This document shows, in pieces, positions 1 through 64,000 of a stretch of DNA of 64,000 nt; positions within the stretch are counted from its first letter, which is position 1, and each line of letters starts with the position of its first letter. Source of the stretch: Nostoc sp. HK-01 (GTDB lineage Bacteria; Cyanobacteriota; Cyanobacteriia; Cyanobacteriales; Nostocaceae); assembly GCA_003990705.1 (NCBI GenBank), contig AP018318.1:4405501-4469500 (forward strand). Reading direction: 5' to 3'. The position numbers and the translations under genes are program-made. The notes beneath the pieces were generated by a model. That model was given only the letters and a program-made list of their open reading frames with translations, searched no databases and was not told the origin of the DNA.

Positions 1-2016
1 TTCCGCAGAAATAGTGAGTTGATAATCTACTGATGTTGAGGCTGTAGAAGCGATCGCAAACTCATAGTATCCCTTTTCGGGTAATTCTGTAGTTAAAGTG
101 CGTTTTGTCGAGTCTTCTAAAAGTCTGATTTTGCCAGAGGGGGAATAAACTGATAGTAAAACTTGAGAATTTGCTTTGAGATTTAAATCTAATGTTTGCC
201 CTTTAGCCAGTTCAGCAATGAAGACTTTACCATTCCCTGGTTTGAGAGTTCCACTGACTGTTTCACTTGTCGCGCCTATATCAAAAACAATCTTGGCAAA
301 AGCATTGCCATTGAGGATAGCACTAAGTTGATCATTTACAAACCCATACCAAACTTGCCCGATGGGTTCCTTCATAAAATCTCGCCCACGCTGTTCGGGA
401 AATATGCGGTAAAAAGCTACGTCGCCTAAATCATATAAAGCACGACTACCAACGTTAATTTTATTGACTGCGGCTTTCCAGCGATCGCGATCGGCTGCGG
501 TATAATTCCCTAGTTGTCGCCGTGATTGATTACTGAGAACGGAAAGTTTACTTAACACTTCATCCGCAGTTTTATCCCAAGCCGCCCGCAAACTTTCGTC
601 TTCTGGTTTATCGCTGATGGTGCGCCCTTGTAAGCTAGGGTTTCTCCGCCAAAAGATTTGATTAACTAAGTCTACATAAAAGCTTTGCTCAATTCCCAAC
701 TCTTGACGGCGATCGCTTAATTTTTCTTTGCGTTGCTTTTCTTCTGGGGAATAATTCTCGGAAGCATCAACGGGTTGGGTAACGCTGGGTGTTGGCGTGG
801 GGTCAATATTATTCCCACCATCATTATTATTATTGCGATTTGTCCCTAACCACAGTACCCCAATCACACTAACGACTGCTAATGTTGCGGCAAAGGTTTT
901 AGTTGGTGTCCACCAGCTTGTTGTTTGAGAAATAGGTGCGGGGGATGCAGGAATGAAACGCGGCGGTGTTGGATTAACTGAAGGAGAAGGGGCGACTGCG
1001 AAAGTAGCTGAGGTTTCCGGCTGAGGTGTAACGGGCGGTTGAGTGACAGGATATTGAATCGGTGTCGGGTTAAGTGCGTGTAAAACTTGACTAGCAGATT
1101 GATAGCGATCGCTCGGACGAGGCGCTAACATTTTATCTAACACCTGTGCTAACATCGGACTCACACTAGCGTCCTGCTGCCATTTCCAAGCCAGAGTGTA
1201 ATTATCTAATAATTCTTGCGGTTGTTTACCTGTTAATAATACTAATATCGTGACTGCCAAAGCATACAAGTCACTGTGGGGCGATACTGCACCAGTTTGC
1301 ATTTGTTCTGATGGTGCAAAACCGATTTTACCCAATAAAGTCGGCGCGGGCGTGGCTGCTGCACCTGGTTGGTAATATTGCGAAGCAACTGTAGCGACTA
1401 CTTGTTTCACACCACCAAAGTCAATTAATACTGGTAGTTGATCGGCAGTGCGTAAAATTAAATTATCTGGCGAAATATCTCGATGAATCACATCCTGGGA
1501 GTGAATATAATCTAAAACTGGCAAAATTTGCTGTAATAGTTGCCGTACTTCTGCTTCTGTAAACCGTAGACCTTGCTGTTTGCGGGTATTTAATAAAGAA
1601 TTATATGTCTGTCCCTCTACATAATCTTGCACTAAAAACAGGTATTCCTTACCTTGCAGATTTGTCCGAAACAGTTCACGAAAGCGAGGTATTTGGGGAT
1701 GTTGCAATTTGTAGAGAACACTAGCTTCACGCTGAAATAGTTCTTCCGCTTTTTGTAAAACGTAAGCCGTTTGCACTTGGGGAGAAAATTCTTTTAAAAC
1801 ACAAAGTTCGCGGAAGCGGTTGATATCTTCAGCTAAATAAGTGCGTCCAAATCCACCTTGCCCGATTTGACGGACAATAACATAGCGATCGCTTAAAGTT
1901 AAACCAGCTTGAATACCATTACTTACAGGTAAACCTTGCAAATTCTCACCACACTGGAGACAAAACCGACTACCTGCGGGATTTTCATGACCTTTAGAGC
2001 AATAGAATTTAGTCAT
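1..2016 (-). CDS. Ser/Thr protein kinase with zinc ribbon and C-terminal extracytoplasmic domain (C-terminus cut by window edge)
   Basis: The frame starts at ATG 2016 and stays open to base 1, so the C-terminus is missing. Residues about 5-24 form a four-cysteine zinc ribbon (YCSKGH, then FCLQCG). The kinase domain covers about 37-300, with a glycine loop GQGGFGRTYLAED, the ATP lysine in CVLKEF, catalytic loop HRDISPDN and metal motif IDFGG. A Pro/Thr-rich linker leads to one membrane segment near residues 366-388. The outer part carries a stretch shared with the next kinase (YSPEEKQRK to GRTISDKPED) and ends in a beta-rich region (ETVSGTLKPGNGK) that resembles a PPC-type domain. It lies 118 bp downstream of a close paralogue on the same strand, which suggests tandem duplication. 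Substrates are unknown. Confidence 0.9.
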   Translation of the reverse strand, partial: MTKFYCSKGHENPAGSRFCLQCGENLQGLPVSNGIQAGLTLSDRYVIVRQIGQGGFGRTYLAEDINRFRELCVLKEFSPQVQTAYVLQKAEELFQREASVLYKLQHPQIPRFRELFRTNLQGKEYLFLVQDYVEGQTYNSLLNTRKQQGLRFTEAEVRQLLQQILPVLDYIHSQDVIHRDISPDNLILRTADQLPVLIDFGGVKQVVATVASQYYQPGAAATPAPTLLGKIGFAPSEQMQTGAVSPHSDLYALAVTILVLLTGKQPQELLDNYTLAWKWQQDASVSPMLAQVLDKMLAPRPSDRYQSASQVLHALNPTPIQYPVTQPPVTPQPETSATFAVAPSPSVNPTPPRFIPASPAPISQTTSWWTPTKTFAATLAVVSVIGVLWLGTNRNNNNDGGNNIDPTPTPSVTQPVDASENYSPEEKQRKEKLSDRRQELGIEQSFYVDLVNQIFWRRNPSLQGRTISDKPEDESLRAAWDKTADEVLSKLSVLSNQSRRQLGNYTAADRDRWKAAVNKINVGSRALYDLGDVAFYRIFPEQRGRDFMKEPIGQVWYGFVNDQLSAILNGNAFAKIVFDIGATSETVSGTLKPGNGKVFIAELAKGQTLDLNLKANSQVLLSVYSPSGKIRLLEDSTKRTLTTELPEKGYYEFAIASTASTSVDYQLTISAE

Positions 2017-2018
2017 TG

Positions 2019-2041
2019 GTCAATAGTCAATAGTCAATAGT
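2019..2041. repeat. STRR heptamer repeat (GTCAATA)3
   Basis: Three consecutive copies of the heptamer GTCAATA follow the start codon of the minus-strand kinase and so lie in its upstream leader. This repeat class is a hallmark of Nostoc-type genomes and recurs elsewhere in the window. Confidence 0.75.
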
Positions 2042-2071
2042 GGTGAATGAGTCATATATTCTTTCCCTACA

Positions 2072-2104
2072 CCCTTACACCCCTGTACCCTTACACCCCT
2101 GCTT
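2072..2104. repeat. Two-copy 16-bp tandem repeat, C-rich
   Basis: The unit CCCTTACACCCCTGTA occurs twice in tandem, the second copy diverging in its last bases, between the two kinase genes. C-rich strings of this kind (CCCCTG variants) recur in other spacers here, for example near 28363 and 33985. Confidence 0.6.
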
Positions 2105-2134
2105 CCTATCACACTCATCACCCTGAAACCTTAA

Positions 2135-3820
2135 CTAATTGTTCGATTGTATTTTACTAACTTTATCAGCCGCGATCGCATACCAAATTTGACCGTAAGT
2201 TTGTTGGTTCTGTTTCTCCTGTTGCTTTCCGGGAAATAATTCGGCAAATTTTTGATTTGTCTCTTTGTTCAACTGACTCATTGTATAGTCACCTAACTTT
2301 CCAGTTCTAGCTTGCAGTCTCCATCTTTCGTAATCTTTTTGACTGTAGCTTCCCATTTTCCTACGTGCGGCGGGGCTGAGTTCAGCCTGTTCTAGTTTAT
2401 CCAACAAGTCATCACCAATTCTCAACCACTCATCGCGCAAAGCCTTATCTTCCGATTTCGATGTGATGGTGCGCCCTTGCATTTCTGGCTTCTGACTGTA
2501 AAATAAAGCGTCTACCATCCGGATGAAGAAGGCTTCTGATATTTCTAACTCTTGACGACGCGCCAGCACATCCCCATTTCCTTTGTTGCTGACTGGTTGA
2601 GCCAGGGGATTAGGTAATGATGGTATTGTGGGCAATGATATAGAAGGTATGGTGATAGATGTTATACCTCTGACTACCGCATTTACCGCTGCCAAAGTGC
2701 CAGCAACTGTTAAACCGACTATGGCTGTACCCAGCATACTCACTGCAAAAGGACGTAACCACATAGGTAAAGGTAAAGTCCGGCTCACAGCTTGAGTTCT
2801 TTGATGGATTCTACTGACTATCGCGTTAGCGCGTTTTTGTCCCGGCGAGACTATCTGAGTCTTCAGTTTGGTAATATATGGATTACCTGGTTTAGTGACA
2901 GCTGGCGATGGTAACTCTTTGAGAACTTGTTCGGCTGTTTGATAGCGATCGCTCGGTTTATAAGCCAGCATCTTTTTCAATACCGATTCTAATTTGGGGC
3001 TAACTTTAATTTCCTTACCCCAATACCATAGCCCTTGATAGCTATCGTATAATTTTTGCGGTTCCTTCCCCGTTAATAATACGAGTATCGTTACCGCTAA
3101 AGAATATAAATCACTGCTGAGAAATACTTTCCCTTGGCGGATTTGTTCTTCCGGTGCGTAACCTTTTTTACCTAATAACGTGTGATTCACCGCTAACTTC
3201 GTGAACCAAAACCCTTGGGATGCGGGTAATTGCTTCACCCCACCAAAATCTATCAGCACAGGTAAATGGTCAGAACGCCGCCAAATCAAATTATCCGGTG
3301 AGATATCACGATGTACAACATCTTTGGAATGGATATAAGACAACACAGGTAAAATCTGTTGCAGCAGCAGAATGATTTCTTCTTCCGTAAAAGTTTGTCC
3401 TTTAGCTTGACGTTGTTCTAATAACTGGCAATAATTATCACCCTCTATGTAATCTTGCACCAAAAAGAAAAAATCTTTACTACCTATCTGCACCTGTAAA
3501 GAAGCATGAAACTGGGGAATTTGCGAATGTTGGAGTTTTTTCAGTACATTTGCTTCCCTTTCAAATAACTCCTTGGCTTTGAGTAAATCTTGTTGTGCTT
3601 GGACTTGTGGCGCAAATTCCTTCAGCACGCACACTTGATTGGCTTTTTGTTTATCTTCCGCTAAATAAGTACGTCCAAAACCACCTTGTCCTAGCTGACT
3701 TATAATTTGATAGCGTTGATTGACAATTTGCCCAACAGCCAGAGGCAATGGTTCACCGCAAGTGGTACAAAACCGATTACTGTCAAGATTTGTGTGTTGT
3801 TTACTGCAATAAACCTGCAT
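2135..3820 (-). CDS. Ser/Thr protein kinase with N-terminal zinc ribbon, membrane anchored
   Basis: The 561-residue product has the same architecture as the neighbouring kinase. A zinc ribbon occupies about residues 5-21 (YCSKQH, then FCTTCG). The Hanks-type kinase domain covers about 33-300, with LGQGGFGRTYLAED, CVLKEF, HRDISPDNL and LIDFGGVKQ, so the catalytic residues are intact. One membrane segment lies at about 353-380. The outer region ends in a module (GRTITSKSED through to QIWYAIAADK) that is also present in the first kinase. The cyanobacterial subclass with a zinc ribbon and the HRDIS form is seen directly; the signal sensed is unknown. Confidence in kinase activity is high, in role low. 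Confidence 0.92.
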   Translation of the reverse strand: MQVYCSKQHTNLDSNRFCTTCGEPLPLAVGQIVNQRYQIISQLGQGGFGRTYLAEDKQKANQVCVLKEFAPQVQAQQDLLKAKELFEREANVLKKLQHSQIPQFHASLQVQIGSKDFFFLVQDYIEGDNYCQLLEQRQAKGQTFTEEEIILLLQQILPVLSYIHSKDVVHRDISPDNLIWRRSDHLPVLIDFGGVKQLPASQGFWFTKLAVNHTLLGKKGYAPEEQIRQGKVFLSSDLYSLAVTILVLLTGKEPQKLYDSYQGLWYWGKEIKVSPKLESVLKKMLAYKPSDRYQTAEQVLKELPSPAVTKPGNPYITKLKTQIVSPGQKRANAIVSRIHQRTQAVSRTLPLPMWLRPFAVSMLGTAIVGLTVAGTLAAVNAVVRGITSITIPSISLPTIPSLPNPLAQPVSNKGNGDVLARRQELEISEAFFIRMVDALFYSQKPEMQGRTITSKSEDKALRDEWLRIGDDLLDKLEQAELSPAARRKMGSYSQKDYERWRLQARTGKLGDYTMSQLNKETNQKFAELFPGKQQEKQNQQTYGQIWYAIAADKVSKIQSNN

Positions 3821-4033
3821 GGTGCTGAAGGATAAATGAGGGTTTTTATAAATTACTACAACCAGAGTAGTTCTGTTTACGGATAATACTTCATCTAACT
3901 CCGCGTACCTTTGTCTTGAAAAGTTTGCTCAACGGAGGGAACCCGCACACGCAAGTTTTCGCTGCGTTTACCTCCGCATCCCTGGGCGTTTAAAATCAAA
4001 TCGGCTTGATATTCAACGACTGGAGATAGATTT

Positions 4034-5566
4034 ATGAACGCTAATTCCCAACAACAGCGAAGCATCAAGGCATTTGAAGATTTCATCTCTACACCTATAG
4101 AAACCCTACTACAAAGACACTGCAACACCGCTAGTTCACCAACAGTCTTAACGTTATTTCACGATGTCGCCGCAAATGTCCCAGCGTACAAGGCATTTTT
4201 AGCAGAAAGAGAAATTAATCCTGATACAATTCAGACTTTAGAAGATTTTCAGCAATTACCTGCGATCGCTAAAGAAAATTATATCCAACGTTATCCTCTG
4301 CCCGATTTGTGTCGCAATGGTCAATTAGCAGAGTGCGATATGATAGCCGCTTCTTCTGGTTCCACAGGTAAACCCACATTTTGGCCGCGCTTCTTCACCG
4401 ATGAACTGCAAATTGCTACACGCTTTGAGCAAATTTTTCATGATAGTTTTTTTACAGACACTAGACGCACCCTTGCAGTAATTTGTTTCACCCTGGGAAC
4501 TTGGGTGGGGGGAATGTTCACGACTAATTGCTGTCGCTATCTAGCGAGTAAAGGTTATCCCCTCACCGTTATTACACCGGGTAACAACAAAGAAGAAATC
4601 TTGCGCGTAGTTCAAGAACTAGGGGGAAATTTTCAGCAAGTTGTCCTTTTGGGATATCCGCCATTCCTCAAAGATGTGATTGATACTGGTTTAAGTCGTG
4701 GCGTGGCATGGTCGCAATATCACATTAAGCTAGTCATGGCAGGAGAAGTATTTAGCGAAGAATGGCGCAGCTTAGTTGGTGAAAGAGTAGGTTCGCAAAA
4801 CCCTTGTTACGATTTCGCTTCACTTTACGGAACTGCGGATGCTGGCGTGTTAGGTAATGAAACGCCTTTGAGTATTTGCATTCGTCGTTTCTTAGCTAAA
4901 AATCCCGATGCGGCTAGAGCGTTATTTGGTGAGTCTCGTTTACCCACATTAGTCCAATATGACCCCACCAGTCGCTTTTTTGAGGCGCAGAACAACTCTT
5001 TATTATTTTCTGGCGACAATGGTATTCCCCTAATACGCTACGACATCCTCGACACTGGCGGAATTATTACCTACGATGCAATGCTGGAGTTTTTAGCAGA
5101 ATGGAACTTCAACCCACTAGAAACACTCAGCACTCAGCACTCAGCACTAATAACTCAGCACTCCCCCAGAGGAATTCACCCCTTACCTTTCGTCTACGTT
5201 TTTGGACGCTCTAACTTTACGGTGTCTTACTTTGGCGCAAATATCTATCCCGAAAATGTCAGTGTCGGCTTAGAACAACCAGTCATTCAAGCATGGGTAA
5301 CTGGTAAATTTGTCTTGCAAGTTAAAGAAGATGCAGACAAAAACCGATTTTTATCTGTAGTTGTAGAACTAGCACCAGGGGTTGAAGGTAATGAAGACAA
5401 ACGCCAAGCCATCACCGAGTCAATTCTGGCGCAATTGTTACGCCTCAACGGTGAATTTGCTAATTATGTTCCCCCAGAATATCAAACACCACAGGTTGCT
5501 TTAGCGGCAACAGGCGATCGCGAATATTTCCCCATCGGCGTTAAGCACCGCTATACACGCAAGTAA
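4034..5566 (+). CDS. PaaK-like adenylate-forming enzyme (phenylacetate-CoA ligase / CapK family)
   Basis: The 510-residue protein carries the AMP-binding P-loop SSGSTGKPTFWPRF near residue 110 and a later LYGTADAG segment, as in PaaK/CapK-type ligases that activate a carboxylic acid as acyl-adenylate. The start at 4034 is supported by GGAGA about 9 nt upstream. Bases 5124-5163 are an in-frame CACTCAG heptamer repeat that encodes a low-complexity stretch (LSTQHSALITQHS) between conserved blocks, probably a repeat insertion tolerated in a surface loop. The TetR gene follows 141 bp downstream on the same strand. The substrate cannot be read from sequence, and aromatic acid specificity should not be assumed. 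Confidence 0.8.
   Translation: MNANSQQQRSIKAFEDFISTPIETLLQRHCNTASSPTVLTLFHDVAANVPAYKAFLAEREINPDTIQTLEDFQQLPAIAKENYIQRYPLPDLCRNGQLAECDMIAASSGSTGKPTFWPRFFTDELQIATRFEQIFHDSFFTDTRRTLAVICFTLGTWVGGMFTTNCCRYLASKGYPLTVITPGNNKEEILRVVQELGGNFQQVVLLGYPPFLKDVIDTGLSRGVAWSQYHIKLVMAGEVFSEEWRSLVGERVGSQNPCYDFASLYGTADAGVLGNETPLSICIRRFLAKNPDAARALFGESRLPTLVQYDPTSRFFEAQNNSLLFSGDNGIPLIRYDILDTGGIITYDAMLEFLAEWNFNPLETLSTQHSALITQHSPRGIHPLPFVYVFGRSNFTVSYFGANIYPENVSVGLEQPVIQAWVTGKFVLQVKEDADKNRFLSVVVELAPGVEGNEDKRQAITESILAQLLRLNGEFANYVPPEYQTPQVALAATGDREYFPIGVKHRYTRK
5124..5163. repeat. STRR heptamers inside a coding sequence
   Basis: Tandem CACTCAG units (three, then a broken fourth and fifth) lie within the PaaK-like gene. 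Because 7 is not a multiple of 3, the repeat is read in rotating frames as LSTQHSALITQHS. The reading frame is kept on both sides. Confidence 0.75.
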
Positions 5567-5678
5567 ATGGAAATTTTGTCAAACTTGATTAATCTACGTA
5601 TTCTCAGGCTTTATTAACTTTACAACTTTTTGCTAAATATTGTAGTAAGTTGCTTAATCAAACATTTTTCCTCTTAAA

Positions 5679-5701
5679 TATAATGCAAGTAAGCACTTGC
5701 A
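5679..5701 (+). promoter_or_regulatory. -10 box plus palindromic operator of the TetR gene
   Basis: A consensus -10 box TATAAT (5679-5684) touches a perfect palindrome TGCAAGT-aagc-ACTTGCA (5684-5701). The palindrome would cover the transcription start and ends 6 bp before the TetR ATG, the usual arrangement for autorepression. No clear -35 at standard spacing and no Shine-Dalgarno are visible, so the mRNA leader would be very short. Confidence 0.55.
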
Positions 5702-5707
5702 AGCAAA

Positions 5708-6346
5708 ATGACTAAAAACATCCGTTCATCCACTCTCACCCGTACACGTTTAATCGCAGCCGCTTCACAAGTATTTGCTAGTTTAGGGGTACAAGGCGCA
5801 ACTACCCGTGAAATAGCTCGCGTTGCAGGTGTCAATGAGGTCACTTTATTTCGTCACTTTGCCAGCAAAGAACAACTCCTCAAAGCAGTTATTGAAAATG
5901 CTCTCACACTCCAAATAGAAGCATTGGCTCACCCTGAAACTTGGACACAAAATTTGCGTGTTGACTTAAGACGCTATGCCAAACTTTATAACAGTATGCT
6001 TGAAGCTCAAGAAGACTTAATTCGTACCTTCATTGGGGAAGCTAAACGTCATCCAGAAGCAGCTAAACAAGTTATTCAAGAAGCTGTTCAACCATTAAGC
6101 GAAAAACTCATTGCCTATCTCCAATCTTGTCAGAAAAATGGTACTGTCAGACCTGAATTTGATCCAGTACCAGCAGTTGATATGTTTACCGGAATGCTAC
6201 TTGCCGGTATGCTTTGCCACAATGCCAAACTCAAGAACAAGAATTATAGTTGTGATGAATATATCGATACTTGTGTAGATATTTTTGTCCGAGGTATTAG
6301 TTTAGCTCCTGTACCAGTTTTAAGTGCAAATAGTATTCATAATTAA
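5708..6346 (+). CDS. TetR/AcrR family transcriptional regulator
   Basis: The protein has 212 residues. Residues about 10-57 form the TetR helix-turn-helix: TRLIAAASQVFASLG, then TTREIARVAGVNEVTLFRHF, then SKEQLLKAV. The C-terminal ligand-binding region is helical and variable, as usual for the family. The gene carries its own palindromic operator at the promoter, so negative autoregulation is likely. It follows the PaaK-like gene on the same strand and could also control it, but no second copy of the palindrome was seen upstream of 4034. The ligand is unknown. Confidence 0.9.
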   Translation: MTKNIRSSTLTRTRLIAAASQVFASLGVQGATTREIARVAGVNEVTLFRHFASKEQLLKAVIENALTLQIEALAHPETWTQNLRVDLRRYAKLYNSMLEAQEDLIRTFIGEAKRHPEAAKQVIQEAVQPLSEKLIAYLQSCQKNGTVRPEFDPVPAVDMFTGMLLAGMLCHNAKLKNKNYSCDEYIDTCVDIFVRGISLAPVPVLSANSIHN

Positions 6347-6381
6347 TATATTTAATAGATAAAAATAATTTATTTTCAGAC

Positions 6382-6408
6382 ACCAGACCTTATTTAATAA
6401 AGTCTGGT
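6382..6408. terminator. Bidirectional terminator hairpin
   Basis: A 27-nt near-perfect palindrome (ACCAGACCTTATT and its complement ending AAAGTCTGGT) is followed by ATTTTA on the plus strand. It sits between the end of the TetR gene and the convergent gene ending at 6435, so it can serve both. Confidence 0.75.
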
Positions 6409-6434
6409 ATTTTAACTACATAATCAAACTTCTA

Positions 6435-6872
6435 CTAAAGCAAAATCCTCCCAGATAATAGCTTACGCAAAAAGCTAAATAAACCAATTGCCACATTAAT
6501 CTGCATCTGGGTTTTGCGTGCTTCATCTATATCTGCTAAGATTTTTTGCATTTCTTGGATATTTTCAGAATTTACCCCGATAACAATTTTATTAATAATC
6601 GCGGCTCTCACACTATCTATTGTGTATTTACATTCATGAATTGCTGGTCTTAATGTATTCACTAAATCCCAATTACTTTTATCTTTTGCTTGCTTCAATT
6701 CAAATTGCAGCATCAGCAATATATCTTGTAATTCATTTTCTGTATTTTGTAATTTTTGTAGATCAATACTATCTTTTGGCTCTGCTTGCAACTGAGCAAT
6801 AATAGTTGATAAACCATCAATTGTTTTGTTACCTACTACAGATATAATGTTATTTACAGGCTCATGATTCAT
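6435..6872 (-). CDS. Hypothetical helical protein, partner of the upstream lipoprotein
   Basis: I do not recognise this family. The start at 6872 (MNHEPVNNIISVVG, 145 residues) is preferred to a longer frame from 6941. It has an AAAAGGG Shine-Dalgarno 8 nt upstream and leaves a 13-bp gap to the preceding gene instead of an overlap. The protein is mostly amphipathic helix (QLQAEPKDSIDLQKLQNTEN, EARKTQMQINVAIG), probably coiled coil, with a short hydrophobic end (IGLFSFLRKLLSGRILL). It has no cysteine motif or catalytic signature. It is very likely co-transcribed with the lipoprotein gene at 6886-7854. Confidence 0.65.
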   Translation of the reverse strand: MNHEPVNNIISVVGNKTIDGLSTIIAQLQAEPKDSIDLQKLQNTENELQDILLMLQFELKQAKDKSNWDLVNTLRPAIHECKYTIDSVRAAIINKIVIGVNSENIQEMQKILADIDEARKTQMQINVAIGLFSFLRKLLSGRILL

Positions 6873-6885
6873 AATTTTTACCCTT

Positions 6886-7854
6886 TTAAATTTGGCATTT
6901 AAGTTGAGATTTATCTGGCTTTGATTGCCCATTGACAACATCTATAAAGAAACTACTCAGAGTTTTATCTGATTTTATTTCTTGCTCAACAACGTTGATT
7001 CTACCTGTCAATGAACTGTAGTTATTCCCAGTAATATTTGTAGTTAAACTTAAAATTTGGGTAATTCTCGCCGAAATTACATCAAAGCTAAGATGGGGAT
7101 ATTCATCAATCAGTTTCGAGAGTCTTTGTCCTTTATCTGCTGCTACTATAAATTTAGCGATCACATTGTCGATCATTTCTCTTTCTTCTAAATCTAGACT
7201 TCGCCATTTATTGATTAATCCACCAACTTGATTTTCAATTTCCTGCTTGTCAGTTTCAGATATATTCGCTTCTCTATAAGCTTGACGCAGCTTAATTAAC
7301 TCTACACCAATCTCTGCTCGTTCCGGATTTTTCGGTTTGGGTGGATTTTTTTGTAAAAGTTGAGCAAGACGGAGCATTTTTACAGTTAAACACCTTGCAG
7401 GTTGAGCCGTTTGCGCTACTATCTTGCTACTGCCATAATCAATTGCTTCCAGATTTGTAAATATATCTACAACCTGATCATATTCTGCCTGTAAATTATC
7501 TAATGCTGCATTAAGCTCTGACGGCTGCTTTTCTTCACCTAAAATAATTAAATCCAACTGTTGAAAATTAATACTACCATCATCACTATTATTTTCAATA
7601 ATCGGATTATTGAGTAATTCATTGATCATTTGATTTAGCTCATCACCCGTTGAGTCTCTCAGTTGCAGTTGATTAATTTCTCTATATGATGTAATAGCTT
7701 CAAAAGCTTGATAACGGAAGTTTTCTGCTGTTATCCTAAGTATGGCTCGTTTTTCTGGTGTACAGCTACTAATAGTTAAACTAATAGCCACAAAAATTAA
7801 AGCGAATTTACGAGATGGACTTTTTACCCAACCACAAAAATTGATAGACATCAT
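6886..7854 (-). CDS. Putative lipoprotein of unknown function
   Basis: The 322-residue protein begins with a positively charged, then hydrophobic signal (SRKFALIFVAISLTISSC). ISSC fits a lipobox, with lipidation predicted at Cys31, so a membrane-anchored extracytoplasmic protein is inferred. The mature part is helical and acidic, with no recognised domain. Segments such as EREMIDNVIAKFIVAADKGQ look like long amphipathic helices. It is the first gene of a two-gene minus-strand unit with the helical protein at 6435-6872. The function is unknown. Confidence 0.7.
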   Translation of the reverse strand: MMSINFCGWVKSPSRKFALIFVAISLTISSCTPEKRAILRITAENFRYQAFEAITSYREINQLQLRDSTGDELNQMINELLNNPIIENNSDDGSINFQQLDLIILGEEKQPSELNAALDNLQAEYDQVVDIFTNLEAIDYGSSKIVAQTAQPARCLTVKMLRLAQLLQKNPPKPKNPERAEIGVELIKLRQAYREANISETDKQEIENQVGGLINKWRSLDLEEREMIDNVIAKFIVAADKGQRLSKLIDEYPHLSFDVISARITQILSLTTNITGNNYSSLTGRINVVEQEIKSDKTLSSFFIDVVNGQSKPDKSQLKCQI

Positions 7855-8271
7855 GATTCAATACAAATATGCAAATTTATTAAATCAGTGTTATTTAATA
7901 TCTGCTACTATAGTGTTTTAATAGCTCTAATTTTTAAAACTTAAATATTTGTTTTTAATCTGCCTAGGAAGAAAATATTTGATTTTTGTTACCAAATATA
8001 AAAATATGAATAGATATAATTTATTTACATAATTGCCATAGAGTTGAAATGCGATTTTTTAATTAAAAATTAAGCAAATCAAAATATCTACCAGAGAAAT
8101 TACCCAATTTTTTTAGGTTCTCTTAATCTAGGGCTGGCTATCTAGCTTAAGTAGCATATATCTATATAGTTATAATTGAGGATTGTAAAATTAACTCCAA
8201 ACTCTCAGATAGAAGCGGCAAAGCATACAGCCAAGTTATAATTCTCTTGCGGACGAGCGTAACAAAAATTT
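7855..8271. other. Divergent intergenic region, AT-rich
   Basis: This 417-bp spacer separates the divergent lipoprotein gene and the plus-strand gene at 8272. It is strongly AT-rich with no protein-like frame. It must hold the promoters of both genes, but no box could be assigned with confidence. Confidence 0.5.
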
Positions 8272-8586
8272 ATGAGTAACCCCCTTTTACAAGCCTTTTT
8301 TGTAGGCAGAGCAGTCGCTGAAGTAGTTAATGAGCGTTTCGAGGTTGCCTTAACCGATGCGTTGAGTGAATTAGGGAAATTTGATGCAGAAGCCAGAGAA
8401 CAACTGCGTCAGTTTACAGAAGAAGTCACACAACGAGCAAATCGTGCAGCAGAAGCGGCTAATGCGCGTCAAACAACTACATCTAGTCAAGACCCCGTTG
8501 ATTTGCAAGCAAATATTGATGAACTAAGAGCCGAAATTGCGCTACTGCGTAATGAATTACAGCGTTATCGCAGCAGTTCTGTATAG
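8272..8586 (+). CDS. Small conserved cyanobacterial helical protein (DUF6825-like)
   Basis: The 104-residue protein starts MSNPLLQAFFVGRAVAEVVN and is otherwise alanine- and glutamate-rich helix (ALSELGKFDAEAREQLRQF). A C-terminal heptad-like stretch (LQANIDELRAEIALLRNELQ) is almost certainly a coiled coil. It resembles a small protein family conserved across cyanobacteria; the DUF number is from memory and should be verified. No catalytic motif is present. It precedes the UbiB-like kinase on the same strand with a 137-bp gap. Confidence 0.75.
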   Translation: MSNPLLQAFFVGRAVAEVVNERFEVALTDALSELGKFDAEAREQLRQFTEEVTQRANRAAEAANARQTTTSSQDPVDLQANIDELRAEIALLRNELQRYRSSSV

Positions 8587-8723
8587 TTAACAGTCAAAGT
8601 CATCGCCAATGACCTAGACACGTTAGCAGCTACTCTGACGAATTCTCCGCAGGAGTAAGCTCAGGGTATGACAAATGACAAGTAGCAAATGACACCTTTA
8701 TCAAACACACTTTAGGGATCAGA

Positions 8724-10463
8724 GTGTCTTATCTTCCAGTTGATTCAGTGACAAACCAACGGTACGCCAAAGATATGGAACAAAGTTATTCAGACAAAGC
8801 ATACCGTTGGAATCGTGAAAACTACTCTAGCAAACGTCGCTTTGTGGACATTTGGTCTTTTGTATTGACCTTTATGTTCAAATTGTGGCGTTACAACAAA
8901 TCTTGGAGTTATCCAGGTGGTGTAACGGAAGCAAAACAAGCAGCAAGGCGTAAAGCTCAAGCAATTTGGGTTCGTAACACCCTACTAGATTTAGGCCCGA
9001 CTTTTATTAAAGTTGGGCAATTGTTTTCGACGCGTGCGGATATATTTCCTAGTGAATATGTTGAGGAGTTATCGAAGCTGCAAGATAAAGTTCCCGCGTT
9101 TAGCTATGAGCAAGTAGAAACGATTATCGAGCAAGAACTGGGAAAAAAAATTCCTGAACTTTTCCAAAGTTTTGAACCTATTCCTTTAGCTGCTGCGAGT
9201 TTAGGTCAAGTACATAAAGCTGTGCTGCACAGTGGGGAAGCTGTGGTTGTCAAAGTACAGCGTCCTGGACTCAAGAAGTTATTTGAAATAGATTTACAAA
9301 TTCTCAAAGGAATTGCGCGTTACTTCCAAAACCATCCCAAGTGGGGGAAGGGACGAGATTGGATGGGGATTTATGAAGAATGTTGTCGCATTCTTTGGGA
9401 AGAAATCGATTATCTCAGTGAAGGTCGTAACGCTGATACATTTCGCCGGAACTTTCGTGGTTACGACTGGGTGAAAGTTCCCAGAATTTATTGGCGTTAC
9501 ACCTCACCACGGGTTCTAACTTTAGAATATTTGCCGGGAATTAAAATTAGTCAATATGAAGCTTTGGAAGCTGCGGGTTTAGACCGGAAGTTAATTGCGC
9601 GTCAAGGCGCTCAAGCTTATTTACATCAATTGCTGAATAATGGCTTTTTTCATGCTGACCCCCATCCAGGTAACATAGCTGTCAGTGCAGATGGTGGTGG
9701 TTTGATCTTCTATGACTTTGGCATGATGGGGCGAATTAAGTCCAATATCCGAGAAGGACTGATGGAAACCCTGTTTGGCATTGCCCAAAAAGATGGCGAT
9801 CGCGTGGTAGAATCACTGGTTAATTTAGGAGCGATCGCACCAGTAGATGATATGGGGCCAGTACGGCGTTCTGTCCAGTATATGCTGGATAATTTTATGG
9901 ATAAGCCGTTTGAAAACCAATCAGTTGCAGCAATTAGTGATGATCTATACGAAATAGCTTATAATCAGCCATTTAGATTTCCCGCAACTTTCACTTTTGT
10001 GATGCGAGCTTTTTCCACTCTAGAGGGAGTAGGTAAGGGCTTAGATCCAGAATTTAATTTTATGGAAGTTGCCCAACCTTATGCAATGCAGCTTATGACA
10101 AACATGAATGGCGCTGACAGTAATAGCTTCCTGAATGAATTAAGTCGTCAAGCAGTACAGGTGAGTACGACGGCATTTGGGCTACCACGTAGGCTAGAAG
10201 ATACCCTAGAAAAATTAGAGCGTGGCGATATGCGTGTGCGCGTGCGTTCCATAGAATCAGAACGTCTGTTGCGGCGACAGGGGAATATTCAACTAGGAAT
10301 CAGCTATGCTTTGATAATCAGTGGATTTACTCTGTCAGCTACCATTTTATTGGTGAATCATTATGTATGGTTGGCGCTGCTCGCTGGTTTGATTGCAGCA
10401 GCAGTCTCAGTAATTCTGATCCGCTTGCTTCTTCGCCTTGATCGTTATGAACGTATGTATTAA
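8724..10463 (+). CDS. UbiB/ABC1 (AarF) family atypical kinase
   Basis: The 579-residue protein has the family signatures: the KxGQ-type motif in PTFIKVGQLFSTRADIFP, the alanine-rich nucleotide loop AAASLGQVHKA, VVVKVQRPG with the catalytic lysine, HADPHPGNI as catalytic loop and FYDFGMMG as the DFG equivalent. Two hydrophobic segments close the C-terminus (about 520-570), placing it in a membrane, probably thylakoid or plastoglobule-like sites. Relatives act in quinone or tocopherol metabolism and photosynthetic stress responses. The GTG start at 8724 has AGGGA 5 nt upstream; an internal ATG at 8775 is the alternative. The PP2C gene follows 18 bp downstream, suggesting co-transcription. Confidence 0.92.
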   Translation: MSYLPVDSVTNQRYAKDMEQSYSDKAYRWNRENYSSKRRFVDIWSFVLTFMFKLWRYNKSWSYPGGVTEAKQAARRKAQAIWVRNTLLDLGPTFIKVGQLFSTRADIFPSEYVEELSKLQDKVPAFSYEQVETIIEQELGKKIPELFQSFEPIPLAAASLGQVHKAVLHSGEAVVVKVQRPGLKKLFEIDLQILKGIARYFQNHPKWGKGRDWMGIYEECCRILWEEIDYLSEGRNADTFRRNFRGYDWVKVPRIYWRYTSPRVLTLEYLPGIKISQYEALEAAGLDRKLIARQGAQAYLHQLLNNGFFHADPHPGNIAVSADGGGLIFYDFGMMGRIKSNIREGLMETLFGIAQKDGDRVVESLVNLGAIAPVDDMGPVRRSVQYMLDNFMDKPFENQSVAAISDDLYEIAYNQPFRFPATFTFVMRAFSTLEGVGKGLDPEFNFMEVAQPYAMQLMTNMNGADSNSFLNELSRQAVQVSTTAFGLPRRLEDTLEKLERGDMRVRVRSIESERLLRRQGNIQLGISYALIISGFTLSATILLVNHYVWLALLAGLIAAAVSVILIRLLLRLDRYERMY

Positions 10464-10481
10464 TTATTGCCTTAAAAAATT

Positions 10482-11207
10482 ATGAAATTGAAATTCACGG
10501 GTTTTAGTGATCCGGGACTTATTCGTTCTAGTAACCAAGATGCTTATTATGTCGATCCCGAAGGACGATTTTTTATTGTCGCTGATGGGATGGGCGGTCA
10601 TGCTGGCGGTGAAGAAGCAAGCCATATTGCAACACGCGAAATTCAAGCCTATTTAGTTGCAAATTGGAATTTGCCTGAATCAGACCCAGAATTACTCGAA
10701 AAGGCTTTGTGGCAAGCTAATGAAGCCATTTTGCAGGATCAGCAAAATCATCCAGAACGCGCTGACATGGGTACTACTGTTGTAGTAGTACTTTTTCGCC
10801 AAGTAGAAGCTCCTTGGTGCGCTCACATCGGTGACTCTAGATTGTATCGCTTACGTAGGTCACAGCTAGAGCAAATCACTGAAGACCATACTTGGGTAGC
10901 AAGAGCAATTAAGGTTGGTGACATCACTCCAGAAGAAGCCAGAATGCACCCCTTCCGCCATGTGTTATCGCGTTGTTTGGGTCGGGAAGACCTAAATCAA
11001 TTTGATGTGCAACTGCTGAATTTGAGCGCAGGCGATCGCTTATTGTTATGTAGTGATGGTCTCACCGAAGAGCTGATAGACGAAAAGATTGCTGATTATC
11101 TGCAACACCCCTCGCTAGAAAAAGCCTCTATTTCCCTGATAGAAGCTGCCAAGGAGCAAGGCGGACACGATAACATCACTGTTGTCATCGTAGAACTACA
11201 AAATTGA
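10482..11207 (+). CDS. PP2C-type Ser/Thr protein phosphatase (PphA-like)
   Basis: The 241-residue protein is a minimal PP2C catalytic domain with all metal-binding motifs: RSSNQDAYY, VADGMGGHAGGEEAS, GTTVVVVLF, HIGDSRLYRLR, LLCSDGLTEELID and GGHDNITVVIV. It has no signal peptide, so it is cytoplasmic. It belongs to the short bacterial/cyanobacterial group that includes the PII phosphatase PphA; assignment to PII specifically is inference. It lies 18 bp after the UbiB-like kinase, and a Ser/Thr kinase gene lies about 1.5 kb further on, an area rich in reversible phosphorylation enzymes. Confidence 0.93.
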   Translation: MKLKFTGFSDPGLIRSSNQDAYYVDPEGRFFIVADGMGGHAGGEEASHIATREIQAYLVANWNLPESDPELLEKALWQANEAILQDQQNHPERADMGTTVVVVLFRQVEAPWCAHIGDSRLYRLRRSQLEQITEDHTWVARAIKVGDITPEEARMHPFRHVLSRCLGREDLNQFDVQLLNLSAGDRLLLCSDGLTEELIDEKIADYLQHPSLEKASISLIEAAKEQGGHDNITVVIVELQN

Positions 11208-12146
11208 ATTAGCAGACTGTAAATCGTCAATAGTGACTGGTCAAATGTCATTTTGACAAATATTCCTTCATGCTTCAAAGCCACCAGTTGCTGCTTTGCA
11301 AAAAGCCTTTGTGGTAGAATTTTTTGTTGCTTATGACATTTGCTTGATCAGGAATTACGCCAGAAACCGAAAAATTAAGGTTTTAGAGAAGGGCGGGAGG
11401 ATACGCTCACAAACGTAGGTTTTTCGCAGAGTAATGAGTAATAACTCTAAAAATAACGAAATAATCTGAGTTTGATCACCCTATCCCCAAATCTTGGTGC
11501 GTAAGTTCTAGCTCTATACGCCATAAAACCGACAATAATCTTTTTCGGTAGTTCCAAAACGGGAAGCCTTGTGAAAAGGCTATCTCTCCCACCTTTTAAG
11601 GCAAATTTTTGCCAAATCCAAAATTGCTTGACTCTGAACTTTATTTTTAGTAAATATACTCAGCAATTTGTTCAGCCTGAGCATTTTTATTCTTTACAAC
11701 TTGATAAAAATACTTTTAACTTCCAAAATTTAGCAGTTGGAGGCTAAGTTTCTATAATTTGTTGAATTGACATCTTGCACCTAATACGATATGGCGCATA
11801 TAATTCAGGTTTAATACCTTATATTTAACCTTGCACCAATCGCCTTCTCCACACTAGAGAAGCTCAAACTCGGCAAGGCTAAAATTAGGTATTTAATTTC
11901 ACTATTTGTGAAATTTCCCGGAATATGCCTCAGCATACTTGAGTTGTATACCAGTAGGTTTAGGCAAAAGCTGTTAAAGACCCTAAAAATTTATCCCAAG
12001 GGGTGTGGGCAAATAGTCAAACAATTGTTATCTTTCTTAATACGTAGGAACAAATGTAGAGCTACTATTAGCCCTCCAACTATCCCTGGTAGGATAGAAA
12101 TTCTCCCGCTAAATCTCTTTTTTACGCGTTGTTTTCGGAGTTTACT
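11208..12146. other. Long leader region upstream of nblA
   Basis: This 939-bp stretch lies between the phosphatase gene and nblA. Its short frames are not protein-like. It holds a 6-bp hairpin AGCCTT-gtgaa-AAGGCT at 11565-11581 and STRR-like bases near 11227. No exact GTA-N8-TAC NtcA site was found by eye. A long regulated upstream region would suit nblA, which responds to nutrient stress in this group. Confidence 0.45.
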
Positions 12147-12344
12147 ATGAACCAGCCAATTGAATTATCTTTGGAACAACAATTCAGCATTCGTTCATTT
12201 GCTACTCAAGTGCAGCACATGAGCCACGACCAAGCGAAAGACTTTTTAGTCAAACTTTATGAACAAATGGTTGTGCGCGAGGCTACTTACCAAGAGTTGC
12301 TCAAGCATCAGTGGGGCTTAGATTCTGGTTCCACTCTGGCATAG
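12147..12344 (+). CDS. nblA: Phycobilisome degradation protein NblA
   Basis: The 65-residue protein MNQPIELSLEQQFSIRSF continues with QVQHMSHDQAKDFLVKLYEQ and ends YQELLKHQWG, matching the NblA family in length and sequence. NblA binds phycobiliproteins and recruits the Clp protease, so that phycobilisomes are dismantled under nitrogen or sulfur starvation. The start at 12147 has CGGAG 6 nt upstream; an in-frame ATG 18 bp earlier would add six unconserved residues. A solitary ApcA-like subunit gene lies elsewhere in the window at 56823. Confidence 0.93.
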   Translation: MNQPIELSLEQQFSIRSFATQVQHMSHDQAKDFLVKLYEQMVVREATYQELLKHQWGLDSGSTLA

Positions 12345-12373
12345 CATTATTTTTGTGTCGCAGTGGGCGACCT

Positions 12374-12399
12374 CCTTCTCTTGCTCGGTTCCAAGAAGG
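12374..12399 (+). terminator. Hairpin downstream of nblA
   Basis: CCTTCT(c)TTG pairs with CAAGAAGG across a short loop, 30 bp after the nblA stop. It lacks a U-run, so intrinsic termination is uncertain; it may protect the 3' end instead. Confidence 0.35.
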
Positions 12400-12749
12400 A
12401 AAGGAGCTGGGGATGCTGGGGCGTCAACTTTAGTTCAGCAATTGTAAATTGATTGTTTTTAACCTAACTCTATGCCAAGCCAACATAAAGGCTCTACATA
12501 CTTGTTAAGACTAAATTGTATTGTCGGGGATAAATTAGCAATTATCAAGTAGCCATTACACATAAGTTATGGCTATTTAAGTGGACTAATTTATGTGCTG
12601 TATTGGATACATAGCACGATTTGCGTAAATCCAATTAATCTTAGTTGACCACTTGCCATCGCTAATCATTATATTTGCTATAACGCAGGGCTTACAACCG
12701 AATATAGATTTTTTGTTATAAAAGTTTACATTTTGCAATCAGCCATATC
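12400..12749. other. Intergenic region between convergent nblA and kinase genes
   Basis: There is no protein-like frame, tRNA or strong hairpin in these 350 bp. The sequence is AT-rich apart from a G-rich patch at 12400-12425. Confidence 0.4.
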
Positions 12750-14315
12750 CTAGCTCGAAAGATCGAGGGGAATGTCTGTAGCCATTGCTTCTAATTTAGA
12801 TAAGATTTGGGGTTTAATTCTTTCGTATTCACTTTTTAGTACATTCTTACTAAGCTGCGGATCAACTGATGAAGCTGAGATTTGACTTTCTTTTGCCCAC
12901 TGTTCTAGATTTTGGCGTTGAGCCGTAGCGATACTGCAAAGTAGGATATGAGAACAGCGACTTGGAACTTCCCGCGCAAAGAATAACAATCGATAGTAAC
13001 CAGTGTTTGCTAGTAATCTAGCTATTTCTTGCCCAAAAGTAGTCTTGAGATCAAGATAGTAAGGCAACCACTTAACGCCGTGCTTACGATTGTAGATAAC
13101 AGTAATCCACAGTGCCATCGGGTGAGGGGCGGGCAGAAATAGAAATTGATTATAACGATCGCAGGCAAACCTTTTGATAATTTCCCGTTGTGGTAACATC
13201 ACCCAAAGAGTTGGGACAACTTCGTTATGAAGACGAATCTTTTGGGGAAAAACAATATCGGCAATTGGCTTATTGTCTGGCCAAGAAACAGAGCGCAGAA
13301 TGTCATCATTGGAAGGTAACACCTGTACATCAGCTTTTGTTTTTGGCTGAACCTCCACAGGCATTGTTAAGCTACGACTAGCTACAGGTTTTGGTGCTGG
13401 GTTACTTGGCAGAACGATGGGTGAGCGATAATTTTGTTCGATGGATTCTAAGACCTTCAAGATGTCGCTCACCGTTTGAGGGCGATCGCTTGGTGCTTTA
13501 GCCAGACAACTCATGACTAAATTTTGTAACTCTTGGGGAATTTGTAACCCAGGATGAACCTCAGTAAACGAGCGTGGTTCAACAGAGTGATGAGTTTTAT
13601 ACCATGCACCAAAAGAATGAGTGGGTGCTACTAACGGCATCTTGCCTGTCAGCATTTCAAACATCATCACACCTAAACTGTAAATATCTGAGCGATTGTC
13701 TAATTCCTTCCCTTCCATCTGTTCAGGAGAAGAATAAGCCAAAGTTCCCAAATAAAATTTTGTCTGGTCTTTATTTCCTTGGAGTAACTTAGCAATCCCA
13801 AAATCGAGAATCTTGACTAATTCCCCAAAACTTGAATCTTGAATTACCAGCATATTGCTGGGTTTAATGTCACGATGAATAATTGGGTAAATAGTGCCAT
13901 CAACTGGTATACCATCATGGGCGCATTGTAACCCCAAGCTGATTTGACGCACCATACTAAAAAATCTGGGTAAAGCTAGATGGTGCTGACGAATAATCTG
14001 ACTGAGGCTGTGTCCTTGAAGATATTCCATCACGTAAAACGGCGTATTATTTTCATCTACGCCATAATCCATAACTCTTACAATATGAATGCTTTTTTGC
14101 CCTAACAAAGCACAGGTTTTCGCTTCTCGCTCAAAGCGTTCTTGTAACCGCATCTTTTCATTTTGAATCGACAGAGCGAGGAACTTGACAGCGACAGGTA
14201 CACCTCCCAACAAAATATCTTTAGCACGATAAACTCGACCCATTGCTCCAGTACCAATTAATTCCTGAAGCTGATAGCGTTTGCCGAGTAAGCGTCCAAT
14301 GTTGGGGTCTGACAT
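12750..14315 (-). CDS. Ser/Thr protein kinase, PknB-like, soluble
   Basis: The kinase domain occupies about residues 9-275: IGTGAMGRVYRAKD, VAVKFLAL, IIHRDIKPSNML, KILDFGIAKL and GTLAYSSPEQM are all intact. The C-terminal part (about 385-500) is a compact domain of unknown type (ALWITVIYNRKHGVKWLPYY), and no membrane segment is seen. I prefer the start MSDPNIGRLLGKRYQL at 14315 because the family begins just before the glycine loop and GGAG lies 11 nt upstream. An in-frame ATG at 14420 would add 35 residues without a visible RBS. It differs from the two zinc-ribbon kinases at the left end, so it is not a recent duplicate. Confidence 0.9.
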   Translation of the reverse strand: MSDPNIGRLLGKRYQLQELIGTGAMGRVYRAKDILLGGVPVAVKFLALSIQNEKMRLQERFEREAKTCALLGQKSIHIVRVMDYGVDENNTPFYVMEYLQGHSLSQIIRQHHLALPRFFSMVRQISLGLQCAHDGIPVDGTIYPIIHRDIKPSNMLVIQDSSFGELVKILDFGIAKLLQGNKDQTKFYLGTLAYSSPEQMEGKELDNRSDIYSLGVMMFEMLTGKMPLVAPTHSFGAWYKTHHSVEPRSFTEVHPGLQIPQELQNLVMSCLAKAPSDRPQTVSDILKVLESIEQNYRSPIVLPSNPAPKPVASRSLTMPVEVQPKTKADVQVLPSNDDILRSVSWPDNKPIADIVFPQKIRLHNEVVPTLWVMLPQREIIKRFACDRYNQFLFLPAPHPMALWITVIYNRKHGVKWLPYYLDLKTTFGQEIARLLANTGYYRLLFFAREVPSRCSHILLCSIATAQRQNLEQWAKESQISASSVDPQLSKNVLKSEYERIKPQILSKLEAMATDIPLDLSS

Positions 14316-14420
14316 AAAACATTCGACTCCAAAAGCAGATTGATTGTAAGTGTGTAGGAAAATAAGTGCGTTTAAACTGGCATTTTTGATTTGTCTAGAA
14401 TTTGTTTCTAAACTCATCAC

Positions 14421-14769
14421 TAAAGTTCAGAAGTAGTATTGAGTCCTCCGAGAACTTCTAGTATTGGCTTGCGGTTTGTAAGCAAATGGTTTTTACAACT
14501 GCTGGAAGATGCCAATTCAAATCTACGGAATGGTAGATTCATTCTGAAGTTGGCTAACATTCCGCATTATGATGTTGATTTATTTTTAGTCTGCCCAAAT
14601 TTGACTAAATAATTATCTATGGTTTCTATTGATTTGCGATCGCTCGTCCTGGTTTCAATCTCCTAGTTTTAACTCTGGGGTTGTACTCAGCAACGCCAGT
14701 TGCTTCTCCTCATCGGAGACGCTGCGCGAACAAGTCGGCAGAGCCGCCCAACGCACTGGCTCCTCAGTA
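14421..14769. other. Intergenic region with Nostoc-type dispersed repeat
   Basis: No coding frame was found. The interval holds the GC-rich repeat at about 14691-14760 described separately and one HIP1-like GCGATCGCTCG at 14637. Confidence 0.45.
14691..14760. repeat. Dispersed palindromic repeat (GGAGACGCTGCGCGAAC class)
   Basis: The stretch contains CATCGGAGACGCTGCGCGAA, a string typical of dispersed GC-rich repeats in Nostoc genomes, and is flanked by GCCAGTTGC and GCACTGGC partial inverted arms. A similar but diverged segment lies at about 62396-62440. Confidence 0.5.
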
Positions 14770-15261
14770 CTATTTCAGCGGTTGACGTTCTAAGCTGGCT
14801 TCCATCGTACTAGTGAGAGAATGACCTGACATAACCCCACAACTTAAATAGTAAGTATCATTGGAAAGACGATAGGCTGTTTCAAAGCCACTGCGACGTT
14901 GGCGATCGCTCAGTACCCAATAACGCTGGACAATTGTATCTAGACCAATCCAGCCTTCGCCTTCAATTTGCCCGAAAAGATTATGCTGAAGCAAAAAAGT
15001 ATACTGGCGTTCGCCTTCGTGCAAACGCCCTTTGTATAGTAAAGAGATTTCCGGGCGATCGCTGCCAGGAAAAATCAGCTTTGTGGCCATTGTGAACCAA
15101 TTATCTCGATTCCAAGCAACCAAGGTCATACCCTTAACGCTGATTGGCATTCCATTGCGTTCTAGCCAATTGCCTTGTAATGTCCAGCGTCCTGGTTCCA
15201 TTAAAAAAGTGTGACCCACCTTCTCAGTTCCTTGTCTTGATCGAGTACCCTTACGACTCAA
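14770..15261 (-). CDS. Conserved hypothetical protein
   Basis: The 163-residue protein of unknown function reads as a compact beta-rich domain: EPGRWTLQGNWLERNGMP, VAWNRDNWFTMATKLIFPG, EGWIGLDTIVQRYWVLSDRQ and FETAYRLSNDTYYLSCGVMS. Such alternating aromatic and polar strands suggest a lipocalin- or barrel-like fold, which is inference only. There is no signal peptide. The first ten residues are basic and may be over-extended at the N-terminus; an internal Met at residue 21 (MEPGRWTLQG) is an alternative start. Confidence 0.7.
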   Translation of the reverse strand: MSRKGTRSRQGTEKVGHTFLMEPGRWTLQGNWLERNGMPISVKGMTLVAWNRDNWFTMATKLIFPGSDRPEISLLYKGRLHEGERQYTFLLQHNLFGQIEGEGWIGLDTIVQRYWVLSDRQRRSGFETAYRLSNDTYYLSCGVMSGHSLTSTMEASLERQPLK

Positions 15262-15456
15262 AGATATATTTGAAACCTGAAAATGTCAGGTGTCTAATAC
15301 CATTTTAGATTTTGGATTTTAGATTTTGGATTGGGAATTGCTGTCTGCGCCTGGGTTGTGTCAATCTATTTGTCTCAATCATTTGGTGAATTTGTATAAG
15401 TCATCAAAACTTATTTTCAAGAGGTTTTACACAAATATGTCTGTTAAAACTTGGTT

Positions 15457-15491
15457 TAGAGGTGTGAGGGTTTTGAATACTCACACCTCTA
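15457..15491 (-). terminator. Strong hairpin downstream of anmK
   Basis: A perfect 12-bp stem (TAGAGGTGTGAG with CTCACACCTCTA) and an 11-nt loop lie 47 bp after the anmK stop. On the minus strand it is followed by AAACC and not a U-run, so it is either an intrinsic terminator with a weak tail or a 3' stabiliser. Confidence 0.6.
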
Positions 15492-15537
15492 TAATTTCTC
15501 AAACCCTTGATTTTGCGTTTTTATCCGTAAGTCTTAT

Positions 15538-16707
15538 TTAAGCTGGGTGAATTTCTCCTAGTAGTACTTCATGAGGTGCGCCTGTTGCTGATGGTAGGTT
15601 TCCAGGAATACCTAGCTGTCGCCAGTAGGCTAAAACCGCAAATGCGATCGCTTCTTTAAAATCTGCACTCAAGCCGACTTCATGGGTAGTTAAGACGGGG
15701 ATTGTTTTGAGTAATGATTGTAATCTTTGTTTTAAATATAAATTGCGACTACCGCCACCACATAAAAAAACGCGTTGTGGCATTTGTGGTAAAAAAGTTT
15801 GGTAACTGTGAACAATCGAAGCAGCCGTCAGTTCCGTTAGGGTTGCTAAAAAGTCCGCTGGGCTAAGTTGGTATGGCCCGGCATCTTTTAAACATTGATT
15901 TAAGTAATCTACACCAAATAATTCACGTCCTGTAGATTTGGGTGGTGGTAGATGAAAATAATCTTGTTGTAACCATTGTTCAACCAAAGGTTGGCAAGGA
16001 CTACCAGTAGCTGCCCATTTGCCATCTTCATCGTAGGTTTTCGCACCATTGGTTAAATGCTCTACTGCCAAATCTAACAGACTATTTCCAGGGCCAGTAT
16101 CCCAACCACGCATTTTTTCTAACCAGTTATCGCGGCGCGGTGGGATATAAGCTACATTACCGATACCGCCGAGATTTTGAATGCAACGTCCTTCTTCTGG
16201 GTGACTGAGTAAATAAGCATCTACTCTAGGTACAAGTGGTGCGCCATGACCACCAATAGCAATGTCAGCCACACGAAAATTACTGACAGTTGTGATACCT
16301 GTAAGATGAGCAATCAAATCGCCACGGCCAAGTTGTAATGTGTAGCCTAGTGGGGAGTTACTCTCCCCTGTCCCCCTGCTCCCCCCTGCTTTTATAGGTG
16401 GTCGATGGTAAACTGTTTGCCCGTGGGAACCGATTAAAGTTGCTGGCTGATGACCTGTTTGAATATTTTCAGCAGCTTGAGCAAAGCTGGAGGCGATCGC
16501 ATCATCTAATTCGGCCAATTCTGCCATTGAGATGGCTTTGCCTGCACAAACAGCTAAAATACTTTCTCTGAGTTCAGCAGGATAAGGATATGTTTGCCCT
16601 GCTAACAACTCAACTTTGAGATCTAAATCTGTACCAGAAATATCTACTAAAGCAGCGTCAATGCCATCTACGGATGTACCACTAATTAAACCGATAATAC
16701 GAGTCAT
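15538..16707 (-). CDS. anmK: Anhydro-N-acetylmuramic acid kinase AnmK
   Basis: The 389-residue protein begins [20 protein letters not shown], the ATP-binding signature of AnmK, followed by [33 protein letters not shown] and LCGGGSRN. It phosphorylates and hydrolyses 1,6-anhydro-MurNAc to MurNAc-6-phosphate in peptidoglycan recycling. Between YHRPP and LGYTLQLG lies a C-rich repeat-derived insertion ([15 protein letters not shown], bases about 16352-16390) that matches the CCCCTG-type strings found in spacers of this genome. The insertion is in frame and sits in a loop next to the sugar site. The gene stands alone. Confidence 0.93.
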
Positions 16708-16858
16708 AAGTATTTGTCAATAGTTGTATTGGTCAATAGTCATAAATGACAAGCTACACAAAAATTTTCGCAAATCCCACAGCATCGCTATATAGCAGTT
16801 AAGGTAGGGAACAGGAAACAAAGAATGTATAAAGTAATTTGTGAAAATCGAGAGGCTC

Positions 16859-16891
16859 AGATCCCCGATTTTTTAAAAAAGTCAGGGATCT
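16859..16891 (+). terminator. Hairpin with T-tail (AGATCCC type)
   Basis: AGATCCC pairs with GGGATCT, with an inner GATTTTTT/AAAAAAGTC stem, followed by TTTTAG on the plus strand. No plus-strand gene ends just upstream, so it may mark an unannotated transcript or be a dispersed hairpin repeat. Confidence 0.4.
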
Positions 16892-17018
16892 TTTAGTTAA
16901 TAAACAATTTAGGAATGCCATGTCAGTCTAATGATACATAGTAAATCTATCCTAAGTCTGTTAATCAAAATTACTACTCAGTACATAATTGCTAATGTTC
17001 CACTTTTGTTTGTGCAGC

Positions 17019-17054
17019 GATCGCTCCCCTAAATTTAGGCTAATAGGAGCGATC
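17019..17054. repeat. HIP1-containing inverted repeat
   Basis: A perfect 9-bp stem, GATCGCTCC with GGAGCGATC, is separated by 18 nt. The left arm overlaps a HIP1 octamer. Confidence 0.5.
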
Positions 17055-17110
17055 ATTTCTCCAATTTAGATAAAGTAGAGAATTTTTCTATAAAAATAGC
17101 ACAGACAGCA

Positions 17111-17143
17111 AAATCCCCGATTTCTGTGAGAAGTCGGGGATTT
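17111..17143 (-). terminator. Terminator of the GH57 gene
   Basis: AAATCCCCGATTTCT pairs with AGAAGTCGGGGATTT (one G-T pair) around GTG. On the minus strand the stem is followed by TTTTGC, 17 bp beyond the GH57 stop codon, as expected for an intrinsic terminator. Confidence 0.75.
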
Positions 17144-17159
17144 GGGTTCTAGGAATTAA

Positions 17160-19862
17160 TTAATCTAACTGACTCAAAATGGCATTGACATCAACGCCTA
17201 ACTTTTGACCTAATTTCAACAACTGCCGACACTGACTAGTATCTTCTTTTTTAATTAGGCTGGTTATACAAGCAGGTGCTATCTGACTGTGCAGACAACT
17301 AAAGTAGAGTTCTTGGGAACGATAGAGAGAAATACCCAAGTTGAGTTGATATCCCACATCAATCAATCTTTCTAACAATTGGATATCGGTGGCAAAACTA
17401 CCGTTGGCATCATGTAATAATTGCCAGAGCGATCGCAAAATTAATTGCTCTAGCATTTGCTTACCTTCAGGAATATTTAAGCGACAACGCAGATGTTTAG
17501 CTTCTGTGGCGATCGCTTCTAATTCGACAATGTGATTCCAACAGGATTGCGGTTCAGCAATATCTTGCTCTAGCGATCGCAATGTGGTCATACACCGATA
17601 TCCTAAAGCAATCTCCGCTGCGACTTGCAATTCTTGAGGTACTTCTAACTCATCCCGATGGAATGCCATGAGTACGCCGTAATTTTCTCGGTATGTTTGA
17701 GTATACAGTTGATCTAGTCGGGTCAATGTTTCTTGATTAATTAACCGCATAATTCGATGGCGTTCTTCAGCAAAGAGATTCTGTAAGCTGAAGGTTTCAT
17801 TACCAAATAACTGTGTCATTACCAAAATAGTCTGGGCTGCACTTGCTTGTTGGAGTGCTGTAAACAGTTTTTCTTTAAATTGGCTGTAATCACGTCGCCC
17901 AGTAAACTGTTGAATGCAGCAGTGAAAATCCCAGCCACCTAAATGCAACACAGCAAATACTAAATGTTCGCTTTCCCAAGTAATATCTGAAACTAATTTT
18001 AAATGTCCAACAACCAGAGTCAGCGCTCCCATTCGTTGCAGTTGGTAATCTAACTCATTGGTGGTGTAGCAATAAACCCGCTTTCTGTGAGTGCTGAGTT
18101 TTGAGTGTTGACCGTTACTATTAAACAGCGAAGTAATGGCATAGTGAGCAGCAACTTGCTTGAAGCTGACTTGAGCCGTTAGCACCAAGTGACGATATAT
18201 TTCACCGCCATGTTTGAATAAGTCTACATTACTTGGTGCTAAACCCAGACGTTTGAGGAAGCCTTTTTCTAATTGCACACCAGCCACATCACCCGCCAGT
18301 TCTAACGCACGGGAAGCGTAACGGAGAATCTGAGTTCCTTCTGGGCGAGATAGTTCTTCAAAAAACCAGCCGCAACTGGTGAACATTAATAAAGCATGAC
18401 GCTGCATTTCCAATAAACGCAAAGCATCTACTTGTTCAGCGGCGGTGAGTTTGTGCGTTTGATGACGCGACAAGAAGCGGCTGACATTGGCGCTTGTGCG
18501 ATCGCGGATGACGTTGATATACTCATCTCTGGCTAACCAAGAATCTTTGAAAAATTGCTGGCCATATTCTTCATACACTTCAATTAACTGATCCCGCAGC
18601 CAATTTAAGGCATTACGTAAAGGCCGCCGCCATTTTTGATGCCACACACCCCCTTCACCACCGCAACCACAGTCATCTTGCCATCTATCGACACCGTGAG
18701 CGCAACTCCAAGCAGTGATGGGCTTGAGTTCTACTTCCCAGGTGGGAGGATTTAAGCTGAGGTAATGGGCAAAGTTGGTGACTGTCCAATCGTGACGAGG
18801 AAATTCTTGTGTAAAGGCGTAAGCTAAGGTTTTTTCCGTACCTTTTTTATGATGTCCAAAAGTTTCCCCATCGGTGGCGACAGAAATCAATTGGGCTGGA
18901 CGATGATCTCCTCGCACAGCTGAACCAATGCGTCCAGCCAAGTAATTGGAACTATAAGTAACATCTGTAAAACCCATATCCCGTGATATTGGGCCATCGT
19001 AGAAAAAGATATCGATATAAGGTAGACCTTCTACAGATGCTTCAATACTTTCTGTGGAAGAGACAGTACTCAGCGGTGAAGCTGCAATCTTTAAAGTTGG
19101 CTTCAAGTAGCAACGATAGGGACGGGTGGGATCAATCTGACTACCGCCAACTTCGTACCATTCTGCTTGGGGATCATTTTTAGTTGCTAAAGGACGGCAA
19201 CGCTGTGCTTGCGATGGTGCCAAGATAATGAAACGAATACCTTCAGCAATTAAAGCTTCTATGGTTGCGTAGTCTACACCTGTTTCGGCTAACCATATTC
19301 CTTCGGGATCGCGGCCAAAGCGGGATTTAAAGTCTTCTTTGCCCCAGCGAATTTGCGTATATTTATCCCGTTCGTTAGCCAGAGGCATGATGATGTGATT
19401 ATATACTTGCGCGATCGCATTACCATGACCTTGCAAGCGAGCGGCGCTTTTGGCATCTGCTTCTAATATTCGTTGGTAAACCTCCACATCGTAGCGTTCT
19501 AGCCACGACATCAAGGTAGGGCCAATGTTAAAGCTGAGATACTCGTAATTATTCACGATCCCCATAACTTCGCCTTGATCGTTCAAGATTCTGGCAAAGG
19601 CATTAGGACGATAGCATTCATAGTGAATTCGCTCATTCCAATCATGGAAAGGTGCAGCACTGGGTTGACGCTCAATTGCGTCTAGATAAGGGTTTTCGCG
19701 CGGTGGTTGATAAAAGTGACCATGCACTGTGACATACACACCAGTAGATGTTCTCAGGGGATCATTCTGGTGAGTATTTTGGGCAGTGGGATGATGAGTA
19801 GACGTAGCGCCAGTGCTTCCTGGCAATTCAGCAGCAGAAGTCATGTATGTATATTGATCCAA
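17160..19862 (-). CDS. Glycoside hydrolase family 57 protein with DUF3536 region
   Basis: This 900-residue protein has an N-terminal GH57 barrel: VTVHGHFYQPPRENPY (family start), the likely nucleophile Glu in GIWLAETGVDY near residue 190, and the acid/base Asp in ATDGETFGHHKKG near residue 331. The long helical C-terminal half matches the DUF3536 type. Relatives act on alpha-glucans, but the exact substrate of this subfamily is not established. An odd HSKLSTH insertion near residue 590 (bases 18087-18114) is encoded by an STRR-type sequence and is in frame. The N-terminal 35 residues are Thr/His-rich and unconserved. There is no signal peptide, so a cytoplasmic role in glycogen metabolism is inferred. 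Confidence 0.88.
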   Translation of the reverse strand: MDQYTYMTSAAELPGSTGATSTHHPTAQNTHQNDPLRTSTGVYVTVHGHFYQPPRENPYLDAIERQPSAAPFHDWNERIHYECYRPNAFARILNDQGEVMGIVNNYEYLSFNIGPTLMSWLERYDVEVYQRILEADAKSAARLQGHGNAIAQVYNHIIMPLANERDKYTQIRWGKEDFKSRFGRDPEGIWLAETGVDYATIEALIAEGIRFIILAPSQAQRCRPLATKNDPQAEWYEVGGSQIDPTRPYRCYLKPTLKIAASPLSTVSSTESIEASVEGLPYIDIFFYDGPISRDMGFTDVTYSSNYLAGRIGSAVRGDHRPAQLISVATDGETFGHHKKGTEKTLAYAFTQEFPRHDWTVTNFAHYLSLNPPTWEVELKPITAWSCAHGVDRWQDDCGCGGEGGVWHQKWRRPLRNALNWLRDQLIEVYEEYGQQFFKDSWLARDEYINVIRDRTSANVSRFLSRHQTHKLTAAEQVDALRLLEMQRHALLMFTSCGWFFEELSRPEGTQILRYASRALELAGDVAGVQLEKGFLKRLGLAPSNVDLFKHGGEIYRHLVLTAQVSFKQVAAHYAITSLFNSNGQHSKLSTHRKRVYCYTTNELDYQLQRMGALTLVVGHLKLVSDITWESEHLVFAVLHLGGWDFHCCIQQFTGRRDYSQFKEKLFTALQQASAAQTILVMTQLFGNETFSLQNLFAEERHRIMRLINQETLTRLDQLYTQTYRENYGVLMAFHRDELEVPQELQVAAEIALGYRCMTTLRSLEQDIAEPQSCWNHIVELEAIATEAKHLRCRLNIPEGKQMLEQLILRSLWQLLHDANGSFATDIQLLERLIDVGYQLNLGISLYRSQELYFSCLHSQIAPACITSLIKKEDTSQCRQLLKLGQKLGVDVNAILSQLD
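18087..18114. repeat. STRR-type sequence inside the GH57 coding region
   Basis: On the coding strand this reads CGGTCAACACTCAAAACTCAG and continues CACTCAC, the same family of heptamers as at 5124-5163. It encodes part of NGQHSKLSTH within the helical C-terminal half. Confidence 0.55.
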
Positions 19863-20537
19863 AATAAAAAACTTTTAGTAACGCGCAAAGCGTTGTATGC
19901 CAACCTCATATACACAGGGTTGATGACAAAATCCGGTATAGACTAAAACTATGTGTCTAGGATACAGTCTAATTCCTGAGAAAGCAGTCTGACTAGAGTG
20001 GGAAATCTGCGTTATTTGATGGCTGTTTCTCAAGTATCACTAAATTCTTAACCATCTAACAACACCTTTATTAAGGTTTTTACTTTGGCAGTTCCAATGC
20101 CACTAAAAATTTCATTGTCTTCTAATCTATTAAACTCGATTTTTTGTGTAGTTTACTACTGTCAAACTGATATTTTTGCTACAAAAGATTGCAAAAAATC
20201 TGTAAAACGCAATTTTAATTTACATAATCTCACAAAACTAATTTTTATCAAGAAAGCTGAGTTTAGTAAATTCTCTCAATGGGTTAACTGATGGTTGAGA
20301 GTATCCTATTGGAGTGCTGAGTTATGTGTACTGCGGAGGATGAGAAAGATAAGCCAGATCGGAAAGAATAATTCAGGATTTAGAGAAGGGTGTAAGGGAG
20401 TAGATATTCAAAACCCTGACACACCAGTCTCCACAAATATTTTTTGTGCGTAAGTCCTACCTGAGTCCCTTAACTTTCTCATTTTCCCCATACTTGATTC
20501 AGCATTTTTCTAGGATAACTTTTACTGAAGTAACCAA
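19863..20537. other. Divergent intergenic region between GH57 and cax genes
   Basis: No protein-like frame was found in these 675 bp. The sequence is AT-rich with an STRR-like GAGTGCTGAGT near 20312. Promoters for both divergent genes are expected here but were not resolved. Confidence 0.4.
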
Positions 20538-21629
20538 ATGTCAGTTAAAAACATTGTTTTTTTCGTGCTGTTACTGTTTATTCCAGTTTCATTGGCGGCT
20601 CATTTTCTTGAATGGGGAGATTTAATCGTATTTGTCGCCGCTGGTTTAGCTATTTTGCCTTTAGCGGCTTGGATGGGGACAGCCACTGAAGAAATTGCAG
20701 TGGTGGTAGGCCCAACACTAGGAGGATTATTAAACGCCACCTTTGGTAATGCGACAGAGTTGATCATTGCTTTAATAGCTTTGAATGCTGGACTGGTCAA
20801 TGTAGTTAAAGCCAGTATTACAGGCTCGATTGTCAGTAACTTATTGCTGGTGATGGGTCTTTCGATGTTTTTGGGAGGACTACGCCACAAAGAACAAACA
20901 TTTCAGCCGATTGTAGCGCGGGTGAATGCAGCCTCGATGAATTTGGCGGTGATTGCGATTTTGCTACCAACGGCTATGAATTATACTTCTCAAGGCATTA
21001 ACGAACAAACCTTACAACATCTTTCCCTGGCTGTGGCAGTGGTGTTAATTTTGGTCTACGCCTTAACGCTGCTGTTTTCCATGAGAACCCACGCCTATCT
21101 GTATGACGTGGGTGTTGCTGAGGCGGAAGACAAGGAAGATTCCCACGAAAAACCCAATATTTGGTTGTGGACTGGTGTGTTGTTAGTATGTACCTTGCTA
21201 GTCGCACTCGAATCAGAAATGCTGGTTGATTCTTTAGAAGTCGCCACATCTCAGCTGGGTTTAACAGCATTGTTTACAGGTGTAATTTTAGTTCCCATTG
21301 TGGGTAATGCCGCAGAACATGCCACGGCTGTTACCGTCGCTATGAAAGATAAGATGGATCTGTCTGTATCTGTGGCGGTGGGTTCCAGTATGCAGATTGC
21401 TTTATTTGTAGCCCCAGTATTAGTAATAGCTGGGTGGGTACTTGGTAAACCAATGGATTTAGATTTTAATCCTTTTGAATTAGTAGCTGTGGCTGTGTCG
21501 GTATTAATTGCTAACAGTATTAGTTCTGATGGTAAATCTAATTGGTTGGAAGGCATTTTGCTGTTAGCTGCATATACAGTTTTAGGCTTTGCTTTTTACT
21601 TCCATCCCGTTATTAGCAGCATTGGATAG
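20538..21629 (+). CDS. Ca2+/H+ (cation/proton) antiporter, CaCA/CAX family
   Basis: The 363-residue protein has about 11 hydrophobic segments in two homologous halves. Each half carries the CAX signature: GNATELIIALIAL in the first (about residue 75) and GNAAEHATAVTVA in the second (about 255), with the conserved GNxxE acidic residues that bind the cation. SGSIVSNLLL-like TGSIVSNLLLVMG and VGSSMQIALFVAP follow each half. An acidic stretch EAEDKEDSHEK separates the halves. It exports Ca2+ in exchange for protons at the plasma membrane. The gene is monocistronic. Confidence 0.93.
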   Translation: MSVKNIVFFVLLLFIPVSLAAHFLEWGDLIVFVAAGLAILPLAAWMGTATEEIAVVVGPTLGGLLNATFGNATELIIALIALNAGLVNVVKASITGSIVSNLLLVMGLSMFLGGLRHKEQTFQPIVARVNAASMNLAVIAILLPTAMNYTSQGINEQTLQHLSLAVAVVLILVYALTLLFSMRTHAYLYDVGVAEAEDKEDSHEKPNIWLWTGVLLVCTLLVALESEMLVDSLEVATSQLGLTALFTGVILVPIVGNAAEHATAVTVAMKDKMDLSVSVAVGSSMQIALFVAPVLVIAGWVLGKPMDLDFNPFELVAVAVSVLIANSISSDGKSNWLEGILLLAAYTVLGFAFYFHPVISSIG

Positions 21630-21901
21630 TGACAGTTATCAGATAGCGATCGCTTGTTACTTTTATACAGCGATCGCTTCTGTTGATCGGTAGAGTTAAT
21701 TTGATATTTTGTTTGCTGTGTAACCATAATTTTGTATCTTCATCAATTCTAAAAAATAAAGTAATTTTCTTATTCAAATCTTATTAACCGTGAGAGATAC
21801 TGCTTAAGATAGAACAATTTTTTTATGATCTAGAGTTTATTATTTTCAAGGAAAGCAGAGACATAAAAAAAGTAGACAAGTCATAATCGATTGTGTAAGG
21901 C
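21630..21901. other. Short spacer with paired HIP1 octamers
   Basis: No coding frame was found. The paired HIP1 structure at 21645-21678 lies just after the antiporter gene; the remainder is AT-rich. Confidence 0.4.
21645..21678. repeat. Two HIP1 octamers forming an inverted pair
   Basis: AGCGATCGCT occurs twice 24 bp apart, centred at 21650 and 21674. Because each unit is self-palindromic the pair can form a 10-bp stem, and it follows the antiporter stop by 16 bp, so it may serve as a 3' hairpin. Confidence 0.5.
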
Positions 21902-22645
21902 ATGATTGAGCATCGTCTGGCGATCGCATCTATTTCTCGTCACCCAAAATTATTATATTTTTTTATTTTTAGGACACACCATTCCGGAACCACGAAAATT
22001 TTTCTGTCAAAGGAAATATGGGTGTTAATAACATCAAAAACAATGAGTGATATTGTCCTGCTGATGACGGGTATGTTAATTGCAAAACAACCATCTCCGT
22101 CTCATATAAACCAGCAGCCTGTAATTCAGCTAGACAATGGCGTGCAGAAAACACCACAGGGGCAGTCATCTCAATTTGATCCAGATTCAAATATCGCGCC
22201 ATCTGAATTCACGCAGCTTAAAGAAAATCCTCAAGCTACTCTCGTAGCTTTTAATTCTGAGCCTGAAAAAATTCTAGTCAAAAAAACAGAGAAAAAACCT
22301 ACTAAAGACTTATATAGCTTATCTGAATTTAAAAATTTTCAGCCTGTAAATGTCAAATTCCCACGTTCACAACGCCTGATATCTCAACAACTTAATGATG
22401 AAGAAATTCTGTTAGCCAGGGCTTCAAGATTTTCTGGACGAACTTTACCTAATCTACGTTTTGGTAATTCCGGTTTAGCTGTCAGAGTTTTGCAAAAGCT
22501 ACTCATAGCTAACGGCTATGCGATGCGCGTCGATGGGGTTTATGGGGCGGTGACAGAAAGTGCGGTGAAAGCTTTTCAAAGCCGTCGCAACTTAATCACA
22601 GATGGGATAGTTGGGCCAAGAACTTGGTTGTATTTGACAAGATAA
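21902..22645 (+). CDS. Peptidoglycan-binding (PGRP-type helical repeat) domain protein
   Basis: Residues about 183-246 form a PG_binding_1 domain: LPNLRFGNSGLAVRVLQKLL, GYAMRVDGVYGAVTESAVKA and FQSRRNLITDGIVGPRTWL. The preceding region is low-complexity, Gln/Pro-rich and probably disordered. The start is unclear: the open frame begins at ATG 21902, but ATG 22043 (MSDIVLLMTGMLIAK) is an alternative that leaves 200 residues; neither has a strong RBS. The hydrophobic stretch near MSDIVLLMTG could be a weak membrane anchor. It probably binds the cell wall. A STRR inverted pair follows the gene. Confidence 0.72.
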   Translation: MIEHRLAIASISRHPKLLYFFIFRTHHSGTTKIFLSKEIWVLITSKTMSDIVLLMTGMLIAKQPSPSHINQQPVIQLDNGVQKTPQGQSSQFDPDSNIAPSEFTQLKENPQATLVAFNSEPEKILVKKTEKKPTKDLYSLSEFKNFQPVNVKFPRSQRLISQQLNDEEILLARASRFSGRTLPNLRFGNSGLAVRVLQKLLIANGYAMRVDGVYGAVTESAVKAFQSRRNLITDGIVGPRTWLYLTR

Positions 22646-22650
22646 TTAAG

Positions 22651-22703
22651 AGTCAATAGTCAATAGTCAATGGTTTTTAATATTAACTATTGACTATTGA
22701 CTA
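22651..22703. repeat. STRR inverted array between convergent genes
   Basis: GAGTCAATAGTCAATAGTCAA on the left faces TTAACTATTGACTATTGACT on the right, separated by an AT-rich loop. The arms can pair over about 17 bp, so the array may act as a bidirectional transcription stop between the convergent peptidoglycan-binding and susA genes. Confidence 0.65.
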
Positions 22704-22704
22704 A

Positions 22705-25125
22705 TTACCGATATTTATGCTGTTCTAGAAGTTGTTGCGCTCTGGGTTTGTAGATTAAATAAAACAAACTTTCTAGATAGCGTAATAAATCCTCGCGGTT
22801 TTCTTTAGATGTAAAGTTCCAGAAACCGTAAATTCTGGCTAAAGATAACAGCTTTGTCGTGTGAATTTTCCAAGTATATGTAGTGTAAACTCGGTCAATT
22901 GCTTTTTGAGAAACTGTTTCCCAATACTCAGGATTTTGTTCACATTTAGTCACAAAATCTAATACTTTTGTGGCTGTTTCTGTTAAATTCGTGGGGTTAA
23001 TGTAAAATCCGTTAACTTTATCTTGAATGATTTCTAAAGGCCCTCCAAATTGAGTGGCAAAATTAGGTAATCCAGAAATCATTGATTCTAAAATTGTTAA
23101 ACCAAAGGCTTCAAATAAAGCTGGTTGGACAAAAATACCTTTACGGTCAGCAATCACGCGATAGATTTCGCCAGAATCACTTTTTGATAGACGTACACCT
23201 AACCAGCGAATTTTGCCGTGAAGATTGTATTCATCAATAATGTGATAAAGTTTGACAATTTCATCGCGTTCTTCATTATCATCTGATTCTTCGGTGCGTA
23301 ACTTACCTGCCACTAAAATTAAGTTACAATGCTCTTGCAAATCTTTGCTTTGACCGAAACATTCGGCTAAACCAGTTAAGTTTTTAATGCGGTCGAGACG
23401 CGCCATTGAAAATATCGGTCGTTTGTTGGGGTCATCGAGTTTACCAAAAATTTGACTGGAATCTTCTAGGGTAAATAACATTTCGTCCAACCGCAAGCGA
23501 TCGCTTTCTACTCTGTCTTGATTTCGGGTATAAGGGAAGTAATAATTCTCGTTTACCCCAGGCGGAACAACATTAAATTTAGGACTAAATAATTCAATGC
23601 CATTCACTACATGATATAACTCAGGCATGGTGAAGCATTTATAAGATTCATATTGTCCAACACTATCAGGTGTGCCGACAATTTCTTGGTAAGTGCTGCT
23701 GACGACAAAGTTAGCCGCATTCATGGCGATCAAATCAGCAGTAAATTGTAAGGAGAAATGATATTTCTCATCTAAATCTTGCCAGTAAAGATTACTAAAT
23801 AAGTATTTGGATTTTTCTAAAGCATGGGCGATATTACACTGGGTAACTTTCATTCGTCGCGCCAACAGAAAGGCGACTAAGTTCCCATCAGTATAGTTAC
23901 CCACAATCAAGTCTGGTTTACCTTGGAATTCAGCTAACAGTTCTCTTTCTGAGTCAATGGCGAAGGTTTCTAAATAAGGCCAAAACTCAAATCGAGAAAT
24001 CCAGTTTTGCGTCATGTTGGGATTAAAGTCCCGCAAGGGTACACGCAAAATCCACGCATTATCTGTACCGTAGACTTTCTCTAATCTTTCGTTACATAAA
24101 GTACCATCGCTATTAGGAATCAAGCGCGAGAGGATAATTACTTTTGGTTTAACGTTGATTCCGTCTAAACCAGCAAGTAAAACATCTTCTTGTAGTTGCT
24201 TTTCTAAATTTCTGGCCTGGTCGAGAACATAAACAACTTGACCACCTGTATCGGGTCTTCCTAAAACGCCTTCTTGGCCAAACCAACCGTGTGCGGAAAC
24301 TAAGACGATTCTAAAAATCATCGGGACACGGGAAATAAATGCTTCTAAGGTTTGGGGGTCGGGTGAGTCAATTAATTCATCTAAAATATTGAGAGTTTCT
24401 TGTACCCGTTGCGCGGTGTTTCCCCAACCCGGTTCAAAACCCATCGTTTGCAATTGAAAGCGGAATTCATCGTAGGGTTCATCACTAGGCCGTTCGGTGA
24501 CAAATGCGATCGCTTTTTTAACTTGTTGCGATAGTTGCTGCTGTGATTGAATCCGATTATTAATTAGTAGTTGAATACCGTTATATTGATGCAGGCGTAA
24601 GAAACTAAATAAGCTTTCTAGCCATTGTTTGGGGTCTTGGAAGAGTTTGCTAGAAAGATAACGATTGAGATATTGTACGCCCTTACCAATATTTTTGGGG
24701 TCGCGGATGACTGGTGTGTAATCGTAAAAAGGGCCAAAGTCTAATTCTAGCAAGTCGCCTTCGTTGGGATGATATTTGTTGACGAGGCGATCGCGCAAAT
24801 CCAGCAGTTCTTGTACTGTCATTGCTTCTACACTCAAATCTGCTGTCACCCGATAAATTTCTTGACTAGCAATATGAGGACGGATAATAAAACAGAAATT
24901 GGAATCTTCTTGAATAATTTCTTGAGTGTAGTAGAGGAGTTTCCCTAAGAGCGAAAAAGTATATAACTTTTCTGGCTGCTCGTTTTTAGCGCAGTATTCA
25001 CTATATACGTGCAGTATGTCATTCCGCAGCAAGTAATTTTTTTCTTGCTGACGTAATTGACTAACGAAAGCACGTAAATCATTTTTTTCTTCACTCTCTA
25101 GAACTGCTTGAATCAATTCAGACAT
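22705..25125 (-). CDS. susA: Sucrose synthase
   Basis: The 806-residue product has the length and order of cyanobacterial sucrose synthase: an N-terminal regulatory region (to about 260) followed by a GT-B glycosyltransferase. Seen are GGQVVYVLDQARNLEKQL, SARLDRIKNLTGLAE-type MARLDRIKNL, and the nucleotide-sugar site FEAFGLTILESMISGLPNFA with its E-x7-E pair. It cleaves sucrose with UDP or ADP to fructose and UDP/ADP-glucose, linking sucrose to glycogen and, in this group, to diazotrophic carbon flow. The start MSELIQAVLESEEKN at 25125 has GAGG 7 nt upstream and is preferred over an in-frame ATG 30 bp earlier. Confidence 0.95.
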   Translation of the reverse strand: MSELIQAVLESEEKNDLRAFVSQLRQQEKNYLLRNDILHVYSEYCAKNEQPEKLYTFSLLGKLLYYTQEIIQEDSNFCFIIRPHIASQEIYRVTADLSVEAMTVQELLDLRDRLVNKYHPNEGDLLELDFGPFYDYTPVIRDPKNIGKGVQYLNRYLSSKLFQDPKQWLESLFSFLRLHQYNGIQLLINNRIQSQQQLSQQVKKAIAFVTERPSDEPYDEFRFQLQTMGFEPGWGNTAQRVQETLNILDELIDSPDPQTLEAFISRVPMIFRIVLVSAHGWFGQEGVLGRPDTGGQVVYVLDQARNLEKQLQEDVLLAGLDGINVKPKVIILSRLIPNSDGTLCNERLEKVYGTDNAWILRVPLRDFNPNMTQNWISRFEFWPYLETFAIDSERELLAEFQGKPDLIVGNYTDGNLVAFLLARRMKVTQCNIAHALEKSKYLFSNLYWQDLDEKYHFSLQFTADLIAMNAANFVVSSTYQEIVGTPDSVGQYESYKCFTMPELYHVVNGIELFSPKFNVVPPGVNENYYFPYTRNQDRVESDRLRLDEMLFTLEDSSQIFGKLDDPNKRPIFSMARLDRIKNLTGLAECFGQSKDLQEHCNLILVAGKLRTEESDDNEERDEIVKLYHIIDEYNLHGKIRWLGVRLSKSDSGEIYRVIADRKGIFVQPALFEAFGLTILESMISGLPNFATQFGGPLEIIQDKVNGFYINPTNLTETATKVLDFVTKCEQNPEYWETVSQKAIDRVYTTYTWKIHTTKLLSLARIYGFWNFTSKENREDLLRYLESLFYLIYKPRAQQLLEQHKYR

Positions 25126-25676
25126 ACTCACCTCAAAATAAATAGGTACAAACACAAATAAACACAGATAAACTTTTCTATCTGTGTTTCTCTACTTATG
25201 CCCTTCATTCCTGTTCTTCTTTACTCAAAGTACCGAGAACTCAGTATTATTCCCTCTAACTAAAGACGGACAATTTTCCTAACTTGAGGATGATTCAGTT
25301 TATCTAATGCTTTCACTGCCTGAATTCTAAAATATTGGCAATTTTTATCCACAAGCTATCTCTCGATAGATTCTGAGCATTTTTATGTAGGTTGATGAGT
25401 AGAAAAAGTTAATTTAAAATTAAATTAGTTTTTATTTTACAATAAAAAATTAATACTTATCTTTAGTCAGTATACTAGTTATTGTCTATACACTTTGTTA
25501 CAACTTACTGTATTAGTAATCAATTCGAGTTTAACTTTTATTAATTGACTAAATTTTCACCAGAAAACAAGCAACAAAAGTTAATCTTTTTATGTTGATG
25601 CTAACAATGAGTTTAAACTTAAATCAAATAAAATCAACTTTTGATATTAGTTAAATTAATTCCAATTCGTCTTAGC
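25126..25676. other. Upstream region of susA
   Basis: This AT-rich interval of 551 bp should contain the susA promoter; no exact NtcA site (GTA-N8-TAC) was found by eye. A possible HEAT-repeat gene remnant lies inside it at 25260-25352. Confidence 0.4.
25260..25352 (-). pseudogene. Possible remnant of a HEAT-repeat protein gene
   Basis: A GTG-started minus-strand frame of 30 codons reads CQYFRIQAVKALDKLNHPQ followed by VRKIVRL and stop. The pattern resembles one HEAT/PBS-lyase repeat of the kind found in phycobilin lyases and related cyanobacterial proteins. It has no RBS and the upstream frame is closed by a stop, so if the resemblance is real it is a decayed C-terminal fragment. Low confidence. 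Confidence 0.3.
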
Positions 25677-25682
25677 TATAAT
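25677..25682 (+). promoter_or_regulatory. -10 box of the 38-residue membrane protein gene
   Basis: An exact TATAAT lies 35 bp before the start codon of the small gene at 25717. A matching -35 at standard spacing is not evident. Confidence 0.45.
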
Positions 25683-25716
25683 TGCACCACAAGTAATTAA
25701 ACCAGGGACGGTGTAT

Positions 25717-25833
25717 ATGCAAGACCATTCGCATAAATTAACAACTACCGACCACAGCATAGGCAATATCTTGATTATTTCATTCATGGTATTCTGTGGC
25801 ATGACTTTTATCTTTCTTTTAGGAATTTTCTAA
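25717..25833 (+). CDS. Small single-pass membrane protein (38 residues), unannotated type
   Basis: The frame MQDHSHKLTTTDHSIG continues with a hydrophobic stretch (ILIISFMVFCGMTFIFLLGI) that is one full membrane segment at about residues 18-37. It is a complete transcription unit: consensus -10 box at 25677, Shine-Dalgarno AGGGA 8 nt before ATG, and a perfect intrinsic terminator at 25863-25895. The N-terminus is His/Thr-rich and presumably cytoplasmic or lumenal. I do not recognise the family. The size is typical of photosystem or cytochrome accessory subunits and small stress proteins, but no assignment is justified. Confidence 0.65.
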   Translation: MQDHSHKLTTTDHSIGNILIISFMVFCGMTFIFLLGIF

Positions 25834-25862
25834 TAGTGATTTTTGCGAATAAAAAATTGATT

Positions 25863-25895
25863 GGGAAGCAAAAAACTAAATTTGCTTCCCTTTTT
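25863..25895 (+). terminator. Intrinsic terminator of the 38-residue protein gene
   Basis: A perfect 10-bp stem GGGAAGCAAA / TTTGCTTCCC with an 8-nt loop runs straight into TTTTT. It begins 30 bp after the stop codon. Confidence 0.88.
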
Positions 25896-26104
25896 AATGT
25901 TATGTCCCTCTTCAGCAAGATTAAATAAGTTGTTGTGCATTTAAGTTGTTTGCTTGAGGCTGTTATTTGCCAATAATAATGACAACCCTTATGAGTGGTT
26001 ATTTATTAAAATTAAAGTTTTGACAAAACTATAACCAGAATTACCAAAACTACATTTGGCTATTCCGGTTTACACTATTGATCTTAGTAATTTATATTAA
26101 TCAG

Positions 26105-26178
26105 GGCGAACGATGGGAATTGAACCCACGAATGGTGGTACCACAAACCACTGCCTTAACCACTTGGCTACGCTCGCC
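26105..26178 (-). tRNA. tRNA-His (GTG anticodon)
   Basis: The reverse strand reads as a complete cloverleaf: an eight-base acceptor GGCGAGCG pairing with CGTTCGCC, D-arm GCC/GGC, anticodon arm GTGGT-TTGTGGT-ACCAC with anticodon GTG, and T-arm around GTTCAATTC. The extra G at position -1 paired with C73 is the hallmark of bacterial tRNA-His. CCA is not encoded. The short protein frame across it is an artefact. Confidence 0.95.
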
Positions 26179-26306
26179 ATTTACCCATCGATTAATTAAT
26201 ATAGCACCTATCTCGTTATCGAGCAAGCATTTTTTAAGAGGAACGGACTTTGCTAATGTTTAGTCCTAGGACTCTAATAACTAATTAGATATGACGGTAA
26301 GACAAT

Positions 26307-26687
26307 ATGAAGCTCTTGACTATTATGGCATTGGCGATCGCTACAAGTATGGCTGTAGTTGGCGTAGCAATGTCTAAAACCAATCCTACTCCTGATGAGT
26401 ATGAAGAGTATGCAGTACATCGACTAACACAATATTTAAAAAGTAATGTGTGTAAAAAAACATCTAAGCTAATTGAAAGTTTACTGAATTCTAGTTGTGA
26501 CAAACTAGTTGATTCCACTAATCCACAAATGCGTGAGTTGTTGGCTAAAACAACGGAACGGCAGGACTTTTTCTTGTTTAGTGTGTATCGGACAGATTTA
26601 ACCCTTGGTGTTTGGCTACCTGGGTATAAATTTGAAACGGTGGGAGCTTTTCATAATTTTTATACTTACAGCGCGGAAGAGCAATAA
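26307..26687 (+). CDS. DUF4359-like exported small protein
   Basis: The 126-residue protein begins with a hydrophobic signal or anchor (MKLLTIMALAIATSMAVVGV) followed by AMSKTNPTPDEYEEYAVHRL and two cysteines (SNVCKK, NSSCDKL). The C-terminal half (RQDFFLFSVYRTDL, WLPGYKFETVGAFHNFYTY) matches my recollection of the cyanobacterial DUF4359 family. The two cysteines could form a disulfide outside the cytoplasm, which is inferred. The function is unknown. The gene stands between tRNA-His and the sirohydrochlorin chelatase gene, with a 59-bp gap to the latter. Confidence 0.75.
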   Translation: MKLLTIMALAIATSMAVVGVAMSKTNPTPDEYEEYAVHRLTQYLKSNVCKKTSKLIESLLNSSCDKLVDSTNPQMRELLAKTTERQDFFLFSVYRTDLTLGVWLPGYKFETVGAFHNFYTYSAEEQ

Positions 26688-26746
26688 TCTTCACTAACTC
26701 CTACATCTAAGATTAAGCTTAGTTAGCAAGAGTTACACGTTTACCA

Positions 26747-27469
26747 ATGTCATCTGCATATCTGCTGGTATCTCATGGAAGCCGTGACCCACGTCCAGAA
26801 ATTGCTTTGCAGCAATTGATAGAATTAATAGATAAAAAACAGCAAGGTTACGCATCAGGCAAAAAACTAGTAGGCTTGGCTTACTTAGAAACACGACCAG
26901 AACCTCTGCACGTCCAAATAAAAAAGTTTGCTCATAGTGCTGTTGTGGCTGGATGCGATAGTCTAAAAATTATGCCGCTATTTCTGCTATCGGGAGTCCA
27001 TGTTATGCAAGAAATCCCTGAAGAAATAGCACTAGCACAACAAGCTGTAGCAGAAGATATCAATCTGGAATTGCTACCATATATAGGTAGTAACCCTGGT
27101 TTGACACAGTTGTTATCCCAACAATTGGCTGATATCACAACTGAGGTATGGATTTTAATCGCTCATGGTAGTCGTCGTCCAGGGTTTCAACAGCCAGTGG
27201 AAAATATAGCAGCAAATATAGGTGCGATAGCTGCTTACTGGTCTGTACCTCCTAGTTTAGAAACACAGGTAGAACAGCTGGTAGCTGCTGGTCAGGAAAA
27301 AATTGCGATTTTGCCATATTTTTTATTCGCAGGTGGCATAACTGATGCGATCGCTCAACTAATAGAAACGCTAAAATTAAAATTTCCGGCTGTGACTTTC
27401 CAATTAGCTCAACCTTTGGGAGCAAGTGCAGAGTTAGCTGATATGATTTGGGATTTGATGAACGAATGA
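26747..27469 (+). CDS. Sirohydrochlorin chelatase (SirB/CbiX, two-domain form)
   Basis: The 240-residue protein shows an internal repeat: LLVSHGSRDPRPE and IMPLFLLSGVHVMQEIP in the N-half, ILIAHGSRRPGF and ILPYFLFAGGITDAI in the C-half. This is the long form of the CbiX/SirB family. It inserts Fe2+ (or Co2+) into sirohydrochlorin; the His in each SHG/AHG motif is a likely metal ligand. It overlaps the SUMT gene by 4 bp (ATGA), so the two are translationally coupled and act in consecutive parts of siroheme/cobalamin synthesis. Confidence 0.88.
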   Translation: MSSAYLLVSHGSRDPRPEIALQQLIELIDKKQQGYASGKKLVGLAYLETRPEPLHVQIKKFAHSAVVAGCDSLKIMPLFLLSGVHVMQEIPEEIALAQQAVAEDINLELLPYIGSNPGLTQLLSQQLADITTEVWILIAHGSRRPGFQQPVENIAANIGAIAAYWSVPPSLETQVEQLVAAGQEKIAILPYFLFAGGITDAIAQLIETLKLKFPAVTFQLAQPLGASAELADMIWDLMNE

Positions 27470-28245
27470 ACTGCACACAAACACAAGAGCAGAAGAATTT
27501 GGGAAAAGTTTATTTAGTAGGCGCAGGGCCGGGAGACCCCGGACTGATGACTCTCAAAGGCAAAAGTTTATTAGAATGTGCCGATGTAGTTATTTATGAT
27601 GCGTTGGTGAGTCCAGCAATTTTAGCAATGATTAATCCCCAAGCAGAAAAAATCAACGCTGGTAAACGGATGGGGAGACATTCGTTATTGCAAGACGAAA
27701 CCACGCAATTATTAATTGATAAAGCTCAAGATCATACTATTATTGTACGGCTCAAAGGCGGCGACCCGTTTATTTTTGGTCGCGGTGGTGAAGAAATGGC
27801 AGATTTAGTCAAAGCTGGCATTTCTGTAGAAGTTGTGCCGGGTATTACATCGGGAATTGCGGCTCCAGCGTACGCTGGCATACCTTTGACTCATAGACTG
27901 CATAGTTCTTCGGTAACTTTTGTCACTGGACATGAGTCTGCTGGTAAGTATAGACCGAAAGTCAACTGGCAAGCGATCTCTCACGGTTCCGAAACAATTG
28001 TAATTTATATGGGTGTTCACAATCTGTCGCACATTATTGAAGAGTTAGCAGCGGCGGGTTTAAGTTTAGAAACACCAATTGCTTTAGTGCGTTGGGGTAC
28101 AAGACCAGATCAAGAAGAATTAATTGGTCAGTTAGGCACAATTGTAGAGCAAGTTGAGCAAACAAAATTTGATGCCCCGGCGATCGCGGTTATTGGTTCT
28201 GTAGTGAATATGCACGATATTTTGTCTGGGTGTCGTCCAGTGTAA
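27466..28245 (+). CDS. cobA: Uroporphyrinogen-III C-methyltransferase (SUMT)
   Basis: The protein methylates uroporphyrinogen III at C2 and C7 to precorrin-2. Signature motifs are present: VYLVGAGPGDPGLMTLKG at the start, VIYDALVSPAIL, VRLKGGDPFIFGRGGEE and VPGITSGIAAPAYAGIPLTH. It lacks the CysG dehydrogenase/chelatase domain, so it is the stand-alone form, complemented by the chelatase encoded just upstream. The ATG at 27466 overlaps the stop of that gene (ATGA) and has GGGA about 13 nt upstream; a TTG 18 bp earlier is possible but less likely. Confidence 0.92.
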   Translation: MNCTQTQEQKNLGKVYLVGAGPGDPGLMTLKGKSLLECADVVIYDALVSPAILAMINPQAEKINAGKRMGRHSLLQDETTQLLIDKAQDHTIIVRLKGGDPFIFGRGGEEMADLVKAGISVEVVPGITSGIAAPAYAGIPLTHRLHSSSVTFVTGHESAGKYRPKVNWQAISHGSETIVIYMGVHNLSHIIEELAAAGLSLETPIALVRWGTRPDQEELIGQLGTIVEQVEQTKFDAPAIAVIGSVVNMHDILSGCRPV

Positions 28246-28410
28246 ATTAATAAAGCTCTGGCACGAATGCAATAATACAATCATTTTCAGAGCCTCACGC
28301 AAAGTGCAAGCAGCCAAATAATTTACACCAATTCTCTAAATCCAGGCTATAGATAATTCTCCCCCTGCCCCTCTGCTGCCTATGTGTAGCCATATTTTGG
28401 GGAATTGGTA

Positions 28411-31400
28411 TTACAACCCATTACCAATCAAAATAAAAGCTGACCAATAATAAGGATGGTTAAATTCACTATTATTTCCTGTTATTAAAGCAATTTGTGC
28501 TTTTTGTAAAGCCTCAGCTTTAGTAATTTTCCCAGATTTTAACGCTGCATAAAACTCATTCATTAAAGCTTGTGTACCACCATCAGAAACAGTCCACAAT
28601 GAAGCCATTGTAGCTTTAGCACCTGCTAGTTGCATTTGATATCCTAAACCTAAGATTTCTTGGCCATTTGCTGATTTTTCTCCTAAGCCAGTTTGACAAG
28701 CACTCAAAACTACTAAATCTACATTGGACAAAGACCAGTTTTCAATGTCTCGCAAAGTTGCGTGTTCGCCATCACCAAATACAATAAATGAATCTTCTGG
28801 AGAACCATTTACAAGTTTGCCATGAGTTGCCAAATGCACTATTTTGTAATCATTCATTTGGGGAATTGTCGCTTGAGGATTGAAATCTTTATCTAAGACA
28901 ACTTTGCTCCCAGGAATAATTTTTGCTACGTTTTCTACTTCTATTTTGGCAAACTCTAAACCACTAAATATCTCTTGGCGTTGACCAACTGCTACTGTAT
29001 ATTCGCCTTTTGTGAAAGCCGCAGCTAAAGCATTGACAGAGGTTTGAGGTTGATTAACTAATTTTGTTAAACTGGCGGCGGTAATATTGTTAATCACAAA
29101 ACGTTGAACTAACCAATTTTGTCCATCATATAAGGCTGCTAAAGGTACATATCTCAGTTTGCCATCTGGGGCATAAATTATAGTTTTGGCATCGGCTTGT
29201 TTTAAATCATTTTCTATAGGTTTTATTAGCCAGTTATACAATTTATTGGCTGGTGCTTTACTATTTTTATAAGGAACAAGTACTGCTTCGCGAAATTCAT
29301 TAATTGTCTGATTTAATTCTGCGGCTTTTACTGGTACAGTGCGATGAATTGGCGGCGCATCAGCGGAGACAATAACTAGTTCTAGTCTGTCATCTAAGAC
29401 TAAAGGATATAGTAAGACCGCTTTTTGATTTAACTGGCGTAGGTTGTCTCTTAAAGAATTGAGTTGGCGTAAGTTTAAATTTTCCTGTCCTGATGTGGCG
29501 GACAATTGTTGTACTAACGCGACAACAGAAGGACTTTTAATAAACATATTAAACTCAGCGTTAGTAGTTTGTTCTAGTTTCACTAATTCAGCGATGCGTT
29601 TTACTTGAGTTGCGTTGCGAGTTTGAGAGGGAATTTTTCGCAGGGTGGTAAGTTCTTTACCCAGGGCGATCGCTTTATCTTGAATCGCAGTATACTTCTG
29701 AGAGATTTGCTCTTCTTGGGGTTTTAACGGTAATTTTTCTGGTATGACTGCTACTGTTGCAGAACTTCCCCGCTGAGGATTTCTATTTGTAACTTTTGGT
29801 GTGCTAGTATTGCGATTTCCGATAAAGTCACTAACTTCCTGAATTTTGAGTAAATCTAAAACTTGTTGCGCTTCCGCTGGACGATTTTGTTGCAATAATA
29901 AATCAGCGAGGCGGCGATATCTTTCAGAGACAGTTTCGGTGTAAGATTTTTGGATATCAGTAGGCACAACTCGTAAATTTTGCCGAATTGTTTCAGTTAA
30001 ATTGACTGATTGTTTGTAAAATGCGATCGCCAGTGATGGTTGATTCTTAGCAGCTAGTACATCCCCCAAAAATTTCAGCGTTGCAGCTTCACTGACTTTA
30101 TCTTCAACTTCTCGGTGAATAGCTACCGCTTGCTGATACAATCCCAAAGCTTGATCATATTGATTTTGCTTTTGATACACTTGTCCTAAGTTACTAATTG
30201 TTACGCCTTCACCAGTGCGATCGCCAACTTCCCGATAATTAGCTAAGGCTTGTTGATTAAACTCTAAAGCTTGGTTATAGTTACCCAAATTTTGGTAAAC
30301 ACGCCCAATATTATTCAGTGCAACAGCAATGCCTAGTTTATAGTTATTTTGTTTGTATATATCTAAAGCTTGTTGATATAACTTGAGCGCTTCGTCGTAC
30401 TTACCCAAACTCAAGTAAATCTGTCCAATATTGTTTAAGTTTAACGCTGCACCTTGAAATTGAAATGAATCTTTCCCAAACGCATCACCAACATTAGCGC
30501 GGTTGGTAACTTGTTGCAAAACTTGGGCATTTTGACCAAGAGCATTATATAGTAACTTGATTGCTTGCTCATCTGTACTTTTATATTCCCCAGTGCCAAG
30601 TCTTTTATAAATATTTGTAGATTTTTCGGCAAATTCCAGAGACTTTTGATATTGCCCTAAGCTAAAATATGCACCGGAAATATTATTAAAAATTGCCGCT
30701 TGTGTACCATAAAATGTCGAACAGCATTCTTGCAAATCTTTTAATGCTTGCTGATATGAATTAAGTGCCTGAGCATAGTTACCCAAGTTGAGATAAACTA
30801 CACCAATGTTGTTTAAAGTTTGGGCTGCACCACTGTTATCACCCTTAGCTTTTTGAATTGTCAAACTTTGTTGATAAAAATCTAGAGATTGAGAATATTT
30901 ACCTGTACGGAAGTAAACTGAGCCAATATCTGCTAATAAAATAGCTTCGCTACTAGCATAACTATAACCTTGAGGATTAGCTGCTTTTAATTCTTTGAAA
31001 ACTGTTAAAGCTGGTTGATAAAAATCGATTGCTTTTTGATATTCTCCTAGATTTACATATACTTCCCCAATATAAGATAAAGGTATCCATTCGTTTTCTT
31101 TGTCGCGGATTTTGCGGCGAATATCTAAGGCTGACTGAAAAAATTCCAATGCTTTAGCATATTCGCCTTTGCGGAGGTTAACGTAACCAATATTTACTAA
31201 GCTATTGGCTTCTCCCGCTTTCGCGCCATATTGTTTAAATATTGCTAAGGACTGCTGAAAGAGTTCTAACCCAGCTTGTAAATCAGCTAAACCAACTAAA
31301 TTTTTATAAACCAGCCCTTCACCTTGATTATTTAACACAATCGCTTCGGTGATGCGTTCTTCTGCTGTTGGTGTTGGTGCTTGAGCAAAGCTTTGTTGTG

Positions 31401-31476
31401 AATGATACAATACCAAAGTTGGAGATGTAAAAGTCAGTAAGATAGTTGCAAATATTCGAGAAAACTGCATAAGCAC
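28411..31476 (-). CDS. Exported TPR-CHAT protease-like protein
   Basis: The 1021-residue protein has an N-terminal signal (FSRIFATILLTFTSPTLVL with a cleavage-like SFAQA near residue 32). About nine TPR units follow (residues 50-480, for example ALNNIGRVYQNLGNYNQALE), then a linker and a C-terminal CHAT domain (about 700-1021). The catalytic dyad is intact: His in VHLATHGKL near residue 880 and Cys in VLSACQTGLG near 926. CHAT domains are caspase-like cysteine proteases; in cyanobacteria many are paired with TPRs and their targets are mostly unknown. An extracytoplasmic location is inferred from the signal peptide. The gene is monocistronic. Confidence 0.9.
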   Translation of the reverse strand: MLMQFSRIFATILLTFTSPTLVLYHSQQSFAQAPTPTAEERITEAIVLNNQGEGLVYKNLVGLADLQAGLELFQQSLAIFKQYGAKAGEANSLVNIGYVNLRKGEYAKALEFFQSALDIRRKIRDKENEWIPLSYIGEVYVNLGEYQKAIDFYQPALTVFKELKAANPQGYSYASSEAILLADIGSVYFRTGKYSQSLDFYQQSLTIQKAKGDNSGAAQTLNNIGVVYLNLGNYAQALNSYQQALKDLQECCSTFYGTQAAIFNNISGAYFSLGQYQKSLEFAEKSTNIYKRLGTGEYKSTDEQAIKLLYNALGQNAQVLQQVTNRANVGDAFGKDSFQFQGAALNLNNIGQIYLSLGKYDEALKLYQQALDIYKQNNYKLGIAVALNNIGRVYQNLGNYNQALEFNQQALANYREVGDRTGEGVTISNLGQVYQKQNQYDQALGLYQQAVAIHREVEDKVSEAATLKFLGDVLAAKNQPSLAIAFYKQSVNLTETIRQNLRVVPTDIQKSYTETVSERYRRLADLLLQQNRPAEAQQVLDLLKIQEVSDFIGNRNTSTPKVTNRNPQRGSSATVAVIPEKLPLKPQEEQISQKYTAIQDKAIALGKELTTLRKIPSQTRNATQVKRIAELVKLEQTTNAEFNMFIKSPSVVALVQQLSATSGQENLNLRQLNSLRDNLRQLNQKAVLLYPLVLDDRLELVIVSADAPPIHRTVPVKAAELNQTINEFREAVLVPYKNSKAPANKLYNWLIKPIENDLKQADAKTIIYAPDGKLRYVPLAALYDGQNWLVQRFVINNITAASLTKLVNQPQTSVNALAAAFTKGEYTVAVGQRQEIFSGLEFAKIEVENVAKIIPGSKVVLDKDFNPQATIPQMNDYKIVHLATHGKLVNGSPEDSFIVFGDGEHATLRDIENWSLSNVDLVVLSACQTGLGEKSANGQEILGLGYQMQLAGAKATMASLWTVSDGGTQALMNEFYAALKSGKITKAEALQKAQIALITGNNSEFNHPYYWSAFILIGNGL

Positions 31477-32029
31477 AAGTTTTTATTCAGTTAAATAGTT
31501 ATAGTTTATTGTTCCCATAAACAGAACTAAATTTATAATTAAAAGCTTAATTATTGATAAAGCTAACTTTTTTTTAAAATGGGCGATCGCTCTAAAAAAC
31601 AATGGTATAATTGCGCTAATTTTATGAGACTTCTTTGCAATACTTAACTTGCTTCTAATGAATAAAAGTTAATATAGATTAAAAATAATAAATAACATCA
31701 TATTTTATAAAGTTAACTAAGCTAAATTAAGAGTAAGCTTAATTATTGAAGCCTAGTTAAAAGTCTAAGTAATAGCTACAAATTAAGCTAAATCTTACTA
31801 GTGTATCTCATATATTTAGTGAAAAAATGCTAGTGATTTAAATTTGATTTGCACTAACTGACTTAGCACAGAAATTTAGGCAGAAATAATTAATATTCCG
31901 ACAAAAACTTCAGTCGTTTTTGACTGCGGAATTCTACGTAACAACGCTAGGTTATTGAGCAAGACGTTGATAAATCAACTGAGCCAATTACTAAGAGCAA
32001 ACAGCAACATTTACAAGTAAGAACTAACA
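31477..32029. other. AT-rich divergent intergenic region
   Basis: This 553-bp spacer separates the divergent CHAT and universal stress protein genes. It is AT-rich, with repeated AAGCTTAATTATTG-like strings (about 31539 and 31733) but no coding frame, tRNA or strong hairpin. Confidence 0.45.
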
Positions 32030-32881
32030 ATGATAGAAAAAATTTTGTTAGCGGTTTCGGGTTTGGGTCATGCAGAAGAAATGCTCAAAACCTTGAAAGA
32101 AGTACCATCAATTCAACGTGCTAAAGTTAGTGTTTTGCATGTTGTTCCTCCTCAAAGTACTGCATCTGCAATGACAGATAAATGGGAAGAAGGTGGTAAA
32201 ATTCTTGCCAATGCCATTCAGTCTTTAAGTTTAGATCCCAGCCAAGTTTCTTCAATTTTACGGCAAGGCGATCCTAAAGACGTAGTTTGTCAAGTCGCTG
32301 ATGAAATTGATGCTGATTTAATCATCATGGGTTCACGCGGACTCAAGCGTTTGCAATCAATTTTGTCAAACTCTGTCAGTCAGTATGTTTTTCAATTGTC
32401 TTCCCGTCCCATGTTGCTGGTTAAAGATGACATTTATGTTAAAAGAATTAAGCGCATTATGGTGGCGTTAGATAATTCTGATGCAGCAAAACACTGTTTA
32501 AATTTAGCTTTATTCTTGCTACGAGATATTCCAGGTAGCCAGTTAATTTTGACTCACGTAAATACTGACCTACGCGGTAAAGCATCAGAAGTCACTGAAA
32601 TTATTCCCGATAAAAATCCCATTTTTGGCGCAGCTTACGCCGAAGCCCAAAAATATGGTATACAAACTCGCTGCTATAGCAGCAGTGGTAAACCGGGCGA
32701 AGAAATTTGCCGCTTGGCTGAAGAGTTGCAGGTAGACTTACTGTTACTTGGTTCTCCAGATCGTCGTCCATCAGTAGCTAAGAGTTTTGTAGATATAGAC
32801 CGACTTATTGGTGCTTCTTTGTCTGATTATGTGCGAGTCAATGCTACTTGTCCAGTATTGTTGGCGCGAACCACTGCATGA
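32030..32881 (+). CDS. Tandem-domain universal stress protein (UspA family)
   Basis: The 283-residue protein has two Usp domains. The first covers about 1-140 (IEKILLAVSGLGHAEEML to ADLIIMGSRGLKRLQSILSN and RPMLLVK). The second covers about 143-283 (IKRIMVALDNSDAAKHCLN to VDLLLLGSPDRRPSV and CPVLLAR). The first domain keeps a G-2x-G-9x-G-like nucleotide motif (MGSRGLKRLQSILSNSVS); the second is degenerate. Such proteins respond to stress and may bind ATP. Two hairpins follow the gene, one overlapping its stop codon. Confidence 0.9.
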   Translation: MIEKILLAVSGLGHAEEMLKTLKEVPSIQRAKVSVLHVVPPQSTASAMTDKWEEGGKILANAIQSLSLDPSQVSSILRQGDPKDVVCQVADEIDADLIIMGSRGLKRLQSILSNSVSQYVFQLSSRPMLLVKDDIYVKRIKRIMVALDNSDAAKHCLNLALFLLRDIPGSQLILTHVNTDLRGKASEVTEIIPDKNPIFGAAYAEAQKYGIQTRCYSSSGKPGEEICRLAEELQVDLLLLGSPDRRPSVAKSFVDIDRLIGASLSDYVRVNATCPVLLARTTA

Positions 32882-32900
32882 AGAGTAGTGAGTACTCTTC
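32880..32900 (+). terminator. Hairpin overlapping the universal stress protein stop codon
   Basis: GAAGAGTA-gtgag-TACTCTTC, an 8-bp stem, begins at the TGA stop and is followed by TTCTT. Confidence 0.45.
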
Positions 32901-32937
32901 TTCTTAATCAATACTCAGCACTAAGTCAATGATAAAT

Positions 32938-32972
32938 AAAAACCCCTGCACCAGTGGCGTAGGGGTTTTTTA
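32938..32972. terminator. Bidirectional terminator between usp and psbM
   Basis: AAAACCCCT pairs with AGGGGTTTT around a 13-nt loop; A-rich and T-rich tails lie on both sides, so it can stop transcripts of the convergent usp and psbM genes. Confidence 0.85.
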
Positions 32973-32988
32973 TATTATGCACAAACTA

Positions 32989-33105
32989 TTAACTATCTTT
33001 TTTACCTTCGCGGCTTGCTGTTTGGATGTACAGAATTAATAAAAACACAGAGGGAACTAATACGAACAGAATGCTCGCTACGAACCCTAAGTCATTAGTT
33101 TGCAT
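32989..33105 (-). CDS. psbM: Photosystem II reaction centre protein PsbM
   Basis: The 38-residue frame reads [18 protein letters not shown], then [20 protein letters not shown]. This matches PsbM, a single-helix subunit at the PSII dimer interface, in full; the conserved start [11 protein letters not shown] and the ending YIQTxSREG are both there. GAGAGG lies about 10 nt upstream. The gene is shorter than 60 codons and is easily missed. It lies 122 bp downstream of the ferredoxin gene on the same strand. Confidence 0.96.
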
Positions 33106-33227
33106 GGCAAAGAAGCCTCTCTAGAATTTCCAGTCAACAACTTTAGAATAGCATCATCGATGCCCGTGTTAGCCTTATTTTTTTACTGCTTATGTCGCCA
33201 ATGCTGCTGGCGTGTCAGCCCCAAAGT

Positions 33228-33524
33228 TTAAGGTTTTGTCACCACGCTAACAGGGCCATGTACTACAGTTTGACAGGCTAGGCGGTAATTTTCTGGTTTT
33301 TTCTTAAATTTGCGGTTTTCTACCTCTGTACGCGGGGAAAGATTTTCTAAACCTTCTACTATCTCAACAACACATGTACCACACTGACCATAGCCGCCGC
33401 AATTGGTCATTTTGCCAAATAGTGTATACAAATCAATACCATTTTCCACTGCTTTTAGCCGCAAGTTAGCACCATTTGCAGCTATTACTTCTTTATCCTC
33501 TTTAACAAATTTGATATTACCCAT
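33228..33524 (-). CDS. 2Fe-2S ferredoxin-like protein, photosystem II neighbour
   Basis: The 98-residue ferredoxin fold has cluster ligands in [11 protein letters not shown] plus a fourth cysteine in [11 protein letters not shown]. The C-x5-C-x2-C spacing differs from the classical plant-type C-x4-C-x2-C by one residue and fits the adrenodoxin-like or Slr0148-like group. It sits between psbK and psbM on the same strand. In Synechocystis a related small ferredoxin is encoded with PSII assembly genes, so a role in PSII biogenesis is a reasonable inference, not shown. The electron donor and acceptor are unknown. Confidence 0.85.
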
Positions 33525-33666
33525 AAATATTTAATTCCTCGTTGACTGTACAACACTCGGCTGAAAAGGCTAAGTTTTAATCAGGCTGTATCAACTATAT
33601 TACTTAACTTCTAGTTACTTGTTACAAATAATTAAGAAATATCAATTTTTTGCAAGAACATATTGT

Positions 33667-33701
33667 CAAAAAAATAGGACAGGTTTAGCACCTATCCTAT
33701 T
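33667..33701 (-). terminator. Terminator of psbK
   Basis: AATAGGACAGGT pairs with ACCTATCCTATT (one mismatch); on the minus strand the stem is followed by TTTTTT. It lies 20 bp after the psbK stop. Confidence 0.8.
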
Positions 33702-33720
33702 GATTAAAAATTTACTTAAC

Positions 33721-33858
33721 TTACCTAAATCCCACAGCTGCTTGCCATACAAAAGCAAGTAACAAGAAGAAAACAGGAATTACTGGAAGAACGTCTACCA
33801 GAGGATCGAAAATTTGGTAAGCTTCAGGCAATTTAGCTAATAACAGTGCTGCTTCCAT
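33721..33858 (-). CDS. psbK: Photosystem II reaction centre protein PsbK
   Basis: The 45-residue frame [20 protein letters not shown] continues [20 protein letters not shown] and ends AVGFR, an essentially full match to PsbK. In most cyanobacteria mature PsbK begins at the KLPEAY segment after removal of MEAALLLA. It is a single-helix PSII subunit near CP43. A strong terminator follows, so it is monocistronic and the downstream ferredoxin and psbM need their own promoters. It is too short for a 60-codon cutoff. Confidence 0.96.
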
Positions 33859-34053
33859 GTTCGTTTTTATCCACTCTATCCAACACAGCTTTCATAATTG
33901 AGATGTATCTTAACATGGTTTAGGCACTGAGAATTAGTTATTCTTGCCTCTGGCTCAGAGTGCTGAGTTTGGAATCAGATATTCTTCCCCTGCTTCCCGG
34001 CTCCCTTCTCCCCTGCGGCTTGAATATACTAAATTAAGGTGTATGAAAGTGAA

Positions 34054-34419
34054 TCAGACACCTAGTAACTTGTAGATTAAGCTGTTGATGAAAGTCAAAG
34101 CCAGCGCACCTAATACAGCACTCCAGATACCGAAACGTAACCTAAAGCCTTCGACTAACCAAGCAGCAATACTAAAACAAACAACGGCAATCATAAAGGT
34201 AAAGATGCCGGATAATAAATCAAAAGTGAGAAAATTTGGTACTGCAAAGATCAGGCGTAAAATCGGTCTGATGATCGCCGTAACAATACCGAGAACTGCT
34301 GCCGAAATAAAGGCTTTTTTGGGTGAGTCAACTTCAACTCCTACGGGGAGTTTACTAATAATCAGCAAGCTGATAGATGTTACGACCCAAACAATTAAAA
34401 GCGTCACAATTGCATTCAT
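34054..34419 (-). CDS. Small four-helix membrane protein (phage holin 4-like / YvlD family)
   Basis: The 121-residue protein has four hydrophobic segments: AIVTLLIVWVVTSISLLII, AFISAAVLGIVTAIIRPIL, FDLLSGIFTFMIAVVCFSIA and IWSAVLGALALTFINSLIY. It keeps the family's NxxIRPIL-like motif (TAIIRPILRL). Such proteins are annotated as phage holin family 4, but in bacterial chromosomes they are ordinary envelope proteins of unknown role. The ATG at 34419 has AAGGG 8 nt upstream; a GTG two codons earlier has the RBS too close. Confidence 0.85.
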   Translation of the reverse strand: MNAIVTLLIVWVVTSISLLIISKLPVGVEVDSPKKAFISAAVLGIVTAIIRPILRLIFAVPNFLTFDLLSGIFTFMIAVVCFSIAAWLVEGFRLRFGIWSAVLGALALTFINSLIYKLLGV

Positions 34420-34693
34420 TGCCACAACCCTTGAAACGCGAATGGCGATTGGCGATCGCTTAATTTAAGCAACCGATTTCAGAATCTTTGAAGCTTTGCC
34501 AATTACTTGTAAATTACCAGAGATTTGGCTCTAACTAGAATTTATTTTTTATATCTTTAGGTTTGGGTAAGAAGTTTAGATGTCAGAAGTTAAGAGTAAC
34601 AAATCCCAATCCCAAATTAAAAGGGAAGATAAGGAAGTAGTTTCTGCCTCATCTCCCATTACTGCATTTTGAGTTGAAAAATTCTGTTCAAAT

Positions 34694-35350
34694 TTATCTT
34701 TTTGGAGCAGAATTAGTATTGCCTGGTGCGACAGGAAATTGTGTTGCTGGGGCATTAGGTACACCAGGAATCACACCTTCTCCCGTGGGCGGTATTTGGT
34801 TAGGGTTAACAGGGATATTGGGGTCAAAATTCCCCTGTGGATTAATTCCTGGAACTGGTGCAGGTGGAACTCCAGGATTAGTGGGAATATAGGGTTCTGT
34901 TGGCAGATTAGGTTGAGAAACTGAAGGTTGAGTCGGCCCTGGGATAATTCCTAAAGAAACGCGATCGCCTCCTACTTGTCGCAATAAATCTAACGTCTCG
35001 ACGACATCATTATAAGTTGCCGTTCTTGAAGCATTTAACACCAAAATACCGTTAGGATTTTGTTGGAGATATTGCTGTAGTCTCTGGGCTAACTCCTCTC
35101 GTTTTACAGGTTGTTTTTCTATGTAAGTATTACCAACAGCATCAATGGTGACAATTTGAGTGCTACTTTGTCCGGTCAAATTAGCCGGTGTACCTGTAGC
35201 AGCTTTGGGTAAATCAACGTTAATAGCTTGTTGGCGAGTAAATTGTAATGCTGCTAACAAAAAAAATGTCAGGATACAAAAAACAACATCAATTAAAGGG
35301 ATGATTTGAATTTGTACTTCTTCAACAGGAGTATGCAGATTAACTTTCAT
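34694..35350 (-). CDS. ExbD/TolR-family biopolymer transport protein with Pro-rich tail
   Basis: The 218-residue protein starts MKVNLHTPVEEVQIQIIPL at 35350 rather than at an in-frame ATG 57 bp earlier. One membrane helix follows the IPLIDVVFCILTFFLLAA segment, whose Asp is the proton-relay residue of ExbD/TolR. The periplasmic domain (about 40-140) is typical. The last about 65 residues are Pro/Asn/Gly-rich (NPGVPPAPVPGINPQGNF), an unusual extension. With the ExbB gene 146 bp upstream it should form a proton-driven energiser for an outer-membrane transporter. Confidence 0.9.
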   Translation of the reverse strand: MKVNLHTPVEEVQIQIIPLIDVVFCILTFFLLAALQFTRQQAINVDLPKAATGTPANLTGQSSTQIVTIDAVGNTYIEKQPVKREELAQRLQQYLQQNPNGILVLNASRTATYNDVVETLDLLRQVGGDRVSLGIIPGPTQPSVSQPNLPTEPYIPTNPGVPPAPVPGINPQGNFDPNIPVNPNQIPPTGEGVIPGVPNAPATQFPVAPGNTNSAPKR

Positions 35351-35496
35351 GAGCTTACAAATTTTAGTTATAGCAAAGTGTTGAGTGCTGAGTTCTGAGT
35401 AAATCAATTTTTGATTTTAAATTTGGGATTTTAGATTAGGACAATCTTTCAATCTAAAATCAGCAATCTAAAATTCTTCTGCCTCCTGTCTCCTGC

Positions 35497-36252
35497 TTAT
35501 TGCTCAGGATCTAATGAATCATTCACATTTGGTTCTTCTGGAGGTTGAGGAAATAGATTTTTAGATTTTTTGCGGGGTGGATTAACACTTTCGCGGGAAG
35601 CTTCATGCACAATCGCTGTACTCTTGCTAAATTCCGGTGGAGATTGGCGATAGAGTAATTCCATCTCATTCCCCGCCTTACGAAAAATCTTAACTTGGTT
35701 AACCAAAAAACTTTGAAATAACCGATAAAATACCAAACTAATAATTGCTACTATTAACCCTGTAGCAGTACTAATTAGAGATTCACCAATCCCAGTAGTT
35801 ACCCCAGCTGTCGATTCTGTACCTAAATCGCCAATCCGAATTGAGCGCAAAGAGTGAATCAAACCCAACACAGTACCCAACAGCCCCAACAGTGGAGATA
35901 GTGCAATCACTGCTTCTAAAAGTTTTTCACCGCGACGCATCCCAGCTAGTTCGTCTTCTGCTGAGGCTTCTAGTGCTAAACGAAAAGTTTCCAAATCAAC
36001 TTTTAATAAGCGTAAAGGTGCGTAGAGAAATCGCCCAATTGGCTGATCTGTGGCTTGTTTGGCAATATCTGCGGCTATATCCCAATTCTCTTGGGCTGCG
36101 TCTAGCACGCGATTAACTATTTCTTTTTCTTGATTTAAAATCCGCAACCAAAACCACAGACGTTCTAAAATCACACTTAAAGCTAGTATTGACAAAACTG
36201 CCAAAGGCCACATCGCTGGCCCGCCCTTTTGAAACAGTTCTAAAATATCCAC
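35497..36252 (-). CDS. MotA/TolQ/ExbB proton channel family protein
   Basis: The 251-residue protein has the three-helix ExbB/TolQ layout: an N-terminal helix ([20 protein letters not shown]), a cytoplasmic domain, and the paired helices [20 protein letters not shown] and [20 protein letters not shown], which carry the conserved Gly/Thr residues of the proton path. The C-terminus is charged and Pro-rich ([18 protein letters not shown]). It is the upstream partner of ExbD. No TonB-like gene is visible in the window. Confidence 0.92.
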
Positions 36253-36488
36253 TGCTTAACTTTCCTCCCTCCGTACCTAGAGCAATTATCCCAAAGCATT
36301 TTAATTCTAAAGATTAATGTGCAGTTAGAAACTCAGATAACACAAATTTCATGAAGGAAGCGTAGACAGAAGGCAAAAGTGCAAATATTTATTTACTCAG
36401 AACTCAGTTACGTAACTTAATTTATTTCTAGACTGGCTGGCCAGAATTATGTCATAAGTAAAAAAGGCTGTTAAATGCAAATCAACTT

Positions 36489-37409
36489 ATGACCGCTGCT
36501 GTACAAAACTCTCCTAACTTGGCTGTTCACTTGGTAAACGGCATTCTGGCAATTAAGCCTTTAGCCAACCTAGCCAAGCACCAAGCCCGGCAAATGATGA
36601 TTAAACGCGCTGAAAAAATTGGTGTACCTTGGACAAAAGCAGTAGAGAAACTACAAGAGCGTGATTGGTCAACTGATTTAGCTCAAGTAGAAAATCCTCA
36701 GCTTGCTTATCCCGAATATTACACCACTTCATTTCATGCTTACGACAAGGGCAATCTAAGTTGGTTAGCGGCTTTTGAAGTAGAACCTGCGGCCCATGCT
36801 GTTCACGCTAAAATTTGGCCTGGTGCTGAAGCTGAAGGCGATCGCCAACTCCGCCAAAGCTATCATAATATTCTCAAACCCCTTCTATCTCAGGAACCAC
36901 GCGACATTCTGGATATAGGATGTAGTGTGGGATTAAGCACCTTTGCTTTGCAGGAAGTTTATCCCCAAGCCAAAGTTACAGGCTTAGATTTATCTCCCTA
37001 TTTCCTGGCTGTTGCCAACTACCGCGCCCAGCAACGTCAAGCTAATATCAATTGGGTTCATGCCGCAGCAGAATCAACAGGGCTACCAGATAAGTCATTT
37101 GATTTAGTTTCCCTATTTCTCATCTGCCATGAATTACCCCAAGTACCAACCAGACAAATTTTTGCGGAAGCGCGGCGGCTGTTGCGTCCCGGCGGTCACT
37201 TGGCCATCATGGATATGAATCCCAAATCGGAAATTTACAAAAAAATGCCAACCTACATTTTGACGCTGCTCAAAAGTACTGAACCATATCTAGATGAGTA
37301 CTTCTCTTTGGATATTGAGCAAGCTTTGATTGATGCAGGTTTCCAACGCCCCACAATTACCAGCAATAGCCCGCGTCACCGGACTGTAATTGCCCAGGTG
37401 CGTGACTAA
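36489..37409 (+). CDS. SAM-dependent methyltransferase (class I)
   Basis: The 306-residue protein has the Rossmann motif I DILDIGCSVGLSTFALQ, then VTGLDLSPYFLAVA (motif II) and FDLVSLFLICHELP (motif IV), with EARRLLRPGGHLAIMDM after it. The first about 130 residues are a distinct helical domain (AIKPLANLAKHQARQMMIKR). The substrate is unknown; the arrangement resembles methyltransferases acting on lipid-like or isoprenoid compounds, which is only a suggestion. Its end overlaps the start of the PrsW-like gene, so the two are probably translated together. Confidence 0.88.
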   Translation: MTAAVQNSPNLAVHLVNGILAIKPLANLAKHQARQMMIKRAEKIGVPWTKAVEKLQERDWSTDLAQVENPQLAYPEYYTTSFHAYDKGNLSWLAAFEVEPAAHAVHAKIWPGAEAEGDRQLRQSYHNILKPLLSQEPRDILDIGCSVGLSTFALQEVYPQAKVTGLDLSPYFLAVANYRAQQRQANINWVHAAAESTGLPDKSFDLVSLFLICHELPQVPTRQIFAEARRLLRPGGHLAIMDMNPKSEIYKKMPTYILTLLKSTEPYLDEYFSLDIEQALIDAGFQRPTITSNSPRHRTVIAQVRD

Positions 37410-38379
37410 TTTAGACTTACTGCTGTGGGCAGTAATTCCACCACTGTTATTTCTAGGTTATTACTATTACCGTGTTGCTTTTGCTCCGGCTTTACCACGC
37501 TTGTTGTTGTTTTTTATTGCCGGAGCAATTTCTGGTGGTGTTGCTCTTGGTTTAGAATGGGCGGCGGAAATTGCATTTAACTCCATTGTAAATTGGCAAC
37601 AAATCCAGCGATCGCTTTTTGGTGCCGCCCTACGCCAACTTGTAGAAATCGGCCCAATTGAAGAAGGCTGCAAGTTAATTGCAGTTATTCTCCCCACAAT
37701 TTATCTGCAACGCAGATATCAACTACGCAGCAGTAGCATTTTACTGTTTACCATTGCTGTGGCTTTAGGTTTTACCGCCGAAGAAAATTGGATTTACTTT
37801 TACTACGGTACAGCATCAATTCTTGACCGGAGTATCGGGACTCTAGTTCATGCGATGTTTTCTGCACCTTGGGGTTATGCTTTAGGCATTTATCTGGCTT
37901 CAAGTATGCGATTAAATCGCAGCAGAAAGTTGATATTACCAGCTTTGATCAATTCTGTAATTTGTCATGCACTAGTGAATGTTTTATCTATTGCTTGGCG
38001 TTATGCTGCACCAGTCAACTTTCTCAGCTATGGTTTATTTCCCTTTTTATTGTGGATGTTTTGGCGATTAGAACAATTACTGCGAAGAGTACAACACCAA
38101 CACCCAATAATCTTGATTTCTGGTCACACACCCCAGCATCGTGCTTGGCAAACAGGTTTAGTAATATTTGCTCTTATCCTTGGTGGCAATGCTATTTTCG
38201 GGCTGTTTCTTTTAGGTAGAATTCTTAGCCCTTTGAGTTGGGCGCAGCTTTTTCACCCAGAGATTTGGCAATTTATCTTGAGTCGCTTTTTACTAAATTT
38301 CTGTTTTGCAATTTTAGCGTGGTTTATTTATCTATATTTACGCAATTCATTTCTATTCAAATCATCTAGGCGATTTTAA
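37402..38379 (+). CDS. PrsW-family intramembrane metalloprotease-like protein
   Basis: The protein has about 325 residues with about eight membrane segments. The PrsW signatures are present in order: EEGCKLIAV (paired Glu), FTAEENWIYF, GTLVHAMFSAPWGYALG and NSVICHALVNV, supplying the Glu and His residues that bind zinc. PrsW-type enzymes cleave membrane proteins such as anti-sigma factors within the membrane; the target here is unknown. GTG 37402 is the likely start, overlapping the end of the methyltransferase gene by 8 bp; a TTG at 37390 is possible. Confidence 0.85.
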   Translation: MTNLDLLLWAVIPPLLFLGYYYYRVAFAPALPRLLLFFIAGAISGGVALGLEWAAEIAFNSIVNWQQIQRSLFGAALRQLVEIGPIEEGCKLIAVILPTIYLQRRYQLRSSSILLFTIAVALGFTAEENWIYFYYGTASILDRSIGTLVHAMFSAPWGYALGIYLASSMRLNRSRKLILPALINSVICHALVNVLSIAWRYAAPVNFLSYGLFPFLLWMFWRLEQLLRRVQHQHPIILISGHTPQHRAWQTGLVIFALILGGNAIFGLFLLGRILSPLSWAQLFHPEIWQFILSRFLLNFCFAILAWFIYLYLRNSFLFKSSRRF

Positions 38380-38486
38380 TTAATAGCAATTGTAGTTAGC
38401 CTAGGTAGAAATGAAGCTGCAAAATCTGGTTGATATTGCTGCAACCAGTTCATAATTCTTGCTAATGCTGCGGTTAATTTTGCCAT
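38376..38486 (-). pseudogene. Possible N-terminal fragment of an SMI1/KNR4-type gene
   Basis: The minus-strand frame of 36 codons reads MAKLTAALARIMNWLQQYQP then DFAASFLPRLTTIAIN. The ALxRIxNWLQQxQPxFAxSLxPGLT pattern resembles the start of SMI1/KNR4 family proteins, which often act as immunity proteins. The frame stops just where the next conserved block would be and overlaps the end of the PrsW-like gene by 4 bp. It may be a gene truncated by a deletion. Low to moderate confidence. Confidence 0.35.
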
Positions 38487-38671
38487 AAAATTTCAAACTT
38501 TAAGATAAATTGTGAATTGAATATTTGTAACCTAAATTAACACAACAAAAAAATCCGACTTTTTCGCAGACTTTGGCTACTACACCACATAAAATTGCCG
38601 ACTTTCACCGACTGACAAAAGAAAGAGCGATCGCTTAGGCTATTGGGCGTAGAGTAGAAAGTATAAAAAAT

Positions 38672-39601
38672 ATGGTTAACACTACTAGCCCACCAATAGA
38701 AGATTTGGCAGATCAAAGCTATGCCAGTCCTAACTATTGGCAAATACAACACCGTCTACGTTCGCTGATAGATCACTACGTAGCTGTCGAAAAATTAGAT
38801 AATCGTTTGCAAGATTTACCCACACAATTTACCAATCCTCAGCCCCTTCCCTGGAAACCCATTGATTGGCAAGCCATCAACCGCAATCAAATCATTGGTA
38901 TAGCACCAGAAGTATTTTTATCTATCTTGATAGGTGCGATGGATACAGAAGCACCCATTCGCGGCTACACCCAAACCAGCCGCCAGTATTTAGCACAATT
39001 ACATCCCCAAATGGCGCGGTTTGTTGGTGGAATAGTCAATAAAGATGGTGAACTCCAAGAAATTGGTTTATGGGAAAAAGAAGAACGCCAGCACACACCT
39101 GCATTACTGAAGGTTTACACCCAACTAACAGGCGAAAAAATCATCCCCAAACACCGCACCGTGAGAGGCTACCTCCCCACCGATGATCCCCAAGAAGACC
39201 TATATCGCCACGGCTTACATCGAGTAGCTACAGAATACGGTGCAACCTGTCTTTACCTGTGGATGATGGCGCACACAACCGGCGCACTCCACGAAGTTCT
39301 AGAAGAACTCGCCAAAGATGAAATCAACCACATGACCAAATTTTGGGGCTTTGGAGTCTGGGCGTACCCCAACACAGGATTCATTCGCATCACCAACACC
39401 CTGATCAAAACCCGTTCTCAAAACTATCAACGTAACAACCTGATGCGTACCCTACGCCGCATGATGAATACACTCAACTGGAACGCCTGGACACTCACCA
39501 ACAAAACCACTCTCCTTTACACCTTTACCCACACCATGCGCCACCTCTGGAAATGGCACAACACTCTCACCCCAGAGTATTTACAAAACCTCTTTAAATA
39601 A
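38672..39601 (+). CDS. Ferritin-like diiron protein (acyl-ACP-desaturase-like motifs)
   Basis: The 309-residue protein is mainly helical and carries two ExxH-type iron motifs: [19 protein letters not shown] near residue 130 and [19 protein letters not shown] near 210, with extra acidic residues ([16 protein letters not shown]) on the neighbouring helices. The pattern EERQH...DEINH parallels the EENRHG...DEKRHE of acyl-ACP desaturases, so a ferritin-like diiron oxidase fold is inferred. The substrate is unknown. The gene is 58 bp upstream of uppS on the same strand, so the two may share a transcript. Confidence 0.72.
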
Positions 39602-39659
39602 TCATCTTTCGTGCCTTTGCGCGAACCCTGAATCAATCCCCTCATCAACATCAAAAACC

Positions 39660-40403
39660 ATGACTTTACCTCTAGACCTAAACCCAGAAAAAATCCCTCA
39701 ACACGTAGCCGTCATTATGGATGGTAACGGTAGATGGGCAACCAACCGAGGGCTACCCCGCATAGCCGGACATCGCCAAGGCGCAAGAACCCTTAAACAA
39801 CTATTACGCTACTGCAAAGATTGGGGAATTAAAGCCCTCACCGCCTACGCCTTCTCAACCGAAAATTGGCAACGTCCCATTGAAGAAGTAGACTTTCTTA
39901 TGCGCTTAATTGAAAGATTTCTGCGCCGGGAATTAGCGCAAATGCACCAAGAAGGAATCAAAATTTCCTTTATTGGTGATTTATCAGCCTTACCTCCATC
40001 TCTGCAAAAACAAATAGCTCATTCAATGACAGAGACATTCAATAATCAAGCAATTCATTTTACCCTTGCTGTCAATTACGGTAGCCGCAACGAAATTACT
40101 AGAGCCTGTCGTCAAGTAGCAGAACTCGTGGAACAAGGCAAAATCAATGCAGCAGCAGTTAATGAAACCTTGATAGAACAACACCTCTATACAGTTGATA
40201 CTCCCACCCCCGATTTACTGATTCGGACTAGTGGAGAGATGCGGTTGAGTAATTTTCTGTTGTGGCAAATGGCATATACAGAGATGTACTTTGCTGATAT
40301 TCTTTGGCCTGATTTTGACACAGAAGCATTTCATCAGGCGTTGTTGAGTTACCAACAGCGCGATCGCCGTTTCGGTAAAGTGAAGGCTGTTTTTTCCGCC
40401 TAA
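39660..40403 (+). CDS. uppS: Polyprenyl diphosphate synthase (undecaprenyl-PP synthase)
   Basis: The 247-residue protein contains all cis-prenyltransferase motifs: [19 protein letters not shown] with the catalytic Asp, [25 protein letters not shown], and [20 protein letters not shown] with TEMYF. It condenses isopentenyl diphosphate with farnesyl diphosphate to make the C55 carrier for peptidoglycan and glycans. The position directly after the diiron protein may reflect a lipid-related operon. The start at 39660 gives the normal N-terminus. Confidence 0.95.
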
Positions 40404-40574
40404 CACACAAGTGCGATCGCTGCCTTTACTTTATTCCTATATCTATTATCGCCATACCCTACGGAAAGCCGCTTACGCGTCTACATCCTCGTTAATCGGT
40501 GTTTTTTATCTAAAACTAAAGCACTAAATTAGCTGAAACAGTCCACTCATCGGTTGCTTTTAAATTAAAAAAGA

Positions 40575-41060
40575 TTAACAATTTTCTCCTGGCTGTTCAC
40601 AAGCACCAATACTCACCCAACTGCTAGAACCATTTTGCCAATGTTCTTTTTTCCATATTGGTGCGTTGTGTTTCAGGGTATCAATAGCATAGCGACACGC
40701 TTCAAACGCCTCACCCCGATGGGGACAACCAATAGCAACTAAAACGCTGATTTCTCCAACTTGTAACCGTCCAATGCGGTGATGAATTACAACTCGATTA
40801 ATCTCAGGCCAAAACGTGCGAATCTCAGCAGCAATTTGATAAAACACCTGCATAGCCATTGGTTCGTAGGCTTGATATTCTAAAGCAACCACAGGTTGTC
40901 CATCAGTATTATTGCGTACCATACCACTCATCACCACCACAGCACCATTAGCCGACGCATCAGCTTTAGCATAAATTTCCTCTAAAGATAATGGGGCAAA
41001 GGTAATCGCAAAACTATCTTCGATTCTCGGCTTGACTGGTGCAGTAAATGTATTGGTCAT
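40575..41060 (-). CDS. moaE: Molybdopterin synthase catalytic subunit MoaE
   Basis: The 161-residue protein has the MoaE motifs: SGMVRNNTDGQPVVALEYQA, VVIHHRIGRLQVGEISVLV, GCPHRGEAFEACRYAIDTLK and APIWKKEHW, including the active-site lysines. It transfers sulfur with MoaD to make molybdopterin. MoaD is not encoded in the window. The gene stands alone on the minus strand. Confidence 0.93.
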   Translation of the reverse strand: MTNTFTAPVKPRIEDSFAITFAPLSLEEIYAKADASANGAVVVMSGMVRNNTDGQPVVALEYQAYEPMAMQVFYQIAAEIRTFWPEINRVVIHHRIGRLQVGEISVLVAIGCPHRGEAFEACRYAIDTLKHNAPIWKKEHWQNGSSSWVSIGACEQPGENC

Positions 41061-41502
41061 AGCGAAGTTAATAATAATTCGTATAAGTAAGCATAGCTAC
41101 TACTTAAGTATATTGCTCTGGGGCAAAATGCTACCTCTTCCCTATATTGATAAATTTTGGGACATAACAATCTGGTAGCTCTTATTTATCAAAACAACCT
41201 CAAAACATTGACTGAAATTCAAGATAATTGATGTAAATTTACTTTAAAATCAAATTTGTTTTGTCATCCTCCTTAAGGAGTATTACTATAATTAAAATGA
41301 TAAGACCTGCTTGGTCTGTTATTTAGTTTTGCTTATAGTTCTGTTTGGACTTGAGAGCATTCACGACAAAATTTAACATCAATACTTTGACAATTTTTCT
41401 TCTTGATTAATATCTTTTGACACCAAGGTCATAATGAAACTTTTTTCACCTATTGAATCATGATGCCAGCGGCAATTATATAAATAATTTGGGTAAAATT
41501 TG
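41061..41502. other. Divergent intergenic region upstream of the first hybrid kinase
   Basis: This 442-bp spacer holds a small hairpin AGACC-tgctt-GGTCT at 41303-41317. Just upstream on the minus strand is a frame containing CxxC-like pairs (KNCQSIDVKFCRECSQVQ) that has no start codon and ends at about 41335. That frame is noted only as a possible decayed gene. Confidence 0.35.
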
Positions 41503-44313
41503 ATGGAAACTTTAATATGTAACTACGAAGTAGCAAGGTTAGAAGCTTTACAGCAGTATCAAATTCTAGATACTCCCCCAGAACAAGCATTTGATGATTT
41601 GGTATCATTAGCAGCACAGATTTGTGACACACCAATAGCCTTAATTAATTTTATTGATGTTAACCGTCAGTGGTTCAAAGCGAAAGTAGGGTTAGATATT
41701 CAGCAAATACCTGTCGGTATTGGCTTTTGTCGCTTTTGTCTAGAGAAAAAAGATATTGTAGTGATTCCTGACACTCTATTAGATGAAGATTTTGCTCAAG
41801 AAGTAGTTGTCACATCCCCACCTTATGTGAGATTTTACGCTGGTGTGCCTTTATTTGCGCCAAGAGGAGAAGTCATTGGGACTTTGTGTGTAATAGATAA
41901 CGTACCACGAGAAATTAGTCCCAAACAGGTAGAATCACTACAAGCTATTAGTCGCTTGATAGTTAGACAATTAGATATTCGCCGCAATTTGGGGGAACTT
42001 TCTCAGATAAAAACTGAGTACCAGCAAGCACAAGTAGCACTGCAAGAAAGTCAATCTACCCTGCACAGTTTCTTTGATAGTGCGCCGATGATGATGGGTG
42101 TTGTGGAATTAGGCGAAAATAATATCTTTCATGTTTCTGATAATTTGAGTGCAGCGCAGTTTTTTGGACTTACCCCCAAGATAATGCAAAATCGCTGCGA
42201 ACAGAAAATTGGCGTAGCACATTCTTATTTGCAACGGTGGCGACATTACTTTGACCAAGCGGAACAAACCCAATTACCTGTGAGGTTTGAAGATGTTTAC
42301 GATACTCCGCAAGGAAGAAAATGTTTGTCAGCCACTATCTCTGTAATTGTCGGCAGTTCCTCTGGGCGATCGCAATTTGCATATATAGTAGAGGACATTA
42401 GCGATCGCCAGCAAGCAGAAACACAATTACGCTGGAAAGAAACACTGTTACACTCCATGAATAGTGTCTCGCCACTGGCATTTTATGTTGTCGATAAATA
42501 TACCGATAACATCTTATATTTTAACGATCGCTTCTGTGAAATTTGGGGCATTGTCCACCTCAAAGAACTGATGGAACATCAACAATTGTTACACCAAGAT
42601 ATTCTTGCCGAAGTCTGCAAATCAATTGTTGATCTGCCGCGATTCATGAATTCTTGCCAAGTATTGCAACAAACAGATAACTGTTGTGTTACTGAAGATG
42701 AAATAGCCTTGACTGATGGGCGAACTATTCGGCGATTATCTACACAAATTTGCCAGCAAAATAATCAATATTGCGTCCGTTTATATATTTTTGAAGATAT
42801 CACAGTTCAGAAACAAACAGAACAAAAATTTCGGGAACAAGCCGCATTATTAGATGTGGCAACAGATGCCATTATTTTACGAGATTTATCAGATAAAATT
42901 TTACTTTGGAATCAAAGTGCTACCAATCTTTACGGGTGGACAACAGCAGAAGCATTGGGTAAAAATGCCAATCAATTATTAAATCACAACTGTTTACCAC
43001 AATATTCAGAAATTCGTAATCTAGTTTTAGAACATGGGCATTGGCAAGGAGAACTGCAAAAAAATAACCGTTCTGGAAAACAATTAATTGTTGAAAGTCG
43101 CTGGACATTGGTACGCGATGAACATAATCAAGCAAAATCAATTTTAGTTGTAGACACTGACATTACCCAGCGCAAACAATTAGAAAATCAATTTTTACGT
43201 ACCCAACGAATGGAGAGTATTGGTACTCTCGCCAGTGGTATTGCTCACGATTTAAATAATGTTTTATCGCCAATTTTAATGGCTGTACAGCTATTAAAAA
43301 ATAAAAACACAGAGCAAAATCAGCCGCAGATATTATCAATTATTGAAACTAATGTCAAACGTGGGGCAAATTTAGTTAAACAAGTGCTTTCTTTTGTGCG
43401 AGGAACCGAAGGCGATCGCACCATAATTCAAGTTAAGCATTTGATCATGGATATCCAGCAAATTATTCAACAAACATTTCCCAAATCCATAGAATTTATT
43501 GCAGAAATTCAACCAGATTTATCAACAGTTTGTGGTGATAGCACTCAACTACATCAAGTTTTGCTGAACTTATGTGTTAATGCCCGTGATGCTATGCCCA
43601 CAGGCGGAAATTTGAGTATTTCCGCCGAAAATATTTGGCTTGATGCAGATTATGTACAAATACATCTTGATGCTCAAGTTGGTGCATACATTGTCTTAAC
43701 AGTGAGTGATAGTGGAATTGGCATTAATAGTACTTTATTAGATAGAATATTTGAACCATTTTTTACCACAAAAGAATTTGGGAAAGGTACAGGGCTGGGT
43801 TTATCAACAGTCATGGGTATTATTAAAGGACATGGTGGTTTTATTACTGTGTCCAGTTGTATGGGTCAAGGCACAACCTTTAAAGTTTACTTACCAGCAG
43901 TGCATACAGAAGATGTAACTGAGATATGGGCAGAAGCAGAAATATCCAAAGGTCAAGGAGAATTGATTTTAGTTGTGGATGACGAGACCGCAATTCAGTC
44001 AATTACCGCCTCCGCCTTAGCAAACCATAACTACCAAACAATTTGCGCGAGTGACGGTATGGAAGCGATCGCAGTTTATACTCAGCATCAAAATAAAATT
44101 AGTGCGGCAATTATCGATATGATGATGCCTAACATGGATGGAGCCACAACCATTCACCAATTAACAACAATTAATCCTCAAATTCCTATCATAGCCGTCA
44201 GTGGACTAGCTACCAGTGAGCAAGTTCCGACTGGTCAAATCGTCTTTTTACCTAAACCCTACAGTACCCCAGAATTACTGGCATTTCTGCATAAAATTTT
44301 GCATTCACAGTGA
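41503..44313 (+). CDS. Hybrid sensor histidine kinase: GAF-PAS-PAS-PAS-HisKA-HATPase-REC
   Basis: The product has about 936 residues. An N-terminal GAF domain covers about 20-160 (FDDLVSLAAQICDTPIALIN, GTLCVIDNVPREIS) and lacks a bilin-type Cys-His. Three PAS domains follow to about 560. The HisKA phospho-acceptor lies in GIAHDLNNVLSPILMA (His near 581). The ATPase has NARDAMPTGG, SDSGIG and GTGLGLS boxes. A receiver at about 815-936 has its phosphorylation Asp in AIIDMMMPNMDG. The HisKA-REC half is a close paralogue of the gene at 48296. The ATG at 41503 follows a TTG at 41500. It belongs to the local phosphorelay cluster. Confidence 0.93.
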   Translation: METLICNYEVARLEALQQYQILDTPPEQAFDDLVSLAAQICDTPIALINFIDVNRQWFKAKVGLDIQQIPVGIGFCRFCLEKKDIVVIPDTLLDEDFAQEVVVTSPPYVRFYAGVPLFAPRGEVIGTLCVIDNVPREISPKQVESLQAISRLIVRQLDIRRNLGELSQIKTEYQQAQVALQESQSTLHSFFDSAPMMMGVVELGENNIFHVSDNLSAAQFFGLTPKIMQNRCEQKIGVAHSYLQRWRHYFDQAEQTQLPVRFEDVYDTPQGRKCLSATISVIVGSSSGRSQFAYIVEDISDRQQAETQLRWKETLLHSMNSVSPLAFYVVDKYTDNILYFNDRFCEIWGIVHLKELMEHQQLLHQDILAEVCKSIVDLPRFMNSCQVLQQTDNCCVTEDEIALTDGRTIRRLSTQICQQNNQYCVRLYIFEDITVQKQTEQKFREQAALLDVATDAIILRDLSDKILLWNQSATNLYGWTTAEALGKNANQLLNHNCLPQYSEIRNLVLEHGHWQGELQKNNRSGKQLIVESRWTLVRDEHNQAKSILVVDTDITQRKQLENQFLRTQRMESIGTLASGIAHDLNNVLSPILMAVQLLKNKNTEQNQPQILSIIETNVKRGANLVKQVLSFVRGTEGDRTIIQVKHLIMDIQQIIQQTFPKSIEFIAEIQPDLSTVCGDSTQLHQVLLNLCVNARDAMPTGGNLSISAENIWLDADYVQIHLDAQVGAYIVLTVSDSGIGINSTLLDRIFEPFFTTKEFGKGTGLGLSTVMGIIKGHGGFITVSSCMGQGTTFKVYLPAVHTEDVTEIWAEAEISKGQGELILVVDDETAIQSITASALANHNYQTICASDGMEAIAVYTQHQNKISAAIIDMMMPNMDGATTIHQLTTINPQIPIIAVSGLATSEQVPTGQIVFLPKPYSTPELLAFLHKILHSQ

Positions 44314-44370
44314 TAAATCAGTAAACACCATAGGGGAGATCAAAAAATTGATGACCAATGACTAATCACC

Positions 44371-45066
44371 ATGACTAATCAAAATTCGGCACTGATTCTG
44401 ATTGTCGATGACGACGATATAACGCGAATTCACTTGCGTCAACTTATGGAACATGCAGGATATCGAGTCGTAGAAGCTAGTAATGGTTCCGAAGCTATTA
44501 GTACCTACACAGATTTACATCCAGATATGGTGCTATTAGATGCCATTATGCCAGTCATGGATGGATTTACTTGTTGCGCTCAATTGCAAACATTCCCTGA
44601 TATTCAAGACACACCGATATTAATGATTACAGCAGCTTATGAGCCAGCCGCTGTAGAACGAGCTTTTGCTGTAGGTGCAACCGACTACATTACTAAACCA
44701 ATTCAATGGGTAGTACTATCCCACAGAATCCGCCATCTTTTGGCAGCATCTCGCGCCATCAAGCAATTACGGCAGCAAAACCAACAGGCGCAACTTCGAG
44801 AAGCCCAAATTAGAATTGCCCTAGAAGCCGCCCGTATGGGTACTTGGGACTGGGATATCAGCACCAATCAAGTTACTTGGTCAGATAACAAAGAAGCACT
44901 ATTTGGCTTAAAGCCGGGTAGTTTTGATGATCAGTATGAAACTTTTTTGAACTGTATTCACCCCCAAGACCGCCATTTTGTCAATATCTCGATCATGCAA
45001 GCTGTGCAAACAGACACAGAGTATGATGTGGAATTTCGGGCGTTGCTGAATAAAGGGATGAATTAA
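44371..45066 (+). pseudogene. 5' part of a REC-PAS-PAS-GAF-HisKA sensor gene, truncated by an IS
   Basis: Translation gives a receiver domain (ILIVDDDDITRIHLRQLMEH, phospho-Asp in VLLDAIMPVMDG, Lys in ITKPIQW) over residues 1-125, a coiled-coil linker and the first part of a PAS domain (EAARMGTWDWDISTNQVTW). The host sequence ends at 45038; the last codons up to TAA at 45064-45066 are IS sequence. The receiver could still be made as a truncated 231-residue protein. The remainder of the gene continues at 45793, and joining the halves across one copy of the 8-bp duplication restores DVEFRIVLPDLSIRW in frame. Confidence 0.9.
45031..45038. repeat. Target site duplication, left copy
   Basis: GAATTTCG flanks the IS on the left and is repeated exactly at 45793-45800. 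The 8-bp length suits IS1-family insertions. Confidence 0.92.
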
Positions 45067-45067
45067 T

Positions 45068-45409
45068 TTATATAGGTACAATTTGATACTTCAAATAATG
45101 AAGTAATAATTTAATTGAGTGTCTCAGCATTTGTTCTGATTTGGAATAGCATAAAGTTTTTCTGTGAAGGCGTGCAAGATAATGACGTAATCGGGTATTT
45201 TCATTTTCTACTCGCGTCATATATGTTTTACTCACAATTTGGTCTCCATCTGGTATAAAACTGGGGTAAACTTTCCAGCCATCGGTCACATAAAAATAGC
45301 TTTCCCACTGTTTCACAATTTCCCATAATGGCTCGAATGTTTCCGCACTATGGTCTCCTAAGACCCAGGCTAAAATACCTTGAGTAAAGTGATTTACTGC
45401 TGTCCACAA
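45068..45409 (-). CDS. IS1-family transposase, InsB-type catalytic half
   Basis: This frame carries the catalytic part of the transposase: WLWTAVNHFTQGILAWVLGD, DGWKVYP and the ending RVENENTRLRHYLARLHRKT then LCYSKSEQMLRHSI, the pattern of the IS1 DDE-type C-terminus. It has no RBS; its natural product is the InsAB' fusion made by -1 frameshifting from the upstream frame at the A8 run (45420-45427). Read through that shift, the joined protein continues ETFIGSKKNKIWLWTAV without a break, like the IS1 DE(L/M)WGFVGSK region. Confidence 0.88.
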   Translation of the reverse strand: MWTAVNHFTQGILAWVLGDHSAETFEPLWEIVKQWESYFYVTDGWKVYPSFIPDGDQIVSKTYMTRVENENTRLRHYLARLHRKTLCYSKSEQMLRHSIKLLLHYLKYQIVPI

Positions 45410-45753
45410 CCAGATTTTGTTTTTTTTGAACCTATGAATGTCTCTAATTCATCTAGTTCTCCAACTTCTGGTACAGCATCTTCTTGGGGTACGTCTGGCA
45501 GCTTTTCTCCTCTTTGTTTTACCCAAGAGATTATAGTAGTATGATGTACACCTTTAACACGTTCAATCCCACGAAAACCCATCCCATTAAGATACATTTT
45601 TAAACATTCTTGTTTAAGTTCCTCTGAGTATCCTTTTGGCGGATCGTACACATCAATAAATTGGCGATCGCAGTTAGTACAGATGTGATTTTGTTTACCT
45701 CTCCGTTTTCCATTCTTTCTAATTTCCGTAGACTCACAGTATGGACATTGCAC
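45394..45753 (-). CDS. IS1-family InsA-type DNA-binding protein
   Basis: The 119-residue protein has an N-terminal zinc ribbon (MQCPYCESTEIRKNGKRRG with HICTNC) and a helix-turn-helix (GMGFRGIERVKGVHHTTIIS). Its last residues (KKTKSGCGQQ) come from the unshifted frame. In IS1, InsA is a repressor and end-binding protein, and the -1 frameshifted fusion with InsB is the active transposase. Confidence 0.9.
   Translation of the reverse strand: MQCPYCESTEIRKNGKRRGKQNHICTNCDRQFIDVYDPPKGYSEELKQECLKMYLNGMGFRGIERVKGVHHTTIISWVKQRGEKLPDVPQEDAVPEVGELDELETFIGSKKTKSGCGQQ
45420..45427 (-). other. Programmed -1 frameshift site (A8)
   Basis: On the coding strand the sequence is GGTTCAAAAAAAACAAAATC. Slipping back one base on the A8 run changes the frame from TCA AAA AAA ACA to one that reads into the InsB-like part, as in the A6C signal of IS1. 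Confidence 0.75.
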
Positions 45754-45792
45754 AGTAGATTACCTCAATTCATCCCTCTATTATGCAACGCC

Positions 45793-45800
45793 GAATTTCG
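45793..45800. repeat. Target site duplication, right copy
   Basis: GAATTTCG, identical to 45031-45038, directly follows the IS end. Confidence 0.92.
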
Positions 45801-47613
45801 CATTGTTTTACCTGACCTGAGTATTCGCTGGTTAGTTAGCAAAGGTGTAGTTTTTCGGAATGCGGCTGGGGCAGCAGTGCGAATGTCTGGGATAGTGATA
45901 GATATTACTAAGCGTAAACAGGCAGAAGCCGAACTGCGGCAAAGTGAAGAGCGATTTCAAATTATTAGCCATGCAACTAACGATGTGATCTGGGATTGGG
46001 ATTTGCTCACTAATCAAGTTTGGTGGAATCAAGGTGTACAAACACTGTTTGGTTATTCATTGTCTCAATTGAATGCTGATTTAAGCTGGTGGTACGAACG
46101 CATACATCCAGAAGATCAAAAAAGAATCGAGACTGATATGTGGGATGCGATGAATCGCGGTCAACAATTCTGGTCGAATGAATACCGCTTTCGTTGTTAT
46201 GACAATTCCTATGCCGACATTTTAGATCGGGCTTATATCATCTATGACCAGACAGGCAGCCCTGTACGGATAATTGGTGCAATGATGGACATCACAGAAC
46301 GCAAGCGGGTACAGGCGCAACTACAATGGCAAAACTTGCGATCGCAATTATTTGCTGATATCACCTTAAAAATTCGTCAATCTCTACAAATTGACGAAAT
46401 TTTGCAAACCAGCGTCACGGAGGTACAAAAATTACTCCATACAGACCGCGTGTTAATTTTACAACTGCGCTCAAATGGTAAAGTTATCATCCTGAAGGAA
46501 GCTGTAGTTTCTGGTTTAGCAACAGCAGCAGACCTGGAAATAATTAACCAGACAACTTTTGATCCAATGTGTCTGGCAAAATATGCTCAGGGAACGATTA
46601 AGGTTATTAGTAACGTCGACCAAGAGCAAGCCAACATCTCAATAGCTTATCTCCAATTACTGCAACAATGGGGGGTCAAAGCCAAGCTCTCTGTGCCAAT
46701 TTTTCTGCAAAATCAGATCTGGGGCTTGCTGGTAGCCCATCAGTGCGTCCATCCCCGTCAGTGGAATAACTGGGAAATTGAACTTTTACAACAACTCGCA
46801 GATCAAATCGGTATTGCATTAGCCCAAAGCCAAATTTTAGAAACAGAAACTCGTCAACGCCAAGAACTGATCCGTTCTAACGAAGAACTGCAACAATTTG
46901 CCTTTATCGCCTCTCACGATTTACAAGAACCACTACGGAAAATTAAAACCTTTAGTGAACGGCTGATTAGTATCTTTGGCGACGCTTTACCCGCACCTGC
47001 ATCCGATTATCTAGAGCGAATGCAGAATGCCGTTTTGAGAATGCAGACTTTAATCGAAGATTTATTAACACTCTCACGGGTGACAACCAGAGCGCAACCT
47101 TCTATATCTGTGAATTTAGCGCAAATTACCCAAGAGGTATTGTCTGATTTAGAAGTGTTAATCCAGCAAACAGGCGCGACCATAGAAGTTAGAGATTTAC
47201 CCACAATTCCTGCTGATCCTCTACAAATGCGCCAATTAATGCAAAATCTGATTGGCAACGCCTTAAAATTTCATCGTCCACAAATGCCACCCATTGTTAA
47301 AATCTATAGTCAATATTTCCACAATCAATCAGATCAAGTTGTGGGCTGGGAACTTTGTCAAATTATCATTGAAGATAATGGGATTGGATTTGAACAAAAA
47401 TATAGCGATCGCATCTTTCAGATTTTTCAAAGGTTACATGGTCGTCGAGAATACGAAGGTACAGGCATTGGTTTAACTATCTGCCGCAAAATTGTCGAAC
47501 GGCATTTTGGCAAAATCACTGCTGAAAGTAAACCAGGACAAGGGACAAAATTTTTTGTAACTTTGCCGATGAATTCCCCTACAGAATTTTTATTCCTAGA
47601 GAGGGATTACTAA
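45793..47613 (+). pseudogene. 3' part of the IS-split sensor kinase gene (PAS-GAF-HisKA-HATPase)
   Basis: It starts with the second copy of the target duplication and encodes the end of the interrupted PAS (IVLPDLSIRWLVSKGVVFRN) and a second PAS (FQIISHATNDVIWDWDLLTN). A phytochrome-like GAF follows (VTEVQKLLHTDRVLILQLRS, LSVPIFLQNQIWGLLVAHQC). The position of the bilin Cys-His found in cyanobacteriochromes reads ISIAYLQLL, so the pigment attachment is absent. A Cph1-like kinase ends the gene (FAFIASHDLQEPLRKIKTF, EDNGIGF, GTGIGLTICRKI). The frame is open back into the IS to 45661 with a TTG there, so a fusion product or an internal start at about ATG 45883 is possible. Confidence 0.9.
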
Positions 47614-47832
47614 AACTACTCAAAATAAGGTTTATTGGACAAATACAACCTTTAATTACCAGCAAATGACAAAAAAAGCCACAAAATTAAACTCTTGAAA
47701 GCTAGACATAAAAGCTATTTTACTGCTGAATTCTGCCGTATATCCCCAGCTAAATTCAAAATTGCGAATATGAGTTTTTTTTCCAACTTTAATTCATACT
47801 AATAACTAGATTGTAGAAGGAGAAATTACAGA

Positions 47833-48330
47833 GTGAAGGGTCGGCAACCAACCGTGACTATCTTAATGGCTGATGATGATGATGATGACAGTATGTTAAT
47901 CCGTGAGGCGATTATCATTAGTAAATTGCCAATTGATTTACATGCAGTGAGTAATGGTGAAGAATTGATGGATTATCTCTGTCATCGTGGTCAATACGCT
48001 GATACCAGTCTGGCACCACGCCCAGGCTTAATTTTACTAGACTTAAATATGCCCAAAAAAAATGGTATTGAGGTACTTAAAGAAATCAAAACTGACCCCG
48101 AACTCCGACCGATTCCTATTATCGTCCTCACGACATCCACGGCAGAAGAAAATATTGATCACACTTACAGCTTGGGTGCTAATTCTTACATAGTCAAACC
48201 GATGACATTTTCTGCCTTAGTCGAACTTATGAAAACATTAGGGAAATACTGGTTTGAAACTGTGGAATTACCACTAGCAGTAGCTGGAGGAAAAAATGAA
48301 CAAAAACCCAATCAGAGTTCTGCTAATTGA
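47833..48330 (+). CDS. Rcp1-like single-domain response regulator
   Basis: The 165-residue protein is one receiver domain with an acidic pocket in LMADDDDDDSMLIREAI, the phospho-Asp in LILLDLNMPKKNGIEVL, a Thr in VLTTSTAEENI and the Lys in NSYIVKPMTF. The form matches Rcp1-type regulators that pair with phytochrome-like kinases, and it directly follows the split phytochrome-like kinase gene. The GTG at 47833 has AGAAGGAGA about 10 nt upstream; an internal ATG at 47866 would remove the first 11 residues. It overlaps the next gene by 35 bp. Confidence 0.9.
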   Translation: MKGRQPTVTILMADDDDDDSMLIREAIIISKLPIDLHAVSNGEELMDYLCHRGQYADTSLAPRPGLILLDLNMPKKNGIEVLKEIKTDPELRPIPIIVLTTSTAEENIDHTYSLGANSYIVKPMTFSALVELMKTLGKYWFETVELPLAVAGGKNEQKPNQSSAN

Positions 48331-50188
48331 TGATGACGAAGATGATTATATTTTGACTCGTGATTGGTTCGGTGAATTTCAAGCAGATGGCTGTGAGTTG
48401 TCATGGGTGGATAATTATGCAGATGCAAAGCAAGCGATCGCTGCAAATCAACATGATATATATCTTGTAGACTATCGTTTAGGCATCCACAATGGACTGG
48501 AACTTTTACGCGAAGCCGTTGTCAATGGTTGTGCTGCACCAATAATTTTGCTCACAGGTCAAGGTGATAGAGAAATTGACATTGAAGCGATGAAAGCCGG
48601 CGCAGCCGATTATTTAGAAAAAAGCCAATTAACAGCACCTTTATTAGAACGTTCCCTTCGTTACGCCATCGAACGCAAACAAACAGAACAAAAAATCCGC
48701 GAACAAGCCGCATTACTAGATGTCGCTACCGATGCAATTTTTGTCCGCGATTTAGATGACCAAATTTTATTTTGGAACAAAGCCGCAGAAACTTTATATG
48801 AGTGGCGCAAAGACCAAGTAATTGGTAAAAAAACATCATCACTATGGCAAGAAAAAACCTTAGCTCGCTTGCAAGAAGCATTACGGTTTTTGATGAAAAA
48901 CGGCTCTTGGCAAGGAGAATTACACCAAACAACAACATCCAATAAAAAAATTATTGTCGAAAGTCGTTGGACATTAGTGCGCGATTTTGCACATCAACCC
49001 CAAGCAATTTTAGTAGTAAATACTGATATTACTCAAAAACAACAACTAGAAGCACAATTTTTGAGGGCGCAAAGATTAGAAAGTATTGGCACACTAGCCA
49101 GTGGTATCGCCCATGACCTCAATAATGTCTTAGCGCCAATTTTAATGACCGCCCAACTTTTAGAATCACAGTTACAAGATGAGCGTTCTCGTAGACTGAT
49201 ACCAATATTAACGGCTAACGCTAAACGTGGGGCAAATTTAGTCAAGCAAGTACTGTCTTTTACGCGCGGTATTGAGGGAGAACGCACACTTTTGCAGTTC
49301 AAGCACTTAATTCTCGAAATTCAGCAAATTGTCAAAGAAACCTTTCCCAAAACCATAGAAATTACAACTCGACTACCGCAAAACCTCTGGGTGATATCTG
49401 GTGATGCAACTCAACTACATCAAGTGCTGATGAATTTGTGCGTTAATGCCCGTGATGCCATGCCTAATGGCGGAATGTTGAAAATTACTGCCGAAAACCT
49501 TCTGGTTGATGAAAATTATGCCAATATGCACATTGATGCTAAAGTTGGCCCTTATATTGTTATTTCTGTGATTGACACAGGTCTGGGTATTTCTACAGAA
49601 ATATTAGATCGCATTTTTGAGCCATTTTTTACGACTAAAGAACTTGGTAAAGGTACGGGACTAGGACTTTCTACAGTCCTGGGAATTGTTAAAAACCACG
49701 CTGGTTTTATCAGTGTCTACAGTGAAGAAGGGCAAGGTAGTCAATTTAAAATATATTTACCCGCACAGCAAGTCACAGAAACCCTGGAAGAACTAGAACC
49801 TGTATTTCCTGGCGGTAACGGAGAACTAATTTTGATTGTCGATGATGAACCTGCTATTCGGGATATTACCAAAACATCTCTCGAAAGCTACAACTACAAA
49901 GCCATCACAGCCAGCGACGGCATTGAGGCCATTGCTTTGTACGCCGAACATCGAGATGAAATTTCTCTAGTATTAACAGATATGGTCATGCCATCTATGG
50001 ATGGTCTTACTACTATCCGCACATTGCAAAAAATTAACCCAGATGTCAAAATTATTGCCATTAGTGGGCTGGCTTCTAGTGATAAGGTGAATGCCGCTTA
50101 TGATATTGGGATTAAAGCTTTTTTGTCTAAACCTTACACAGCTAATCAGTTGTTAGAAGCAATTAGCTTGATTAAAAATCATAACTAA
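48296..50188 (+). CDS. Hybrid histidine kinase: REC-PAS-HisKA-HATPase-REC
   Basis: The 630-residue protein begins with a receiver (VLLIDDDEDDYILTRDWFGE, phospho-Asp in IYLVDYRLGIHNG) covering 1-125. A PAS domain follows, then HisKA with GIAHDLNNVLAPILMTAQLL (His near 270). The ATPase boxes are NARDAMPNGG, DTGLGIS and GTGLGLS. The C-terminal receiver has LVLTDMVMPSMDG. The kinase half is strongly similar to the gene at 41503, implying duplication. GGAGG lies 5 nt before ATG, within the preceding gene, so translation is coupled to the Rcp1-like regulator. With a receiver at each end it is built for a multistep phosphorelay. Confidence 0.93.
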   Translation: MNKNPIRVLLIDDDEDDYILTRDWFGEFQADGCELSWVDNYADAKQAIAANQHDIYLVDYRLGIHNGLELLREAVVNGCAAPIILLTGQGDREIDIEAMKAGAADYLEKSQLTAPLLERSLRYAIERKQTEQKIREQAALLDVATDAIFVRDLDDQILFWNKAAETLYEWRKDQVIGKKTSSLWQEKTLARLQEALRFLMKNGSWQGELHQTTTSNKKIIVESRWTLVRDFAHQPQAILVVNTDITQKQQLEAQFLRAQRLESIGTLASGIAHDLNNVLAPILMTAQLLESQLQDERSRRLIPILTANAKRGANLVKQVLSFTRGIEGERTLLQFKHLILEIQQIVKETFPKTIEITTRLPQNLWVISGDATQLHQVLMNLCVNARDAMPNGGMLKITAENLLVDENYANMHIDAKVGPYIVISVIDTGLGISTEILDRIFEPFFTTKELGKGTGLGLSTVLGIVKNHAGFISVYSEEGQGSQFKIYLPAQQVTETLEELEPVFPGGNGELILIVDDEPAIRDITKTSLESYNYKAITASDGIEAIALYAEHRDEISLVLTDMVMPSMDGLTTIRTLQKINPDVKIIAISGLASSDKVNAAYDIGIKAFLSKPYTANQLLEAISLIKNHN

Positions 50189-50212
50189 GAGTCAATAGTC
50201 AATAGTCATTTG
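50189..50212. repeat. STRR heptamers after the signalling cluster
   Basis: AGTCAATAGTCAATAGTCAT, about three heptamers, lies between convergent genes. Confidence 0.6.
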
Positions 50213-50220
50213 TTCGTTGA

Positions 50221-50757
50221 TTAATCTCCAATTAACTCCACTGCATCTCGTCCATCCAAATCTTGTAAATAAACTTTGACCACTTCTTCTTTAGCTGTGG
50301 GTAATTGCTTACCAACAAAGTCTGCTTGAATTGGCAGTTCTCGATGACCCCGGTCTACCAACACCGCTAAACGAATGATTTCTGGTCTACCATACTCAGT
50401 CACAGCGTTTAAAGCTGCGCGAATTGTTCTCCCTTTGAAAATTACATCATCAACTAGGACAACGGTTTTTCCGGTCAGGTCAAAAGGGATATCGGTTTTG
50501 GCAGGAGTCCGCAAGCCAATTTTGTCAAGGTCATCTCGATAAAAAGTAATATCTAATGCTCCTACAGGCACGGTGACACCTTCTAGTATCTCAATTTGAC
50601 GTGCCAATGATTCTGCTATGGGTACTCCTCTAGTATAAATACCCATAAGTACCAGTTGCGATAAATCACGCGTTCGTTCGACAATTTGCGAGGCTAGGCG
50701 GGTTAAGGTACGCCGCAAGTCTTCTGATGAGAGAATTTCAACTACTTTTGCACACAT
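50221..50757 (-). CDS. pyrR: Bifunctional pyr operon regulator / uracil phosphoribosyltransferase PyrR
   Basis: The 178-residue protein carries the PRPP-binding loop [18 protein letters not shown] and the flanking [18 protein letters not shown] typical of PyrR. In Gram-positive bacteria PyrR binds pyr mRNA; in cyanobacteria the RNA-binding role is uncertain and the transferase activity is weaker evidence-based. No pyr genes are adjacent. It is downstream of cbiB on the same strand with an 81-bp gap that carries STRR units. Confidence 0.9.
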
Positions 50758-50763
50758 AAGGTA

Positions 50764-50829
50764 TGGTCAAAGGTCAATAGTCAATAGTCAAAGGTCAACT
50801 TGAACTATAGACTATTGACCATTGACTTA
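50764..50829. repeat. STRR inverted array between pyrR and cbiB
   Basis: AGGTCAATAGTCAATAGTCA on the left faces ACTATTGACCATTGACT on the right, able to form a stem between the two genes. Confidence 0.6.
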
Positions 50830-50838
50830 TTATTTCTA

Positions 50839-51798
50839 TCATGACCTGTTTGGGAGACAGAATAATATAGCGATCGCTATTCCTAACCACAATAAAAAAC
50901 TATAGCGAGTTAATTGCAATGCCTGATGAATTGTTGTCGGTGTAATGGGGTAAATGGCATCTCCTAGGAATGGTTTTTCTTTAGCTACACCCCGATACCA
51001 ATTTATCCCTCCCATCTGCACACCCAAAATCGCTGCATAAGCACACTCACTCCAACCAGAGTTGGGACTGGGGTCTGAAATAGCATCTCTGCGACATATC
51101 CGCCACACAAACAATGGTTTACCAGATAACAATGCCAAGGTAATTACAGTTAAGCGACAAGGTAGCCAAGTTAAATAATCTTCTAACCGCGCACAAAACC
51201 AACCTAAATAAGTGTATGGTGCTTCCTTATAACCCACCATTGAATCTAAAGTGCTGCTGGCTTTATATGCCAAAGCTAGAGGAACTGCACCTAAGTTTGG
51301 TATACAAGCACCAACAATGGCATAAAAAAGCGGAGCCATCACTGCATCTGTAGCATTTTCGGTGACAGTTTCTAAAACAGCACGCAAAATTTCTGCTTCT
51401 GACAAATTTTGCGTATCTCGACCAACATAATTACTTAAAGTCTGACGCGCTACTGATAAATTGCCGGCAATTAAGGGTTGTAAAACATCGGTTGCGGCTG
51501 TTCGCAAACTTCGTAACGCAAAACAGCTGGCGAGGATAATACTTTCTATAACTATTGCCAATATTGGATGTAACCATCCGGCAATTTGAACTGTTAACCA
51601 ACCTATACAGCCACTACCAATGATTAAAATTATTCCCAGCCAAATTCCGGCAATTCTTTGTGTTATGGAATTTTGACATATCCGCAACCAAAATTTTGTG
51701 AGGCGAGAAATTATCCATCCCATCACTTGTACTGGATGAGGCCAACCCCAAGGATCACCTATTAAGAAATCTAAAATTGCGGCGATGATTAATGTCAT
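50839..51798 (-). CDS. cbiB: Adenosylcobinamide-phosphate synthase CbiB/CobD
   Basis: The 319-residue protein has about five hydrophobic segments and the CbiB motifs DFLIGDPWGWPHPVQVMG at the start, VETVTENATDAVMAPLFYA and YRGVAKEKPFLGD near the end. It joins aminopropanol phosphate to adenosylcobyric acid at the membrane in cobalamin synthesis. It is downstream of the Rrf2 regulator with a 67-bp gap on the same strand. The SUMT/chelatase genes at 26747-28245 serve an earlier part of the same route. Confidence 0.92.
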   Translation of the reverse strand: MTLIIAAILDFLIGDPWGWPHPVQVMGWIISRLTKFWLRICQNSITQRIAGIWLGIILIIGSGCIGWLTVQIAGWLHPILAIVIESIILASCFALRSLRTAATDVLQPLIAGNLSVARQTLSNYVGRDTQNLSEAEILRAVLETVTENATDAVMAPLFYAIVGACIPNLGAVPLALAYKASSTLDSMVGYKEAPYTYLGWFCARLEDYLTWLPCRLTVITLALLSGKPLFVWRICRRDAISDPSPNSGWSECAYAAILGVQMGGINWYRGVAKEKPFLGDAIYPITPTTIHQALQLTRYSFLLWLGIAIAILFCLPNRS

Positions 51799-51865
51799 AC
51801 AATTTTGGATTTTGGATTTTAGATTTTGGATTGGATAAGGGTTGATTGGTGAGTTTGATCATTGA

Positions 51866-52309
51866 CTAAACCACAAAACTCGCTTCTTCTCCTAACGATG
51901 CTTGCCAACTGCGGGCATCGTAATAGAGATCTGCCAGTGTAATACTGTATAAAGCTTCTTTAAGTTTTTGATTGAGTCTTTGCCAGAGAGTGTATGTTAC
52001 CCAATCTTCAGCCTGGATTGGTGTTGGGTGGCGGTCGGGAATATGGGTAATGGTTTCACCGACGGCTTCTAATATTTGTCCAATGGAGATTTCTCTTGGT
52101 TCTCTTGCTAGTTGATAGCCGCCAATGCTACCACGCACTGATTTAACTAACCCCGAACGACGCATTTCTATGAGCAATTTTTCTAAGTAAGGTGCAGGAA
52201 TATCTTGGCGTTGAGCGATCGCTCTGACAGATACAGGCCCGTAATCTGGCTGTAAGCTTAAATCTAGCAATGCCTTGACACTGTAATGTCCTTTGGTAGT
52301 TAGTTTCAT
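51866..52309 (-). CDS. Rrf2-family transcriptional regulator without cysteines
   Basis: The 147-residue protein starts MKLTTKGHYSVKALLDLSLQ and keeps the Rrf2 winged helix (VSVRAIAQRQDIPAPYLEKL, then GGYQLAREPREISIG). No cysteine occurs anywhere in the protein, so it cannot bind an Fe-S cluster through the IscR three-cysteine motif. It is therefore a cluster-free or differently sensing member of the family. It is divergently arranged with the cyAbrB gene across a 655-bp spacer. Confidence 0.9.
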   Translation of the reverse strand: MKLTTKGHYSVKALLDLSLQPDYGPVSVRAIAQRQDIPAPYLEKLLIEMRRSGLVKSVRGSIGGYQLAREPREISIGQILEAVGETITHIPDRHPTPIQAEDWVTYTLWQRLNQKLKEALYSITLADLYYDARSWQASLGEEASFVV

Positions 52310-52964
52310 TATTTTTTAGTCAAGAGTCCATAGTCAAAAGTCTATAGTTCATCAATAAATAGTCCAAAACCTAGATTTTTGCATCTCCAGTGCGTAATCG
52401 AAACTGCATATTCTCGAAGTAGAGAGTTAAAAATCCGTAGTTCTTAATCTCCATATTCATCGGGCTAATTTGAGATTTGAGATTTGGGATTTGGGATTGC
52501 ATCTTCGGTACAAGACCCGTCGCCAGGAGACTTAACAAGTTTAAGAATGTCAATTTTAAATACCCAAGTTACATACACTTGTAGATACAGTCAATCTAAA
52601 ATTGCAAATCTCAAATCCAAAATGGTTTGGCTGTTGACTAATGACTAAAGATCAGGGTTGCTTATCATTTTATGTTCCCAGAAGCAAGCTGACTGAGTAG
52701 ATAAACTTTTATGCGTTAGTTTAAAAAACTTAAACAAGTATAGTTTAGCAGTTTTCATTCACTATATATAGTGATCGGCATTGTTGATATCTAAACTATA
52801 GATTGTCTTGACATTATTGATAATTGTGCAACAATTCTGGCTAGGATTGTAATATACTTGGCTTGGTTGATATAAAAACTAAAAGATTTTGTTTCTATCA
52901 ACTCAACCTCAGCTAAAATAAAATCGATTCAACTACTTCAACCATTCATTTTCCATCTAAGTTG
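52310..52964. other. Divergent spacer between the Rrf2 and cyAbrB genes
   Basis: This spacer contains STRR fragments (52318-52350), dispersed TTTGAGATTTG-type strings and the 16-bp palindrome at 52759-52774. No coding frame with an RBS was found. Confidence 0.45.
52759..52774. promoter_or_regulatory. 16-bp perfect palindrome TCACTATATATAGTGA
   Basis: This symmetric AT-centred site lies 190 bp upstream of the cyAbrB start. Its form suits a dimeric regulator's operator, for instance an Rrf2 or AbrB type. The binding protein is unknown. Confidence 0.4.
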
Positions 52965-53378
52965 ATGCCTAAACAGAAAAAAATTGAACCTCTGGTCGGG
53001 GAAGAACTGCTCAAAAAAGTCAAAGAGCTAGAGAACCTTAGCAAAGAAGAAAAAGCCAAGCAGTGCGGCTACTATACCGTGACCAAAAATGGTATAGAGC
53101 GCGTCAATATGATGAAATTTTTAAATGCCCTCATTGATGCTGAAGGCATTCAGTTAGACAGTGCGCCCAATGCAAATGGACGTGGTGGGCGCAGTGCCAG
53201 CTATCGTATTAGCGTACAATCCAACGGTAACTTACTGATTGGTTCAGCTTATACAAAACAGATGAATCTCAAACCTGGTGATGAGTTTCTGATCACTTTA
53301 GGGAAGAAGCATATTCGCCTGCGTCAAGTAGATCCAGAAGACAAAGAAGGTATTGAGGAAATAGAAGCCTCAGCATAG
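52965..53378 (+). CDS. AbrB-like transcriptional regulator (cyAbrB family)
   Basis: The 137-residue protein has the cyanobacterial layout. The N-terminal part carries KKVKELENLSKEEKAKQCGY and YTVTKNGIERVNMMKFLNAL. The C-terminal AbrB DNA-binding fold has YRISVQSNGNLLIGSAYTKQ, LKPGDEFLITLGKKHIRLRQ. These proteins are global regulators of nitrogen/carbon genes and in Anabaena affect growth and heterocyst development. Whether it is cyAbrB1 or cyAbrB2 was not decided. The ATG at 52965 follows an in-frame TTG at 52962; no clear RBS is present. The AbrB fold is C-terminal, as usual in cyanobacteria. Confidence 0.9.
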   Translation: MPKQKKIEPLVGEELLKKVKELENLSKEEKAKQCGYYTVTKNGIERVNMMKFLNALIDAEGIQLDSAPNANGRGGRSASYRISVQSNGNLLIGSAYTKQMNLKPGDEFLITLGKKHIRLRQVDPEDKEGIEEIEASA

Positions 53379-53382
53379 TAAA

Positions 53383-53497
53383 TAGTCTAAAGTCAAGAGT
53401 CAAGAGTCAAGAGTCAAAAGTTGCAGTCGAAATAATGACTATTGACTATTGACCATTGACCAATAACTATTGACCATTGACCGTTGACTTTTGACTA
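53383..53497. repeat. Large STRR inverted array between convergent genes
   Basis: Repeats of AGTCAAG/AGTCAAA on the left (about 53388-53420) face GACTATTGACTATTGACCAT and related heptamers on the right (53435-53497). It is the longest STRR array here and probably serves as a transcription stop between cyAbrB and the ClC gene. Confidence 0.7.
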
Positions 53498-55329
53498 AAA
53501 ATATATTGCTGGAGTGTTTTGCGGGTGAAGGCCAAATTGCATGTTAAGGCAATTTGCTCTTTTTCTAATAAACCTAGAATTCGTTCATGGTTGTCTCTAG
53601 CTACCACAGGTAACTGATGCAAACCACGTAAAGCCATGCGATCTAAAGCTTCAGATAAAGGTTCATCCCGCCAAGCATAAAGAATTTCAGTGGTGCAGAT
53701 ATCCATGATAGTTTGATTGGATAATTCACTCAAAATTTCTGTTGCAGAATTTTGGTAATTTTTCCAGCGGGCAAGAGAGCGATTAATATCTTCTAAAGAA
53801 ATAATCCCGACTAATTGCTCGGCTTCATTAATTACTAAAGCACTGCGTGTGCGATCGCGGGTCATTTCCATCGCAGCTTCTAACAATCCTAAAGTTGCAG
53901 GCAATTTTTTGGGGCAGGAAAGCACAGCATCTTCTACCAAAATTTCCTGCACAATTTCTGCTTGCTCATCTTTCAAATCAGCCAAACCAAATTGTTGAAG
54001 TTTCGAGTTAGAGTTGATATTTGGTTTAATTTGATCAATTAACCACACACTTAAACCCACCGCTGCCATTAAAGGTAAAACAATGCGGTAATCACGAGTT
54101 AGTTCAAACAGCATTAAAATCGCCGTTAATGGCGCTCGCACACTAGCCGCCAGTACAGCAGCCATCCCCACCATTGCATAGGCTGGTGGTGCAGCCATAT
54201 ATGCGTCAATTCCCGGAGCGATGAGACACAAAATTTTGGCATAAGCCGAGCCAAAAGAAGCACCCAAAAACATCGCTGGGGCAAATAAACCGCCCACAAA
54301 ACCACTCCCCGCACTAATAGCCGTCATAAATAACTTGACTACCAGCAAGGACAGCAATAGATTGAGGGAAAACTCCACATCCTGAAGCATGGCTTGGACA
54401 GTACCATAACCGATACCTAAAATCTGCGGGAATTGCAAAGCTACCAGCCCTAAAATTACACCACCAATAATTGGATGAATTGACTTGGGAATACTTTTGA
54501 AAAACCCAAAGCCAGGAACCGAGCCAGCAAAGCAAGCTTTAGCTAACCGAATTAATTCTGTATAACTCAGAGAAATCAGACTGGCTCCCAAACCCAAGCC
54601 GAGATATAAAGGCAATTCTAGCGGGCTACGGACTTGGTATACAGGTAAAGCAAAGGCTGGTTGCGCTCCCAAGCCAATTTGGGCAATTAATGCAGCCACA
54701 ACGGCGGCTAGTAGGACTACACTCACCGCTGAAGTGGCAAAAGATGTTGCCCCCATAACTACTTCTAAAGCAAAAAATACCCCAGCGATCGGTGCATTAA
54801 ATCCAGCAGCTAATCCGGCAGCTGCACCAGCACTTAAAAGTAATCGTTGGCGCTCTTGAGAGACTTGGAGAATAAGCGACAACAACATGCCAAAGTTAGC
54901 GCCAATTTCCACACTCGGCCCCTCCGGCCCCAAAGAAGCGCCACTTCCCAAAGAAACAGATGCAGCAATCATCTTGGTGACAGGCCGTAAAGGTCGCTTG
55001 ATTGCTGTTCCTTGGGAGGCTGCAATTAAAGATGACAAACTAGGGCCAAAATCTTGAGTGCGCCAGCGCATTAACCCGACAATTAATCCGCCCATAATGG
55101 GAACACAGGCTAAAGTCCAGCCTCCCCAAGCACCAATCACACTCATCAGATCTTCTAGCATCAGATGGTGAATTAGCTCAATTAAATAGTGAAAAGTCAC
55201 TACACCCATGCCAGTACCACCACCAATCAGTATGGCTAAAAACAGCACTACTGTTTCCGGTGTGGGTTGAAAACGGTTAATTAGATGTGTTAAGCGGTTA
55301 GAAGGTTTAGGAAATGCAGGTTGTTCCAT
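53467..55329 (-). CDS. ClC-family chloride channel/exchanger with CBS domains
   Basis: From MEQPAFPKPSNRL at 55329 the protein has 620 residues. The membrane part has about ten segments with ClC motifs: SLGSGASLGPEGPSVEIG with the gating Glu (about 136), GFNAPIAGVFFALEVVMG with the internal proton Glu (about 189), and GSGFVGGLFAPAMFLGASFG. Both glutamates are kept, so it is probably an H+/Cl- exchanger. Two CBS domains follow in the C-terminus (about 460-600). The start at 55329 is chosen because AAGGAAGG lies just before it; an upstream in-frame ATG at 55365 has no RBS. Confidence 0.9.
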   Translation of the reverse strand: MEQPAFPKPSNRLTHLINRFQPTPETVVLFLAILIGGGTGMGVVTFHYLIELIHHLMLEDLMSVIGAWGGWTLACVPIMGGLIVGLMRWRTQDFGPSLSSLIAASQGTAIKRPLRPVTKMIAASVSLGSGASLGPEGPSVEIGANFGMLLSLILQVSQERQRLLLSAGAAAGLAAGFNAPIAGVFFALEVVMGATSFATSAVSVVLLAAVVAALIAQIGLGAQPAFALPVYQVRSPLELPLYLGLGLGASLISLSYTELIRLAKACFAGSVPGFGFFKSIPKSIHPIIGGVILGLVALQFPQILGIGYGTVQAMLQDVEFSLNLLLSLLVVKLFMTAISAGSGFVGGLFAPAMFLGASFGSAYAKILCLIAPGIDAYMAAPPAYAMVGMAAVLAASVRAPLTAILMLFELTRDYRIVLPLMAAVGLSVWLIDQIKPNINSNSKLQQFGLADLKDEQAEIVQEILVEDAVLSCPKKLPATLGLLEAAMEMTRDRTRSALVINEAEQLVGIISLEDINRSLARWKNYQNSATEILSELSNQTIMDICTTEILYAWRDEPLSEALDRMALRGLHQLPVVARDNHERILGLLEKEQIALTCNLAFTRKTLQQYIFSQKSTVNGQ

Positions 55330-55365
55330 TACCTTCCTTAAGTTGGTGGGAGGCAAGAGAGTCAT

Positions 55366-56010
55366 TGAACGTTGGGGTAAATGTAAGAAAAAAACTTAAA
55401 TCATTTATCTGTTACTTCTCATTGTGAGCCATTCTTGATCAACCAGACAAGTGAGTTGGATTTACTGGATTTATAAAGCTTTGATTAAAAAAATTTGTTG
55501 GGTGAAAATTTTCTGTGAGAACAAGTATATGAAAGAAAATTAATATTTAACGGTCGGCGATCGCTGGTATGGTACAAATTAGGAGTTTCGGAATTTTCTA
55601 TAGATAAAATACAGTATCGATAAATTGAGTAGATGTACTATATGGGAGCAACCAACAGCAGTCATCTTCACTTAAATCTAGCTATACTCGTGTTGCGACC
55701 CTTGAGTTATTCCTGGTAGAACACTGGACGGATGATTGACTATGCCAATTTTAGATTTTAGATTGCTGATTTTAGATTTTTTTGGTTCACACTTCATCCT
55801 TAGTGGGCAGAACGAATCAAAAATCCAAAATTTAAAATCCTCTAGCCCTGTACTCTCATGGTTAGAGTCAATCTAAAACCCCAACATCCAAAATCCAAAA
55901 TTGCTTGGCTAAGATGGTCATCCCCAACTAGCAAGCCTACTAAGCATTACTCAGAAATTCAATATAACTATTTTTATAGAGCGAGTAGATGGACTAGGCG
56001 GACAAGGTAA
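55366..56010. other. Divergent intergenic region with dispersed TTTTAGATT strings
   Basis: This 645-bp spacer between the divergent ClC and zinc-ribbon genes holds several copies of TTTTAGATTTT/AAAATCCAAAA-type sequence near 55750-55900, common in Nostoc spacers. No coding frame or RNA gene was recognised. Confidence 0.4.
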
Positions 56011-56391
56011 ATGAATACACCCATCTTTGATAATCATTATGTTACTTGCCCAATTTGCCAAAGAAATGCTAGACCCAAACCAATCAAGACTTACATAGGT
56101 TTGTTTACCTGTCCGTATTGCCAGGAAAGATTAGTAGTCTGTCGTAGCGGTCATTATGTCCGTGATCCGTTTACTTTTAAGCAAATGATTCTGGCTTCGG
56201 CATTACGTCGCCAAAGCAGTCCTTTTGCCAGAATTATTCGGGATTTTTTACCGCTTAAACGCCCTTTAGTTGCCCTAGCACTTGGCGGTGCAGTTTTATT
56301 AAGTGCGATCGCCATAACTCAGCAACACACCAACCATGACGAGTCAGTGCTACCGAAAAACGAAAAACTCCAAGAAAGGAATCTGGATTAA
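56011..56391 (+). CDS. Zinc-ribbon membrane protein of unknown function
   Basis: The 126-residue protein opens with two CxxC pairs (VTCPICQRNARPK and FTCPYCQERLVVCRS), a treble-clef or ribbon zinc site. A basic linker and one membrane segment follow (LVALALGGAVLLSAIAI), then a short polar tail. The zinc site would face the cytoplasm. The family was not recognised. The plus-strand gene is alone, followed by a terminator-like hairpin. Confidence 0.7.
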   Translation: MNTPIFDNHYVTCPICQRNARPKPIKTYIGLFTCPYCQERLVVCRSGHYVRDPFTFKQMILASALRRQSSPFARIIRDFLPLKRPLVALALGGAVLLSAIAITQQHTNHDESVLPKNEKLQERNLD

Positions 56392-56488
56392 GAATGTTGA
56401 TTAGGTACTGAGTACAAGAACATTTGAGAGAGTGACGGCAACATTTTTGCTCATAGTCTAGTCCGAAATCATTCATGAACAACACGAA

Positions 56489-56513
56489 ACCCGACTGTTT
56501 TGAGCAGCCGGGT
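56489..56513. terminator. Terminator-like hairpin
   Basis: ACCCGaCTG pairs with GCAGcCGGGT around TTTTGA, about 97 bp after the zinc-ribbon gene. The tail is not T-rich. Confidence 0.5.
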
Positions 56514-56674
56514 ATCTATGTTTATCAATTTTCAAAAATCTATGTAGGGGTATAAGTTCCGTTTTTCCGCAAGTTACGGACGTTAGCTTTTTAGGGAGCC
56601 ATTGCTTACCAACCTAGGCATTACCTACTACTCTCGTTCAAAAATCAAATATGATTCGTATATAGTTATTGACT

Positions 56675-56773
56675 TCACCCATCATATCTATTCGGGTCTT
56701 TTTTCTCCTTTTTTTTCTGAGGATCTTTTTTTTGTTTTTTGACTTCTCTATTACCTTTTTTTTCTTTTGACAT
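56675..56773 (-). CDS. Lysine-rich small protein (32 residues)
   Basis: The frame MSKEKKGNREVKKQKKDPQK continues KKEKKDPNRYDG and stop. It has GGAA 8 nt before ATG and follows the ApcA-like gene by 49 bp on the same strand, so it may share that transcript. More than half the residues are Lys/Glu/Asp/Arg, so it is probably disordered. Similar short lysine-rich MSKxKKGNxExKKPK proteins exist in many bacteria, from memory; the function is unknown. Confidence 0.6.
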   Translation of the reverse strand: MSKEKKGNREVKKQKKDPQKKKEKKDPNRYDG

Positions 56774-56822
56774 AATGAATTTCCTATGTAGTGTTAGCTC
56801 AAGTAACAGTTGAAACCATTAA

Positions 56823-57308
56823 CTACTGAAGACTAGCGATGAGGTAGTCAAAGTAACCACTGACTTCTTGAGAATCTTCTGCTGACATCATTGAGATAGT
56901 GGCATTCTTCATTCCGCGAATACCTTCCACCACCCCTTCAATTGGAGTACCCAAAGACCGATACATTTCACGAGCGCCTATCACCCCAATCTCTTGGATA
57001 GGTGTGCTATCACCAGCGACGATACTGTAAGTGATCAAACGCAGGTAATAATCCATATCACGCAAGCAAGTAGCAGTCATTTCCTGACCGTAAGCATTCC
57101 CACCAGGTGAAACAATATCTGGACGCTTTTGAAACAGCTGATTTCCCGCTTGCTTAACTATGCGATCGCGATTTTCTGTTAAACTTTGAACCAACCGCAG
57201 ACGGCGTTCACCACTCTTGACAAAGCTTTTAATCGGCTCTAGTTCTCCGGGGTTAAGATAGCGAGCGTCTGCATCTGCATTAAGAATTGATTTGACGATC
57301 AGGCTCAT
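56823..57308 (-). CDS. Allophycocyanin alpha-type subunit, solitary paralogue (ApcA-like)
   Basis: The 161-residue biliprotein starts [20 protein letters not shown] and keeps the ApcA core: [20 protein letters not shown], the chromophore Cys in [20 protein letters not shown] and [20 protein letters not shown]. It matches ApcA far better than ApcD or ApcB. It stands alone, without apcB or apcC beside it, so it is an extra alpha subunit (the apcA2 type known in some filamentous cyanobacteria) and not the main core gene. AAGGAG lies 9 nt before the ATG. Its assembly partner and physiological condition are unknown. Confidence 0.88.
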
Positions 57309-58004
57309 TATTAACGACTCCTTAAAAATGAAATTATGTTCGTGACAATTACTAGTCAGCCTAGAAATAGCTACTAGTTAAAAGTTTTATTTCTTTTGCA
57401 TCAAAACTTAGAACTTAGGAATTGCCAGCAAAAAAGTAATTATTTGGTGCTAATGAAAGTCCATCCAAGCAGTTACCAAAATTCAGAGTAACTGATACAT
57501 CACCAAGGACTTTTCAAACAACCTCTTAACAAAGCTTGTGTTCGCTGCTTTTAAACTTACTCAATATTGATTGGCATTACCTAGATATATGTTGGTTGCT
57601 CAAATTTCGGTTTGTCAGTTTTTAATCTAAAAAACTGATGTCTGAAAATTAGCTGTAATTATTTTGAATTTCTGAAAGACTCCAACTTTTTATGACTTCT
57701 ATGGTCTCAAAACTTGGTTGTAATCCTCGTAATGTGATTTTTACTTGTTATTACTAATATATGTAGGTTATTTTTAACCTTACCTGTTTAGTATAGCAGT
57801 TATATTTTACTTTTTTTCCAGATTAGATTTTTTGGCATTAATTAAGGAGAAAAGTAAAATATAAATTGGATTTTTTTGTATAAAATACATCCAGTAATCA
57901 TGCAGCTTTCAATTTAATTTATGAGATAAATCTGTAGCAAGAAATACTATTTTTGAGAAAGTAGGCTATAGTGATGAATAGATTCCACAAACTAGGTAAA
58001 AACC
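57309..58004. other. Divergent intergenic region
   Basis: This 696-bp AT-rich spacer between the ApcA-like and fasciclin genes shows no protein-like frame or clear hairpin. It should hold the promoter of the ApcA-like gene. Confidence 0.4.
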
Positions 58005-58406
58005 TTGGCTGACATAATTGATACTGCCGTTAAGGCTGGTTCTTTCAATACCCTAGTTGCTGCAATCAAAGCTGCTAATCTGGTAGATACTCTCAAAGGT
58101 GCTGGGCCATTTACTGTTTTTGCACCTACTGATGAAGCATTTGCTAAACTGCCAGAAGGCACAGTAGATAAATTACTTCAAGACATTCCAAAACTTACGA
58201 AAATTCTGACTTACCATGTCGTTTCCGGCAAGGTGCTTTCGGGTGAAGTGGTTAAACTAAAGTCAGCTACTACAATTGAAGGCTCTGATGTGAAAATTGA
58301 TGCTTCTCATGGTGTCAAAGTAAATGATGCAACTGTTGCCACAGCAGATGTTGCTGCTGATAATGGTGTGATTCACATTATTGATACTGTATTGATTCCT
58401 GCCTAA
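58005..58406 (+). CDS. Fasciclin (FAS1) domain protein
   Basis: The 133-residue protein is one FAS1 domain: [20 protein letters not shown], the H1 motif [20 protein letters not shown], the [11 protein letters not shown] segment and the H2-like motif [14 protein letters not shown]. It has no signal peptide, so it may be cytoplasmic, unlike many adhesive FAS1 proteins. The TTG start at 58005 has AGGT about 8 nt upstream; no ATG in frame is nearby. A long perfect hairpin follows. Confidence 0.9.
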
Positions 58407-58433
58407 GTAAATGCTTAGATAGTAATGATGAAT

Positions 58434-58475
58434 ATGTGGGGCAGTGACTATTTATTTATGGTTACTGCCCCACAT
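58434..58475 (+). terminator. Intrinsic terminator of the fasciclin gene
   Basis: ATGTGGGGCAGTGAC pairs with GTTACTGCCCCACAT (15 bp with one G-T) around a 12-nt loop, followed by AGTTTTAG. Confidence 0.8.
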
Positions 58476-58595
58476 AGTTTTAGGTGTATTTTAGGCAAAA
58501 TTTTTATACAACATCATATTTTCAATTGCATATTAGAGACTATGAAGCAGCAGAGAATTAAAATTATCCATCCCCAAAAGTAATTTTTTATCGCC

Positions 58596-60215
58596 TTATA
58601 ACCGAGGAGTTTCTTTTGTAACTAATTTCCAACCTTCGGCTTGATCAATGACCTTCATGGATTTTAGCTGGAGGTTGCGAAGCGCATCTGCATTGAGTAA
58701 AAAGTATGGTTTGCTGTCGTAGTGCCAATAATATTGCAGTTCGCCCACATTAGCGGGAATAATAGTGCGATCGCTATAAAAATCTAAGGAAGAACGATGC
58801 TGGGGAAAAGATGTATAAATCTTTTTTACAGCGGGATTAACACGGGCTATCATCGTCGCTACAGGTTTGACTGGATAAGCTTCGGATAATTCCCAAGCCC
58901 AATAATTAGATTTCACTAATAAAAATAGCGAAATATAACTTCCCCAAAATAAAATCTTCAAAAACTGGTTGTCACCGCGTTCTGCTAAAATCGCTGCCAA
59001 AATCATGGTGATACCAACTGCGGCAAAAATTAGTTGTAAATCAGTTTTTGGCGGTATACCCCAACTGAAATACATACTACTAGCAGAAGCAATCACAGCA
59101 AGAACAGATAAACCACCTACCCAACTACGGGGATAAGATGACAGTAAAGGTAAGTTTGCTGTCTCGGCTAACAGCGCCCCAAAAGCTAAAGCTAAACCTG
59201 GGTAAATGGGGAATATATACCAAGGTAGCTTGGCATCTATTAGGGAAATACTTAACAAGTAAACTCCACACCATACCTGAATTAATTTAGCCCAACTCAG
59301 GTTACGATTTTCCCAGATGTAACCCACAGTTTGTGGTAAAAACAGTAACCAAGGCCATGTCCATTTCAAAAGCTCAAGAATGTAATACCAGGGTGCTTGA
59401 GAACTTTTGATGACAAATGTCTCAACTTGGTTGCGAGATTGATTCTGTAAGCCAACTTCCACAAAAGCATAACCATAATGCCAAAGTTGGGCGGCATACC
59501 AACCCACAGCAGGCAAAATCCCGATGCAGATACCTGTCCAGAAATAATAACTGGTAAGCAATCTGGGGGTATCCCAAAACAAAAATATCACGGTGATCGC
59601 ACCGAGAAAAATGCCTAAAAAACCTTGAGTTAGGCAAATCAAGCCGAAACTTACACCTACTCCCAAGCAATAACGCAAATCACGCCGCGATCGCAATACG
59701 CACAGCATCATTACTAGCAAAAAACAGGCTACCACCCCATCTATCATTGCTAATCTGCCATAACGCACCACAGGCAGCATCGTCAAATAAATTAAAGCAC
59801 TATAAATCGCCGCCCAACGTTGGCGAAATATTTCTCGACCAATGCAGTAAAGCAAAGGTATAGACAGCGCTGTTAACATTGCGCTGGGTAAACGTGTTGT
59901 CCACTCATTTACACCAACAACAGAGTAAACCCCAGCAATTAACCAATGGGTCAGCGGTGGTTTGTTATAGTAAGGTTCGCCACCTAAAGTAGGATAAAGC
60001 CAACGCATGGAACCTGCGGGCGCACTCCAAATTTCGCGGGAAACTTGGGCGACAGTCCCTTCATCCCAATCTCGCAGCGGTAAGCCTCCCAAATTGATGC
60101 TAAACAGTAGCACCGCCGCCACCAGCAATACCAATATCCAGGCTCGATCAATCCATTTTTCCAGCGCACGATGCTGCTTTTCTCGATGACCCCAAATAAA
60201 GCTTCCTTGTTGCAT
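58596..60215 (-). CDS. Membrane glycosyltransferase, GT39/ArnT-like (GT-C fold)
   Basis: The 539-residue protein has about eleven membrane segments. The GT-C acidic motif is in LPLRDWDEGTVAQVSREIW near residue 60 and the second loop has YYNKPPLTHWLIAG, as in ArnT/PMT-type enzymes that use polyprenyl-phosphate sugars. A C-terminal periplasmic domain follows (TSFPQHRSSLDFYSDRTIIP). The donor and acceptor are unknown. It is monocistronic. The start MQQGSFIWGHREKQHRALEK gives a basic cytoplasmic N-terminus. Confidence 0.9.
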   Translation of the reverse strand: MQQGSFIWGHREKQHRALEKWIDRAWILVLLVAAVLLFSINLGGLPLRDWDEGTVAQVSREIWSAPAGSMRWLYPTLGGEPYYNKPPLTHWLIAGVYSVVGVNEWTTRLPSAMLTALSIPLLYCIGREIFRQRWAAIYSALIYLTMLPVVRYGRLAMIDGVVACFLLVMMLCVLRSRRDLRYCLGVGVSFGLICLTQGFLGIFLGAITVIFLFWDTPRLLTSYYFWTGICIGILPAVGWYAAQLWHYGYAFVEVGLQNQSRNQVETFVIKSSQAPWYYILELLKWTWPWLLFLPQTVGYIWENRNLSWAKLIQVWCGVYLLSISLIDAKLPWYIFPIYPGLALAFGALLAETANLPLLSSYPRSWVGGLSVLAVIASASSMYFSWGIPPKTDLQLIFAAVGITMILAAILAERGDNQFLKILFWGSYISLFLLVKSNYWAWELSEAYPVKPVATMIARVNPAVKKIYTSFPQHRSSLDFYSDRTIIPANVGELQYYWHYDSKPYFLLNADALRNLQLKSMKVIDQAEGWKLVTKETPRL

Positions 60216-60467
60216 ATTCTACGATCATCATTTTACTTGCTAGTTTGACTGCATAGAGAGCAAAGTGCATCTCTAAATGTTGCACCCCATAACAACATTT
60301 GTCTTGACAATTACTAGATTCCCAGGTTAACTCAATTTTCTCTGATTAGCGATAATTTTTTTTGAGCCAGCATACAATTTTTTTCATTTTATTTAACACT
60401 CATTGGTTGATAAAAATGATACAACTGTTACCAAACAGGTGTGCAAATTACTCGTTAGGAAACATCA

Positions 60468-62072
60468 ATGAATCTACCTTTTATACTAGATATAACAATT
60501 GGATTAATATTTATTTACTTAATATTAAGTTTATTAGCTTCAGAAATACAGGAACTAATTACAACCATCTTGCAATGGCGGGCGGTTCACTTAAAAAAAT
60601 CCATCGAAATTCTCATAGCAGGCGATGTCAGTAAATCAGACGATGATAATGTACTTCAATTAGTCAATGACTTATATAATCATCCCTTACTGCAAAGCGT
60701 CAATCAAGAAGCAAAAGGATTTTTAACTGTATTACCTCGGAAGTTTATTTGGTTATTATCCTCTCTGCTAAATAAAATTACGCCCCCCGGAGAAAAAAGA
60801 ACAAAAAGTATTTTTGGCTATATTAGAAATGGTAAAGAGGATGTGAGAAAGCAAAAGCACAGTGCGCCTTCTTATATACCTGCTGATACTTTTGCTACAA
60901 CACTAATGGACACATTAGGATTGCCAAAATTAGTCCAAAAATTAACAGAATCAAGATTGATAAATTTTACACATCAGCAATTAGATGAAATCCAAACTAT
61001 CTTATCAAGATTAGCAGTAAGAATAGATAATACTGATGATCATGTCCGACAGTTTTTAGAAAACACTCATGATGAGTTCAACAACACTGTAGAAGCTAAT
61101 TTTAAACTGATTATTGTCGATTTTCAGAAAGATAAAATAGATTTATTAACTAGTCTTAATCGCATGGCTAAGAGTTTTGATAAATATATCGGCTGTTTTG
61201 CAGCTGATATGCCTGATCATGAATTAATTAGTAATACTCTCCAGCGATTAAAAGTTTTAAGAACCGATATTTTTGATGATATTGAACAGACAATCTGTTT
61301 AAAAGGCTTGCGTCCGAATATTAACGAAGTTGTGCAATTAATTAGTGTTGGTAGTGACATTCAGCAAGAGTTTATCAATGAGTTTCAAGATAAAGACAGC
61401 GAAGCATACCAGACATTTCAATACATCAGCCAAAGATTAGAACAGTTCAGTCAAAAACTACCGCCGTCTGTTGTGGGTAACATGGCGACATTAGCAAGAC
61501 GCGCTCAACTCAAAGCCAAGTCAACAGAGGACGGCGTTAATATATTACGTCGAGAAATTGAGCAAACCTTCAATAACTCAATGGAACGAGCCTCTGGTGT
61601 TTACAAGCGTAATGCTAAAGGTGTGGCGCTGTTAATTGGTTTTGCGATCGCAATTCTCGCCAATGCAGATACATTTCATATAGTCAGTAGATTATCGAAA
61701 GACACAGCTATCCGCACAGCCATTGTGAATAATGCAGGACAAATTGTAGAAGTTAATACATCGCAAGATTTACAATCACTCAAAAAAGCCACCGACGAAG
61801 TTTTGACAGATATCTCTCTACCAATTGGCTGGAACCCAGTTAACCTAGATCAACAACTGCCAAAAGCAACTGATAGCGGCAAATCTAGCATATCTTCGAT
61901 CACAAACTACTTAACAATGGTTGCTGGTTGGTTCATCAGTGGAATTGCGATTTCGATGGGTGCGCCTTTTTGGTTCGACTTACTGAGTAAGGTTGTCAAT
62001 GTACGTAATTCCGGTAAAAAACCCCCAGTGACTACTTCTAAACCGACTACTGAAGGAGAAAACACCTACTAG
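60468..62072 (+). CDS. Large conserved membrane protein of unknown function
   Basis: The 534-residue protein has an N-terminal membrane segment (ILDITIGLIFIYLILSLLAS), a long helical domain (about 130-390) and two C-terminal segments (GVALLIGFAIAILANAD near 392-410, VAGWFISGIAISMGAPFWF near 485-503). The tail is MGAPFWFDLLSKVVNVRNSG then KKPPVTTSKPT. The GAPFWFDLLxKxVNxRNxGKKP ending recurs in many bacterial proteins of unknown role, from memory. AGGAA lies 6 nt upstream of ATG. The central domain probably faces the cytoplasm or periplasm as one soluble unit. Confidence 0.75.
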   Translation: MNLPFILDITIGLIFIYLILSLLASEIQELITTILQWRAVHLKKSIEILIAGDVSKSDDDNVLQLVNDLYNHPLLQSVNQEAKGFLTVLPRKFIWLLSSLLNKITPPGEKRTKSIFGYIRNGKEDVRKQKHSAPSYIPADTFATTLMDTLGLPKLVQKLTESRLINFTHQQLDEIQTILSRLAVRIDNTDDHVRQFLENTHDEFNNTVEANFKLIIVDFQKDKIDLLTSLNRMAKSFDKYIGCFAADMPDHELISNTLQRLKVLRTDIFDDIEQTICLKGLRPNINEVVQLISVGSDIQQEFINEFQDKDSEAYQTFQYISQRLEQFSQKLPPSVVGNMATLARRAQLKAKSTEDGVNILRREIEQTFNNSMERASGVYKRNAKGVALLIGFAIAILANADTFHIVSRLSKDTAIRTAIVNNAGQIVEVNTSQDLQSLKKATDEVLTDISLPIGWNPVNLDQQLPKATDSGKSSISSITNYLTMVAGWFISGIAISMGAPFWFDLLSKVVNVRNSGKKPPVTTSKPTTEGENTY

Positions 62073-62155
62073 CACAGAATTGAAAAACATCAAACTTTAG
62101 AGCATCGATTCACTAATCAAAAACCTAACCCCCCACCCTCTTTCTTAGTAGGTAA

Positions 62156-62303
62156 GGTGGTTTCATACAACCAGAGAAAAAAATAAACCTAGCTTTCCAA
62201 ACCTCTCCCACCGTGGGGGAGAGGTTTGGAGAGGGGTTAAAATCTCGGCTACACAACGAAAAATAAAAACGTATAGATTTGTCTTTTTTCGTATGAAACC
62301 ACC
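62156..62303. repeat. MITE-like inverted repeat (148 bp)
   Basis: The ends GGTGGTTTCATAC (62156-62168) and GTATGAAACCACC (62291-62303) are perfect inverted repeats of 13 bp. Between them is a second perfect inverted repeat, CCAAACCTCTCCC / GGGAGAGGTTTGG (62197-62229). No protein is encoded. No target duplication was recognised. Confidence 0.6.
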
Positions 62304-62395
62304 CTGAGAGGGCTTGGGGGAGATGTTCTTCGAGGATTACTAAATTGGTGTTCTAGCAGTCAGATTTGATTTTTTCAAAAATCTGGGGCAAACGG

Positions 62396-62440
62396 CTGTA
62401 CCCTGCGGGAACGCTAAGAGCGAACGCCCAGCCCATTTCT
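62396..62440. repeat. Dispersed GC-rich repeat
   Basis: The stretch CCCTGCGGGAACGCTAAGAG with GCGAACGCCCAGCCC resembles the dispersed repeat class seen at 14691-14760 and near 40462. Confidence 0.4.
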
Positions 62441-62635
62441 TTGGGAAACCATAGTGCAGAAAGTATTTAAAAAACATAAATTCCACTAATTTTAGTGAGA
62501 ATTGGACAGATATAATACCAAAAATTTTGGTAATTTTAGTCTAGCCGAAGTAAATCTGGTCTTTTCGCTACATATAGTCATACTAGGCTAGACGTTTGAT
62601 CATGTTTATAGGTAAAATACGGTAAACCAGTCGGC

Positions 62636-62663
62636 TTACAGTTCTTTGCTTTAAGCACTGTAA
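62636..62663 (+). other. Hairpin in the leader of the TauE-type gene
   Basis: TTACAGT pairs with ACTGTAA around 14 nt, followed by AAAAAT. Confidence 0.4.
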
Positions 62664-62700
62664 AAAATCTGTTCTTCATCTTCAACAAGGATTATCACTT

Positions 62701-62732
62701 ACCACCAAGTGCTAGGCAAGGTACTTGGCGGT
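62701..62732 (+). promoter_or_regulatory. Inverted repeat in the leader of the TauE-type gene
   Basis: ACCACCAAGT pairs with ACTTGGCGGT (one mismatch that is G-T in RNA) around 12 nt. It ends 64 bp before the ATG. It could be an operator or part of a regulatory RNA leader. Confidence 0.4.
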
Positions 62733-62796
62733 AGTTTCTCTTGCGCTGCTGTAGACAGATGTGACTTGACTAGCAAACCGCATTTTTGGAAGGAGT

Positions 62797-63594
62797 ATGG
62801 ATTATTTATTACTGCCAGTATTAAGCTTCTTAGTAGGCATCATTGTGGGTTTAACAGGAATTGGTGGTGCCTCTCTCATTACCCCAATGTTGATATTTAT
62901 TTTTCAGGTTCCACCATCAATTGCTGTCAGTTCCGACGTTGTAGCCGCCACCTTAATGAAGGTAGTTGGTAGCGTCAAGCATTGGCAACAACAAACTTTA
63001 GACACTGAAGTTGTCAAGTGGCTGGCATTAGGTAGCGTTCCTGGTTCGCTATTTGGTGTAGGGATATTACACTACATCAAGCACACTGGAGAGCAGAACC
63101 TAGATAATATTTTGCTGCACTTATTAGGAGTGACAATTTTATTAATTACCGTACTGGCGCTGGTACAACTTTTACTCTTAACTTTCTTTCCTAAGCTCAC
63201 TTTGCCAGAACTGCCAAAGCTAGATTTAAACACCAATGTAGGGCGTTTTTTAACAATGCTTTTAGGGGCAATTTTAGGCTGTTTGGTAGGGCTGACGAGC
63301 GTCTCTTCCGGTTCTATGTTTGCCTTGGTACTAATAGGCTTTTTCCGTCTCGATGCACGTAAGTTAGTCGGTACAGATATTACACAAGCAGCAATTTTAT
63401 TGTTTTTTACCTCCCTCGGACACCTTAGCTTAGGTACAGTTAATTGGAACTTAGTATTACCAATATGGTTAGGCTCTGTTCCTGGAGTATTATTAGGTGC
63501 AAAAATCTGCCAAATTACTCCTCAACGCCCACTGCGGTTTATTATTTATGCAATATTGATGATGGTGAGTTGGAAGTTGGTTTATCAAGCTTAG
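62797..63594 (+). CDS. Sulfite exporter TauE/SafE family permease
   Basis: The 265-residue protein has about eight membrane segments in two repeats, each starting with the family's glycine-rich motif: VGIIVGLTGIGGASLITPML and LGCLVGLTSVSSGSMFALVL. GSVPGSLFGVG and GSVPGVLLGAK mark the second helix pairs. It exports an anion such as a sulfonate or sulfite; the actual substrate is not known. AAGGAG lies 5 nt before the ATG. The leader carries two hairpins. It faces a CadD-type transporter gene. Confidence 0.92.
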   Translation: MDYLLLPVLSFLVGIIVGLTGIGGASLITPMLIFIFQVPPSIAVSSDVVAATLMKVVGSVKHWQQQTLDTEVVKWLALGSVPGSLFGVGILHYIKHTGEQNLDNILLHLLGVTILLITVLALVQLLLLTFFPKLTLPELPKLDLNTNVGRFLTMLLGAILGCLVGLTSVSSGSMFALVLIGFFRLDARKLVGTDITQAAILLFFTSLGHLSLGTVNWNLVLPIWLGSVPGVLLGAKICQITPQRPLRFIIYAILMMVSWKLVYQA

Positions 63595-63618
63595 TGAATG
63601 TAACCGAGACAATCACTA

Positions 63619-64000
63619 TTAACTATTCACCCAAGGTAATAGGCTAAATGTACCTCTTTCGTACATAATGAATAAACCTAAGCCAATTAAAATAAAAGGT
63701 ACAATAATTTTACCGTAGCGACTCAAGAAATAAGCAATGGTAGTATGTTGGCTTAACCAGTAAGCAACAGTACACCAAACTCCTACCATTAAAAAGAATA
63801 CAGTTAAAATTACTCCCAAGCTGGCAACATTTTGACCAGCAAATAAGGGAATATAAATACTAATATTATCTCCACCATTGGCAATTGTTACCGCTGCAAC
63901 TTTATAAGTTTGGGGATGCAGGATACTCAAAATTAAAGATAATACAGAATTAACTGGTGAATGCTGTTTAAACTCAGTGTTTACTGCTTGAATTTCGATA
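63619..64000 (-). CDS. Cadmium-resistance-type (CadD family) transporter, N-terminus outside the window
   Basis: The frame is open from 63619 to the right edge, so the 5' part is missing. Within the window the protein reads IEIQAVNTEFKQHSPVNSVL, then SLILSILHPQTYKVAAVTIA and the CadD signature NGGDNISIYIPLFAGQNVAS, followed by two or three further membrane segments. CadD proteins are LysE-like exporters named for cadmium resistance; in cyanobacteria the substrate is unproven. It is convergent with the TauE-type gene, 24 bp apart. Confidence 0.85.
   Translation of the reverse strand, partial: IEIQAVNTEFKQHSPVNSVLSLILSILHPQTYKVAAVTIANGGDNISIYIPLFAGQNVASLGVILTVFFLMVGVWCTVAYWLSQHTTIAYFLSRYGKIIVPFILIGLGLFIMYERGTFSLLPWVNS

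Follow-up and report, generated by a model that had tools for sequence, protein, structure and literature searches.

Insertion sequences of the IS1 family have terminal inverted repeats of about 20-35 bp, generate target duplications of about 8-9 bp, and carry two overlapping open reading frames with a slippery A-run for -1 frameshifting, the run being A6C in IS1 of Escherichia coli. In Synechocystis sp. PCC 6803, regulatory genes have been hit by insertion sequences of other kinds; for example, one ISY203 copy interrupts the histidine kinase gene hik32. ISY203b, e and g are reported to be absent from strain GT-G of this organism and were proposed as specific to GT-Kazusa and/or GT-S (PMC4632739), and an IS5 element is described to have inactivated, by its transposition, a regulatory gene of a recombinant strain (PMC8066212). 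Moreover, recently active IS elements in cyanobacteria and archaea were mapped in 2008 (PMC2246112), and the available passages of that paper contain no mention of Nostoc or of the genome considered here (the word 'nostoc' occurs 0 times). Among the papers listed by a literature search of titles and abstract openings, from whose coverage most subscription journals fall out, none names the element or the insertion described below.

Herein we analysed a window of 64,000 nucleotides from Nostoc sp. HK-01, in which a 754-bp IS1-family insertion splits a sensor kinase gene. The case is like the Synechocystis insertions in that a regulatory gene is hit, whereas the elements and the organism are different. 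That the insertion took place is practically certain, and for the whole statement, namely the insertion together with the loss of function of an accessory kinase, we would give a probability of about 0.85.

The inserted element and the split kinase gene

The element occupies positions 45039-45792 of the window with its transposase on the minus strand, as delimited by its repeats, profile matches and genome copies. Its terminal inverted repeats of 26 nt, at 45039-45064 on the low-coordinate end and at 45767-45792 on the high-coordinate end, match at 23 of 26 positions (88%), and the direct repeat flanking it, GAATTTCG, agrees at 8 of 8 positions and represents the target-site duplication, with the left copy at 45031-45038 and the right copy at 45793-45800. 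Two minus-strand frames make up the transposase: an insA-like frame at 45394-45753 for the zinc-binding N-terminal part, which covers positions 1-114 of the 199 in profile NF033558 (transpos_IS1) and also matches IS1_IS1595_Zn, and an insB'-like frame at 45068-45409 for the catalytic part, which covers positions 116-199. The two halves score 130.8 and 115.4 bits respectively against this profile, both above its cut-off of 100; in the Pfam search the insB' half matches PF03400 (DDE_Tnp_IS1), and no match was returned for the insA half. The overlap between insA and insB' holds AAAAAAAAC, with an A8C run at 45419-45427 of the plus strand, and a scripted -1 reading at this run gives one fused protein of 228 residues. 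Since the IS1 family does so, insA is probably joined to insB' in the cell by a -1 frameshift at the A8C run, which differs from the A6C of the E. coli element. Altogether the length of 754 bp, the imperfect 26-nt ends, the duplications of 7-8 bp, the IS1-type transposase and the two overlapping frames with a slippery A-run, the last feature being read from the sequence only, make the element alike to the IS1 family with its InsA and InsAB' proteins and programmed -1 frameshift. The family, boundaries, perfect duplication and repeats proposed by an initial annotation of this DNA all hold; the element is classed by profile and ends. An Rfam scan of 40000-52000 returned 0 matches.

The interrupted gene, hereafter HK2, lies on the plus strand. 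Its upstream fragment (44371-45066) encodes a receiver domain (REC) and the first part of a PAS domain (Response_reg at residues 9-120 and PAS_3 at 168-228 in Pfam); the frame is native up to 45038, then takes in 8 residues encoded by the element and ends within it at a stop (45066), and the predicted product from the native start now has 231 residues consisting of REC and a partial PAS. The downstream fragment (45793-47613) holds the rest of the first PAS, a second PAS, GAF, HisKA and HATPase_c by Pfam, and with 42.9 bits to PF00512 and 86.5 bits to PF02518 this half is that of a two-component histidine kinase. When 45039-45800 (762 bases) is removed by script, 2481 bases are left, that is 826 codons and a stop with 0 internal stops, which read DVEFRIVLPDLSIRW at the join and have the architecture REC-PAS-PAS-GAF-HisKA-HATPase. 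With the N-terminal half as query, no second copy of this half was found in the own genome, where the next best match has 47% identity over 138 residues.

Uninterrupted orthologues and identical copies

Ten other genomes of the genus (G001-G010) were searched for the gene, and seven of them (G001, G002, G005, G007, G008, G009 and G010) have an uninterrupted orthologue with 82-91% identity over the N-terminal 221 residues, with open frames of 830-858 codons by the tool's count. Across the join, all seven run on without a break. The DNA at the insertion site was seen for six of them, G007 being the exception, and reads GAATTTCG in five of the six and GAGTTTCG in G009; in this last genome the match is interrupted between residues 293 and 389, the second PAS region being different and the join itself contiguous. 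In G003, G004 and G006 no orthologue was found, the best matches being 48-50% identical over 135-138 residues, and the interval between moaE and pyrR, the genes that border the signalling genes here, contains no orthologue either. Calothrix sp. NIES-4101 (L041) and Iningainema tapete (L042) gave only partial, rearranged matches and were not counted as orthologues. The restoration of one continuous frame by the join had been claimed from the window itself, with an alignment to related strains named as the check that could overturn it; the 826 open codons and the seven orthologues reading through the site agree with the claim, and as the alignment found a contiguous orthologue in seven of ten relatives, the earlier interpretation stands.

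By nucleotide comparison, the own genome has 14 full-length copies of the element, 11 of which are identical over 754/754 bases with the same ends, while the three divergent ones (L032 at 87%, L033 at 81% and L034 at 74%) and a fragment (L035) were left out of this identical count. Each of the 11 identical copies has a perfect target duplication, which is 8 bp in nine and 7 bp in two; A and T make up 67 of the 86 duplicated bases (78%), and 60% of the window. Because all these copies share the same ends and have perfect duplications of their own, and because all seven orthologues read through the site, the insertion is not a matter of chance. So many identical copies are also a classic source of misjoins, and the split could be regarded as an assembly artefact of the repeated element; but the two flanks belong to one and the same orthologue, and the 8-bp target duplication at the two ends would not arise from a misjoin, which leaves this reading hardly credible.

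As for the age of the insertion, the initial annotation called it recent, for which a perfect duplication alone would be no proof, and the 11 identical copies have borne this out. They form a recent burst, and in this lineage the element either still moves or did so until very recently. The divergent copies and the fragment argue against a general homogenisation of the element family. One of the divergent copies (L033, 1595-2401) lacks a perfect duplication and, at 807 bp, exceeds the window copy by 53 bases; another (L032, 1526-2279) has a perfect 8-bp duplication and a stop codon inside insA. Among the other ten genomes the closest copies of the element are 89% identical (in G006), and G002, which is the closest relative by the split gene, has no match to it at E up to 0.001. 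Relatives of the element are found on four Nostoc plasmid records, and because they are only 82.7-91.9% identical over 18-100% of its length, the plasmid search, which may omit own-genome records, yielded no direct source. With the 11 identical copies, the recency of the insertion is well supported.

Constraint, domain make-up and neighbourhood of the kinase

Between the window and G002 the split gene has a dN/dS of 0.174 (dS 0.174, dN 0.030), and the six pairs among four relatives whose orthologues lack the element give 0.138-0.196. Counted at columns where G007, G008 and G010 agree, the window has 15 lineage-specific amino-acid changes and G002 has 14. Such values support the view that the gene was under constraint before the insertion, and with it the former claim that the host gene had been functional; by the same values, the insertion would be young relative to the split from G002. 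One may still suppose that it was already a pseudogene and that the element landed in decaying DNA, considering that the gene is accessory, with no orthologue in three of the ten relatives, and that it evolves faster than the neighbouring kinase gene HK3, for which dN/dS of the G002 pair is 0.064. Against this, outside the element the frame stays open for 826 codons, the dN/dS of the window-G002 pair falls within the range of the element-free pairs and there is no amino-acid excess on the window branch; we thus consider a prior pseudogene very improbable.

In the course that we propose, an active IS1-family element transposed into the first PAS domain of the accessory kinase gene and duplicated 8 bp of the target; the mechanism was presumably the one common to IS1, with an InsAB' transposase made by frameshifting. 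Translation from the native start would then end 8 residues into the element and separate the receiver from the kinase, and the most likely outcome is the loss of function of this kinase. Alternatively, two pieces could be expressed, a REC-PAS fragment on its own and a PAS-GAF-kinase devoid of REC that starts in or just after the element, whereby signalling would be rewired and not lost. In fact the element has an open plus-strand frame that extends from 45661 into the kinase half, the region 45793-47610 keeps PAS, GAF, HisKA and HATPase, an internal start could make the downstream half, and outward-directed promoter hexamers in the ends of elements like IS1 are mentioned in the available passages of PMC2246112. 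Open frames of the kind that reach from the element into the kinase half are mechanical, however, and promoter-like sites in 45030-45960 stay at chance level, with three found, all on the plus strand, and 2.6 expected over both strands, so that we regard two expressed pieces as unlikely. The loss of function is kept as the preferred outcome for the interrupted allele; the strain may hold a mixed population of alleles, of which the assembly shows one.

The split gene had been labelled phytochrome-like, and this label stands only in part. Among solved structures, its GAF domain comes closest to a histidine kinase GAF (8k9o) and to RcaE (7ckv), both of them cyanobacteriochrome GAFs, and for its kinase core the best match is 8f71, followed by bacteriophytochromes among others; these latter matches may have led to the label. 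Nevertheless no PHY family is found among the Pfam matches at E up to 0.001, and at the position of the RcaE cysteine, which we take to be the bilin-binding one, the window and one relative have A and three other relatives have P, T and D, the cysteine being absent in five of five. With the canonical cysteine so replaced, unlike in the cyanobacteriochrome GAFs, a covalent bilin photoreceptor is not supported by the sequence, and neither mark of a phytochrome or cyanobacteriochrome, a PHY domain or the canonical cysteine of a bilin-binding GAF, is found in the gene. Another nearby cysteine, that of DPMC, is shared by the window, G002 and G008, with Y in its place in G007 and G010. The GAF at 46309-46860 is thus cyanobacteriochrome-like yet devoid of the canonical bilin cysteine, and it is perhaps a re-purposed domain.

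HK2 stands in a row of plus-strand signalling genes between moaE and pyrR, with the order HK1, HK2, response regulator and HK3. HK1 (41500-44313) has the architecture GAF-PAS-HisKA-HATPase-REC, the response regulator (47833-48330) is of a single domain, and HK3 (48296-50188) is REC-PAS-HisKA-HATPase-REC. All three look intact by their Pfam matches and by comparison with relatives, HK1 also by its open reading frame. More specifically, the alignment of HK1 with G008 spans residues 2-937 and that with G006 residues 1-937, and HK3 aligns over all 630 residues in five of the eight relatives having it at the locus and over 626-628 in the other three, which is in keeping with the initial remark that the other kinase genes of the cluster look intact. 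HK1 and HK3 are paralogues with about 58% identity over their shared part.

By matches over 45% identity, the moaE-pyrR interval (40575-50757 in the window) is a variable two-component cassette of none to four genes in the genus. All four signalling genes are present in G008 and G009 as in the window; G002 has a remnant of HK1 together with HK2, the regulator and HK3; G005 and G010 have HK2, the regulator and HK3 between moaE and pyrR; G006 has HK1 and HK3, and G004 the regulator and HK3; and in G003 moaE adjoins pyrR with no signalling genes between. In the 10 kb examined of G001, moaE and HK2 are found without the regulator or HK3, pyrR being elsewhere, and G007 has HK2, the regulator and HK3 on a 10.7-kb contig without moaE and pyrR, hence a weaker evidence on the interval. 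Because the gene content of the interval varies in this way, HK2 is classed by these comparisons as accessory in the genus, and this status fits the survival of the insertion.

Other insertions and their meaning for the strain

Gene targets were assigned to the other copies only if their junction was reached by an open frame of 80 codons or more. Such a frame is found at both sides for L001, L003, L006 and L008, at one side for L010 and L031, and at neither for L002, L004, L005, L007 and L009 (5 of the 11 copies). At L006 (1500-2253; C1:1772787-1773540 of the own genome) an identical copy splits a cas6 gene, for which six of the ten relatives (G002, G004, G005, G006, G007 and G009) have homologues with 86-89% identity and frames of 276-292 codons, and G008 has only shorter pieces. 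Other Cas6-family matches exist in the own genome, and the one at C3:100686-101048 spans the whole Pfam model in a 328-codon frame, with only about 32% identity to the split cas6. At L008 (1500-2253; C1:5752512-5753265) an identical copy splits a third paralogue of acsF, the gene for Mg-protoporphyrin IX monomethyl ester cyclase; the own genome keeps two other paralogues, whose frames have 361 and 365 codons. Homologues of the split gene are 90-92% identical with frames of 357-365 codons in six of ten relatives (G001, G003, G004, G005, G008 and G010). Moreover at L003 (1507-2260; C1:1653765-1654518) an identical copy appears to split a methyltransferase-domain gene. With the downstream piece only as query, its homologues are found in seven of ten relatives with 84-95% identity and frames of 255-295 codons, those of G007 and G008 having one stop each inside the match, and the other piece has no Pfam or NCBIfam family match. 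One might imagine an adaptive rewiring, in which the freed REC-less kinase and the REC-PAS fragment alter signalling via the neighbouring response regulator, with the kinase and cas6 being among accessory regulatory and defence genes hit in one burst; we hold this for quite improbable.

To sum up, the insertion into HK2 shows a common type of event in a clean but unremarkable form, and the understanding of IS elements or of two-component systems is unchanged by it. It provides a probable natural knockout for which the seven intact orthologues are an internal control, and users of the strain should reckon with interruptions in the genes for a sensor kinase, a Cas6 and a third AcsF paralogue, and apparently also in a methyltransferase gene.
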